Shown here one piece after another: positions 1 to 44,064 of a stretch of 44,064 bases of DNA. The stretch comes from Armatimonadota bacterium (lineage in GTDB: Bacteria; Armatimonadota; Zipacnadia; UBA1398; JAKPQA01), in NCBI GenBank assembly GCA_029547025.1, contig JAKPQA010000349.1, positions 1 through 44,064 of the forward strand, in the 5' to 3' direction. The stretch's first letter is position 1, and each line of letters opens with the position of its first letter. Below the pieces are notes generated by a model. The model was not told where the DNA came from. It saw nothing but the letters and a program-made list of their open reading frames with translations, and did no database searches. The position numbers and the translations under genes were made by a program.

Positions 1-1068
1 CCGGCGGCCGTGGTCTACGTGCCGGCGGCGGCTGCGGGCCAGACCCGGGCCCTGGGCGCGCGTGAGGTCGCATTGGGGTGCGTGGCGACCCACCCATCGC
101 TACTCCTATCGCCAGCGGCGGCTCGTGACGCTGCATTGCGGTGGGTCCAGGGGCAGCCGGGATTCGAAGCCCTGGTCGCCGACGTCGATGCGCTGTGGGC
201 GTCCAGTGCCGAGGACTTCCTGCGCGGGGCCGTGGCTCAGGGACTGATCAGCCGCGCGGCCGGTTTGGCCGAGGGCGCGCTCTCGGCGCGCGCCGCGGCC
301 GTCCGCGAGGCCGTCGGGAACTCGTGGGATCCATACGTTGACGATCTGCCCGGCGCCGCCGTTGAGTTCGTCAACCCGACCATGGTGGCCTATGGCGCCG
401 AGGTCCGTGACGCTAACGGTGATGTGACGGGAGTGAAGCTGGTCGCGGGCAAGGCCAGTGAGATGCTACTCACACCGTGGCCGACTTGGCGCAACCCGGT
501 TCGGGAGCCATACGCTCTGGGCGATGGTCACTTCACCATCCGTTTCACCAAGGGCTACGACCTCACCCAAGTCGGCAGCGGCAGCATCGCCTACGACCTC
601 GAATCCGCGGAGGGCCAGGCGACTATCGCCAATCTGATGAACCTGGCGACCGTGGTGACTGATGCCTTTGGGCTGTTCGGCCTCGACCAGTCCTCCTCAT
701 CTTGGATCGCGGCCATCCAGGCGACCATCGATAAGCTCGAGGACTTCGGTGCCGTTCAGGGCATCCAGGCCAGCTTGGGGCAGTACCGGCTGTTCGACGC
801 CATCGTGGGCCTGATCCAGTTCGAACTGGCCTCCGTCCACCTCGACACGCTGTCCAGGTGGCTGTGGGACAGCCTCCCGTCCTGGCTCGCCGGGGACTTC
901 CTGGCGGTCCTCCAGGCGACGTTGGGAATCCTCTCGACGGTGTTCGAGAGTCTGGACTTCGCCAACTCCGATGGCCCCTTCCTGGTGGACCTGGCCTTCA
1001 GTCCGTGGCAGGTGACTTACGCCGTCCGGCAGACCGACGGCGTGCTGGCCTCTGACCCCGACGCGTGA
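1..1068 (+). CDS. C-terminal part of an unrecognised protein (5' end outside window)
   Basis: The frame is open to the window edge and ends at TGA 1066-1068, so at least 355 residues are visible and the true start probably lies upstream; GTG at 10 is the first internal candidate. I do not recognise the family. The first third is rich in Ala and Arg and probably helical. The middle (about residues 110-200) looks like beta strands with Gly, Asp and aromatic residues, and the last 130 residues are hydrophobic helices with several Trp. No CXXC, Walker or lipobox motif is visible. Its stop overlaps the reading frame of the next gene (TGATG), so the two are probably co-transcribed. An envelope role is only a guess from the lipoprotein neighbour. 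Confidence 0.6.
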   Translation, partial: PAAVVYVPAAAAGQTRALGAREVALGCVATHPSLLLSPAAARDAALRWVQGQPGFEALVADVDALWASSAEDFLRGAVAQGLISRAAGLAEGALSARAAAVREAVGNSWDPYVDDLPGAAVEFVNPTMVAYGAEVRDANGDVTGVKLVAGKASEMLLTPWPTWRNPVREPYALGDGHFTIRFTKGYDLTQVGSGSIAYDLESAEGQATIANLMNLATVVTDAFGLFGLDQSSSSWIAAIQATIDKLEDFGAVQGIQASLGQYRLFDAIVGLIQFELASVHLDTLSRWLWDSLPSWLAGDFLAVLQATLGILSTVFESLDFANSDGPFLVDLAFSPWQVTYAVRQTDGVLASDPDA

Positions 1069-1085
1069 TGAACGGAGGACCCGCC

Positions 1086-1673
1086 TTGCGGCCGTGGTGC
1101 CTGAGCGCCCTTTCCTGTGTGTGCTTCCTCTTGTCCGGGTGTGTCGACATCCCGGCCGATATCGACATCCCCCTGACTATCGACACGGACGTGACCGGCA
1201 TCGACACCGGATCGAGCAGCCCCGGCGCCTACATCGCGCAGCTGGAGACCCATGCCCAGGAGAAGCTCAACGCGTTGCGTCTCGCGGCAGGCGTAGCGTC
1301 CCTGCCGGTGACGCGAAGCCTCGGCGACGTGGCGCGGGCGCACTCGTTGGCGATGCTGACCGGGGGCTTCTTCTCGCACGAAGACCTGCAAGGCCGATCA
1401 CCGCAGGACCGGCTCGCTGCCGCTCGCATCAGCTACGACAGTGCCGATGAACTCATCGGCTTCGCGAACACCCAGGCGGGTGTCTCCGCCTCCGACGTCG
1501 ACGCAATCCTTGAGGAACTGGCATCCCAGCGCCGCACGGAGGAGCGGGCGATTCTGATGAGCCCGACCTGGACCGAAATGGGAGCCGGAATCGCCTTGTC
1601 CGACAGCCAGCGGGTGCTGTTTCTCACGATCGATCTCGTCGAGTACCCGCCGCGCGTGATCGGCGTCGACTAG
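1086..1673 (+). CDS. CAP-domain (SCP/PR1-like) lipoprotein
   Basis: A 195-residue lipoprotein. The start chosen is TTG 1086, because GGAGGA at 1074-1079 lies 6 nt upstream and translation from there gives a clean lipoprotein signal ending in the lipobox LLSGC. An in-frame ATG at 1068 overlapping the previous stop would lengthen the N-terminus without its own SD. The mature part carries a CAP/SCP fold (PF00188 type): a helix with KLNALRLAAG, then the LGDVARAHSLAML and GFFSHED motifs. The canonical C-terminal GHR...N stretch is degenerate, unlike the second CAP protein at 4160. CAP proteins of this type are secreted and mostly of unknown biochemical role. Here an outer-face location is inferred from the lipobox. 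Confidence 0.8.
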   Translation: MRPWCLSALSCVCFLLSGCVDIPADIDIPLTIDTDVTGIDTGSSSPGAYIAQLETHAQEKLNALRLAAGVASLPVTRSLGDVARAHSLAMLTGGFFSHEDLQGRSPQDRLAAARISYDSADELIGFANTQAGVSASDVDAILEELASQRRTEERAILMSPTWTEMGAGIALSDSQRVLFLTIDLVEYPPRVIGVD

Positions 1674-1760
1674 CCGGCGCGCTCGCCCCGGAACGCCGGA
1701 GGCTGCTTCTTCGGGTGCTAGCGAAACGCGACACGGTGCAGAGTCCCAGGGGGTCACGCC

Positions 1761-2771
1761 ATGCGTTCGGATCGGGTGGAGCAGCTCCTCGCCTTCTACC
1801 GCGGGATGCTGCGAATACGCCTCTTCGAGGAAAAGATCCTCGACGTGATGCTCCCCGGCAGGATGTTCCGGGGTTCATCACACCTGAGCATCGGTCAGGA
1901 GGCGGTTGCCGTCGGGGTCGTGTCGGCGCTGGGACCGCAGGACTACCTCATCACCAGCCATCGGGGGCATGGCCACTGCCTCGCCCGCGGCATGGACATG
2001 GAGGGCGCCTTTGCTGAGATCATGGGGCGCTCCACGGGTGTCTGCGCGGGCAAGGGCGGCAGCATGCACCTGTCGGCCCGGGACCTGGGCATACTCGGCG
2101 AGAACCCCGTCGTCGGATCGAGCGCCCCCATGGCCGCCGGAGCAGCTCTGGCTCTCCGGATGCAGGGCTCCCATGGGGTTGTGGCCTGCTTCTTTGGTGA
2201 GGGGGCCATCAATACCGGAGCGTTCCACGAGGCCGTGAATCTGGCGGCCCTGTGGAGTCTGCCCGTGGTGTTCGTGTGCGAGAACAACCGCTACGCCATA
2301 TCCGTGCCGGTCGACGTTGCTTCGGCACGCGCCAAGGCCATCCACGAACGGGCTCTGGGCTATGGCATCGAGGGGCACCGGATCGATGGCATGAACGTGC
2401 TGGACGTGTACGACATCTCCATGGCTGCCATCGAGAAGGCCCGGCGCGAGGGGCGCCCCTCGTTCCTGGTCTTCGACACCTACCGCTTCGTGGGGCATCA
2501 CACGGCCGACTCGGAGCACTACAGGCCCAAGGACGAGGTGCTCCAGGAGTTCCGGGCCCACGACCCGATCCACTTTGTTGAGCGGTCGGTGGCCGATGAC
2601 TGCATCGTGGATATGACGGAACTCGTGCGCATCCGCGACGAAGTGCGCGCCGAGGTCGATGCGGCCTTCGCCCGAGCCTTGGGGGCGCCCTGGCCGTCTC
2701 CCGAGGACGCACTTGGCGGCGCCTACGTCGAAACCTCTGCCTCATTCACCTGCACCGGCTTGCCCGGGTAG
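1761..2771 (+). CDS. TPP-dependent dehydrogenase E1 component, alpha subunit (pyruvate/acetoin type)
   Basis: This 336-residue protein has the family's usual length. It would catalyse, with the beta subunit encoded next, TPP-dependent decarboxylation of a 2-oxoacid or acetoin and transfer to a lipoyl-E2. Motifs in order: SIGQEA (about 43-48), SHRGHGH (66-72), GKGGSMH (98-103), the TPP/Mg motif starting GEG at 146-148 and ending ENN at 174-176, and TYRFVGHH with a following YRPK. The usual GDG is GEG here, a conservative change at a metal ligand. An AGGGGG stretch precedes ATG 1761. The beta-subunit gene follows after 28 nt. No E2 or E3 gene is in the window, so the substrate cannot be fixed: pyruvate, acetoin and branched-chain acids remain possible. 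Confidence 0.9.
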   Translation: MRSDRVEQLLAFYRGMLRIRLFEEKILDVMLPGRMFRGSSHLSIGQEAVAVGVVSALGPQDYLITSHRGHGHCLARGMDMEGAFAEIMGRSTGVCAGKGGSMHLSARDLGILGENPVVGSSAPMAAGAALALRMQGSHGVVACFFGEGAINTGAFHEAVNLAALWSLPVVFVCENNRYAISVPVDVASARAKAIHERALGYGIEGHRIDGMNVLDVYDISMAAIEKARREGRPSFLVFDTYRFVGHHTADSEHYRPKDEVLQEFRAHDPIHFVERSVADDCIVDMTELVRIRDEVRAEVDAAFARALGAPWPSPEDALGGAYVETSASFTCTGLPG

Positions 2772-2799
2772 CCAACCGAGCGCCGAAGGAGTCACTGGG

Positions 2800-3792
2800 A
2801 TGAGCGACCCCCAAGCGATGCGCAACATCACCTACGCTCAGGCCATCCGAACCGCGCTTCGCGAGGAGATGAAACGCGACGAGCGCGTCGTCCTGTGGGG
2901 CGAGGACATCGGCGTTTATGGTGGCGTCTATGGAGCCACCACGGGCCTCCAGCGCGAGTTTGGGACCGAGCGAGTGCGCGACACGCCCATCTCGGAGATG
3001 GCCATCGTGGGCATGGGCGTCGGCGCGGCGCTGCTGGGCCTCCGCCCTGTGGTTGAGATCATGTACGAGGACTTCCTCGCCCATGCCGCTGACGGCGTCG
3101 TGAACCAAGCCGCCAAGTGGGGCTACATGAGCGGTGGGCAGTACCGCGTGCCACTGGTTGTGCGGAGCCCCGGGGGCGGCGGGTCCGGCTATGCGGCCCA
3201 GCACTCGCAGAATCTTGAAGCCTGGTTCGCGCACATTCCGGGGCTCATCGTGGTCGCCACGTGCATGCCTCGCGATGCCCGCGGACTCCTCAAAGCTGCG
3301 ATCCGAGACGACAACCCGGTGGTATTCCTCGAGCACAAGGGCCACTACACCTACAAGGGCGATGTTCCGCGAGACGAAGAGGTGCTCCCGCTGGGTAAGG
3401 CCGACATCAAGCGCCCGGGGCGCGATGTGACCATCGTGGCCTGGTCCAAGGCGCTGGTCGCGGCACTCTCGGCCGCCGACGAGTTGGCCTCTGAGGGCAT
3501 CGACGCCGAGGTCATCGATCCCCGGACGCTCCTGCCACTGGACATGGACACCATCCTGGCGTCGGTGGGCCGGACGCGCCACCTGGTGGTGGTTTCCGAA
3601 TCTCATGCCTACTGCGGTGTCAGCGCCGAGATCAGCGCCCAGGTGTGCGAGCGGGCGTTCGGCGAACTGAAGAGGCCACCCAAACGCGTGGGGTCGCACT
3701 TCGTGCCACTGCCCTACTCTGAGCCGATGGAGTCGTACGTGATCCCCGACGCGGCCCGGGTAGCTGAGGCGGTTCGGGGCCTGCTGGCCTGA
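2800..3792 (+). CDS. TPP-dependent dehydrogenase E1 component, beta subunit (PdhB/AcoB type)
   Basis: A 330-residue protein starting at ATG 2800, with GAAGGAG at 2785-2791. It pairs with the alpha subunit to form the E1 heterotetramer. Family signatures are clear: GEDIGVYGG (34-42), the DTPISE segment with catalytic Glu at 66, YEDFLAHAADGVVNQAAKW (89-107), YMSGGQ, the AQHSQ motif (His about 135), HIPGL, and the C-terminal transketolase domain with IDPRTLLPLD. Both neighbouring CAP-protein genes are unrelated in function. The gene ends inside a perfect 8-bp inverted repeat, so the E1 transcript probably stops there. Lipoyl synthase, needed for the partner E2, is encoded 28 kb away at 31795. 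Confidence 0.93.
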   Translation: MSDPQAMRNITYAQAIRTALREEMKRDERVVLWGEDIGVYGGVYGATTGLQREFGTERVRDTPISEMAIVGMGVGAALLGLRPVVEIMYEDFLAHAADGVVNQAAKWGYMSGGQYRVPLVVRSPGGGGSGYAAQHSQNLEAWFAHIPGLIVVATCMPRDARGLLKAAIRDDNPVVFLEHKGHYTYKGDVPRDEEVLPLGKADIKRPGRDVTIVAWSKALVAALSAADELASEGIDAEVIDPRTLLPLDMDTILASVGRTRHLVVVSESHAYCGVSAEISAQVCERAFGELKRPPKRVGSHFVPLPYSEPMESYVIPDAARVAEAVRGLLA

Positions 3793-3802
3793 GCGCCAGC
3801 AG
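3781..3802 (+). terminator. Hairpin overlapping the E1 beta stop codon
   Basis: CTGCTGGC at 3781-3788 pairs perfectly with GCCAGCAG at 3795-3802 around a 6-nt loop that contains the TGA stop. No U-tract follows. It is probably a terminator or 3'-end stabiliser. Confidence 0.5.
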
Positions 3803-4159
3803 CTCGGCGGAATCCTCTTCCCCGCCGATCTTCACCGCGGCGCACCCATTGAGGTTCCGGGGATGGCATACTGCTATGTACCGGTGTACCGAGCGGCCAC
3901 GGGCACGCAGACGCGTGTTGGGTCCGGGGCCGCCCGCCAAGGGGGCGGTGGGGTGTCGGAACACAGCGCTGATTCGCAGGGAGCTTCGGCTGACCAGGCA
4001 GCAGCCGGGTCGAGAGCGGGGTCCGGAGGCCATCGGCATACGGTCGACATTCGGGTCGTCACCCCGGCCTGGCTGGGCGCGACCTATGTCGACATACGAA
4101 TGGGCCGCGACCGCCGCACTGTTCCGCGCGCGCACTTGGTCGCCCGCTCGGTTCGTCGG
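3803..4159. other. Gene-poor stretch before the second CAP gene
   Basis: This 357-nt stretch is open in the frame of the following gene, but I see no conserved protein features in it, so I treat it as leader. It holds a 6-bp GC hairpin (3930-3935 with 3943-3948) and two copies of GTCGACAT, at 4043-4050 and within the perfect palindrome ATGTCGACAT at 4086-4095. An upstream start, for example ATG 4099, would add a basic N-terminal extension to the CAP protein. Confidence 0.35.
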
Positions 4160-4786
4160 ATGAACCGGTTCGTCTTCGCCATGGGCGCGCAAATGTTGGC
4201 GGCATGGCTCCTCTGGGTAGGTCTGGGCTTCTACTGGGTCACCCAGAGCGCCTGTGGCGGCGGAGCCGTACTCAGCACTCCGTCGGACATCGTTCAGGCG
4301 CAGAACGTCATACCACAGGACGGCCCGATCGGCCACGGTACCGAGTCCGAGCTCCCGGTCACGGTCACCCAAGCAGCGCTGCAAACCCCGCTGGCCCGGA
4401 CGGTGATCGACGCGGTCAATGAGGCGCGGGCCAGCCAGGGGCTTGCCGCGCTGTCGGGCGCTGCCGACCTGAACGAACTGGCACAGTCCTACAGCGAGAG
4501 AATGGCGGCCGAGGGGTTCTTCTCTCACGAGGACCCGGAGGGCAACCGGCTCAAGGATCGTATTGAAGCGGCAGGCATCTCCTACCTAGCAGTAGGTGAG
4601 AACCTGGCCAAGAACCGAGGCCACGATGACCCCGCCGCAGTCGCAGTCACATCGTGGATGGGGAGCTCGGGCCACCGCGCGAACATGCTCAACCCCGAGT
4701 ACACTGAGACCGGAGTCGGTATCGCGCAGAGCACCGACGGGACGTATTACTTCACCGAGCTATTCATCAAGCGCCCCGGGTCGTGA
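4160..4786 (+). CDS. CAP-domain (SCP/PR1-like) secreted or membrane-anchored protein
   Basis: A 208-residue protein from ATG 4160. Residues 1-30 form a hydrophobic export or anchor segment ending near a Cys (QSACGGG), so it may be a lipoprotein or an uncleaved anchor. The C-terminal half is a well-preserved CAP domain of the YkwD type: VIDAVNEARASQGL, LAQSYSERMAAEGFFSHED, GENLAKN, and the SSGHRANMLNPEYTETGVGIA block. It keeps the motifs that are degenerate in the lipoprotein at 1086. No strong SD precedes 4160, and ATG 4099 is an alternative start. Function of bacterial CAP proteins is generally unknown; an extracytoplasmic location is well supported. Confidence 0.85.
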   Translation: MNRFVFAMGAQMLAAWLLWVGLGFYWVTQSACGGGAVLSTPSDIVQAQNVIPQDGPIGHGTESELPVTVTQAALQTPLARTVIDAVNEARASQGLAALSGAADLNELAQSYSERMAAEGFFSHEDPEGNRLKDRIEAAGISYLAVGENLAKNRGHDDPAAVAVTSWMGSSGHRANMLNPEYTETGVGIAQSTDGTYYFTELFIKRPGS

Positions 4787-4817
4787 CGGGTACCCTGCGC
4801 CTGGGAAATGGTACACG

Positions 4818-5054
4818 CTAGGATGATATCGCACCGCAGTGGTTCTCCCCGTCGGAGACTTTGACCACGTTCCTTGCCTGGGGGCCCCGTTCCCCCTCGT
4901 AGAGCTCGAAACGCACCTTCTCCCCCTGCTTCAGGCTGCGGTAACCCTCCTCAATGATGGCCGTGTAGTGGACGAAGACATCCTCGTCGTCATCCCCGAT
5001 GTCGATGAACCCGTAGCCCTTCTCGTCATTGAACCACTTCACATAGCCCACCAT
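4818..5054 (-). CDS. Cold-shock-domain protein (CspA family)
   Basis: A 78-residue single cold-shock domain, typical length for an RNA chaperone that binds single-stranded nucleic acid in the cytoplasm. The N-terminus [16 protein letters not shown] contains RNP1 (KGYGFI), followed by RNP2 (VFVHY). The rest, with [23 protein letters not shown], is canonical. ATG 5054 is chosen because the domain begins immediately after it; an in-frame ATG at 5066 with a G-rich stretch just upstream is equally possible. The gene is convergent with the CAP gene and divergent from the cyclophilin gene. A long upstream region, with the inverted repeat at 5129-5144, would fit the structured leaders known for csp mRNAs. 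Confidence 0.95.
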
Positions 5055-5128
5055 CGTCAACGCCATCACCCCCAGGGCGGTCCACATCGGATGAGGACCC
5101 GGCGCGTCCGGGGCCCGTCCCGCCCTCT

Positions 5129-5176
5129 CGCTTCTACTGAAGCGACCGTGCCACCCGAGAGTTCCCAAGGTATACT
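5129..5176. promoter_or_regulatory. Divergent control region between csp and the cyclophilin gene
   Basis: CGCTTC (5129-5134) and GAAGCG (5139-5144) form a 6-bp inverted repeat. TATACT at 5171-5176 on the plus strand is a good -10 element for the cyclophilin gene but lacks a recognisable -35, and it would give a leader of about 100 nt. The assignment is weak. Confidence 0.3.
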
Positions 5177-5286
5177 GACAAATCGCCGAAGCCGGCGCTG
5201 CTGGTCACGCCTGGACGGCGCGCCGGCCGAACCCCTCTTGGAGTCGCGCCTCGGGCTTGCCGAGGCTGCGGGAAAGGGATCGAACG

Positions 5287-6105
5287 ATGCGCAGAGCGTG
5301 TGCCGGTCTTCTGGGCCTCTCGGTCATGGCGGGGCTGCTATCTCTCTCGGCGTGCAGGAAGAAAGAGCCGTGGGAGTTTGGGGACGGCATCCCGACCAAG
5401 GTGGAGGAGGCCCAGAAGCAGGAGCCCATCCCGATCGATCACTTCGTGAAGATCTCGACCACCAAGGGTGACATGTGGGCTGAGCTGTTTCCTGACATGG
5501 CGCCGAAGACCGTTGAGAACTTTCTCAAGCTCATCGACATGAAGTACTACGACGGACTGACCTTCCATCGGATCGTGCGGGACTTCATGATCCAGGGCGG
5601 CGATGACAAGAAGGGCGGCCCCGGCTGGACCATCAAGCGCGAGCTCTCCGCTGTGAAGCACTGCCGAGGGACGCTGTCCATGGCCCGGACCCAGGACCCC
5701 GACTCCGCCAACGCCCAGTTCTTCATCGTGCACAAGTACAGCGACTCATCCAAGGCTCTCGACAACCAGTACGCGACCTTTGGCCGTGTCATCAAGGGCC
5801 TCAAGGTCATCGACGACATCGTGGCAGCGGCGGACAGCTTCCCGGGCGCCGAGAAGTTCCCGCCGGCAGACAAGTGCGAGAAGATCAACTCCATCACCCG
5901 CGTGAGCTGGGACGAGATCCAGAAGATCCTACCGGATGCCAAGAAGGAGTGGGACGCCGAGGCCGACGAGGGGGTACAGGGCGATCCGACCTACAAGAAG
6001 ATTCCGTACTGGACTCCCAGTTCGGGTGACACCGGTGCGGCCGCTCCGGGCGCGAAGGCCACTCCATCATCCCCCACCAAGGCCGAGGCGGCGAAGAAAC
6101 CTTAG
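5287..6105 (+). CDS. Lipoprotein peptidyl-prolyl cis-trans isomerase (cyclophilin)
   Basis: A 272-residue protein starting at ATG 5287 with AAAGGGA 7 nt upstream. Residues 1-25 form a lipoprotein signal ending in the lipobox LSAC. After a charged linker, residues about 55-215 are a cyclophilin domain: APKTVENFLKL, YYDGLTFHRIVRDFMIQGGD with the catalytic Arg region, GTLSMART, SANAQFFI and TFGRVIKGLKVID. The domain would catalyse proline isomerisation during folding of exported proteins. The last 55 residues are a low-complexity tail rich in Lys, Ala and Pro. It is transcribed away from the cold-shock gene. The family is certain; the client proteins are unknown. Confidence 0.93.
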   Translation: MRRACAGLLGLSVMAGLLSLSACRKKEPWEFGDGIPTKVEEAQKQEPIPIDHFVKISTTKGDMWAELFPDMAPKTVENFLKLIDMKYYDGLTFHRIVRDFMIQGGDDKKGGPGWTIKRELSAVKHCRGTLSMARTQDPDSANAQFFIVHKYSDSSKALDNQYATFGRVIKGLKVIDDIVAAADSFPGAEKFPPADKCEKINSITRVSWDEIQKILPDAKKEWDAEADEGVQGDPTYKKIPYWTPSSGDTGAAAPGAKATPSSPTKAEAAKKP

Positions 6106-6174
6106 CTTCACCCAACCGCGGCACAACAGAAGGCATCGACGAATCGGGTGCGAGCAGCAACGTCGCCAGATAGA

Positions 6175-6207
6175 GGGTCGCCGGGGAAGCGGTTGCCTCG
6201 GCGACCC
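6175..6207 (+). terminator. 9-bp inverted repeat between cyclophilin and MoxR genes
   Basis: GGGTCGCCG (6175-6183) pairs perfectly with CGGCGACCC (6199-6207) across a 15-nt loop, 70 nt after the cyclophilin stop and 20 nt before the MoxR start. It may end the first transcript or act as a leader structure of the second. No U-tract is present. Confidence 0.4.
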
Positions 6208-6227
6208 CGCGCTCTGGGGGGACCCCG

Positions 6228-7190
6228 ATGGCGAGCCATGCCACGACCGCTGAAGTCTGCGAGCGGATCATCGCGAACGTTGAGCGTGTAGTGGTGGGCA
6301 AGCGGCGGGTCATCCGGCTGGCGCTCGTATCGCTCCTCTGCGAGGGGCACGTGTTGCTCGAGGATGTGCCCGGCGTGGCCAAGACCATGCTGGCCCGCTC
6401 GCTGGCGGTGTCGTTGGGGCTGCAGTTCAACCGGGTTCAGTGCACGCCCGACCTGCTGCCGTCGGATGTGACGGGCTCGTCGGTTTTCAACCAGAAGACG
6501 GCCGACTTCGAGTTCCGCGCGGGACCCGTCTTCACGAATATCCTCCTCGCCGACGAGATCAACCGGGCCACACCGCGTACCCAGTCCGCCTTGCTGCAGG
6601 CCATGGCCGAGCGTCAGGTCACCATCGACGGCATGACGCACTCCCTCAGCCGGCCCTTCGTCGTGTTGGCGACACAGAATCCCGTGGAGCACGAGGGCAC
6701 CTTCCCGCTGCCCGAGGCGCAGCTCGACCGGTTCTTCATGCGCCTCAGCGTGGGGTACCCCAGCTTCGCCGACGAGAACAACATGCTCCTCCGCGTGCGT
6801 GACGGTCACCCGATCGATTCGTTGGCGCAGGTGGTGGAACCCGAGGACCTGGCCGCCGCACGCCGCCACGCCCGGCTAACACACGTCGACGACAAAGTCA
6901 GGGAGTACTTGGTGCGAATCGTTCAGGCAACACGGCAGTCACCCCACCTGGTTCTCGGGGCGAGCCCGCGCGCCAGTCAGTGCCTCTTCTTCGCCGCTCA
7001 GGCGGCGGCGGCCATGGTGGGCCGCAATTTCGTGATTCCCGACGATGTGAAGGCCTTGTGCGGGCCGATCCTCGAACACCGAGTTCTGCTGAACCCCGAG
7101 AGCCGGCTGCGGGGCGTGACGCCCCAGGCAGCCGTGAACGAGATCGTCGAAGGTGTCCCGGCTCCGGTCCGATCGGCTCAGGGGGGCTGA
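6228..7190 (+). CDS. MoxR-family AAA+ ATPase
   Basis: A 320-residue AAA+ chaperone-like ATPase of normal length for the family. Walker A is EDVPGVAKT (45-53), Walker B is ILLADEIN (105-112), sensor 1 is LATQNP (147-152), followed by the PLPEAQLDRFFMR segment (160-172) with the arginine-finger region; the C-terminal lid contains LGASPRASQ. G-rich sequence at 6216-6222 serves as SD for ATG 6228. MoxR proteins usually act with VWA/DUF58 partners encoded next to them to mature or load metals into other proteins. Here no DUF58 or transglutaminase gene follows; the next genes encode a URO-D-family protein and an HD protein. The partner is therefore unknown. Confidence 0.93.
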   Translation: MASHATTAEVCERIIANVERVVVGKRRVIRLALVSLLCEGHVLLEDVPGVAKTMLARSLAVSLGLQFNRVQCTPDLLPSDVTGSSVFNQKTADFEFRAGPVFTNILLADEINRATPRTQSALLQAMAERQVTIDGMTHSLSRPFVVLATQNPVEHEGTFPLPEAQLDRFFMRLSVGYPSFADENNMLLRVRDGHPIDSLAQVVEPEDLAAARRHARLTHVDDKVREYLVRIVQATRQSPHLVLGASPRASQCLFFAAQAAAAMVGRNFVIPDDVKALCGPILEHRVLLNPESRLRGVTPQAAVNEIVEGVPAPVRSAQGG

Positions 7191-7214
7191 CGACACGGGG
7201 GCAGGAGGAGAGCG

Positions 7215-8366
7215 ATGACCTCCCGAGAGCGCGTGCTGGCGGCGATGGCGCACCGAGAGCCCGACCGCACACCGGTCTTCGAACGGATCATCAAGTCGCC
7301 GCATGCCGATGCGCTCCTCGGGCGGCCCTGCGCGGCCACGTCGTTCGAGTACCGCATGGAGCGGCTGGCAGACGGCGCCTTCACTGACCTCTGCCTGGCC
7401 GAGGCTCGCGACCGAGTCGACTTGGCTGAGCTCCTTGGTTTCGACATGATCGCTCTGGGTCCGAACGGCCTGCCGCCGGCCACGCGGCCTCGGCGTCTGC
7501 CTGACGGCAGCTGGCAGACGGGGGACGCCATCGCCAGGCAATCGGAGAGCGGCTGGGTTCAGTACGTCCGCGCGGACCGGCCCGTCGAGCGCACCGACGA
7601 GGAACTGGCCGCGGAGATGGAGGCACACCTGGCCATGCCTCACGTGGCTGCCTCGCCGGACCCGGAAGAGTACGTCGTGTTCCGCGAGGCGCTTCGCTTG
7701 ATGCGCGAGCGGGGCCTGGATCTGGCCGTCTACTGCTCCGCCTATGCCATGCCCGTATGCACGCTGCCGCGTCATCAGCTCGAATGGCTCCACACCCGGC
7801 CCGCGCTGATGCGGCGGCTCTATGAGCACTATACGGACCAGGTTATTGACCGGCTGCGAACCTGTGCCGAGCTGGGCGCCGACATCGTGGGCCTGGGCGG
7901 CGACCTGGCCAACGACCAAGGGCCCTTCATCTCACCGGCGCACTACCGGGAGTTCGTTCTGCCGGGTATCCAGCGACAAGCCGAGGCCGTGCACGGGCTG
8001 GGGCGGTGGGCCACCAACACCTCCGATGGCAACCTGTGGGCGGTGCTGGACGACTTCCTCCTCACCAGCGGAGTTGACGGTTACGGGGAGATCGACTATG
8101 TGGCCGGTATGGATCTGGGCACGCTCAAGAAGCGCTACGGAGACCGTATCTGCTTCATCGGCAACCTGGATATCCGTTTCACCCTCACTCGCGGCACGCC
8201 CGAGGAGTGCCGCGAGCACACGGTCGAGTGCCTCCGCAAAGGTTGGGGCTCGGGCGGTCACATTCTGATGACGAGCAACGTGGTGCATGAGGGCGTCATA
8301 CTGGAGAACTACCTGGCGTGCCTCGAAGCGTACCGTGACTACTTTGGGATCGGGAGCAGACAATGA
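7215..8366 (+). CDS. Uroporphyrinogen-decarboxylase (URO-D)-family protein
   Basis: A 383-residue protein with GGAGGAG just upstream of ATG 7215. The N-terminus (TSRERVLAAMAHREPDRTP) and the C-terminal barrel motifs (GGDLANDQGPFISPAHYREF, the GNLDIRFTLTRGTPEE block and HEGVILENY) are typical of the environmental URO-D superfamily (PF01208). That group includes true HemE and many corrinoid-dependent methyltransferase-like proteins. Its extra length over HemE and the loss of the HemE N-terminal RQAGR motif argue for the methyltransferase-like or uncharacterised branch. It lies 24 nt after the MoxR gene and overlaps the next gene by 4 nt, so it is likely in that operon. Confidence 0.85.
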   Translation: MTSRERVLAAMAHREPDRTPVFERIIKSPHADALLGRPCAATSFEYRMERLADGAFTDLCLAEARDRVDLAELLGFDMIALGPNGLPPATRPRRLPDGSWQTGDAIARQSESGWVQYVRADRPVERTDEELAAEMEAHLAMPHVAASPDPEEYVVFREALRLMRERGLDLAVYCSAYAMPVCTLPRHQLEWLHTRPALMRRLYEHYTDQVIDRLRTCAELGADIVGLGGDLANDQGPFISPAHYREFVLPGIQRQAEAVHGLGRWATNTSDGNLWAVLDDFLLTSGVDGYGEIDYVAGMDLGTLKKRYGDRICFIGNLDIRFTLTRGTPEECREHTVECLRKGWGSGGHILMTSNVVHEGVILENYLACLEAYRDYFGIGSRQ

Positions 8367-8929
8367 CCCGTGACGATGCATATGCGTTGCTGACCGAGTA
8401 CACGAAGACACCGAGCCTGATCGGGCACGCACTGGCGGTGGAGGCGGCCATGCGCTTCTATGCGGCGAAGCTCGGGGGAGATCCGGAGGAGTGGGCCGCC
8501 GTGGGCCTGCTTCACGACATGGACTATGAACGGTGGCCGGATCTCGAGGACCATCCGTTCCGCGGCGCCGAGATCATGCGGGACCGTGGGGTGCCCGAGC
8601 TTTGGATTCGAGCGGTACTATCGCACGGTGACCACACGGGGGTGCCCCGCGAGACGCCAATGGAGAAGGCGCTGTTTGCCGTGGATGAGCTCACGGGCTT
8701 CATCGTGGCCTGCGCGTTGGTGCGGCCGAGCCGGAGTCTGGCGGATCTCGGTGCCAAGTCGGTGAAGAAGAAGATGAAGGACCGCTCGTTTGCAGCCAAG
8801 GTCAACCGCGAAGCCATCGAAGCCGGAGCCGCAGTGCTGGGCGTGCCGGTGGACGAGCACATCGAGAACGTCATCGAGGCCATGCGAGGGATCGAGAGCC
8901 AGCTGGGGTTGGGCGCGGGCGCGCCGTAG
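8363..8929 (+). CDS. HD-domain (HDIG-like) phosphohydrolase
   Basis: A 188-residue protein whose ATG overlaps the URO-D stop (ATGA, 4 nt), implying translational coupling. It fits a compact HD domain: His22 after the first helix, the His51-Asp52 pair in GLLHDMDYE, SHGDH with His88 and His91, and Asp108 in AVDELTGFI. These residues normally bind one or two divalent metals and hydrolyse phosphoesters, often nucleotides. The substrate cannot be told from the sequence. The stop codon lies inside the hairpin at 8915-8944, which ends the MoxR-URO-D-HD unit. Confidence 0.88.
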   Translation: MTRDDAYALLTEYTKTPSLIGHALAVEAAMRFYAAKLGGDPEEWAAVGLLHDMDYERWPDLEDHPFRGAEIMRDRGVPELWIRAVLSHGDHTGVPRETPMEKALFAVDELTGFIVACALVRPSRSLADLGAKSVKKKMKDRSFAAKVNREAIEAGAAVLGVPVDEHIENVIEAMRGIESQLGLGAGAP

Positions 8930-8944
8930 CCACGTCGCGCCCGC
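8915..8944. terminator. Bidirectional hairpin between convergent genes
   Basis: GCGGGCGCG (8915-8923) pairs perfectly with CGCGCCCGC (8936-8944) around a 12-nt loop that contains the stop codon of the HD gene. The convergent prepilin-like gene ends 4 nt further on. It is a plausible shared terminator without a U-tract. Confidence 0.55.
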
Positions 8945-8947
8945 GGT

Positions 8948-9625
8948 TCACCACACCACGGGTGGCTGCACCCCGGTGTCATACCACACCCACATGTTGG
9001 GGCCCGAGGCCGAGGGACGCAGTGTCGAGCTGAGTTTCATCGCTTTGGTGTGCCCGTCGCAGAACGCCCAGTTGACCATCCCCGCATGGATCCCCTCACC
9101 ATTGCGCACCGGGATCCCGTTGGTGGACCAGAGGCCAAGATCGGGACACGGCCAGTCCGTCTCACAGTACATGATGGTGCCGGACGCATCCTGGATCGAA
9201 CCCTCCGATCCGCCGTCCAGGTAGGCGTTGAGCGCGTAGGCGTGACGGAAGGACATCGAGCGGAACGTGGCCGACCCATCGCGATTGCCGGACACGTCGC
9301 GCGAAGGACACTGGAAAATCTCATAGTTGCGCAGACACGGCTGCAGCGCCTCGACCCAGAAGTAGCAGCGAATGGTTCCCTGTCCGTCGAAGAACCGGTA
9401 CGAGTATCCGCCCACCGGGTAGTAACGCAGCATGGGGAACCGCTGATCCCAGTCACTCATGTAGATGGCTGTGGCCATGCTGAGCTGCTTGATGTTGGAA
9501 AGGCAACTGATGGACCGGGCCTTCTCCCGTGCTTTGGCGAACACGGGGAACAGGATCGACGCCAGGATCGCGATGATTGCCATGACGACCAGTAGCTCGA
9601 TCAGGGTGAATCCGCGGTTCCTCAC
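8948..9625 (-). CDS. Prepilin-like (DUF1559-type) protein with H-X9-DG motif
   Basis: A 225-residue type II/IV pseudopilin-like protein. GTG 9625 is chosen because GGAGG lies 8 nt upstream; the GTG at 9634 overlaps that SD and cannot use it. The short basic leader ends at Gly5, followed by [18 protein letters not shown], the prepilin peptidase site and membrane helix, then [12 protein letters not shown], a signature common in Armatimonadota-like genomes. The C-terminal half contains His, nine residues, then Asp-Gly ([12 protein letters not shown]), the processing-associated H-X9-DG motif. Six Cys residues suggest disulfides in the exported domain. No secretion ATPase or assembly genes are nearby, so it is one of the orphan copies typical of such genomes. 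Confidence 0.92.
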
Positions 9626-9643
9626 GTGCGCCACCTCCGGCTA

Positions 9644-9661
9644 GGCGGGCCACAGCCCGCC
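9644..9661 (-). promoter_or_regulatory. Hairpin in the leader of the prepilin-like gene
   Basis: GGCGGGC (9644-9650) and GCCCGCC (9655-9661) form a 7-bp stem with a 4-nt loop just upstream of the SD of the prepilin-like gene. It could modulate translation or end read-through from the fucosidase gene. I found no convincing promoter in the remaining 9662-9835. Confidence 0.35.
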
Positions 9662-9835
9662 GAGACCCATTACGTATGTCCCGTGCTCGGACCGGATGCC
9701 GGTTCGAGTGGGGTTTCGCGGCCGCAACGGGTCCCAGTACCAGTCTAGCGCGCCAGCGGCATGTGTGCCGGCGACTGCGCCGCGCGGCCCGCCCACCACC
9801 CAGTATGACGTCCCTGCAGCTCGTCCAGTTGGGTT

Positions 9836-11119
9836 CTATTTCAGGAAAAGCTCAACGACGGGCACGACTACGTCGGGCTTGCGTACGGGCAGATGCAGGG
9901 TCAGTGTGTCCGGCGAGGGGCCGGCCATGCTCGCCTGATGCTCGGGCACCTCACCCATCTTCACCTCAGACGCATCATTCAGGAGCTGGGCGTACGCCAC
10001 CTTGCCGGCCAGTCCGTCAATGTGCAGTTGGACAAACGGCCAGGCGAAGATGTGAACGTAGAGCCGGTTGGTCTCAGGATTGTAGGTGAGCCGGCAATCC
10101 TGTGGGCATGGAATGCCATCCGGTGCCTGGGTGCAGCCGTAGATGGAGCGGCTGTGGCGCTTCATCCACTCCCCCATGCCGCGGAGGCGCTCCAGAGCTC
10201 GGTCGTCGAACTCGCCCCGGCCGGTTGGGCCGACATTCAGCAGCAGGTTGCCGCCGCGGCTCACGACCCCGATCAGCATCTGAACCAGCTGCTCGACGCT
10301 CTTCCAGGAGGCCTCGTCACGGTGATAGCCCCAGGAGCCGGAGAAGGTCTGGCAGGTCTCCCACACGACGGGTTGACCATCCACCTGGACCCATTCGCGG
10401 GGCATGAACTGCTCGGGCGTGCGGATATCCCACCCCCCCTCGACGTCCTGGAGGTCGAGGCGATCATTGACGATGATGCCGGGCTGGAGCTCCCGAGTCA
10501 TCTTGAGGAGCTCGAGGCTGTTCCAGTCGTTGCGGCCTTTCTCCGGAGGATAGCTGAAGTCGTAGAAAAGCACGTCGATCTTGCCATAGCCGGTGAGCAA
10601 CTCGCGCACCTGGCCATGGAGGTAGGCCGCATAGCGGGTCTGATCGCGCGTTGCATTGAGCGCCTCGCGGTCCGGGCGGCCGCGCATCGAGTGCAGGTTG
10701 TCGACGACGAAGTCGGGATGGTGCCAGTCGATGACCGAATGGTAGAACCCGACACGCAGGCCCCGCTCACGAAAGGCCTCGACCATGGGGCGAATCAGGT
10801 CTTTCCCGCACGGCGTGTTCGGAGCCTTGTAGTCGGTGAGCTGGGAGTCCCACAGGCAGAACCCATCGTGATGCTTGGTGGTCACCACGAAGTATTTCAT
10901 TCCGGCACCTGCCGCAGCCTCAGCCCACAGGCGTGGGTCATAGAGGTCGGGGTCAAAGTGACGGAAGTAGACGTCGTACTGCTCGTCGGGGATCTGCTCG
11001 ACATGCTTGACCCACTCGTGCCGAGCCGGCAGTGCGTACAGTCCCCAGTGGATGAACAGGCCGAATCGGTCGCGGACGAACCAACTGGTATCGCCGACCG
11101 TGGGTTTGGGCCGCACCAT
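9836..11119 (-). CDS. Alpha-L-fucosidase, GH29 family
   Basis: A 427-residue glycoside hydrolase that would release alpha-linked L-fucose by a retaining mechanism. ATG 11119 is chosen because GAGGAG lies 8 nt upstream and the domain begins directly after it; the longer open frame upstream has no support. Signatures: RFGLFIHWGLYALP (18-31), FVVTTKHHDGFCLWDS (77-92), GFYHSVIDWHHPDF, and DVLFYDFSYP, in which Asp187 is the probable nucleophile; NDR follows at 218-220. The tail contains the small C-terminal beta domain with GNLLLNVGPTGRGEF before it. There is no signal peptide, so it probably works in the cytoplasm on imported oligosaccharide. It is divergent from the leucine-rich-repeat gene. Confidence 0.93.
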   Translation of the reverse strand: MVRPKPTVGDTSWFVRDRFGLFIHWGLYALPARHEWVKHVEQIPDEQYDVYFRHFDPDLYDPRLWAEAAAGAGMKYFVVTTKHHDGFCLWDSQLTDYKAPNTPCGKDLIRPMVEAFRERGLRVGFYHSVIDWHHPDFVVDNLHSMRGRPDREALNATRDQTRYAAYLHGQVRELLTGYGKIDVLFYDFSYPPEKGRNDWNSLELLKMTRELQPGIIVNDRLDLQDVEGGWDIRTPEQFMPREWVQVDGQPVVWETCQTFSGSWGYHRDEASWKSVEQLVQMLIGVVSRGGNLLLNVGPTGRGEFDDRALERLRGMGEWMKRHSRSIYGCTQAPDGIPCPQDCRLTYNPETNRLYVHIFAWPFVQLHIDGLAGKVAYAQLLNDASEVKMGEVPEHQASMAGPSPDTLTLHLPVRKPDVVVPVVELFLK

Positions 11120-11346
11120 GGCACAGGCTCCTCTCAGTTCACCGCCGCGGCGCCAGCGAGGCCCCTCAGGATGCAGAGACGGCGCCGCCCAGGGCCCGGT
11201 GACCATCGCGAACGGAACGCTGACCCATTCGCGCCAACCGCCACCAGCGCCTTCGTCGGCCGAACGACGGCGGCCGTATCCTCCGGCATAGGGAATGGAG
11301 GACGGACTGGCGAATGGGTCAGTGGAGGGCGAAGGAGGAGAGACGC

Positions 11347-13029
11347 ATGATGCGCGCACTGGCTCGACCAGACCATGCGTTTGCGGCCGGACTCCTGTTT
11401 CTCGCTATGGCCTGCGTTGGCGGCTGCGGTGGCGACGGCAGCGGAGGCGGTAACCCCGATGTGGTTGGACCGGGCAACACCACGATCCAGGGGACCGTGG
11501 TCGACTCGGCCAACACCGGCAATGTCGTAGGGAACGCGTATGTCTATGTGCCGCCACGAGTGCGTGGCGAGGCGGGGTCCCGTACGACTGTAGTGGCCGC
11601 GACCCACTCGGCGGCCAACGGCACCTACACCCTCCAGGGCGTGCCGGAAGGCAACCAGACCATCATGGTCGTCCCCCCCGACGGGTCCAACTACGCACAG
11701 GAGGCACTGGACATTCAAGTGCCCGCCTCGGGAACGGTGAACCTGAGGCTGACCTTGACGGACCGGACCGTGGCCCTCGGCGTGTCCGAGGTCCGGGTTA
11801 CTCCCAGCCCTGCTGCACTGAACGTGGGCGGGCAGCAGCAGTTCACCGCAACCGTGATTGGTCCCAACTCGCAGGTACTCGCCCTCACTCCCACGTGGAT
11901 CGTGACCGGCAATATCGGCACGGTGGACCAGAATGGCCTGTTCACCGCGACGAGCGCCGGGAGCGGGCAAGTCACGGCCGTGGTGGCGGGCGTGACGGGC
12001 TCGGCGGATGTTACCGCTACGGCGTCGCTCATCGCAGATGCAGGGCTCGAAGCAGCCATCCGCGAGCACCTGGGCAACCCTGCCGGCAGTCTGACGGCGG
12101 CCCAACTGCAGAGCATGACCGGGACGCTTAACGCCAGCGACCGGGGCATCCGAAGCCTGAGCGGCATCGAGAACTGCACGGGCCTGTCGGGCATCCAGCT
12201 CGCCAACAACGCGATCTCCGACGCCACGCCGCTGTCGTCGCTGACTCAGCTCGCCTTCCTGGATGTGTCCACGAACCAGCTAACGAGTCTCAGCTTCGCA
12301 TCCTCGCTGAGCAACCTCATGGACCTGATCGCGTCGGGTAACCAGCTGACCAGCATGGCCCCGCTGGTGGGGCTGACCCACCTCACGGGACTGGACCTGT
12401 GCAGCAATCAGATCACGGACCTCTCGCCGCTGGCGAGCATGACCCAAGTTCTCGAACTGCGGATCGCCGACAACGGTATCACGAACGTGGCCCCGCTCTC
12501 GAACCTGGCCGGGCTGCAGATTCTGGACATCGGCCACAACCCGATCGGCAGCGTGAGCGTGATCTCCAGCCTGTCGGCTCTGACCCAACTCTCGATGGCC
12601 GAGTGCCTGCTCACCGATGTGGGGACCATATCGGCATTGACCAATCTCACGGCGCTGAACCTGGAGGGGAACCGGATCACCGACATCCTGCCCGTCACCT
12701 TACTTACGGGCCTCCGAGGACTGGATCTGTCCGGCAACGGGCTGGCGGACATCTCGACGATCGGCGCACTCACCCAGCTGAGGAATCTGGACCTGAGCGA
12801 CAACCTGATCGCGGATCTGGGCCCTCTGGCTGGGCTCACGTTCCTGTCCAACGTCAACCTGGCCAACAACGCCATTGCGGACATCTCGCCACTGGTGGCC
12901 AACGCCGGGCTTGGGGCCAATGACACCGTGAACCTCGTGGGACACCGCTTGGATCTGACACCCAACTCGGACGATCAGCAAGACGTGGACGCCCTGGTGG
13001 CGCGCGGTGTGAATGTGATTCTGACATAG
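11347..13029 (+). CDS. Leucine-rich-repeat lipoprotein with carboxypeptidase-regulatory-like and Big_2-like domains
   Basis: A 560-residue cell-surface protein. ATG 11347 follows GGAGGAG by 6 nt. The signal ends at a Gly/Cys cluster (AMAC or VGGC), so it is probably a lipoprotein. Residues about 45-140 resemble a carboxypeptidase-regulatory beta-sandwich (IQGTVVDSANTGNVVGNAYV, GTYTLQGVPEG). Residues about 150-235 form a Big_2-like bacterial Ig domain (VTPSPAALNVGGQQQFTATV). From about 270 to 540 there are tandem 21-22-residue leucine-rich repeats of the internalin type (LTQLAFLDVSTNQLTSL and similar). Such repeats bind proteins or glycans; the target is unknown. A hairpin at 13060-13079 follows the gene. 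Confidence 0.9.
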   Translation: MMRALARPDHAFAAGLLFLAMACVGGCGGDGSGGGNPDVVGPGNTTIQGTVVDSANTGNVVGNAYVYVPPRVRGEAGSRTTVVAATHSAANGTYTLQGVPEGNQTIMVVPPDGSNYAQEALDIQVPASGTVNLRLTLTDRTVALGVSEVRVTPSPAALNVGGQQQFTATVIGPNSQVLALTPTWIVTGNIGTVDQNGLFTATSAGSGQVTAVVAGVTGSADVTATASLIADAGLEAAIREHLGNPAGSLTAAQLQSMTGTLNASDRGIRSLSGIENCTGLSGIQLANNAISDATPLSSLTQLAFLDVSTNQLTSLSFASSLSNLMDLIASGNQLTSMAPLVGLTHLTGLDLCSNQITDLSPLASMTQVLELRIADNGITNVAPLSNLAGLQILDIGHNPIGSVSVISSLSALTQLSMAECLLTDVGTISALTNLTALNLEGNRITDILPVTLLTGLRGLDLSGNGLADISTIGALTQLRNLDLSDNLIADLGPLAGLTFLSNVNLANNAIADISPLVANAGLGANDTVNLVGHRLDLTPNSDDQQDVDALVARGVNVILT

Positions 13030-13059
13030 CCCCAGTGAAGTGATGCGCCGATAGATCAT

Positions 13060-13079
13060 GCGGCCTGGTGGCAGGCCGC
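13060..13079 (+). terminator. Hairpin after the leucine-rich-repeat gene
   Basis: GCGGCCT (13060-13066) pairs with AGGCCGC (13073-13079) around a 6-nt loop, 30 nt after the stop. GC-rich sequence without a U-tract follows. Confidence 0.5.
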
Positions 13080-13139
13080 GGGGCGGGCATCGATGAGCCG
13101 CTCGGACGCGCCGGGCAGGGCAGGGAGGGGAGGGGTGCC

Positions 13140-13766
13140 GTGGAGCCCAGGACCGTGACCACGAGTGTGGGTCCCGTTGTCCTTCGGCCTATGGACCGCG
13201 ACTACATCATGGCGGCGGACGAGGAGGACGCCGGGGTGTCGGTGGAGGTCCAGTGCCGGTGGCGGGAGGAGCCGTGGCCTAACCCACTCTATGAGACCTA
13301 CTTCCAGAAGCTCATCGAGGCCTATGGCTCGTGCGCCATCATGGCCTGGAGCGGCCGTACGGTCGTCGGATACCTCCCTTTCCGCCCCGTGGGCACGGGC
13401 ATGCCCCAGATCCCGTTTTGCATGCACTACTACGACGATCGTGACCTGGCTGCCGTTGAGGTCGCCCAACCGACTCCGTTTGACTCGTTGGCGCCCCGCA
13501 TCCTCCAGGTGCGGTGCCTGAGTGTTAAACCCTCACTGCGCCGAGGCGAACTGGACCGGGCGGCCGCCCAGTACCTGGTCGAGTGGGCCCGCGAACATGG
13601 CTGGCAGCGCATCGAAGGGTGGGCGCTCGCCGAGCCCGCCTGTGCGTGGCTGCCGGACATTCGGCTCTGGGAGCAGGTCGGGTTCCGTCGGGGCCAGCGG
13701 CGGCACATCAACGAGGACAATGCATGCACGCAGCGGCCTGGCTTCGAGTTCAGCATGGACCTGTGA
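13140..13766 (+). CDS. Probable GNAT-type N-acetyltransferase
   Basis: A 208-residue cytoplasmic protein. GTG 13140 is chosen because a G/A-rich SD (GGGGAGGGG) ends 5 nt upstream; frames extending further have no start support. The order of elements fits a GNAT fold: an N-terminal strand (VVLRPMDRDYIM), the strand AIMAWSGRTVVGYLPF, the strand ILQVRCLSVKPSLRRGELDRAAAQYLVEW, in which the acyl-CoA pyrophosphate loop would be RRGELDRA, and WEQVGFRR near the end. The Q/RxxGxG/A loop is not canonical, so the acetyl-CoA binding assignment is tentative. It ends 12 nt before the glycoside hydrolase gene and may be co-transcribed with it. Confidence 0.65.
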   Translation: MEPRTVTTSVGPVVLRPMDRDYIMAADEEDAGVSVEVQCRWREEPWPNPLYETYFQKLIEAYGSCAIMAWSGRTVVGYLPFRPVGTGMPQIPFCMHYYDDRDLAAVEVAQPTPFDSLAPRILQVRCLSVKPSLRRGELDRAAAQYLVEWAREHGWQRIEGWALAEPACAWLPDIRLWEQVGFRRGQRRHINEDNACTQRPGFEFSMDL

Positions 13767-13778
13767 GGTCGATGTGCC

Positions 13779-15842
13779 ATGGGCTGTCTCGCGACCGCGT
13801 GCCTCGCGGCCTTCATTCTGCCGGCCGGCGCGCCATCACCCTGGGATGAGTACCGCGCGATTCTGTGGATCAGTGAGTTACCCGCCGACCCGGGGAAGGC
13901 CGACCTGCTGTTCCGGCGGTTGAGGGAGATGGGCTGCAATGCGGCCTCATGCTACCCGGGGATGGACGCCGAAGCGTTTCGGCGCAACGGGGTGCCCTTC
14001 TATGTCGAGAACCTGACCCGATGCCTGTTCATCAAGGGTGATCGCGGGTGGGACGCCGCCTGGCAGGGCTTCCATGACACGCGAGACCCCGCGTACTTTG
14101 TCCGGAAGCCATGCCTGAACGATCCCGCGGTTCGCGAGGACGACTATCGCCGCATCGCGGAGGCGGTCGGACGATATGGCCCCTACCAGCCGTTCGCCTA
14201 TGACATTCGCGATGAGCCATCGGTGACCACATCAGCCAACCCCTTCGACTTCTGCCTCTGCGAGCGCTGCCTGTCGATGTTTCGGGAATGGCTGCAGGCT
14301 GAGTACGGCGGCCTCGAGGCCCTGAATGCCGAATGGGGTACCGCCCATGCGGCGTGGGACTCGGTTCGGCCCACAACCACGGATGAGGCGAAGGCGCGGG
14401 TGCGAGACGGGGACTGGAATCTGGCCGCGTGGGCCGACCACCGGGCATTCATGGACGCCACCTTCGCCGATGTCGTGGGTGACTTCGCGGCCCGCATCGT
14501 GGAGGCCGATCCTCACGCCCGGGCCGGCCTCGAAGGGACCCAGATGCCCCATGCCTTCGGCGGGTACGACTTCCCGAGTTTCCTGCCGAAGCTGGATTGG
14601 ATCGAGCCATATGACATGGGGAGCTCCCGGGAGATCGTGCGGTCGCTGGCGCCGGGTACTCCGTGCGTGTCCACTCTATTCGAATCGGACGAGAACCAGA
14701 TCACTCGCCGGCTGTGGTACCTGCTTCTCCATGGCGACCGTGGAGCCATCGTCTGGTGGAGCCCCGAGTGCATCGATCTCGAGGCCGAGGACATGCCGCT
14801 CACGGAGAAGGGCCGAGCTTACGCCCGGCCCTTCGGCGAGCTCACTTCAGACATCGGGCGAACCGTGATCGGCGCCCGGCCCGTCACCGACCCCGTCGCC
14901 ATCCACTACTCGCAGGCCAGCATCCGTGCTGACTGGATGATCGAGACGCAGCAAGATGGGGACACGTGGATTCGGCGGTTCTCCTCGTACGAGGCCGACC
15001 ACAACCAGCAGGCGGCCGCGCGGAATGCCATGGTGAAACTGGTGGAGGACCTCGGCCTGCAGGCCAAGTTCGTCGACTCGGCGCGGATCGAGGCGGGAGT
15101 GCTCGAGCAGGAGGGTTACCGCGTTCTGCTACTCCCTCGGTCGTATGCCCTGAGCGATGCCGAGGCCCAGGCCATAGGGCGTTTCGTCGAGGCCGGCGGC
15201 ACCGCCATTGCGGACGGGGTGTGCGGGCTGTTCGACGAGCACTGCCGCCTCCGTCCCGAGGGCGTCCTCGATGGGCTGTTCGGGGTCACCGGACACGCGT
15301 TGGCGTTCCAGGGCGACCCGGCCACGGAGGGAGCCGCCCCTGGCGGGCTCCCCCTCCTCGAGCCGGGTCTGCGGGCGACAGGCGGGGCACCCGCTGTCCT
15401 CGCGGATCGCCGCACCGGCAGTGGACGCGCGGTGTACCTGAACCGAGATGTCACCCCCTACGCGACGCTCCGGCTGCACCCGGGCACGGCGGCCGCGGCC
15501 ATCCGGAAGCTCATGGCCGGGTTCCTGCCCGATGACGTGAGGCCCTGGGCGCAAGTGATCGTAGCGGGTACCATGGAGCCCGCGCCGGCGTGCGAGGTCC
15601 ATCGGCTGCAAACGCCGGAGGATATGCTTCTCGCCGTCATGCGCAATCCGCAGTTCCAGATGTCCGAAGAGCTGCGAGCCTATGGTGGCAACGAGGCTCT
15701 GGAGACTCCGATGGCGGTGGAGATCCGCCTTCCGGCCCCGTTCGCCGTGCGGGACGCGCGCACGGGGGAGGAGCGCGGCATCACCGACCGGATCGAGGTT
15801 ACGCTCTCGCCCTGGGAGCCCGTGATCTATCGGCTGCAGTGA
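13779..15842 (+). CDS. Secreted GH42-like glycoside hydrolase (beta-galactosidase-like)
   Basis: A 687-residue protein with a signal peptide (residues 1-18, ending near PAGA). The N-terminal TIM barrel resembles GH42 and related clan A enzymes: YDIRDEPS with candidate acid/base Glu146, then CLCERCLSMFREWLQ and the YGGLEALNAEWGT segment, which matches the Cys-X2-Cys zinc-like motif and following helix of GH42. A second acidic stretch (WWSPECIDLEAED) may provide the nucleophile. From about residue 370 a Rossmann-like beta-galactosidase trimerisation domain follows (KFVDSARIEAG, VLLLPRSYALSD, VEAGGTAIADG). The C-terminus is a beta-sandwich. Its true substrate may differ from galactosides. GAGG upstream of ATG 13779 serves as SD. 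Confidence 0.82.
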   Translation: MGCLATACLAAFILPAGAPSPWDEYRAILWISELPADPGKADLLFRRLREMGCNAASCYPGMDAEAFRRNGVPFYVENLTRCLFIKGDRGWDAAWQGFHDTRDPAYFVRKPCLNDPAVREDDYRRIAEAVGRYGPYQPFAYDIRDEPSVTTSANPFDFCLCERCLSMFREWLQAEYGGLEALNAEWGTAHAAWDSVRPTTTDEAKARVRDGDWNLAAWADHRAFMDATFADVVGDFAARIVEADPHARAGLEGTQMPHAFGGYDFPSFLPKLDWIEPYDMGSSREIVRSLAPGTPCVSTLFESDENQITRRLWYLLLHGDRGAIVWWSPECIDLEAEDMPLTEKGRAYARPFGELTSDIGRTVIGARPVTDPVAIHYSQASIRADWMIETQQDGDTWIRRFSSYEADHNQQAAARNAMVKLVEDLGLQAKFVDSARIEAGVLEQEGYRVLLLPRSYALSDAEAQAIGRFVEAGGTAIADGVCGLFDEHCRLRPEGVLDGLFGVTGHALAFQGDPATEGAAPGGLPLLEPGLRATGGAPAVLADRRTGSGRAVYLNRDVTPYATLRLHPGTAAAAIRKLMAGFLPDDVRPWAQVIVAGTMEPAPACEVHRLQTPEDMLLAVMRNPQFQMSEELRAYGGNEALETPMAVEIRLPAPFAVRDARTGEERGITDRIEVTLSPWEPVIYRLQ

Positions 15843-16023
15843 CCCGGCCGGGAGGAGAGGCCATGGGCCGGGTCGAAGCACGATCTGTTGAGAGTTGAGA
15901 AGCAGTTGCTCGCCGCGGAGCGTCTGGCCCTATGGGCTGACCGGCGATTGCCATCGCGCGTGTGGAACGGCACCGCGCCGATGCGCCGTTGTGCGAGTCC
16001 TTCATCTACGAGGAGAGATCCCG

Positions 16024-19000
16024 ATGACCACAGCCCGCCGCGGCGTCGCTCTGGCCGCGCTAGTCTTCCTGGGGTTGGGCCTGCCACCCGGACGCGCCGA
16101 GCTCTCGCCGCACTTCGACCCCGCGACCATGATGCTCCCGAGCGAGGTCACGCGAGGGATGAAGGCCCAGTGCCGGACGGTGTTCCGGGGCACGGACATC
16201 ACCGAGTTCAACATCGAGCTCATCAGTGTGCTGCCCAAGGCAAATCTGGGCGGCGACCTGATCATCTTCCGAGCGCTGGACGGCCCGCTCGTCGAGCGTG
16301 GGGCGGGCATTCTCCAGGGCATGAGCGGAAGTCCGGTCTATGTTGACGGAAGGCTGCTGGGAGCCGTATCGAGGACCTTTGGCGGTTCGAAGGAGCCGCT
16401 GGGGATGATCACGCCCATCGCGGACATGCTCCCGTCGCTGGACGAGTTCTCGAAGCCCCCTACAGAGCCGGGCCGCACCGAAGCCGTTCTGGAGACCCCC
16501 ATCCAGCTCGATGGGCGCGCGGTGCGGAGGGTCATCGTGGCCGACGCTACATGGCCGGGGATGAGCCATCTCCCGGCGGACACCGCGGTGGCGCTGCCTG
16601 TGTCGACTCCGGTCTATGTTAGTGGGCTCACCGACCGAGGTTTCCAGGCGCTCTCGGCCGCCTTGCAGACCTACAACATCCAGGCGATCGTGGGGCCCGC
16701 GTCGGCCGACCCGGATCGGAAGATCGACCTACAGCCCGGCAGTGCCTGCTCGCTCACGCTGGTCCGCGGCGACATGGACATGTCCGCCGGCGGCACACTT
16801 ACCTACCGCCAAGGGGATCGGATCCTGGCCTTCGGTCACTCCATGATGGGCTTCGGCCCCACCGATCTTCCGCTGGCGGGAGCCGAGGTCAACGAGTTCG
16901 TTCCGGGCATCAACATCGGGTTCAAGGTGATGTCCCCGTACGCCACGGTGGGAACCATCTACACCGACACGAACTGGGCGGTCGGTGGGATCCTCGGCCG
17001 TGAGAGCGCGTCGATCCGGTTCGACGTGGAGGTTGCCAATGAGAGCACAGGCCAGTCGCGCACCTTCCACCTCGAGCTGTGTGACAACAGCGTGCTGACG
17101 CTCCCCCTGTTGCTCTCGGCGGCATCGTCTGCCATGGAGACGGTGACCTGCATCGGTCAGGAGGCTACGGCCGATGTCACGACTGAGGTGGTGTCCGATC
17201 GGGGTACGCTCTCACGCCACAACGTGTGCTACGACCAGCGGGACGTCACCAGCGCCGCCCTTTCGGATCTCATCGACGGCGCCCTGGTGATGACGCGAAA
17301 TGTGTTCGACAAGGCACGCGTGAAGTCGGCCCAGCTGCGATGTGTGATCCGGCACGGCCGTACCCAGGCCACACTGGAGAACCTCGAGATTGACGACTAC
17401 GTGGTACGGCCCGGCGAGACGATCTCGGTCGGGGTGGTTCTGAGACTCGACAAGGGCGAACGCGTCCGGCGGACCCTGGAGCTGGTGATCCCCCACGACA
17501 CGCCTACGTGTCAGCTCCAGCTGGGCGTGACCGCCGGCGCGCTGCGCACGGCGGTGGAGTCGCGCCTGGGCATCGTGACGCCTGATCCGCGCCAGCTCGG
17601 CGACCTTCTGGAGCTGTACCAGCGCGTGCCGCCGCAGAACCGTCTGGTCGCCCTGCTGCCCCTTCAGAGCCGCTCGATCATCACCAAGGGCGTCCAGCTC
17701 CACGACATCCCTGTGCTGATGGGCGCCGTCGTCGGCACGGCCGGCGTGACCGACCTGGCGGAGGGTGTCGCGCATATCGAGGCCACTGAGGACACGCCGT
17801 GGGATGTCCAAGGGGCGTTGTTCCATCCGGTGATCGTCATCCGGCCGGAGGACACACCGACCGAGGAGGTCCTCAAGGCCGGCGAGTCGCGGGGACGCGT
17901 CGGCGGCCAAGGGGCCCCCTCCCAGGTCATCTCGGCGGCCGATACCCAGCTGCAGATGTCTGCGTACGTTCGCGTCGAGCCCGCTCTTCGGCAGCTGTTA
18001 GCGGACTTGGGCCTGACGGGGCGACTCACGTCGCTCGGCGGTCCTGCACTCGATCAGACACCCGCGCAGTTCTTGGGTGATAGTCTGCGCCCCAGCATGC
18101 TCCGCAGTCTGTCTGCGCGGCCAGGCGCCCCCGCGCAGCGGCCGCGGGGGATCCCGGACCTGCCCGGCCTCCCGGACGCTCCCGACCTGCCCGACATCCC
18201 CGAGGGCGCGGTGACCAAGGTCGCTGAGGGCGAAGCGGAGGGCGAGGCCACGAAGGAAGCCAGCGAGGCCAAGGCCTCCGAGGAGGGCAAGAAGGAGAAG
18301 GAGGATACCAAGATCGAGGCCGTCACCGTGCGCGGGCCAGAGACCTGGACCCAGGCCACGCGAGAGGACTTCGGGCGCGGCAAGCTCTCAGGTTTGGCCG
18401 TCAGCGACCGGGGCGAGGTCACCCTCTCGGCGCCACTCTCCGTGTTCTGCCCCAGCTTGCCGGCGCTCTATCCCTGGGACTGCGCCCTCGGCGATTCCGG
18501 AGAGCTTCTCGTGGCCACAGGGCCCGAGGGGGCCATACTCCGAGTGGACACCACCGGGCGCGCGGCACCCTTCTTCACCGTGGATGACACCATGGTCTTC
18601 AGCCTGGTGCGGGCTGCCGATGGCACGATCTACGCGGGCACCGGCCCCAAGGGACTGATCTACCGGATCTCCCCTGATGGCGCGGGCGAGGTGGTTTGCC
18701 ACACGGGCGAGAGGTACGTCTTTGACCTGCTGCTGACCCGGGACGGGGAGCTGCTGGCCGCCACGGGCCCCCACGGCCGGATTCTGCGGGTCAGCGGCGA
18801 TGAGCCCCAGGTTATCTACGAGGGTCCGGAGCGGCACGTGCTTGTTCTGTGCCAGGGCGAGGACGGCACCATCTATGCGGGCACGGGCGACAAGGGGTCG
18901 GTACTCCGCATCCATGAAGGCGGGGCCACCGTGGTCTGCCAGTCACCCATGGGGGCTGTGCACGCCCTGGTGGCCGGTAAGGACGGTGCCGTCTACTTCG

Positions 19001-21015
19001 GCGGCGGCTCCACGGACTCGACAGCGATCTTCCGCGTCTCTGCCAAGGGGGATGTCGAACGTCTATATGGAAACGATGACGGCGCGCTCCTCGCCATGGC
19101 AACCGATGACGATGGCCACGTGTACGCCGGGACCAGTGTGTTCGCACGGCTCCTGGTAGCCGACTCAGCCGGGCATGTGGCGCTGCTCGGCGAGGCCAGC
19201 GATCTCGAGAGCCAGTTCCTGTGTCTCACTCTAGACCGGGAGAGGCGGGCGCTCTACGGATGTGCGGCCAACCCGGCGAGGATCTACCGGGCGGACATGG
19301 GACAGGCTCTGGAAGGCACGCTCGAGTCCGCCGTGTTCGATGCCACCGCCCAGGCACGATGGACCAGCCTCGAGTACACGGCGGACATGCCCGAAGGCAC
19401 CGAAGTGACCGTGGAGGTGCGCTCCGGCGGCACCGCCGTGCCCGACGCGACCTGGAGCACGTGGTCGAGGCCCTACTCGAAACCCGACCGGCAGCGGCTC
19501 GATCGTCCCGATGGGCGTTACTGCCAATACCGCGCGACGCTGAGAAGCCAGGGCGGGGGCGCCCTGCCCGTGCTCAAGGCCGTCCGGGTCTCGTACCTCA
19601 AGCACAACGCCAGACCGACCATCGCCTTCGACAAGGAAATCCCCCGTGCCGCTTCGGGCGAACTCGAGTTGTCCTGGAAGGCTGAGGATCCCAACGGGGA
19701 CAAGCTGACGTACTCCATCGACATCTCGCGCGACGGTGGGCGGACATGGAAGACGGCGAAGTCCGACATTGAGGAATCCACTGCCAAGTGGGACACCTCA
19801 GGCGAGGAGGACGGCACCATCGTCCTGCGTGTGGTTGCCAGCGACGCCAAGCGAAACCCCACGGATCCGCTGACAAACGAAGCCATCAGCAAGCCGATGA
19901 TCCTCGACAACAGCGGCCCCACGGTCTCGCTGCTCAAGGGGAACATCCAGCCCATCGGCAACGGGGCGATTCATGTCCGAGCGTGGGCCGAGGACACCGG
20001 GTCCGGTGTCGGCAGCGCCCAATACCGGGTCGATGAGGGCAAGTGGGTAGCTCTCCCTGCGGAAGACGGCCTGTTCGACTCCAGCTACGAGGCATTCGAG
20101 TTCGACATCAAGGACCTGTCGGGCGGCGAGCACACCATCCAGGTGGCCGCCTTCAATGCCGCCGGTAAGGAAGCGTCCGCGTCGGTCAAGTGCACCGTCG
20201 AAGGCCCACCCGCCGAGGGGAAACCGGCCGACAGCGATGTGGTGTCCACGGCAGACACGGCCGCCACCGGAGATGCCAAGAGCGGGGACGAGACGACCGG
20301 CGAGCCGCCGGCCGATGAGGGGGCCGAAGCCGGTCCTTCGCTGCCCGTGGCCACGGAGGAGCCCGCCCATGGGCCAGTGCCCGAGGCGCCTGCCGACGCG
20401 GCAGAACTCCCCTCCGGCCGCGACATCGTGGCGAGGACACTGGAGCGCAGCAGGGGCATCGAGGACTTCACTGTCAGGGGGCGTGGACGACTGAGGCTGC
20501 CCAAGGGGGCCAGCTTCAACGGCCAGTCGGGCACCTACAAGGGCGACTTCGTTGGGCGGTTCAAGCGCCCGGACAAGATCGCGACCCAAGGGGATCCCGT
20601 GGGCTCGCTGTTTGAGACGGTGCTGGCCTTCGTGGCCCCCGAGACCATCATCGAGGAGGACGACCGCGTCAAGGTCCTTGGCGTCGAGGAGGTCGATGGC
20701 ACCGAGGCCGACCTGGTATGGATCGAAGATCCCGACGGCGACCAAGCGCGGCTCTGGATCAGCCGAGCCGATTCATCGATCCTCAAGCTCGTACTATCGT
20801 CGGTTGTCGAACCCGGAAGCCGCTCGCGGATCGAGATGAAGTTCACCTGGACCTCGGTGAACGATATGCCAGTCCCGATGACGGTCGAGGTCGTCCTGCC
20901 TCCCGAGTTCGTCGAGGGCGCCCGGGGTCCGGTCAGCGCCGCGCTCACGCTCACAGGGTGGCAGATCAACACCGGCCTGAACGACGAGCTGTTCCCGAAG
21001 GCAGACGACGAGTAG
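16024..21015 (+). CDS. Giant secreted S55 (SpoIVB-like) peptidase fused to beta-propeller, Ig-like and LolA-like domains
   Basis: A 1,663-residue exported protein. ATG 16024 follows GAGGAGAG, and the signal ends near GRA-E. Residues about 30-400 form a SpoIVB-type S55 peptidase: QGMSGSPVYVDGRLLGAVS with the likely catalytic Ser101, and GDRILAFGHSMMGFGPTDLPL with His272. In Bacillus SpoIVB the His motif precedes the Ser motif, so the order is reversed here. Residues 400-720 are unassigned beta-rich sequence; 725-766 is a Glu/Lys/Ala linker; about 800-1093 is a beta-propeller with repeats such as GTIYAGTGPKGLIYRI; about 1196-1395 holds two Ig or fibronectin-like domains (LSWKAEDPNGDKLTYSID); about 1463-1640 resembles a LolA/LppX outer-membrane lipoprotein carrier domain. 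It is probably an envelope peptidase or sensor. The substrate is unknown. Confidence 0.85.
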   Translation: MTTARRGVALAALVFLGLGLPPGRAELSPHFDPATMMLPSEVTRGMKAQCRTVFRGTDITEFNIELISVLPKANLGGDLIIFRALDGPLVERGAGILQGMSGSPVYVDGRLLGAVSRTFGGSKEPLGMITPIADMLPSLDEFSKPPTEPGRTEAVLETPIQLDGRAVRRVIVADATWPGMSHLPADTAVALPVSTPVYVSGLTDRGFQALSAALQTYNIQAIVGPASADPDRKIDLQPGSACSLTLVRGDMDMSAGGTLTYRQGDRILAFGHSMMGFGPTDLPLAGAEVNEFVPGINIGFKVMSPYATVGTIYTDTNWAVGGILGRESASIRFDVEVANESTGQSRTFHLELCDNSVLTLPLLLSAASSAMETVTCIGQEATADVTTEVVSDRGTLSRHNVCYDQRDVTSAALSDLIDGALVMTRNVFDKARVKSAQLRCVIRHGRTQATLENLEIDDYVVRPGETISVGVVLRLDKGERVRRTLELVIPHDTPTCQLQLGVTAGALRTAVESRLGIVTPDPRQLGDLLELYQRVPPQNRLVALLPLQSRSIITKGVQLHDIPVLMGAVVGTAGVTDLAEGVAHIEATEDTPWDVQGALFHPVIVIRPEDTPTEEVLKAGESRGRVGGQGAPSQVISAADTQLQMSAYVRVEPALRQLLADLGLTGRLTSLGGPALDQTPAQFLGDSLRPSMLRSLSARPGAPAQRPRGIPDLPGLPDAPDLPDIPEGAVTKVAEGEAEGEATKEASEAKASEEGKKEKEDTKIEAVTVRGPETWTQATREDFGRGKLSGLAVSDRGEVTLSAPLSVFCPSLPALYPWDCALGDSGELLVATGPEGAILRVDTTGRAAPFFTVDDTMVFSLVRAADGTIYAGTGPKGLIYRISPDGAGEVVCHTGERYVFDLLLTRDGELLAATGPHGRILRVSGDEPQVIYEGPERHVLVLCQGEDGTIYAGTGDKGSVLRIHEGGATVVCQSPMGAVHALVAGKDGAVYFGGGSTDSTAIFRVSAKGDVERLYGNDDGALLAMATDDDGHVYAGTSVFARLLVADSAGHVALLGEASDLESQFLCLTLDRERRALYGCAANPARIYRADMGQALEGTLESAVFDATAQARWTSLEYTADMPEGTEVTVEVRSGGTAVPDATWSTWSRPYSKPDRQRLDRPDGRYCQYRATLRSQGGGALPVLKAVRVSYLKHNARPTIAFDKEIPRAASGELELSWKAEDPNGDKLTYSIDISRDGGRTWKTAKSDIEESTAKWDTSGEEDGTIVLRVVASDAKRNPTDPLTNEAISKPMILDNSGPTVSLLKGNIQPIGNGAIHVRAWAEDTGSGVGSAQYRVDEGKWVALPAEDGLFDSSYEAFEFDIKDLSGGEHTIQVAAFNAAGKEASASVKCTVEGPPAEGKPADSDVVSTADTAATGDAKSGDETTGEPPADEGAEAGPSLPVATEEPAHGPVPEAPADAAELPSGRDIVARTLERSRGIEDFTVRGRGRLRLPKGASFNGQSGTYKGDFVGRFKRPDKIATQGDPVGSLFETVLAFVAPETIIEEDDRVKVLGVEEVDGTEADLVWIEDPDGDQARLWISRADSSILKLVLSSVVEPGSRSRIEMKFTWTSVNDMPVPMTVEVVLPPEFVEGARGPVSAALTLTGWQINTGLNDELFPKADDE

Positions 21016-21032
21016 CGAGCGGAAGCTACTCG
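21009..21032. terminator. Bidirectional hairpin covering both convergent stop codons
   Basis: CGAGTAGC (21009-21016) pairs perfectly with GCTACTCG (21025-21032) around an 8-nt loop. One arm contains the TAG of the S55 gene and the other the TAG of the PPC-domain gene. Confidence 0.55.
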
Positions 21033-21514
21033 GCGATCTTCATCTCGGCCAGACCCGTGGACTCGTCGCGGCCCTTCACAACGCGGCTGCCGGCAATCTC
21101 GGCGACGACGAGTTCCACCGTGTCGAAGACGGTGGCGTCGAACAGGTGCCCTCCCACGAGCTGGCCGTCTGGCGTGCCAAGCACGGCATGGAGATGAGTG
21201 ACCGGGCGCCCGAGCATCGGGATCAGGTTCCCGACGAGGCTCACCAGCTCGAAAGGCCCCTCGCGCTTGGTGTCGATGGTCTTGTCCTTGTTCACCGGTA
21301 GCTCGACACCCTCAGCGAGGTTGCGGAAAGTCACATCGCGGAGCGAACCGATGCCGGAGAGAATCGCGGCCCGGCGGGCCTCCTTGGCGGCGAGCAGTTC
21401 CTGGATCCGGCGGATCAGATTCTCACCGGGCGGGATGCGGATGATGAAGCAGCTCCCGAACTGGGCACGCTCGACGAACTCCAGTCGGCGCAGGTCGGAC
21501 TCGTTGGCTCCCAT
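21026..21514 (-). CDS. PPC/DUF296-domain protein
   Basis: A 162-residue protein starting at ATG 21514, with AAGGAG 6 nt upstream. It consists of one PPC domain (PF03479, DUF296) without an AT-hook, as usual in bacteria: FIIRIPPGENLIRRIQELL, ILSGIGSLRDVTF, PFELVSLVGNLI, the conserved His pair in THLHAVLGTPDG and the glycine-rich GGHLFDATVFDTVELVV. Bacterial members form trimers and the His residues can bind metal, but no reaction is established. It is convergent with the S55 gene and lies downstream of the tRNA gene on the same strand. Confidence 0.92.
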   Translation of the reverse strand: MGANESDLRRLEFVERAQFGSCFIIRIPPGENLIRRIQELLAAKEARRAAILSGIGSLRDVTFRNLAEGVELPVNKDKTIDTKREGPFELVSLVGNLIPMLGRPVTHLHAVLGTPDGQLVGGHLFDATVFDTVELVVAEIAGSRVVKGRDESTGLAEMKIAE

Positions 21515-21699
21515 CCAGCGCTCCTTCCGGGCAATGCCGGTCGGCTGACCGAGTCGCTGGTGGCGCGACCCGGCACCCATAGAACGCCAACACCGGCTTC
21601 GCGGATCATGCGGGCCGGACTGGGTGGTGCCGCGACGCGTACAAAACAACACACCCGGCTCGCGTCGAGCGGCGCCTGGTGCGTTCGCGAGGGGAAGGA

Positions 21700-21776
21700 T
21701 GGTAGCAGGGGTGGGATTCGAACCCACGACGTCACGGGTATGAACCGTGTGCTCTGACCAACTGAGCTACCCTGCC
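21700..21776 (-). tRNA. tRNA-Met (CAU), probably elongator
   Basis: A complete 77-nt cloverleaf with encoded CCA. D arm GCUC/GAGC, anticodon stem CACGG/CCGUG with loop UUCAUAC (anticodon CAU), T arm GUGGG/CCCAC with UUCGAAU, discriminator A73. The first acceptor pair is G1-U72 rather than G-C. The anticodon alone also allows tRNA-Ile2 (lysidine-modified) but the D-arm and anticodon arm look like elongator tRNA-Met. It is not the initiator, because the three consecutive G-C pairs in the anticodon stem are missing. Confidence 0.95.
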
Positions 21777-21799
21777 GGAATGGGGCTGCCCCGGAGGGG

Positions 21800-21982
21800 C
21801 TATGCCGCCCTTCGCTTCTTCTTCTTGGACTTACGCTTCTTGGCCTTGGCTTCCTCGATGGCCCGCTTGCGAGCCTCTTCCGCGCGGACCACAGCCTCAA
21901 AGAGCTGACGCTCGAGGGCCAGGAACCGATCGGCACTGAAACCACGAAGGCGCTGAATGTTCGCCGTTGCCAACCAAATCAC
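21800..21982 (-). CDS. Small basic protein (uncharacterised) upstream of tRNA-Met
   Basis: A 60-residue frame from GTG 21982, or 57 residues from TTG 21973; neither has a clear SD. The central part is a charged amphipathic helix (FLALERQLFEAVVRAEEARKRA) and the C-terminus is a Lys/Arg run ending KKKKRRAA, suggesting nucleic-acid binding. The promoter at 21992-22021 would start transcription about 3 nt before the GTG, so a leaderless mRNA is possible. It ends 23 nt before the tRNA gene, so both could share one transcript. I do not recognise the family. The codon pattern in the helix supports it being real, but the start is uncertain. Confidence 0.55.
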   Translation of the reverse strand: MIWLATANIQRLRGFSADRFLALERQLFEAVVRAEEARKRAIEEAKAKKRKSKKKKRRAA

Positions 21983-21991
21983 CGGGGACAG

Positions 21992-22021
21992 AGTGTAGCA
22001 TTCGATACGTCCGGTTGTCAA
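21992..22021 (-). promoter_or_regulatory. Sigma70-type promoter for the small basic ORF and tRNA-Met
   Basis: On the minus strand TTGACA (22016-22021) is separated by 18 nt from TACACT (21992-21997). The predicted start is near 21985. The -35 is a perfect consensus and the -10 matches 4 of 6. Confidence 0.7.
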
Positions 22022-22047
22022 ACACCGGCGCGATTCCGCGATTCCTC

Positions 22048-23700
22048 CTACGGGCCCGCCTGGGCCGCGGCGGGGGCGCGGAACCAACACCGGTCGGACT
22101 CATCGAGCTGGCCCACGGCGGCTCCCATGAAAACCATCTGCCCGGCGCTCGCAGGGACCTCCACCAGACCGATGACGTCGCACCATCCATCGGCGTCGGG
22201 GGGGCGAGCCCCCACGAAACGCCGGTTCTGGGGCGAAGCCGTCCAGACACCCTCCGCCGTCTTCCAGCCGACCGACAGCGATGCCAGACCCCGGCCCTCG
22301 GACCGCGTCTGGACCCGCACCGCATAGAGCGCACCGGCCTTGGCGGGGATGACGACCCCGAAGCACCCGTTCAGCATCGCTCGAAGCTCCACGAGCCCGC
22401 CGGCCGTTCGCACCGAGCCGTGCGAGGCGTCGTCCTGCCACTGGAACCAGCCCTCGGGCGGCCCTTCAGTATCGGCCGGTGTCGCGAAATCGGCGTTCGG
22501 TAGCAGGTTGGCCGGCCGGGGCTCAGCCGACCACACGGCACGGGCGTACGCGGCGGGATCCCGGGCGCGGCGGATGGCATCGATAGCGCCTGGGAAAGCA
22601 TCGGGCCAGAAGGGGGAGTCCGCATGGCCCGCCCTCCACCATCGGGCCTTCTCGCCATAGAGCCAGACCAGGCCATCGGCCGCACCAAGCGCAGAAGCGA
22701 GGTTAGCGGCCAGACGCGCCGCCGCGGTGCTGCCCGTGTGGTCGATGTGCCACGGATTATCGGGAGGGTTGGTATATGCGTCGAGATAGAGACTGTGGCC
22801 GACGCGGAACTGCCGGTCGACCTTCTCCCGGTGCTCCGGATCGAGGAAGTCGGCCAGATGCAGCTTCAGTCGCGTGAATGCGCCATCGTACTCGGCTCGC
22901 GAGTTCGCGCGGTAGCCGATGTCCTCGGTGCCCTCGATGACTCGAACCGTCGATGGCGCCACATCGAACCAGCCATCGACGAATGCCGGAAGCAGGCCAT
23001 AGGTGTCGGGCTCGAGCGCCCGGGTCAGGTCGCCACTGTCGAGCAGCCCCAAGAGGTCGGAGAAGAGGCGGTAACTGAAGATCGTCACCTCGGGGAACTC
23101 GGCGGCGACGGCTTCCATGACCTCTCGGCCGCGCTGCCGGGCCTGGGTACGGTACTCAGCGAATGTGTGGGCATCGCGGCCGGCCTGTGCCCGGTAGAGG
23201 AACTGCGAATACGGCGGCGTGTACGGCTCGGCATCGAACAGCAGCCCTCGCAGGCCGCCCTCATGAGCCAGGCGGGCAAGCAGGCGCCAGTGGTCGACAA
23301 CCTCCCGCCACCCGTCGTCGTCGAACCAGTCCACATCACCCGGGTTGGAGTAGAGCATCAGGTAGTTCTCGAGGCATGTGGCCGGCTGGGCGGCCTTCAG
23401 GTCGGCCAGGGAGTCCGCGAGCTCGCTCCACTCCCACTTCTCGTTGGCAAATGCGTAGGTGGCGGCCTTCTGCTCGCCGGTCGCCAGGCGCCGGGACGCG
23501 CGGAGGGTCGTCCCGTCGAACACGCCCCACTGCTCGAAGGCGGCCAGGCCCTCGCGGAACTGCTTCGTGTCGGGCGAATCCCAGCCGGTGGCGATGACCG
23601 GCACGTGCCGGGAGCGCGTGGCGGGCTCCCCTTCGGCCCCCATCGCCCCGGGCGCCAGAAACCACATGACCATCGTCACCCATGCGGCCCACCCGACCAT
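22048..23700 (-). CDS. Secreted TIM-barrel-like protein with C-terminal carbohydrate-binding-like domain
   Basis: A 550-residue protein. ATG 23700 follows AAGGGGG by 8 nt and gives a signal peptide ending near APGAMGA. Residues about 30-390 look like a glycoside-hydrolase-type barrel: VPVIATGWDSPDTKQFR at the start, LLFDAEPYTPPYS with acidic residues Asp156 and Glu158, VTIFSYRLFSDLLG, and ADGLVWLYGEKARWW. This pattern is common in uncharacterised planctomycete-type hydrolases; I cannot assign a GH family. Residues about 398-550 begin NLLPNADFATPA and run as a jelly-roll CBM_4_9-like domain. It follows two tiny genes on the same strand. A role in glycan handling is inference. Confidence 0.75.
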   Translation of the reverse strand: MVGWAAWVTMVMWFLAPGAMGAEGEPATRSRHVPVIATGWDSPDTKQFREGLAAFEQWGVFDGTTLRASRRLATGEQKAATYAFANEKWEWSELADSLADLKAAQPATCLENYLMLYSNPGDVDWFDDDGWREVVDHWRLLARLAHEGGLRGLLFDAEPYTPPYSQFLYRAQAGRDAHTFAEYRTQARQRGREVMEAVAAEFPEVTIFSYRLFSDLLGLLDSGDLTRALEPDTYGLLPAFVDGWFDVAPSTVRVIEGTEDIGYRANSRAEYDGAFTRLKLHLADFLDPEHREKVDRQFRVGHSLYLDAYTNPPDNPWHIDHTGSTAAARLAANLASALGAADGLVWLYGEKARWWRAGHADSPFWPDAFPGAIDAIRRARDPAAYARAVWSAEPRPANLLPNADFATPADTEGPPEGWFQWQDDASHGSVRTAGGLVELRAMLNGCFGVVIPAKAGALYAVRVQTRSEGRGLASLSVGWKTAEGVWTASPQNRRFVGARPPDADGWCDVIGLVEVPASAGQMVFMGAAVGQLDESDRCWFRAPAAAQAGP

Positions 23701-23792
23701 GGCGCCAACCCCCTTCACGAAGCAGGACTCCCTTCGTGGGACGGCGCGGGTGTCTCCTGCAATCCGAGAGCGCTCAGAGCCACGCCAGAGGA

Positions 23793-24077
23793 CTACGGCG
23801 CCACGTCATTGGGTTCGAGTGGCCGCCCGATACTCGCCCACTCCGCGCGCATGATGCTGACGAGCTCTCGCCACGCCGCCTCGGCTCCGGCCGCGGCCAA
23901 CAACATGTCGGCATTGAGCTGGTTCCGCGCGGCCGTGTCGGCCGCGACGAGTTCGGCTTCCCGGATGCACGCGAGCGCCTCAAGCTGCGCGGCAAGCTGC
24001 CCTGCCGCGTCGGCGGCCCGACGTTCGCGGTCTGCCGCCAGCTCAACCACCGCCTCGACCCACACGGCTTGGCTCAT
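23793..24077 (-). CDS. Small Ala/Glu-rich helical protein, unknown function
   Basis: A 94-residue protein from ATG 24077, with GGAGG 7 nt upstream, which fixes the start. It is almost entirely helical and rich in Ala, Glu and Arg (VVELAADRERRAADAAGQLA), with heptad-like spacing that would suit a coiled coil. No signal peptide or known motif is seen. It begins 22 nt after the preceding small ORF on the same strand, and the two may form a unit. It could be a phage remnant or an adaptor; neither can be shown. Confidence 0.65.
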   Translation of the reverse strand: MSQAVWVEAVVELAADRERRAADAAGQLAAQLEALACIREAELVAADTAARNQLNADMLLAAAGAEAAWRELVSIMRAEWASIGRPLEPNDVAP

Positions 24078-24099
24078 CGCAATACCTCCGTCGCTCCGC

Positions 24100-24303
24100 T
24101 CACCTCGCCGGATACCCGGCGGCCTCAAATGCCCTGAGTTCCTCGTCGGTCGCCTCGATGATGCGGTGCCAGTGCCAGGAGACGGAATGGATGGCTCGAC
24201 CGTCGGCGGTCACCGCCACGGGATGGTTCCTGCTGGCGGCGGGATGGATGGTCGAGAGAGTCACACAGTGCTCGGAGTCATTGGCGTAGCAGTGGGTTCT
24301 TAT
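24100..24303 (-). CDS. Small His/Trp-containing protein, possible ATA start
   Basis: A 67-residue frame. A strong SD (AGAGGAG, 24309-24315) ends 5 nt before ATA 24303 in the coding frame, and no ATG, GTG or TTG lies at the proper distance. The nearest in-frame alternative is GTG 24342, whose upstream GGGAGA is too close. The C-terminal sequence AVTADGRAIHSVSWHWHRI and then EATDEELRAFEAAGYPA looks like genuine protein. An ATA start would be rare; a mutated or misread ATG is equally possible. The family is unknown. It is followed after 22 nt by the helical protein gene. Confidence 0.5.
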   Translation of the reverse strand: MRTHCYANDSEHCVTLSTIHPAASRNHPVAVTADGRAIHSVSWHWHRIIEATDEELRAFEAAGYPAR

Positions 24304-25085
24304 GCCCGCTCCTCTCTGAACAGCCAGTGGTTGGCGCCTCACACTCTCCCGCCACCGCCAGCGCCCGCCAAAGAGCCGGTGGAATCGCGTCACGTCAGTC
24401 CGGAGGTATGTGGGCAGTACCCGCCAGGCCCGGATTGGCATGCACCACAAGCAGTGTTCCTGGCAAGCTCGATCTTCGTTCACAGGTTTCCCTGCGATGA
24501 AAGGGAGATCAACCACATTGCCGAGCAAACGCTTTCAGACAGCGCACATCATGACCCGTGCAATCGTTGTGGCCCCATGTGAGCGCACATCCAGGGGGAC
24601 GGTGGCGAGGCAGGGCCCAGTCTCGCGGCAGTCGTCGCGGGTGCCTCTCCCACCCTCCTCCCCCGTGCTCCGCCGGTGGGGCGAACAGCCCGGTCAGAGG
24701 GCTCTGATGGGGCAGGCGGGATGGGCACGGCGTGGGCTCTGCACACGGGCTCGCACGACGGCGCCGCGAAGGAAGCCCCGCCGCGCGGCGAGTATATGCA
24801 GCCAGCTAGGCTCGCAACCCCATCCGACAAGGTGCCCGGGCTGTACCACCACACCAGCGCGGCTCCGGCACTCCAGATTGCTCGGGCGCGACCGACCAAA
24901 CGGATGTCGAGCACTCGCGGCCCCGCACCAAGCCATCGACTTACTCCGCGCACTCAGACGGCACACTGTACAGGGCTGAGTTGTGAGGGTGGTCTCACCG
25001 CGCACTTCAGCCTACCAGCAGACGCACCTTTCGACCTCATGTCAGCTCCGAGACGGGAGGAGACCGAGGCGGGTGGGCCCGCGGG
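24304..25085. other. Stretch without a supported gene
   Basis: No frame here shows recognisable motifs or an SD-supported start. The base composition is less extreme than its surroundings around 24480-24590. It contains the 10-bp direct repeat and palindrome listed separately and the short palindrome GCCGCGCGGC near 24779. It may be decayed DNA or a long control region for the small genes. Confidence 0.4.
24541..24591. repeat. 10-bp direct repeat with overlapping palindrome
   Basis: AGCGCACATC occurs at 24541-24550 and again at 24582-24591, 41 bp apart. The second copy overlaps the inverted repeat ATGTG-AGCG-CACAT (24577-24590). The arrangement resembles a pair of operator half-sites upstream of the small minus-strand genes, but no regulator is known. 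Confidence 0.35.
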
Positions 25086-27506
25086 CTAATAGTAGGTGAA
25101 GTTGTAGAGAGCCGGGTCGGTGATGGGCGGATGCGGGCGTGAGCCGGGGGCTGGTGACGGGTTCGTGTAGATCTGGATCGTCTCGGCGTTGAAGAGGATC
25201 ACCTCGGGTCGCCCGTCGCCGCACACGTCGGCCACACGCACCATGGGCGTCTCCGCCCCCGGGCCTCCCAGGGGTAGCGCATCGGCGAGGCGCACCTCGC
25301 GACGCCCACGAGTATCGAAGATGCCGCCCTCGGAGGGGAAGACCATCTCGTCGAGGCCATCGCCATCGAAGTCAGCCCTGGCGGCGAAGCGGGGGTAGCT
25401 GGTGTAGCAGGTCCCCCGGAGCGATCCATCCTCGAGAGAGACCACGCGGATGCGGCTGCGGCCGGGACGCGCCCAGCCCTCGTCGACCACGATCTCGAAG
25501 CCAGGGATGTCGCGCGAGAAACGGCCCACGTAGGTCGACTGGTAGTGGTAGGGATCGCGCTCGGGCTGCCGGTGCCAGAGCATTCGGCCGGACAGATCCA
25601 TCAGGGCCATGTCGTTGCCGCCGCAGCAGGTGCAGAGGAACCTCGGTCCGTGGCCAAGGCCGGCGGGGATGATGCGCACCGAGTCTGCGTGGCCCGGCAA
25701 GGGCTGAGTCCACAGTTCGCGGCCGTCATCGTCAAGCAGCGCGAAGCCGCACAGCACCTCGTCGCGTCCGTCGCCATCGACATCGCCCGCCGCCGGATGG
25801 TGGCCGGTGTTCCCGCGCCATGACCACAGTGGCTGCCAAACGTTAGTATAGGCCCACACCGCATCGTAGCGGCTCTTGATGATGAGATCCTCGGCGCGCG
25901 GGCGGCCGCGCAGATTGGCGATGATGATGCAGTCGGCCACGGCGAGGCCCTCGGGCAGCGGGCGGCGGAACTTCTCGCGGCCGGTGCGGCCGTCGAGCCC
26001 CAGCACGAAGCCCTCGATGCCGCACAGCACCTCGTTGGCGCCATCACCGTCGATGTCGTACACGGTGACGGGCACATCGTAAGCGATATCGGCCTTGCCA
26101 CCCTCGCCCCATCGCCACAGCTCGGTGCCGTGGGCCGTGTACGCCGTGAGCGCGCGGACAGCCTGGTTGTCGTTGCGGGCGACGACCAGATCGAGCGCGC
26201 CATCGCCATCGACGTCGCCCAAGGCCATCCAGCAGCCGCCGCGCTCGGGCCCTGTGCGTATGGTCCTCCACGGCCGCCACAGCGCACACCGCTCGGGCGC
26301 CTGTGCGGCGAGCTGCACCTCGGGCCGCAAGACCCGCGCACCGGGAGTCGTTCGTGTGCCCAGGAGATGGCCGAAGGGGTTCCGTGCTGATGAGTCAGCA
26401 TAGACGTCGGTAGTCCAGTACGCTTCCCCGCGGGCACCAGCGATGAAGGGGTCGTCGACCGTCTCGATCTGCCACGGCCCCACCGCCTCCCCCTGGCGAG
26501 CGCATCGCGTTCGCAGCCGCACTGGCGCGGGGATGGGCCGGTGGTCGAGAAACCACGCGGGGCCATCGGGATCGACCTCGGCCGGCTCCACAGCGACCTC
26601 GACCACATAAGGGCCAGCCTGCCGCAGAGCCGCGCACCGCCCCATCGCCAGCACGGTGGTCGCGCCATCGACGCGCTTCACCAGGGCGATGGACGCGCGA
26701 TCGACGAGCACGGCATAGTGGTTGTCGATGTCCCGGGCGCGAAACAGACACTCGATGCGGGCCTTGGCTCCATCGTCGATGCGGACGGGGAAGCGGACGC
26801 GGAAGTAGTCCCCGCGTGCCCGGCCGTCGAGCCGAACGGCTTGGCGCCAGGCCTCCCTCTCCGCACGCTCGCGCAGAATCGATTGCCGTTCAGCCTCAAG
26901 CGCCGAACCCACGTCGACGGACCAGTTGTCGAACTCGACGCGACTCTCATCGGTCGCGAGTCCAAACCGGCCGGAGCGCGTCAGCCGAGACTCATCGGAG
27001 AGCATCCATCCGGGCTCAGGAGTGCCTGTGGGCCAGACCTTGGCCCTGACGACGCCTTCGACGAGACAGAGCTTGAGCGTGTACCACTGTCCGTCGGCGA
27101 CGGGCGCCGAGCCAGGTCCCGACTGGGCGAGCCAGTGATTGCCGCCGACGCGAGTGACCTCGCCCCCGCGGATCTGCAACCGCTCGAGCCAGGCCTTGCT
27201 GTCGTAACGCCGGAGCAGGGAGAACTCGCCGGGGTCCGTGTACCCGAAGACGAGCCCGGCACTCCGCCGCGGACCGCCGATAAAGCGAAAGTCGACCTGC
27301 ACCATGGCCTCCGCCAGAGGATCCGAGGGAGCAAGCGCCAGCCGCTCGCCCGAGTCGTCAGTGCAGCGGAGGACGCCGCCGGACACCACCCAGCTGGTGG
27401 GCTCGGGGATCAGCCACCCGGCAGGTAGTTGGCCATCGAACGAGGCCAGGTCGGTGGCAGGCAGGCTGAGAGCGCGGAACAGCGCGAACGCCAGAGCGTT
27501 GGCCAC
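25086..27506 (-). CDS. FG-GAP/VCBS-repeat protein with N-terminal concanavalin-like domains
   Basis: An 806-residue protein from GTG 27506, with GGAG 8 nt upstream. A short hydrophobic N-terminus (ANALAFALFRALSLP) may be a weak export signal. Residues about 20-190 resemble a concanavalin-type (DUF1080 or LamG-like) domain, and about 215-400 contain a second beta-sandwich. From about 430 onward there are calcium-binding FG-GAP repeats: DVDGDGALDL, DIDGDGANEV, DVDGDGRDEV, DFDGDGLDEM and a degenerate CGDGRPEV. The C-terminus (EVILFNAETIQIYT, then LYNFTYY) is very like the end of rhamnogalacturonan-lyase-like (PL11-type) proteins. A carbohydrate-binding or lyase-like role is inferred. No catalytic residue was verified. 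Confidence 0.82.
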   Translation of the reverse strand: MANALAFALFRALSLPATDLASFDGQLPAGWLIPEPTSWVVSGGVLRCTDDSGERLALAPSDPLAEAMVQVDFRFIGGPRRSAGLVFGYTDPGEFSLLRRYDSKAWLERLQIRGGEVTRVGGNHWLAQSGPGSAPVADGQWYTLKLCLVEGVVRAKVWPTGTPEPGWMLSDESRLTRSGRFGLATDESRVEFDNWSVDVGSALEAERQSILRERAEREAWRQAVRLDGRARGDYFRVRFPVRIDDGAKARIECLFRARDIDNHYAVLVDRASIALVKRVDGATTVLAMGRCAALRQAGPYVVEVAVEPAEVDPDGPAWFLDHRPIPAPVRLRTRCARQGEAVGPWQIETVDDPFIAGARGEAYWTTDVYADSSARNPFGHLLGTRTTPGARVLRPEVQLAAQAPERCALWRPWRTIRTGPERGGCWMALGDVDGDGALDLVVARNDNQAVRALTAYTAHGTELWRWGEGGKADIAYDVPVTVYDIDGDGANEVLCGIEGFVLGLDGRTGREKFRRPLPEGLAVADCIIIANLRGRPRAEDLIIKSRYDAVWAYTNVWQPLWSWRGNTGHHPAAGDVDGDGRDEVLCGFALLDDDGRELWTQPLPGHADSVRIIPAGLGHGPRFLCTCCGGNDMALMDLSGRMLWHRQPERDPYHYQSTYVGRFSRDIPGFEIVVDEGWARPGRSRIRVVSLEDGSLRGTCYTSYPRFAARADFDGDGLDEMVFPSEGGIFDTRGRREVRLADALPLGGPGAETPMVRVADVCGDGRPEVILFNAETIQIYTNPSPAPGSRPHPPITDPALYNFTYY

Positions 27507-27583
27507 GGCGACAACTCCTTCTCCACTGGGGCTGCGCGGGAGCTTCGTCGCCGGCGAGCGCGCTCCTCCGCGGTCCACCTCGA

Positions 27584-27600
27584 GCCCCCCACCGGGGGGC
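27584..27600 (-). promoter_or_regulatory. Very stable G6/C6 hairpin in the leader of the FG-GAP gene
   Basis: GCCCCCC (27584-27590) and GGGGGGC (27594-27600) pair perfectly around the loop ACC, about 78 nt upstream of GTG 27506. The rest of 27507-27863 shows no gene and no convincing promoter, apart from the hairpin at 27831. Confidence 0.4.
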
Positions 27601-27830
27601 GCCCCATGGGGAAGACGGTCGCGCGAAGCCCTATGGTGGGCGCCAATGGGCCCGGATCGATCGACCTGGCGACCGACCCGGGCCGTCAGTGCTCCGCGAT
27701 GGCGCTCCCCGGCCCATCAAGGGCCGTCGGCGCCGCGTCCTACGACAGGCTCAGGGTCAGAGGCCCCACCTCCTGCGGGCAGCCCCTGTGCGGCCACCGC
27801 AGGACCAGTCAGGACATTCAGCGCGACCGA

Positions 27831-27845
27831 GTCGTGCGCCACGAC
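27831..27845 (-). terminator. Hairpin downstream of the glutamate-synthase-like gene
   Basis: GTCGTG (27831-27836) and CACGAC (27840-27845) form a 6-bp stem with a 3-nt loop, 19 nt past the stop of the minus-strand gene at 27864. There is no U-tract. Confidence 0.35.
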
Positions 27846-27863
27846 CACGGCCAGTCATTCCAG

Positions 27864-29462
27864 CTAGGAGTCCATGATGGCCAAGGCCTCCTCGCGCTGG
27901 GCCTCCATGATGTACTGGATGCCTGAGACCTTGGCGGCGTCCTCCGTAAGGGCCACGAGGTCGTCCCGGCCCAGGGTATCGAGTCGGAAGCTTCGGGCGC
28001 CGGCCATGAGCTGGGTCAATCCCGTGCGGAGCTTATCGATAAACGTGTACAGTCCGATGGCCCCCAGCGGGATATCCTTGATGCGGTCGCCGTACTTCTC
28101 CTTGAGGGTCGCGTAGGTGACATAGATCTGCTCGGGTGTCTCTCCGAAGCGAGACACGCTCTGCGGCAGGCCGTCCCACTCGGTCTGGCCTGAGTTGAGG
28201 ACCGCGGCGATGTTGTCGCCGACGAAGCCCGGGATCATGAGAGCCCGGCCCATGCAGACGGCCTTGAAGTATGGCGCACCCATGGCGAGGACTTTGAAGA
28301 TGTGATCCTCGGTGGAGAAGCCGCCAGCCATGGCGAGGTCGGGAACCCACTCGCCGCGCGAAGCCAGACGCTTGGCACATTCATAGGCCATGGCCTGGAG
28401 GTAGAAGGTCGGGATCCCCCATTCCTGCATCATGCGCCACGGGCTCATGCCCGTGCCGCCGCCGGCACCATCGATGGTCACCAGATCGACCCGGGCCTGT
28501 GAGGACCACTTGATGGCCATGGCGAGCTCGCGCATGCCATAGGCGCCGGTCTTGAGCGACACGCGCTTCACGCCGACGTTCCGGCGGAGGTACTCGACGG
28601 CACGGCAGAACCCCTCCTGGTCGATGAACCCCAGACGTGAATGCCGCTCGAGCTCCTTGATGGCGCCCTGCCGGAAGGCAGATTGGACCGCGGGGTCGGA
28701 CGGGTTCGGAGTCACGATGTAGCCGCGCCGCTGGAGCTCCTGGGCACGTTCGAGCTCGCGGATCTTGATCTCGCCACCAATGCACTTGGCGCCCTGGCCC
28801 CACTTGAGCTCGATGGTCTCCACTCCGAGCTTCTCGACGACATACTCGGCCACACCCAGCCGCGTGTCCTCGACATTGAGCTGGACGATGATGTCGCCGA
28901 AGCCCTCCTGCCACCGGCGATAGACCTCGACACGTCGGGCCATCTCGGGTGAGTGGCGGACTCGGCCATTGGCGTCACGCTCGAGCCCGGGATCGATGCC
29001 ACAGACGTTCTCGCCACACACCAGTGACACACCCGAGATGGCAGCGCCCACGGCGAAGCTCTCCCAGTGCTTCATAGCGATGTCCGTCGAGCCGAGGGCA
29101 CCGGTGAAGATGGGGACCCGCATCTTAACCGGGTTCATGTGGCCGTAGACGGCGGTGGTGTCGACCTCGGGGAAGATCGCCTTGTCGGGGTTGGCTTCGT
29201 CGATGGCTTCGGCGCCCAGGGCATAGCCCAGGATGTTGAGATGGGAGTAGTCGACCGGGTACTCCTTGTCGCCCCCGGCGGTGAGCTCACCGAAGGGAGC
29301 GGGGTAGATGAGCTCGCGCCCACGCATCGATGCTTTGAAGACCTCGCAGTTGCCCTTGCAGCTGTCCAGGCAGCGAGCACACAGCCCTGAGCTCGGAGCG
29401 ACATCCCGAGAGCGGTTCGACGTTCCGGTGACATCGCTGGCGTTCGGTCTCTGCAGGTTCAT
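27864..29462 (-). CDS. FMN-binding glutamate synthase-family protein (GltB central-domain type)
   Basis: A 532-residue protein from ATG 29462, with GGAGG 8 nt upstream. It corresponds to the FMN/2-oxoglutarate synthase domain (PF01645) without the glutamine amidotransferase or GXGXG domains, the short form first known from archaea. The N-terminus carries a Cys cluster (C28, C31, C35, C39; C-X2-C-X3-C-X3-C). Barrel motifs include PIFTGALGSTDIA, ELKWGQGAKCIGGEIK, SLKTGAYGMRELAMAIKW, DLVTIDGAGGGTGMSP and AMAGGFSTEDHIFKVLAMGA. It would make glutamate or a related amino acid using electrons from an iron-sulfur partner. No amidotransferase or small-subunit gene is nearby. A sigma70 promoter is visible upstream at 29568-29596. 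Confidence 0.9.
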   Translation of the reverse strand: MNLQRPNASDVTGTSNRSRDVAPSSGLCARCLDSCKGNCEVFKASMRGRELIYPAPFGELTAGGDKEYPVDYSHLNILGYALGAEAIDEANPDKAIFPEVDTTAVYGHMNPVKMRVPIFTGALGSTDIAMKHWESFAVGAAISGVSLVCGENVCGIDPGLERDANGRVRHSPEMARRVEVYRRWQEGFGDIIVQLNVEDTRLGVAEYVVEKLGVETIELKWGQGAKCIGGEIKIRELERAQELQRRGYIVTPNPSDPAVQSAFRQGAIKELERHSRLGFIDQEGFCRAVEYLRRNVGVKRVSLKTGAYGMRELAMAIKWSSQARVDLVTIDGAGGGTGMSPWRMMQEWGIPTFYLQAMAYECAKRLASRGEWVPDLAMAGGFSTEDHIFKVLAMGAPYFKAVCMGRALMIPGFVGDNIAAVLNSGQTEWDGLPQSVSRFGETPEQIYVTYATLKEKYGDRIKDIPLGAIGLYTFIDKLRTGLTQLMAGARSFRLDTLGRDDLVALTEDAAKVSGIQYIMEAQREEALAIMDS

Positions 29463-29567
29463 GGGTTCGGCCTCCGGTTCGAGCGGCCATGGGGCGCTCT
29501 TGGATGTGTCCCGGCGCCATGGTGGCTGGTTCCCAGCCGCACATTGCTTTCCGGCAATTAGTGGCAG

Positions 29568-29596
29568 AGTCTATGGACACGGCCTCGCCTGGTCAA
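29568..29596 (-). promoter_or_regulatory. Sigma70-type promoter for the glutamate-synthase-like gene
   Basis: TTGACC (29591-29596) and TAGACT (29568-29573) on the minus strand are 17 nt apart, giving a leader of about 100 nt. The leader contains the short hairpin GGCTGG/CCAGCC at 29524-29538. Nothing else is supported in 29463-29818. Confidence 0.6.
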
Positions 29597-29818
29597 GACG
29601 GCCAAAGCGGTATATTTCCGTCGTATTAGAGGCGTACCAGAGCGTGATCGCCGTCTTCCATGGCCGTTGGACCGGAAGGCCTTCCGGATATCCACTGGCC
29701 TTCATGTGCTTGCGTGCCGCAATTCGCCGGTCATTCGCCGGAAGCTACCGTGCCCCGAGCGACGGAGGGGTGGGCCTCAGGGGTGGCACAGGGTCGTGGG
29801 ACCGCCAACCGGTGCCGG

Positions 29819-31798
29819 CTAATGCTCGGCTGCTGGCGCCACGGGCCGCGTCGGTGCCTCGAGCGCGATGGTGGTGTTCTGGAGCGGTTTGACTTCGACA
29901 GGCCGGGCAGGTGTGCCCTTGAGAGCGTTCTCGGGAAGGATCTCGTACTCGCCGGCAACGAGATGAACCGTCTGATTGTGGGCGAACACGCCGAGCCAGG
30001 CACCGGGCCGGTCGCCATCGGGTCTCGTCCTTAGGGAGAAGCGGCGACCCTCAGGCCCGCCCACGGTGAGACTCCCGAAACGACGAAACTCGAACTTGAG
30101 CCACTCTCCGGCGCTTACGGTCAATGCCTGCTCGATCCGCGGGATGGTCTCCAGCGCGAGTTCGTACTCGCCCGGTCCGATATCGAACTCGGTGACATCA
30201 CCCAGGGCAAAGGTCCGGTCAGTCGCCAGCGCCCGGACGAATGCCACCGGCACCGGCATCCCCGCAGCCCCCTCATACTCGATGGTGACCCGGGCCAGTG
30301 CCCCGATGGAGGCTTCACTCACAGCCCCAGGCCGGACCACCAGGGGAGGGAGACCGCCCGTGTGAGGTGCCTCGATGTCCAGGAGGTAGGTGGCCGCGGG
30401 GACGGCCAAGGGCTCACACAGGCGCCCGATGGACTGCACCTGCCGCGTGGTCGGGTCCTGCAGAAACACGGCGCCGGCCAGCGGCTTGCCTTCGGCGTTG
30501 GCGGCGCGGACCAGTGCGACGCCGGTGTTGGCCACCCACAGGGCCTCGGTGCGTCCAGGCCGCAGGCGGACGCGATCGTGGCTGCTGCGCGGGTGCTCGC
30601 CCACATCCACGGCGTACTCGCCCGGCGGCAGATCCATGGCCGTCTCGGCGAACCCGATGTTCACCAGTTCGCCGGTGCCGGCATCGCGGACGGCGACCCG
30701 TGCCGGCTCGCCGCGTGTGCTCGGCGGGGCGTGGACCATCAGTCGACTCTCCAGCCGGAAGACCAGGGCGCTGGACCGGCCCGCGGCAACCTCGACGGCT
30801 TCGGGTGGGCCGAAAGGGCCCTGGGCCTCGACCAGGAAACGCCCGGGCGGCAGAAGGACGGGCTGTCGGCCGGCCACCCCGGCGTCGACGGGGTCGCCGC
30901 CCTGCTCGCCCATCACGCGGTAGGCCACGGGCAAGGCGCTCCCATCAGCACCGAGGGCGCGCACCAACAGCTTTCCGCACTGCCCGGGAGGAAGCGGCGC
31001 CCGGTAGAGAAGTCGTGCCTCGGTGCCGTCGGCCGCCGTCCATGCGAGGGCCCGGGTGGCGCCATCGGTATCAGGACGAGGTGACCTGTACGCGAGTGTA
31101 TGAGTCGAGCCGTAGGTGTGTGCCAGCTCGCCCACCCGGGCGGGCAGGTCATCGGCCGTGAGGGCGAAGCGGGCATCGCCGCCCGTGGCCGCGGCGATCC
31201 TCCGGCATGCCGCGCCGTCGACATCCACACCGATGCCGATGCAAGAGATCGGTATGGCCCCCTGCCGGGCCAGCAGCAGCACGTCGTCGAGTTCGGCCAG
31301 ACCTCCCTCGTGCCGGCCATCGGTAATGAGCAGGACGGCGCGGCGCCCCGGCGCATCAGCGGCGACGCCCAGAGCCGCGACGAGGCCATCCCAGAGGGCA
31401 GAACCGCCATTGGGGACCACCTGCCGAAGCGCAGCGACCACATCCGCCGAGTGTGGGGTGAACCCGCAGAGTACACGCGGTTGAGAGCCTGCATCGACAA
31501 CGGCGAGTTCGGCCACGCCAGATAGCAGACGGGCCACGTCGATCACGGCCACGCGGAGCGCCTTGGCGTAGGGCTCGGTGCTGGCCGATGAGTCGATCAC
31601 CACGGCCAGGTGCCAGGGGCCGGGCGCGGGCGCATCGGCCACCGGAGCGACCGGCGTTCCATCCTCGGCCGGGACGTCGGCCGGGAGGGACTGATCGAGC
31701 GACAGCGTCACCCGCGGGAACGCCGAGGTGTCGAGCTGAACCAGGCCCAGAGCGGCCTGGCTCAGACAGACGACCGCCATGACCGGCCCCAGCGTCAC
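29819..31798 (-). CDS. Secreted VWA-domain protein
   Basis: A 659-residue protein. GTG 31798 overlaps the lipA stop by 4 nt (GTGA) and has GGAGG 7 nt upstream, so it is translationally coupled to lipA. The N-terminus is a hydrophobic signal (about 1-20). A von Willebrand factor A domain follows (about 63-230): VVIDSSAS with MIDAS residues D69, S71 and S73, GGSALWDGL (S133 in place of the usual Thr) and LLITDGRHEGG with D160. Residues 230-659 are repetitive beta-sandwich sequence of the carboxypeptidase-regulatory kind (PPGEYAVDV, GPGEYELAL, VAGEYEIL). It probably binds a partner through a metal-dependent adhesion site. The coupling to lipoyl synthase has no obvious functional reason. Confidence 0.85.
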   Translation of the reverse strand: MTLGPVMAVVCLSQAALGLVQLDTSAFPRVTLSLDQSLPADVPAEDGTPVAPVADAPAPGPWHLAVVIDSSASTEPYAKALRVAVIDVARLLSGVAELAVVDAGSQPRVLCGFTPHSADVVAALRQVVPNGGSALWDGLVAALGVAADAPGRRAVLLITDGRHEGGLAELDDVLLLARQGAIPISCIGIGVDVDGAACRRIAAATGGDARFALTADDLPARVGELAHTYGSTHTLAYRSPRPDTDGATRALAWTAADGTEARLLYRAPLPPGQCGKLLVRALGADGSALPVAYRVMGEQGGDPVDAGVAGRQPVLLPPGRFLVEAQGPFGPPEAVEVAAGRSSALVFRLESRLMVHAPPSTRGEPARVAVRDAGTGELVNIGFAETAMDLPPGEYAVDVGEHPRSSHDRVRLRPGRTEALWVANTGVALVRAANAEGKPLAGAVFLQDPTTRQVQSIGRLCEPLAVPAATYLLDIEAPHTGGLPPLVVRPGAVSEASIGALARVTIEYEGAAGMPVPVAFVRALATDRTFALGDVTEFDIGPGEYELALETIPRIEQALTVSAGEWLKFEFRRFGSLTVGGPEGRRFSLRTRPDGDRPGAWLGVFAHNQTVHLVAGEYEILPENALKGTPARPVEVKPLQNTTIALEAPTRPVAPAAEH

Positions 31799-32679
31799 CC
31801 ACGTACCTCCGCTCGGAGTGACGCCACCACCTGCGCGGCCGTAGCCGCGTCGTAGGAGCTGCGGACGAACGGCCCCGAAGCACAGTGGATGAAGCCCATG
31901 GCTTCAGCCCGGGCGCGGAGCCGCTCGAACTCATCGGGATGCACGTAACGGTCGATGGCGGTATGCCGGGGCGTGGGCCGCAGGTACTGGCCGAGGGTCA
32001 GGAGGTCGCAGCCCACACGACGCAGGTCGGCCATGGCCTCGAGCACTTCCTCTTCGGTCTCGCCGAGGCCGAGCATGAGGCCCGATTTCGTCGCTGCGGT
32101 GGGCGCGATCTCGCGGAACCGGCGCAGGACATCCAGGGAGGTCTCGTAGGAGGCTTGGGGCCGAATCGAGCGCTGCAGCCGCCGCACGGTCTCCAGGTTG
32201 TGGTTGAGCACATCGGGCGCCGCCCGCGCGACGAGAGCGGTGGGCTCCGGCGCGCCACCAAAGTCAGGAGTGAGGACCTCGATGGTGGCATGAGGCAAGG
32301 CCTGGCGGATGGCGCCCACCGTGGCCACGAAGTGGGCCGCACCGCCATCGGGGAGATCATCGCGCGTCACCGACGTGACGACCACGTGGGTAAGGCCGAG
32401 GTCGGCTGCCGCCTCGGCGACACGTTGAGGCTCCGCCGGGTCAAGGGGTTGAGGCGCGCCGTGGCGGACGGCGCAGAAGGCGCAGTCGCGTGTGCAGACC
32501 TCGCCCATGATCAGGAAGGTCGCGGTGCCGCCTCCGTAGCACTCGCCGATGTTCGGGCACCGGGCGTTCGAGCAGACCGTGCTCACGCCGTGCCGGGCCA
32601 GCCTCTGGGCGGTCTGGCGCGAGTGCTCCAGTTTCCCAAGTTTCACGCGGAGCCACTCAGGTGGCCGCTGAGCTGCCAT
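31795..32679 (-). CDS. lipA: Lipoyl synthase
   Basis: A 294-residue radical-SAM enzyme that inserts two sulfurs into protein-bound octanoyl groups to make lipoyl-E2 and GcvH. Both clusters are complete: the auxiliary [4Fe-4S] ligands C36, C41 and C47 (C-X4-C-X5-C) and the radical-SAM C62, C66 and C69 (C-X3-C-X2-C in CTRDCAFC). VVVTSVTRDDLPDGG, HNLETV, GLMLGLGE, LTLGQYLRPT and the final RSSYDA with the auxiliary Ser ligand are all canonical. The length is usual. The SD before ATG 32679 is weak and distant (GGAG, 12 nt). A -10-like TATACT lies on the minus strand at 32721-32726. It serves the lipoyl-dependent complex of which E1 is encoded at 1761-3792; no lipB is seen. Confidence 0.97.
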   Translation of the reverse strand: MAAQRPPEWLRVKLGKLEHSRQTAQRLARHGVSTVCSNARCPNIGECYGGGTATFLIMGEVCTRDCAFCAVRHGAPQPLDPAEPQRVAEAAADLGLTHVVVTSVTRDDLPDGGAAHFVATVGAIRQALPHATIEVLTPDFGGAPEPTALVARAAPDVLNHNLETVRRLQRSIRPQASYETSLDVLRRFREIAPTAATKSGLMLGLGETEEEVLEAMADLRRVGCDLLTLGQYLRPTPRHTAIDRYVHPDEFERLRARAEAMGFIHCASGPFVRSSYDAATAAQVVASLRAEVRG

Positions 32680-32816
32680 GCGTCTCGGTCACTCCGTTCC
32701 CGGGGAAATGGACCCATTCCAGTATACGCCAGGGACCCGCGGCCCGACCTGGCGCCACACAACGCCGCCCCACCGCGCCCTTCCGAGGACCCGCAGTTGC
32801 ACGCTACGGCGCGCCG

Positions 32817-32845
32817 TTGACGCCGTCCGCAGGCGCGCGCATAAT
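32817..32845 (+). promoter_or_regulatory. Sigma70-type promoter for the BtrH_N-like gene
   Basis: TTGACG (32817-32822), a 17-nt spacer and CATAAT (32840-32845), each one mismatch from consensus. Predicted start near 32852, only about 19 nt before GTG 32871, which itself has GGAAG 8 nt upstream. Confidence 0.75.
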
Positions 32846-32870
32846 CCCGCCACTCCCGGAAGTGGTGACC

Positions 32871-32956
32871 GTGCGAGGCAGAGCGGTTGCCTACGGTGTG
32901 GCGGCCATGTTGGCCGTTCTGGCTCCACCGTGTTGGCCCCGGGGGGCCGAGGGGGG
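32871..32956 (+). other. Signal-peptide coding segment in a different frame from the following gene
   Basis: From GTG 32871 the frame encodes a perfect export signal: basic RGR, a hydrophobic core with AAMLAVLAPP, then a short polar end. It reaches two G6 tracts (32941-32946 and 32951-32956) and after that is one base out of frame with the gene body. Loss of one G would join it to Asp-Val-Thr-Val at 32956. Without the shift the frame ends at 33080, a 69-residue product. A real frameshift, phase variation and a sequencing error are all possible. Confidence 0.6.
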
Positions 32957-32964
32957 ATGTCACG

Positions 32965-33990
32965 GTGGCGGACGCATATCCTGCGCCGGCCGTGATCGAG
33001 GGCGTCCCGAAGATCGGCTTCGGTGTTCACATGTGCCCCTTCCCCGGCTCCCTCTCGTCGGTCCTGGAGTTCCTGGGTGACCCGGTCGACTATGACTACG
33101 TGATGGGTGTCAGCGGGGCGTGCTTCCGGCGGGTCTGGAACCGAGACGACGGCGGCAATGTGGACCTGATGTACTTCGAGCCCGAGCCCTACGAGCGCAT
33201 CCTCAATGCGCTGGGGTACGAGTTCCGCACCGTTCCGCGCAGCGACAAGGCGGCGATGGTTGCGGCCGTCAAGGAGTCGATCGCCGCGGGGCGGCCGGTG
33301 CTGGCGACTGTGCTAGTCGGGCCTCCCGAGGTGGGCGTCATCACCGGTTACGACGCAGATGGTGAGACGCTCATCGGCTGGAGTTACTTCCAGGATGCGG
33401 CCCTGCCCGGCTACTGCGAGGTCCCTGGCTGGTTCGAGAAGCTCGAGGGCGGGCCGAAGGTTGGGCTCATTGTGCTCGGGGAGAAGACGGGCATGGTGCC
33501 GACGGCTGAGGAGACGCTCCTCTCATCGCTCGAGTGGGCCGTCGACCTGGCCCGCACCGAGACGCGTCCCGGCATCCCCGACCACATACTCGGCCTGGCG
33601 GCCTACGACGGCTGGGCGGACGGGCTCGAGGTGGATGCCGATTTCACGGCTGACGACGCCAGGGTGCTGGAGACGCGCCGCATGGTCCATGGCGACCAGA
33701 GTGTGATGCTGGTCGAGCGCCACTCGGCCGCCGGGTTCCTGCGCGACATGGCTGCCGAGGTGCCTGAGGTCGCTGAGCCTCTCGAGGAGGCGGCCCGGCT
33801 CTACGACGAGGTGGGCGATCTCATCGGCAAGGTGTGGCCGTGGGCGGATGACAAGGGTCCTGCCGTCCAGCAGGCGCTAGTCGACTCCGAACAGCGGCGC
33901 CAGGTCGCCGAGCACATTCGTGCGGCCCGGGGGCGCGAGGCCCAAGCCATCGGGTTCCTCGAACAGGCCATTGGGATGCTGAAGCAGTAG
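32965..33990 (+). CDS. BtrH_N/C39-like single-domain protein (body of a frame-split gene)
   Basis: The body reads as 341 residues from GTG 32965, the first start in this frame after the G6 tracts, with a G-rich SD upstream. Very probably the native protein starts at 32871 and is exported. The N-terminal domain (about 10-190) resembles the BtrH_N/papain-like superfamily: GFGVHMCPFPGSLSSVLEF with candidate nucleophile Cys24, YDYVMGVSGACFRRVW, IAAGRPVLATVL and GVITGYDADGETLIGWSYFQ. The His normally found before GYD in C39 enzymes is absent, so peptidase activity is doubtful. The C-terminal part is a helical bundle. The next gene encodes a two-domain relative. Function unknown. Confidence 0.75.
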   Translation: MADAYPAPAVIEGVPKIGFGVHMCPFPGSLSSVLEFLGDPVDYDYVMGVSGACFRRVWNRDDGGNVDLMYFEPEPYERILNALGYEFRTVPRSDKAAMVAAVKESIAAGRPVLATVLVGPPEVGVITGYDADGETLIGWSYFQDAALPGYCEVPGWFEKLEGGPKVGLIVLGEKTGMVPTAEETLLSSLEWAVDLARTETRPGIPDHILGLAAYDGWADGLEVDADFTADDARVLETRRMVHGDQSVMLVERHSAAGFLRDMAAEVPEVAEPLEEAARLYDEVGDLIGKVWPWADDKGPAVQQALVDSEQRRQVAEHIRAARGREAQAIGFLEQAIGMLKQ

Positions 33991-34016
33991 CGCGTGACAG
34001 CGATGGGAGGCGTCGC

Positions 34017-36323
34017 ATGCGCCACTGGCACGCGCTGGCCGCACTGGGTGTGGCGTCGCTAACGGGTGGCTCCGCCGCACAGGAATCGCCGTCCGAGTTC
34101 GCTCTCGAGGGCGTCCCCTACATCGGCAACGACTGGCAGGCGCACCTCGACGGGCCGCAGGACCTCATGTTCGCTTCGGCCATGGCGTCGGTGACGAAGT
34201 TCCTGGGAACCGCTCCGCCCGACGCGTACCGGTTCTTCATGGGCGTGTGCGGCGTCGCGCAGCAGCAGCTGTGGCACCCGACGGAATGGCGCACGGCGTT
34301 CGACGACGTGTGGCGGCTATCGGACGACCCCACCGAGTCGGTTCGCCGCACGTTCGAGGCCGCCGGGTACGAGTACCGCCTCTTGGGCAATCAGGCGGTC
34401 CGCGATGCTCGTGGGCTCCCTGCCGACTACCCGGAGTACGTGATACCCGACGTGCTGAAGCAACAGGTGTGTGAGAGCCTGCGTTCTGGTGTGCCGGTCA
34501 TCGCCTTCGGGCTGAAGAGCGGCGCGGCGGTGATCGCAGGCTACGAGGAGAACGGCGATGTGCTCCTCGGCTGGGCCATGCTCGAGAACGAGGGCGCGAG
34601 CGAGCGCGGGCTTGAGAACTACTTCCGGTTGCGCCAGTGGACCGATGAGACCCAAGGCGTGGCGCTGATCGGGCAGCGGGTCGAGCCGCCGTCGACCGAT
34701 GAGTCATGCCAGCGGGCGCTGCTCTGGGCCCTACAGAATGGTCGGCGCGCGCGCATTGGCGAGTATCTCTCCGGCCTCTCCGCCCTGGCTGCCTGGGCCG
34801 ATGCGCTGGTGCGGGAGCCCTTTCCAGACCCGGCCGACCTGGCCACCCTCCGCCGCCAGCACGTTTCACACTTCATGACCTCACTGAATGTGGCCGAGGG
34901 GCGTGCCTTCGCCTATGCCATGACGGATCCGGTGGAGCAGGCTCACCCGGAGGTCGCGGAGGACGTGGGCGTGACCATCCAATGTCACAGGCTGATGCAC
35001 GACCTGGTGTGGCGGCTCTGGCAGACCAAGGAGCCCGGCACCGAGGAGGAACAACTGAGGCGGTTCGCTGACCCCGCGGTGCGACAGGAGCTGCGCCGCA
35101 TCGTGCTGCTCGAGCGGGATGCGGACGCGCACGCCTTCGCGCACATTGACCACATGCTGCGCACGCTCGGAGTCGATCCGAAAGAGATCCCCGAGCCTTC
35201 GGCTGATGAGCGGGACATCGTGGCCCGAGCCGACGCGAGGGAGCAAGCGAGCGGCGGCGACCGGTCGGCGCTGGAGCATCAGGAAGTCAATCTGTGGGTG
35301 GGCGGCGTTCCGCGGATCGCGTGGCACCAGGGGAAGGACTGCACGTTCATTGGCGCACTCGAGGCGGCCATGGCACCGACCTTCCGCCCGTGCGAGTACA
35401 GCGACCTGATGGGCTACTCGGGGCTGGCGTTCCGCACGCGGTGGTTCCGGAACCCCGAGGGCGTCGCCACTCCTTACGGCACACTGCGGTGGCACCCGGT
35501 GAGCCCCCATGGCGAAGGCCCCGACGAGGTCGCTGCCATCAGTCGGGCCACGGGGTGGGACCTGCGCCGGGTCGACTTCGCCGAGGACGATCACCTGGCC
35601 CGGATGAAGGCCATCACGGACTTCGTGCTGTCCATCAACGAGGCCCTGCCCGTGGTGATCGGCTACAACACCGACCTGGCCGTGGCGTATGGGTACCACA
35701 TCCACAGCATGAGCCTCTTCCTGCGCGACTACCAGCGGCCGGATGCTGACGACATCCGCGTGGGTTCCGAGGATGCGAAGCTCGGCCCAGTGGCCGTGTT
35801 CCTCGGTGGCATTGGCGAGGCGCCGACTCCGGCCGATGCATTGCTCGATGGCCTCGCCATGGCCGTGAGCCAAGGGCGGCAGGCGAGGGGCGACGGATTC
35901 GTCTACGGGCCGGACGCACTCCGGGCGTGGGCAGGTGACCTGGCTGGCTACGATGGCTACTCGCCGGAGGAGCAGAGCCTGCTCTACCAGACGAACTGGT
36001 GGACGCTGATGCACCTGGCAGATGCGCGTAGGGCGGCTGTGGCGTTCCTGGAGGCGAATACCGAACTACTGCCTGAGGCGGCCCGATCGGCTCTGGCGCC
36101 GGCACTCGAGTGCTACTCGCAGGAGGCGGAGCTGCTGGACGGGTTCGTGACCGCGAACGCCCAGTTCCTTCCCTGGTGGGGAGGAACCGCTGGCGAGCAG
36201 GACTGGGACGAGGCGACGCGCCAAGCTCAGTCGTCCCTCTTGCTGAAGACCGCCGAACTCGAGGAACCGGCACTCGAAGCCGTGGGTGAGGCACTCCGGC
36301 GAGCGGGCCGGGCTGCCCAGTAG
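34017..36323 (+). CDS. Secreted two-domain BtrH_N/C39-like protein
   Basis: A 768-residue exported protein (signal to about 21, SGGSAAQ-like end), ATG 34017 with GGGAGG 6 nt upstream. It contains two copies of the domain found in the previous gene. Copy 1 (about 28-210) has FFMGVCGVAQQQLW and VIAGYEENGDVLLGWAM, but the nucleophile position is Leu50 (QDLMFASAMA), so it is degenerate. Copy 2 (about 425-610) keeps Cys442 in GKDCTFIGALEAAM and the LMGYSGLAFRTRW motif. Both copies are followed by long helical regions. It is probably a paralog by duplication. A binding rather than cleaving function seems likely for copy 1. No substrate can be named. Confidence 0.8.
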   Translation: MRHWHALAALGVASLTGGSAAQESPSEFALEGVPYIGNDWQAHLDGPQDLMFASAMASVTKFLGTAPPDAYRFFMGVCGVAQQQLWHPTEWRTAFDDVWRLSDDPTESVRRTFEAAGYEYRLLGNQAVRDARGLPADYPEYVIPDVLKQQVCESLRSGVPVIAFGLKSGAAVIAGYEENGDVLLGWAMLENEGASERGLENYFRLRQWTDETQGVALIGQRVEPPSTDESCQRALLWALQNGRRARIGEYLSGLSALAAWADALVREPFPDPADLATLRRQHVSHFMTSLNVAEGRAFAYAMTDPVEQAHPEVAEDVGVTIQCHRLMHDLVWRLWQTKEPGTEEEQLRRFADPAVRQELRRIVLLERDADAHAFAHIDHMLRTLGVDPKEIPEPSADERDIVARADAREQASGGDRSALEHQEVNLWVGGVPRIAWHQGKDCTFIGALEAAMAPTFRPCEYSDLMGYSGLAFRTRWFRNPEGVATPYGTLRWHPVSPHGEGPDEVAAISRATGWDLRRVDFAEDDHLARMKAITDFVLSINEALPVVIGYNTDLAVAYGYHIHSMSLFLRDYQRPDADDIRVGSEDAKLGPVAVFLGGIGEAPTPADALLDGLAMAVSQGRQARGDGFVYGPDALRAWAGDLAGYDGYSPEEQSLLYQTNWWTLMHLADARRAAVAFLEANTELLPEAARSALAPALECYSQEAELLDGFVTANAQFLPWWGGTAGEQDWDEATRQAQSSLLLKTAELEEPALEAVGEALRRAGRAAQ

Positions 36324-36331
36324 GGCTCGCC
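36298..36331 (+). terminator. Hairpin over the stop of the two-domain BtrH_N-like gene
   Basis: GGCGAGC (36298-36304) pairs with GCTCGCC (36325-36331). The 20-nt loop contains an internal GGGC/GCCC stem and the TAG. The convergent gene ends at 36385. Confidence 0.4.
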
Positions 36332-36384
36332 AGAGAACCCGGAGCCGGGCGGTCCCAGACGCCGGCGGCGCCTGCTGGCAGCCC

Positions 36385-39300
36385 TTAGGGCGTCTTGTGC
36401 GCCACAAACGGCCGGTACCGGTCCCACTCGAAGTTGGGGCTGCGCAGCGGCGTGTGACAGGGCAGACAGGCTCGCGTTTCGACCGGCTTACCCGCAGCCG
36501 GATCATGGCCCTGGGCGGTGATGCCGCCCACATCATGGCAGGCCAGGCAGTGGACTTCCTGGAGCCTCAGGCCACCCGCGCCGGCCACGGGAGCCGAGTG
36601 GCACTGCCAGCAGTCGGGATTGCGCTCCTCACCCACCGACGCCAGGGTCGCCATGGCGTGGCCGTGGCCCGTTGATCTCCACTGCTCATACTCGGCCGCG
36701 TGGCACGCGCCGCACGACGCCGGCCGGAACTCGGTCCCGATGGTCTCCGCCGCCGCCAGCTCGCCGGCGAACGTGGCCTCCTGGGCGCCCTTGTAGTCCG
36801 CCACGATGGCCTGGACGGCCTCGTCCCTACCGGCTGAGTCGTCCAGCAAGACGAGGCGATTGCGGGCCGACTCGACCGCACCGTCCTTCAGCGTCAGGTG
36901 GAGCAAGCCCAGGAACTGCCCATCCCGGCCCGCCTCGACCAGTATGGTTGTCCCTTCGGACTCCTCAGCATGAGTCGCCCGGCCCGTGTGCGCGCCGATC
37001 ACCACATCGATGCCCGGCACCATCCGGGCAAGCTCCCGGTCACGCTCGGCACCGAGGTGCGAGAGGGCGACGACCACATCGGCCCCCGCCTCGCCGCGAA
37101 GAACGTGGGCCTCACGCCGCGCCGAACTGATTGGATCCTCGATCTCAATCCCACGCCGGTAGCTTTCGGTGCCGAAGGCGAAGGCCTCAGGCGCCAGCAC
37201 CGAGAACACGCCGATACGCAACAGACCACGGTCCAGCACGATGTGCCGGCTGGCCAGCGGCTCACCCGCCCTGGAGAGATTAGCCGAGACGACAGGCACC
37301 GGCGATCCCTGCCCGAGCGACGCCACGAAATCGGAACCCAGAGCCAGTTCCTGATCGCCGAGTCCTAGCGCATCGAGTCCCATCGACTCGAGGGCTCGCA
37401 GCAGGGCTGTGGTGCGAGCCGGGTCACCCATCTCGGGCAGCATGTCGCCAGCACTGAGAAAGACGAAGTTGCCCGCGCGCTGCCGTGCATCGCGAAGCGC
37501 TGAGGCCATGGCGGCCACGCCGCCGAACGGGTTGCCGGGGCATCCGCAGGCCTCGAGCTGACCGTTGAGGTGGCCCGCATACGCAATGGTCAGCGAGCTC
37601 GAGCTGATGCCCAACCGGTCCAGCACGGCCTCGGTCCTCTGCTGCGTGAGCAGAACAGACTCCTCGGGGCTGGAACCCCGCTCATGAAGGTCCACGAGCT
37701 CGCGATTCTCGACGAGCAGAGTCAGACCGGCCGGAAGGTTAAGCTCCTGGCGCGCTCGGGCGTCCGCCATCAGCGCCTCGAGGATCTCGGGTTGGGTCGC
37801 CCCGGCGCGAACCGTTTCGGGGTCGAGACCGACAGCACGCACAGGCACATCCCAGTACGAGCTGTTACCGACCTTGGCCCGCTCGTCGAGGTAGTCGGCC
37901 ATCAGTTCGGGCCGCGTGCGGCGTACGAATGCCTGCCGCGCCGCCTCCTCCACCTCGGCCGGTCCGCCGGGTGCCGCCAGGGCCCCGCTGGTGTTCTGAT
38001 ACACCACCCACCGAAGGTTCAGGTCGAAGCGCTCCAACGCTCGAGGCCTCGATAGCTCCCGAACGAAACGAGCGGCGGCGCCCAGCGATGCTGGATCAAG
38101 AGGGCTGAGGAACAGGTCGAGCCGCCGCGTCTCCCTCGGGCGCGTGATGTCCAGGGACCCCCCGGCGCGGTATGGCTCCAGCTGGTAGAGCTCGCCCTTT
38201 CGGAGCAGCCCGCCCTGCAAAGATGCAAACTCACGCGACTGCTCGACGGCTCTGTCGAGGAAGAACGCCGGCAGCCAACGGACATCCGCCGAAGCGATGA
38301 GCGCCCGCCCCTCGTCGGATGCCGCGTCGAGTGTTCGGACCTGAACCCCAGGCAGCAGCTGGGCCAGGGGCGACGTGATGCCGCCCGGATCAGTGAAACG
38401 GACCTCGGGGCTAGTCAGTACGGTGAGCTGGATGGGGATGGGGTCCTCGAACTCGCAGTGCCGTGCGCCATCTGCCTCGACACAGCGCCCAATCTTGCCT
38501 GTCTGCCGGCAGTCACGGTCGTCGAAACACTGGGGCAGACCGGAGCACACCTCGGGCCGCCCGGCCTCCGGCACAGCGGAGCAGAGGTAAGTCAGCATGC
38601 GGTCGCGGGTGATCTCGGCGTAGCTGCCGGTCCGCGTGCCGTTCACGAGCAGCGTGGGCGTCTCCCGGATGCGAAACCGCTTTGCCAGTTCGGCATCGTG
38701 CAGCAGGCGCGCCTCAGACTCGCGGCCCTCCACACAGCGCTCGATGGGATCGGCATCGACACCAATGGACCGGAGGAGCTCCTCGAAAGGCGATTGCGGC
38801 GACACCATGCGCGCCACTAGATACTGGGCGATACGCGGACCGGCCACACGCTCGATGCACGCCTGGCGTCTGTCCTCGAGCAACTCGGCGGGCTCGGTGC
38901 CGGAGTCGAGAGCGCCGTCCTCGCCCGCGTGGACGACATAGTGACGCCGCAGGACGACCCGCTTCGGCCCGAAATCCTGAACCGCGGCGAACACCTCGGG
39001 CTGAGCGGTGCGGCAGTGCGGGCACTCGGAGGTAACGTAGAGGTCGACCACGGCTTGGCTCTGCTCAGCGAGGTCGCCCCCGAGCCGCGCCTCAAAGGCA
39101 TCGACCAAGGCGCCCACTTCGGCATCGCTCTCGACCTGGTCCGAAAGGCGCATCTCGCGCACCTGGAACCCATCGATCCGGTGCCGCTCATCAACAGTGA
39201 AGTCGATGCGCCCCAGCGCTCGCCCCTGGTAGCTGAAGTGCGCTACCACCGTCCCACCGATCACATCGGACAGCCCCCCGGGCTCCGAGGACATCCGGTG

Positions 39301-40011
39301 GGCGTTGATGAGCACGTCGATCCCGCCCACCTGCTGCAACAGCTCGCGCGAGGTGGTCTCACCCAAGTGGCTCAGCAACACCACGACATCCACCGCGGCT
39401 CGGATCTGCTCGACAACGGCCCTCACGGCCGGGATGGGAGGCGATACGGAGAGGCCATCGGGAAAACGGCCCTCATCGAACAGAAACGCCTCGTCCGGAG
39501 TGGCACCGATGATCCCAAAGCGAAGGCCCCCAACCTCGCGCACCACGTGGGTGGGGAGAAGCAGCCTGCCGTCGGCCCCGCACAGGTTGGCCGAGACGAA
39601 CGTCGTCCGGGCGACATCCCCCGCATGGCGGAGGAAGTCGGCACCATAGGCCAACTCCTCGTCCCCCACTCCGACGGCGTCGTAGCCCATCAGGGCCATG
39701 GCACGCAGTGTCGTAAGGGTCCGCTCTCGATCGACGACCGGACCCAGCGTGTACTCGTCATAGGGGCCGCCCGCGAAGAGGCCTCCGGCATCGACGACCA
39801 GCACCGGATTGAGCCCCCGCTTCCGCACCTGTCGCAGCATCGTGGCCCGCCGCGCCACGCCTCCATCGGGCCGGATGGGGCAGTTGCACGGGCCCACCAT
39901 CGAATGCGTCTCGCCGGTGTAGGCAATGGTGTACTGCAGTCCCCAGGCGGGCAGCGCGCTGCAGGCCACAAGAACCACAAGACTGCCGGCAATCGCGGCG
40001 CGATGGGTCAT
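36385..40011 (-). CDS. Exported fusion: metallophosphoesterase-like / DsbA-like / thioredoxin-like / metallophosphoesterase-like / tetraheme cytochrome c
   Basis: A 1,208-residue protein from ATG 40011 with a signal peptide ending near PAWG-L. Residues 25-275 and 807-1048 are two UshA-like metallophosphoesterase domains, each beginning with a Cys-X-Cys-Pro motif (PCNCP at 41-45; ACGCP at 821-825) and keeping LSHLG. The canonical GNH(D/E) is GDEE (116-119) and GDQE (885-888). Residues 321-475 are DsbA-like, with C330-P-H-C333 and cis-Pro452. Residues 480-520 are Cys-rich. Residues 525-795 look like two thioredoxin folds without CXXC. Residues 1075-1208 resemble cytochrome c554, with CXXCH at 1100-1104, 1134-1138, 1155-1159 and 1182-1186. 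It would be periplasmic and redox-active. I know no characterised homolog with this order. Confidence 0.85.
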   Translation of the reverse strand: MTHRAAIAGSLVVLVACSALPAWGLQYTIAYTGETHSMVGPCNCPIRPDGGVARRATMLRQVRKRGLNPVLVVDAGGLFAGGPYDEYTLGPVVDRERTLTTLRAMALMGYDAVGVGDEELAYGADFLRHAGDVARTTFVSANLCGADGRLLLPTHVVREVGGLRFGIIGATPDEAFLFDEGRFPDGLSVSPPIPAVRAVVEQIRAAVDVVVLLSHLGETTSRELLQQVGGIDVLINAHRMSSEPGGLSDVIGGTVVAHFSYQGRALGRIDFTVDERHRIDGFQVREMRLSDQVESDAEVGALVDAFEARLGGDLAEQSQAVVDLYVTSECPHCRTAQPEVFAAVQDFGPKRVVLRRHYVVHAGEDGALDSGTEPAELLEDRRQACIERVAGPRIAQYLVARMVSPQSPFEELLRSIGVDADPIERCVEGRESEARLLHDAELAKRFRIRETPTLLVNGTRTGSYAEITRDRMLTYLCSAVPEAGRPEVCSGLPQCFDDRDCRQTGKIGRCVEADGARHCEFEDPIPIQLTVLTSPEVRFTDPGGITSPLAQLLPGVQVRTLDAASDEGRALIASADVRWLPAFFLDRAVEQSREFASLQGGLLRKGELYQLEPYRAGGSLDITRPRETRRLDLFLSPLDPASLGAAARFVRELSRPRALERFDLNLRWVVYQNTSGALAAPGGPAEVEEAARQAFVRRTRPELMADYLDERAKVGNSSYWDVPVRAVGLDPETVRAGATQPEILEALMADARARQELNLPAGLTLLVENRELVDLHERGSSPEESVLLTQQRTEAVLDRLGISSSSLTIAYAGHLNGQLEACGCPGNPFGGVAAMASALRDARQRAGNFVFLSAGDMLPEMGDPARTTALLRALESMGLDALGLGDQELALGSDFVASLGQGSPVPVVSANLSRAGEPLASRHIVLDRGLLRIGVFSVLAPEAFAFGTESYRRGIEIEDPISSARREAHVLRGEAGADVVVALSHLGAERDRELARMVPGIDVVIGAHTGRATHAEESEGTTILVEAGRDGQFLGLLHLTLKDGAVESARNRLVLLDDSAGRDEAVQAIVADYKGAQEATFAGELAAAETIGTEFRPASCGACHAAEYEQWRSTGHGHAMATLASVGEERNPDCWQCHSAPVAGAGGLRLQEVHCLACHDVGGITAQGHDPAAGKPVETRACLPCHTPLRSPNFEWDRYRPFVAHKTP

Positions 40012-40181
40012 GTTGGCATCCGTTCCTGTCTGTGAGGAGCCACTGCAAACAAGCGAGGTGTGCGAGCACAATGGCCCACGCCAGTGATGCCGCCCCGCCC
40101 GCTCGTCCACTACAGAAACCGCCGGACGGGTGCAGGGACCCCCGCGTCCGGCCCAGAGCCCAGACAGTGTGGCCGCAACAC

Positions 40182-43100
40182 CTACGGCCGCGGCTGCTTC
40201 ACCGCGATGGGCTTGCCATCGCGGTCGGTGATGCGGACCACCAGGCCCCACCCGCCGGCCTGCTGAAGCACCTTACACAGAACACGATTCACGCCGGCCT
40301 CGAGATGCGCCTCGGCTGTGTCCTGGTCTGGGGCCACTGGCCGGGCCGTCTCATTGGCATGCACCAGTTCCCCGTTCAGCCAGATGAAGACCTCATCGTC
40401 ACTACCGATCTTGAGCAGGACGTCGCGCGCTCGATCACTCTCAACCTCGGCATAGGCGTAAGCACCCACGTCGGTCAACGCCCCGAGCATGGCCTCCAGG
40501 TTGAGCACGCCCGACGCATCCCCCACTGTGGTGTAGCGCCACGGCACAGACTGGCCGCCGAAAGACACCGCACGGCTCGTGTCAACGGGCTTCGTGGTAT
40601 CGAGCGCGTCCTGCTTGAGCAGAGCATCGTGACCAGGCAACGGCGCCGCAACCCAGTACTCGGACACGAGTCCCGAGAGGCCGATGACTTCTCCAGGCTG
40701 GAGCTGCGCGAAATCGGCCGGCTTGCCGTCCCTGGTGAGCACGCGGCAACTGGCCGACCATTGCGCGCCGCCATTCAGCACCTTGAGCAGCACCGTGTTG
40801 CGTCCGGCCTCGAGGTGGGCCTCGTAGGTGTCCTGGTCGGCCGTCCACCCCCGATTACCCACGAACTTGCCGGCCAGCTTGCCGTTGACCCACACGAACA
40901 CATCGTCGTCGCTCCCCACCTTGAGGACCACGTCCTGAGCCTGGTCCACGGTGATCTCGGAGTACGCGTAAGCACCGGTGTTATCCTGCCGAGCCGCGGC
41001 CTTCTCCAGATCGAGCAGCCCGGACGGATCATCAACCGGCGCGAACCGCCAGCTCCGCGTCACATCCCCCATCCTCACGGGAACGGCCAAGTCGATCGGT
41101 CTGGCGGGGTCAAACGCATCGCTCTTGGTCAGTTCGTCCCTCGAGCCAATCGGTCCACATACCCAGAAGTGCGTGATGTACCCATCCTTCTTCGCCAGCT
41201 CCAGCGGCACTCCGAGGGCCCGGAGCTGCGCGGCGCCCGCACGAACCGCCTCGCGGTTGTCCGAGAGCGCGACCGCCCGCTTGAGCAGCTCGATGGCCTG
41301 CTCGCGCTGACCCGTCTGCGCCAGCTTGCCCCCAATGGCGATGGCGGCCGACGCCGCCGACTTCGCCACCTCGGGACTGCCCTTCTCGAGCCACTGCATG
41401 ACGGCCGGCAGCGCCCGAGGCTCCCCGACCTCGGCAATGCGGTCGAGGGCCAACCGGCGCTCGGCATCGCCCGGGGCGAGGTCCAGAGCCTCAAGGTACA
41501 CGGCCAGCGCGCCGCCGGGGTCCTTCTGCTGCACCGACTGACCCAGCTGCAGATAACCGCGGATTGCGGCGGCCCTCTTGGGCGTGGTGCCCTCTTGGAT
41601 GAAACGGCGCAGCACGGGCTCGGCCCGCATATCGCGGAGCTTGCCCAGCGCGTCGAGCGCCGCGGCACCGACTGCATCACTCGGGTCACTCGCGAGAACC
41701 ACGAAAGCATCGTAAAGGCCCGCGTCGCCCCGGTTCCCAAGTGCCTCAATGACCCGCGCCCGGATGGTCTCAGGACCCTGTGAGGCGGCCAGCCGCAGCG
41801 CCTCGGTAGCGTCGGCGCTCCGCATCGCGGTCAGGGCACCCTGCGCGGCCCGCCACTCGGCTTCCTTGCCGGCGTCGAGCCGACCCAGCAGCGCGGGAAT
41901 CGTCGACACATCCCCCAGCCGGCCCATGGCATCGATGCAGGCCATGCGAACGGCCTCGTCCGCATCGCCCGCTGCGGATGAGAGCGCCGCCGCCGAAACC
42001 GCACCCGGCCTGAGTCCGAGGCTGCGAACCAGGATCACACGGACCGCCGGCTCCGCCGTGGCGACGGCGTTCGCGATGGCCACCGTCGCCTCGTCTCCGG
42101 GGACGCGGGCCAGCGCAGCCTCGGCCGCGGCCCGGACGCGCTCGCTTCCTCGCCGCAGGGCGGCCAGAATCGCCTCGGCCGTCGCCGGATCGCGCAACGC
42201 CGCCAACGCCCTCAGCGCGGCAAGCTGGACACGCTCGTCCGTGGACCGGAGGGCAGCCGAGGCCGCCGTCGACGACTCCCCATCGCCGCGTCGGCCAACG
42301 ACCCAGAGCAGAGCCTCCCTGGCCTCGCCGCTGGCGCCGCCCATGGCCGCGATGACGGCGGGCGTCACGCCAGCGCCCGGCATCTCTGCCAGTGCGTGCA
42401 TGGCCACGCCCCGGAGGTCGGCTGGGCCGGCCTCGATGGCGTCGAGAAGGGCAGGCACCGCACGTTCGCCCGCGGCCTTGGCGTAGCCCGCAAGACCGGC
42501 GCACCGGTCCTGGAGCTCGGGGAACTCGCGGTAGGCACGGAGGGACGCGGCCTCGGCCTCCGCAATCATGCCGCACGCCAGGAGCAGCTCAGAGAGCTGC
42601 AGATAGGCCGCACGCGCCGCCCTCCGCTCGGCCTTGGACCCGCGTGTGAGCAGCGGACGCAGCACCTTCTCGGCGGCGACCGAAGGTAGGTGCCCCAGCG
42701 CCGCTATGGCCGCCGTCCGCACCGAAGCCGGAGCGCCACCCATCACCTCGGCGATGGGCTCCACGGCCTCGGTATCGCCACGCTCGCCCAGGGCGTTGAG
42801 GATCCCAACCTGCATGGGCTCCGGAGCCGTGCGGAGCGCGACCAACAGCGCCTGAAGCGCCGCCCTGCCCGGTATCCGCGCCAGCGCCCATCGGGCCATC
42901 TCGCCCACCTGGGGGTCCTTCATCAGCCGGCTGAGAGGAGCCACGGACTCCTCGCCGCCAACGAGCGAGAGCTGGCGGAGCGCGTAGCGACGAATACCCA
43001 CCTGCGTTCCACCCTCGGCCACAGCGACGAGAACCCGGGCCACCGAAGCCCGCTCCTCGCTGTCCTTCAACGCAGCGGCATTTTGCACCAGGGCATCCAC

Positions 43101-43334
43101 AGCCACCGTCGCACCGGTGGCAGCCGGCTGCTCACCCATCGCGATCACGGCGAGCAGGCGATTGAGCGGCTTGGCGCCCAGCTTGGCGAGTTCGCGCGCC
43201 GCATCCAGCCGCAACTCGGCCTTCGGGGCACTCAGCGAGGCGATCAGCCCCTCGATGTCCGGCCCCTGGGCCCACACCGATCCGGCCACCGTCAAGCCCA
43301 GCCACACACACAGGCAACGAGACACGGGTCTCAT
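40182..43334 (-). CDS. Secreted HEAT-repeat protein with two C-terminal sugar-binding-like domains
   Basis: A 1,050-residue protein from ATG 43334, with GGAGG 6 nt upstream and a signal ending near VWA-Q. Residues about 25-740 are tandem HEAT/PBS-lyase-type helical repeats (VRTAAIAALGHLP, VAPLSRLMKDP and AALDALGKLRD are examples). Residues about 745-895 and 900-1050 are two copies of one beta-sandwich domain: VGSDDDVFVWVNGKLAG and IGSDDEVFIWLNGELV, each followed by AHLEAGRN or AHLEAGVN and RDGKP. That pattern is common in planctomycete-type PA14 or jelly-roll proteins and suggests glycan binding. HEAT arrays usually scaffold other proteins. The gene begins 12 nt after a Gfo/Idh/MocA-type gene, so the two are likely co-transcribed. 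Confidence 0.88.
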   Translation of the reverse strand: MRPVSRCLCVWLGLTVAGSVWAQGPDIEGLIASLSAPKAELRLDAARELAKLGAKPLNRLLAVIAMGEQPAATGATVAVDALVQNAAALKDSEERASVARVLVAVAEGGTQVGIRRYALRQLSLVGGEESVAPLSRLMKDPQVGEMARWALARIPGRAALQALLVALRTAPEPMQVGILNALGERGDTEAVEPIAEVMGGAPASVRTAAIAALGHLPSVAAEKVLRPLLTRGSKAERRAARAAYLQLSELLLACGMIAEAEAASLRAYREFPELQDRCAGLAGYAKAAGERAVPALLDAIEAGPADLRGVAMHALAEMPGAGVTPAVIAAMGGASGEAREALLWVVGRRGDGESSTAASAALRSTDERVQLAALRALAALRDPATAEAILAALRRGSERVRAAAEAALARVPGDEATVAIANAVATAEPAVRVILVRSLGLRPGAVSAAALSSAAGDADEAVRMACIDAMGRLGDVSTIPALLGRLDAGKEAEWRAAQGALTAMRSADATEALRLAASQGPETIRARVIEALGNRGDAGLYDAFVVLASDPSDAVGAAALDALGKLRDMRAEPVLRRFIQEGTTPKRAAAIRGYLQLGQSVQQKDPGGALAVYLEALDLAPGDAERRLALDRIAEVGEPRALPAVMQWLEKGSPEVAKSAASAAIAIGGKLAQTGQREQAIELLKRAVALSDNREAVRAGAAQLRALGVPLELAKKDGYITHFWVCGPIGSRDELTKSDAFDPARPIDLAVPVRMGDVTRSWRFAPVDDPSGLLDLEKAAARQDNTGAYAYSEITVDQAQDVVLKVGSDDDVFVWVNGKLAGKFVGNRGWTADQDTYEAHLEAGRNTVLLKVLNGGAQWSASCRVLTRDGKPADFAQLQPGEVIGLSGLVSEYWVAAPLPGHDALLKQDALDTTKPVDTSRAVSFGGQSVPWRYTTVGDASGVLNLEAMLGALTDVGAYAYAEVESDRARDVLLKIGSDDEVFIWLNGELVHANETARPVAPDQDTAEAHLEAGVNRVLCKVLQQAGGWGLVVRITDRDGKPIAVKQPRP

Positions 43335-43346
43335 GGATGACCTCCT

Positions 43347-44064
43347 CTAGAGATGCCACGGAGCACGATAGGGCTTGTTGATCCAGCGGTTGGCCTCGGG
43401 ATCGTCGATGAACTCCTCACGGACCGGGTCCCAGTGCAGCTTCCGGCCCGTTCGCAGTGCGATGTTGCCCAGATGGCACACCGAGACAGACCGGTGCCCG
43501 ATCTCGACATCGCAGATGGGCCGCTCGCGCGTCTGGACGCAGTCGAGGAAGTTCCCGTGATGATCCGTGCTGTACTCGAGACGCAAGGCGTCAGGGCCAA
43601 ACACCTCATCCCGGAGCTCGCGCGGCTCCGTCTCCATGTCGCCCCGGGTGACCCACACCCACCCGTCGGTGCCCTCAAACGTCACGCCGAAGCGGATCTC
43701 GGGCGGCGGGCTGCTGACACACTTGACCACCTGTCCGGTCGAGTACGTGTAGTGGATCTCAAACGTGGTGGCGACATCATAGAGGCCCTCGGTGGGGAAA
43801 GTGCCGGTGGCCTCGATCCACTCGGGACCGGAGCCGTCCATCCCCAGGCCCCACTGGGCGATGTCGTTGTGGTGAGCCCCCCAGTCGGTCATCTTCCCGC
43901 CCGAGTAATCGAAGAACCAGCGGAAGCTGTAGGGGTGGCGAAGCGGGTTGAAGGGCACCCAGGGCCCCGGCCCGAGCCACATGTCCCAGTCCAGACCCGC
44001 GGGTACCGGCTCGTCAGGTGCCCACTCCCCACCGGGAGCGCTACCGATGTTCGTCCACACCGTG
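43347..44064 (-). CDS. Gfo/Idh/MocA-family oxidoreductase, C-terminal part (5' end outside window)
   Basis: At least 239 residues are visible; the frame is open to the window edge, so the NAD(P)-binding Rossmann half is missing. The visible part matches the C-terminal half of planctomycete-type Gfo/Idh/MocA proteins: WFFDYSGGKMTDWGAHHNDIAQW with the catalytic-region HHNDIAQ, and the ending LHWDPVREEFIDDPEANRW then YRAPWHL. That ending is typical of the secreted or Tat-exported subgroup acting on sugars. The stop is followed by AGAGGAGG, the SD of the HEAT-repeat gene. The substrate is unknown. Confidence 0.9.
   Translation of the reverse strand, partial: TVWTNIGSAPGGEWAPDEPVPAGLDWDMWLGPGPWVPFNPLRHPYSFRWFFDYSGGKMTDWGAHHNDIAQWGLGMDGSGPEWIEATGTFPTEGLYDVATTFEIHYTYSTGQVVKCVSSPPPEIRFGVTFEGTDGWVWVTRGDMETEPRELRDEVFGPDALRLEYSTDHHGNFLDCVQTRERPICDVEIGHRSVSVCHLGNIALRTGRKLHWDPVREEFIDDPEANRWINKPYRAPWHL

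Follow-up and report, generated by a model that had tools for sequence, protein, structure and literature searches.

Organisation of the locus

The window, that is, the whole stretch of 44,064 nucleotides analysed here, comes from an uncultured Armatimonadota bacterium and contains a locus at which two reading frames adjoin, one base apart (Table 1). The upstream frame opens at GTG 32871 behind a putative promoter and a Shine–Dalgarno (SD) motif, and continues through two G6 tracts. The open reading frame of the gene body (32887–33990) lies in the same frame plus one base. A sequence-only reading located all of these elements correctly, and its count of 'one G too many' is arithmetically correct, since it restates this offset. 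It took the locus for a gene whose signal peptide had been split off by frame. The anatomy of that proposal is sound and the reading a fair one, while the inferences built on it fail or weaken, as set out below.

Table 1. Features of the locus, with coordinates in the window
Feature	Position	Strand	Remarks
Putative sigma-70-type promoter, TTGACG-N17-CATAAT (10/12)	32817–32845	+	Boxes at 32817–32822 and 32840–32845, 17-nt spacer; unique in window; 0 in shuffles
GGAAG (32858–32862) and spacer ahead of GTG 32871	32858–32870	+	Anti-SD duplex −9.7 kcal/mol, about the median for gene starts
Signal-peptide-like reading frame, 69 codons and stop (33078–33080)	32871–33080	+	One base off the gene-body frame; probably chance or relic
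First G6 tract	32941–32946	+	Read from sequence
GAGGGGGG, including the second G6 (32951–32956); proposed SD of GTG 32965	32949–32956	+	Duplex −13.5 kcal/mol
Best-supported form of the gene: 341 aa from a GTG start, AziU3/BtrH-like fold, without signal peptide	32965–33990	+	
Adjacent two-domain paralog with its own in-frame signal peptide	34017–36323	+	28% and 26% identity to the gene

An Rfam search returned no match at the locus, folding of the leader RNA is not significant (z −1.1), and no second copy of the locus was found in the genome. Beyond the paralog, positions 36385–40011 encode a 1208-aa signal-peptide protein that, inspected by eye, has duplicated nucleotidase-like halves, together with a thioredoxin-like stretch and a C-terminal cytochrome c554-type domain.

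The window contains about five-fold fewer runs of six G or C than expected from dinucleotide shuffles (15 vs ~78), and consequently two G6 tracts 10 nt apart are locally unusual. Across 358 kb of the genome, however, 157 runs of at least six G or C occur, so that a G6 is ordinary in this organism. Such runs are also found in SD slots: seven precede true-frame starts, compared with two and none in shifted frames treated alike, an enrichment based on just these seven cases.

The signal-peptide-like frame

The frame opened by GTG 32871 translates as VRGRAVAYGVAAMLAVLAPPCWPRGAEGG... and was assessed with a simple score that combines a positive n-region, a 12-residue hydrophobic core, and a permissible cleavage site. 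Six sites in the window score as high, and the remaining five are the N-termini of ordinary genes. Dinucleotide shuffling of the leader produces such a frame in 0 of 3000 trials. Within a genome sample of 0.97 Mb (972 kb) out of 6.3 Mb (369 contigs, 658 genes), such a peptide lies in frame in 75 genes and out of frame upstream of one, namely the gene considered here. The frame is rarer than chance and is no common accident.

The signal-peptide-like frame is real, but the earlier description of it as 'perfect' is too strong. It lacks an A-x-A site, carries P and R in its c-region, and its cleavage score ranks at the 17th percentile among the signal peptides of this genome. Synonymous codon use in the stretch is no better than that of intergenic DNA (density ratio 0.5), although this test is weak, as equally low values occur for 18% of the signal peptides in this genome.

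The gene product and its relatives

An AlphaFold2 model of the gene product has a mean pLDDT of 94 and a fold that is complete from residue 9 onwards. Its best structural matches are AziU3/AziU2 (PDB 7wuw, 8gs1; E ~1e-7, TM ~0.5). The BtrH_N profile (PF14399) reaches 18.8 bits, under its curated cut-off of 29.7, and this weak match points to the same papain-like group as AziU3/AziU2. No Pfam or NCBIfam family was assigned to any of 40 aligned members at E 0.001, and Cys 24, the candidate for the catalytic residue of papain-like peptidases, lacks conservation among these members. The family is widespread, the alignment spanning Armatimonadota, Chloroflexota, Planctomycetota, and others, and the AziU3/BtrH-like model is confident.

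The four nearest homologs (G003, G095, G019, and G032; 54–60% identity) are C-terminal domains of two-domain proteins, in which a signal peptide precedes the extra N-terminal domain. Further fused relatives (L079 and G086–G088) have no signal peptide. The same subgroup includes single-domain proteins that likewise have none: three from Chloroflexota (L075, L076, and L078; 49–53%) and a fourth, G059 (45–46%). Each starts at the position corresponding to 32965 or no more than about a dozen residues away from it. In G059, a GTG occupies the exact codon homologous to 32965, with GGGAG ahead of it, and the three Chloroflexota genes begin at ATG codons with good SDs. Where single-domain members of the family are exported, the signal peptide is in frame, and none of the homologs inspected has an out-of-frame signal peptide upstream.

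Within its subgroup, the tree does not separate the gene from its four nearest homologs, and the presence of a signal peptide changes 3 to 5 times across it. Export is thus variable within the family and should not be assumed from the adjacent paralog. The earlier argument that the gene should be secreted because the paralog is does not hold for so mixed a family, though the closest four relatives are exported. Indeed, orthologs that start at about 32965 with no signal peptide had been named in advance as evidence against export, and the four single-domain relatives largely answer to that description.

Two further observations concern distant members and individual assemblies. In several lineages, whole open reading frames (L082, L083, L110, L111, and L114) carry the family domain fused behind ECF sigma factors (Sigma70_r2 and r4); these members are hence cytosolic, and a sensor or regulator role is possible for the AziU3-like domain in these fusions. 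In a homolog from a Caldilineaceae MAG (L081, 2990–3882), the reading frame breaks inside the match, which is probably a frameshift in that assembly.

The start of translation

Several lines of evidence place the start of the gene at GTG 32965. GAGGGGGG ends 8 nt before this codon, and the strength of the resulting SD exceeds that of ~94% of 241 gene starts and is equalled by 6% of them; only 0.5% of random sites equal it. A coding-potential model classes 32659–32987 as non-coding and begins the gene at 32988. As a control, the same model begins the signal-peptide genes at 34017 and 40011 within ~10 nt of their own starts. At the DNA level, similarity to the four closest relatives sets in only at 32980–32992. 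The conserved domain, previously placed from 32956, instead begins near residue 9 of the product initiated at 32965 (~32989). The product has no in-frame signal peptide for Sec export, the two frames being one base apart.

Together with the homolog starts, these results make it probable that translation starts at GTG 32965 and that the product is cytosolic, with a fold like that of AziU3. Transcription would proceed from the promoter upstream and give a leader of ~110 nt, in which GAGGGGGG, second G6 included, would pair with the 16S anti-SD. Initiation at GTG 32965 would then produce a non-exported protein of 341 aa with a single domain, belonging to an unnamed family whose fold is papain-like and of the AziU3/BtrH type. 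The 32871 frame would contribute nothing to this product, and is probably either a chance hydrophobic frame or the relic of an exported ancestor. This would most likely be an ordinary, if curious, gene start rather than an on/off switch for export.

Confidence in this start is not higher because the signal-peptide frame is unusually good. The frame has its own promoter and an SD of median strength at normal spacing. It is also unique among the 658 sampled genes and absent from the shuffles, and the nearest four homologs belong to signal-peptide-bearing proteins.

Alternative explanations

The protein might instead be exported from GTG 32871, with a one-base consensus error of the assembly in one of the G6 tracts. 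The strong signal-peptide-like frame with its promoter and SD, and the export of the four closest relatives, favour such an error, and dropping one G does join the frames. Contig sizes suggest a short-read assembly. A scan for comparable errors was run in two versions. The first detected 29 of 150 simulated insertions and was replaced; the second detected ~90% of simulated one-base insertions at runs lying 150 nt or deeper within a gene, but few of those close to the ends of genes. Across 972 kb of this assembly, with ~300 G6 or C6 runs in its coding DNA, no frame switch at such a run was found. The 52 switches flagged by the second scan were filtered for a G6/C6 run within a long overlap; the three of these that were examined resemble natural gene junctions. 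This bounds the frequency of frameshift errors at roughly 1–2% per run, with the reservation that few would be detectable near gene ends. A consensus error, which the sequence-only reading offered as the simple alternative, is therefore unlikely, and it would make a coincidence of the strong SD and GTG at 32965.

The indel could also be real. A one-base change fixed in the lineage might have severed the signal peptide, leaving the protein N-terminally truncated or cytosolic from GTG 32965. This would account for both a good signal-peptide frame and a good internal start, and is in keeping with the frequent changes in signal-peptide presence in the family. However, an in-frame ancestral form is not seen in any close relative, codon use in the signal-peptide stretch carries no clear signature, and no remnant of the missing N-terminal domain was found upstream of the gene. 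Synteny with the fused homologs was sought by eye, and no lipA-like neighbour was seen. A fixed indel is rather improbable.

Finally, one locus might supply two forms, one cytosolic from GTG 32965 and the other exported through +1 frameshifting or through slippage or length change in a G6 tract. The two tracts 10 nt apart do separate the frames, and GGG-GGA at 32952–32957 would permit +1 re-pairing of Gly tRNA. This is nevertheless very improbable: G6 is ordinary in the genome and short of the poly-G cut-offs for phase variation (PMC6321876, PMC5953494), the arrangement is absent from all homologs inspected, and the site shows no recognisable stop codon or other stimulator. If true, a G-tract export switch in an uncultured Armatimonadota lineage would mean that phase variation reaches further than the host-associated bacteria in which it is best known. 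With initiation at GTG 32965 as the preferred reading, the locus instead carries two warnings for annotation. In high-GC genomes, a G-rich SD may mimic a slippage tract, and a convincing signal-peptide frame adjoining a gene may not belong to that gene.

Comparison with known systems

The gene belongs to an unnamed BtrH_N/AziU3-like family, sharing 45–60% identity with the fused and single-domain relatives described above over nearly the whole 341-aa body. In contrast to its closest four relatives, which are two-domain exported proteins, it consists of a single domain and lacks an in-frame signal peptide. Its closest structural counterparts, AziU3/AziU2, are proteins of azinomycin biosynthesis; as identity to them is 16–18%, their function is not transferable to the gene product.

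The arrangement of the tracts recalls the poly-G phase-variable genes of Campylobacter and Neisseria, in which G tracts likewise lie between the start and the gene body. The cut-off applied to such genes is at least G7 in Campylobacter (PMC6321876) and G9 in Neisseria (PMC5953494). The tracts here have six. Slippage and phase-variable export, as first proposed for this locus, are weakened by the comparison, and the second G6 is more plainly the SD of GTG 32965.

Follow-up and report, generated by a model that had tools for sequence, protein, structure and literature searches.

Can metallophosphoesterase (MPE), thiol-disulfide and multiheme cytochrome modules be combined in one bacterial protein, and what would such a protein do? 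The question is raised by a single open frame in a 44,064-nucleotide stretch of an Armatimonadota genome (contig JAKPQA010000349.1, hereafter the window). Pfam and NCBIfam profiles identified two UshA-like/SoxB/5'-nucleotidase matches, a Thioredoxin_4/DSBA match and a Cytochrome_C554 match in its translation. The chain runs from a predicted signal peptide through MPE1, a DsbA-like domain, a linker, a doubtful thioredoxin-like stretch, a second DsbA-like domain and MPE2 to a tetraheme cytochrome (Table 1). A sequence-only reading had described one exported chain with a DsbA fold between duplicated MPE domains and hemes at the end. Profiles, together with an AlphaFold model of the middle part, bear out this arrangement, and the four CXXCH sites and the CPHC motif that it listed are all present in the frame. 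Its Cys-X-Cys-Pro motif for both UshA-like domains needs a correction: CxC is found in both, but the proline is conserved across the orthologs only in MPE2, its place in MPE1 being taken by valine in the orthologs.

Table 1. Features of the fusion protein, with window positions and the evidence for each.
Feature	Residues	Position	Strand	Evidence or remark
Whole coding frame	1208 aa	36385..40011	-	ATG at 40011, stop at 36385-36387; full-length orthologs
Predicted signal peptide	1-24	39940..40011	-	read by eye; N-terminus also hydrophobic in both orthologs
MPE1, UshA-like domain	26-297	39121..39936	-	NF041198 142.6 bits alone; 5'-nucleotidase 2z1a E 7.6e-16; degenerate ligands
CxC motif of MPE1	C42-N-C44	39880..39888	-	alignments
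DsbA-like domain 1	315-475	38587..39069	-	profile match, AlphaFold, Foldseek
CPHC active site of DsbA-like domain 1	330-333	39013..39024	-	CGYC in orthologs
Cys-rich linker, six invariant Cys	477-520	38452..38583	-	ortholog alignment
Possible thioredoxin-like stretch without CxxC, 'WLPAFFL'	524-628	38128..38442	-	uncertain; low model confidence
DsbA-like domain 2 without CxxC	630-790	37642..38124	-	paralog of domain 1, hhalign E 6e-10; pLDDT mostly 70-93
MPE2, UshA-like domain	805-1077	36781..37599	-	profile, structure and paralogy matches
CxC motif of MPE2	C822-G-C824-P	37540..37548	-	aligns with CxU of Sec relatives
c554-like tetraheme cytochrome domain	1097-1206	36394..36723	-	PF13435 24.8 bits, cut-off 20.8; 1bvb E 4e-4
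Heme motif 1, CGACH	C1100	36700..36714	-	CXXCH in sequence
Heme motif 2, CWQCH	C1134	36598..36612	-	CXXCH in sequence
Heme motif 3, CLACH	C1155	36535..36549	-	CXXCH in sequence
Heme motif 4, CLPCH	C1182	36454..36468	-	CXXCH in sequence

Full-length orthologs with the same domain order and ~40% identity were found in the only two other sequenced species of the order (genomes of Armatimonadetes bacterium UBA1398 and Armatimonadia bacterium Bin_177), which is the recurrence that the sequence-only reading had named as support. Kinship with these two would put the window genome in the class Armatimonadia of the phylum. Both orthologs (loci L026 and L025) were assembled independently and belong to another family than the window genome, and their frames contain no in-frame stops besides the terminal stop codons. 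The window derives from a draft assembly of 369 contigs; since the same ~1200-residue architecture recurs in these two genomes, the chance that an assembly or frame artefact fused separate genes, as the sequence-only reading had also considered, is close to nil, and a chimera was rejected. The middle part was complete in 3 of the 291 Armatimonadota genomes searched, namely the window genome and those of the two orthologs, and in three further genomes of the phylum the matches were weak and confined to a portion of one DsbA domain. A scan of named genomes from all phyla, made with two short peptide patterns that distant relatives would escape, returned the same two orthologs only; no relative of the middle part was matched on plasmids or viral contigs. 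The fused architecture is so far limited to one order.

DsbA-like domain 1 scores above the PF13462 cut-off (25.4 bits against 23.2) and contains a thioredoxin fold with a helical insert, a CxxC and a TPT cis-Pro motif. The AlphaFold model of the middle part (mean pLDDT 69, and 80-93 in much of domain 1) adopts a DsbA/GILT fold, and Foldseek matched it to DsbA and GILT structures (E ~3e-6). Domain 2 is a paralog of domain 1 (28% identity), a relationship detected by hhalign only; it has 'SPLDPAS' in the window protein and no CxxC. The resemblance of domain 1 to DsbA and GILT thiol oxidoreductases extends to fold, CxxC and cis-Pro motif, with the differences that it is embedded in a multidomain cytochrome and accompanied by a second copy without CxxC. 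The window protein is the sole Thioredoxin_4 match of its genome, a fragile count because both orthologs fell below threshold in the same search.

Exactly 20 cysteines are invariant across the three orthologous chains: those of the two CxC motifs and the CxxC pair, six in the linker and eight in the heme motifs. Four other cysteines of the window protein (C18, C145, C385 and C425) vary among the orthologs. The four CxxCH motifs, predicted heme sites of a c554-like cytochrome, are invariant in 15/15 cytochrome sequences, as are H1116 and W1111 in all 15 cytochrome domains. Three histidines, H1116, H1169 and H1205, do not vary among the fused proteins and could serve as distal heme ligands. The domain shares with cytochrome c554 the four CxxCH motifs, a Pfam match over the cut-off and a match to the c554 structure 1bvb; it differs in being ~110 residues long and fused to other domains. 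A cytochrome c assembly protein (PF01578) is present in the window genome.

Profile comparison with hhalign shows the two MPE domains to be paralogs of each other (E 6e-39, 36% identity). Eight ligand or catalytic positions, canonically D,H,D,N,H,H,H,H, are intact in 10/10 nucleotidase-like relatives of the phylum; two nucleotidase rows (L012 and L016) were left out of this comparison and of the tree described below. The same positions read E,H,G,D,E,H,H,M in MPE1 and H,N,D,D,Q,H,H,G in MPE2, so that only three of the eight are left in either domain, a different set in each, and neither has the GNHE pair. The catalytic Asn-His of GNHE is gone from all 18 family sequences, and nearly all ligand and catalytic residues are lost in relatives with a single MPE unit. 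Conversely, CxC or CxU occurs in 18/18 family sequences and in 0/10 canonical nucleotidases. Because the GNHE pair and several metal ligands are lost, both MPE domains are probably not phosphoesterases, and a phosphate substrate, one of the options in the sequence-only reading, is not supported. In comparison with 5'-nucleotidase, UshA and CD73, the fold and sequence of the MPE domain are alike, whereas the ligand and catalytic residues are lost, CxC is added and no nucleotide-binding C-terminal domain is seen. The protein is an example of how a phosphoesterase fold can give up metal chemistry and acquire a cysteine or selenocysteine centre.

The pairing of an MPE domain with multiple hemes is already known. 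A UshA-like (seleno)protein with CxU is a named selenoprotein family in surveys (PMC13188914; PMC9312934), given elsewhere as COG0737 UshA-like CxU (PMC2398784), and is represented by the NCBIfam model NF041198 (UshA_like_PCGU; 519 positions, curated cut-off 275 bits). No function for this family, which has appeared in selenoprotein surveys since 2008, was found in the literature. The whole chain scores 320.5 bits, above the cut-off because its two MPE copies add up; MPE2 plus cytochrome alone reaches 185.1 and MPE1 alone 142.6. Elsewhere in the class, genomes encode shorter proteins in which a single MPE is joined to this tetraheme domain and no DsbA domain occurs. In Armatimonadia the seven single units and MPE2-cytochrome parts scored against the model gave 115-189 bits, and by these scores the window chain and the single units appear to be distant relatives of NF041198 rather than clear members. 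The likeness lies in an MPE, a C-terminal stretch matching the tetraheme part and CxC (CNC, CGC), placed behind the first MPE strand at the CxU column; the model has one MPE and no DsbA, whereas here two MPE domains enclose inserted DsbA-like domains.

In four single-unit relatives (L038, L019/L040, L041 and L042; one in genome G005, one in G027 and two in G031) an in-frame TGA occupies the second Cys of CxC. These UshA-like tetraheme proteins of Armatimonadota are likely selenoproteins, as all three genomes carry SelB above its curated cut-off. In alignments their Cys-x-Sec falls on the CxC of MPE2. No SelB above the cut-off was found in the window genome, which uses Cys; both ortholog genomes carry SelB, yet their fused proteins also have Cys. 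In a tree of MPE domains, MPE1 (97/98) and, more weakly, MPE2 (84/79) each group across the three species, and the MPE duplication is therefore older than the species split. The single units form a separate group (95/98) and canonical nucleotidases stand apart (100/100); branches are long and deeper placement is unsure.

What could such a chain do? We give about an even chance to an exported thiol-redox relay on one polypeptide. Through CPHC, the DsbA-like domain would swap disulfides with a small thiol or a client protein. The next thiol centres would be the CxC pairs of both UshA-fold domains, which would no longer work as phosphoesterases, and the tetraheme domain would pass single electrons to a redox partner or accept them from it. 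Either direction is possible, oxidising or reducing the clients. The sequences show which domains are present and in what order, which cysteines are conserved and that phosphoesterase residues are lost; from these we infer the path from CPHC through CxC to heme, together with the order of its steps, the client and the substrate. The reading is favoured because the 20 putative redox, linker and heme cysteines are invariant and the other cysteines of the window protein are not, because the DsbA fold has both CxxC and TPT cis-Pro, and because CxC or CxU accompanies the loss of Asn-His throughout the family. It is further favoured by the TGA in relatives whose genomes have SelB, and by the c554-like domain together with a cytochrome c assembly protein in the genome. 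Selenocysteine at a site usually denotes redox catalysis. The coupling of electron transfer to thiol chemistry, one of the options in the sequence-only reading, is plausible. Counting against a relay, the neighbours of the orthologs differ from those of the window gene and no neighbouring gene names a substrate, the single-unit relatives have no DsbA domain, and the full-chain AlphaFold model (pLDDT 51) is unusable for domain contacts and gives no CPHC-CxC-heme distances. The best structural matches of this poor model were CD73, other 5'-nucleotidases and SoxB.

SoxB works in the periplasm on a sulfur chain attached to a protein, and its place among the closest characterised folds (partial TIGR04486 match of 153.8 bits; structures E ~1e-9; Foldseek E 6e-16) suggests an enzyme for sulfur or selenium compounds. 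Like SoxB, the MPE domains would bind a sulfur substrate, be it an oxyanion or a persulfide or S-sulfonate linked to a cysteine of CxC, while the hemes gave or took electrons and DsbA reset the cysteines. The likeness to SoxB is one of fold. This reading is unlikely: the score is far under the SoxB cut-off of 550, most of the di-metal ligands of SoxB are missing, and the neighbourhood showed no Sox gene.

The CxC pairs could also be metal-binding instead of thiol centres. Soft metals are commonly bound by CxC motifs, and a few of the His ligands are still there around the former metal site. The MPE folds might serve as scaffolds for copper or another soft metal, with the hemes and DsbA shifting the oxidation state of the metal or the thiol. 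Metal handling of this kind seems quite improbable, given that the change of the second Cys to selenocysteine in relatives fits redox catalysis better and that no metal-resistance genes were seen nearby. It is very unlikely that the protein is still an active metallophosphoesterase with altered ligands, its remaining domains playing an accessory part. The MPE domains are clearly homologous to 5'-nucleotidases and UshA, and three of eight key positions are left per domain, but these are a different three in MPE1 and MPE2, Asn-His is lost from every family member, and other domains stand where UshA and CD73 have the C-terminal nucleotide-binding domain.

A bolder reading is a disulfide generator independent of DsbB and VKOR, in which DsbA would be wired through the CxC of dead phosphoesterase folds to the tetraheme cytochrome and the Sec-containing UshA-like cytochromes would be stand-alone oxidase halves. 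We consider this a long shot. Neither DsbB nor VKOR was matched in the window genome and the two ortholog genomes (G000-G002), but both were also without a match in all 46 Armatimonadia genomes; the absence is class-wide and therefore not specific evidence of replacement. DsbD-type transporters were found, as was cytochrome c assembly.

The DsbA fold, like the MPE-multiheme pairing, is known. A literature search of incomplete coverage found no description of the MPE-DsbA-linker-DsbA-MPE-tetraheme combination, and nothing relevant on MPE with multiheme and selenocysteine or on DsbA-multiheme fusions. The fusion hints at a link between the UshA-like (seleno)protein family and DsbA-type chemistry. 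It is a natural lead that the CxU/CxC site of this family does thiol redox chemistry feeding the hemes, and it offers a single soluble polypeptide for testing that role.

The surroundings of these genes show some further features. A gene with a formylglycine-generating-enzyme-like domain stands directly upstream of each ortholog (L025:5658-7034 and L026:5699-7036; PF03781 tested on L025) and is absent around the window gene. Upstream of the latter on the same strand is a 1050-aa HEAT-repeat protein (PF13646; 40182-43334, -) with a weak galactose-binding-like match, not kept beside the orthologs. Two neighbouring exported proteins on the + strand (32887-33990 and 34017-36323) have a common domain (E 7e-21 and 2e-9), present in two copies in the second, which has no Pfam match. 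On other contigs of the window and ortholog genomes, single-unit MPE(CxC)-tetraheme genes recur in clusters with a GHL10-like gene (PF02638) and a weak C39-peptidase-like gene, sometimes with a small Cys-rich protein that has a double-glycine-like leader (L034:4096-9572, L036, L037, L030 and L045); these clusters are possibly a peptide-modifying or exporting system.
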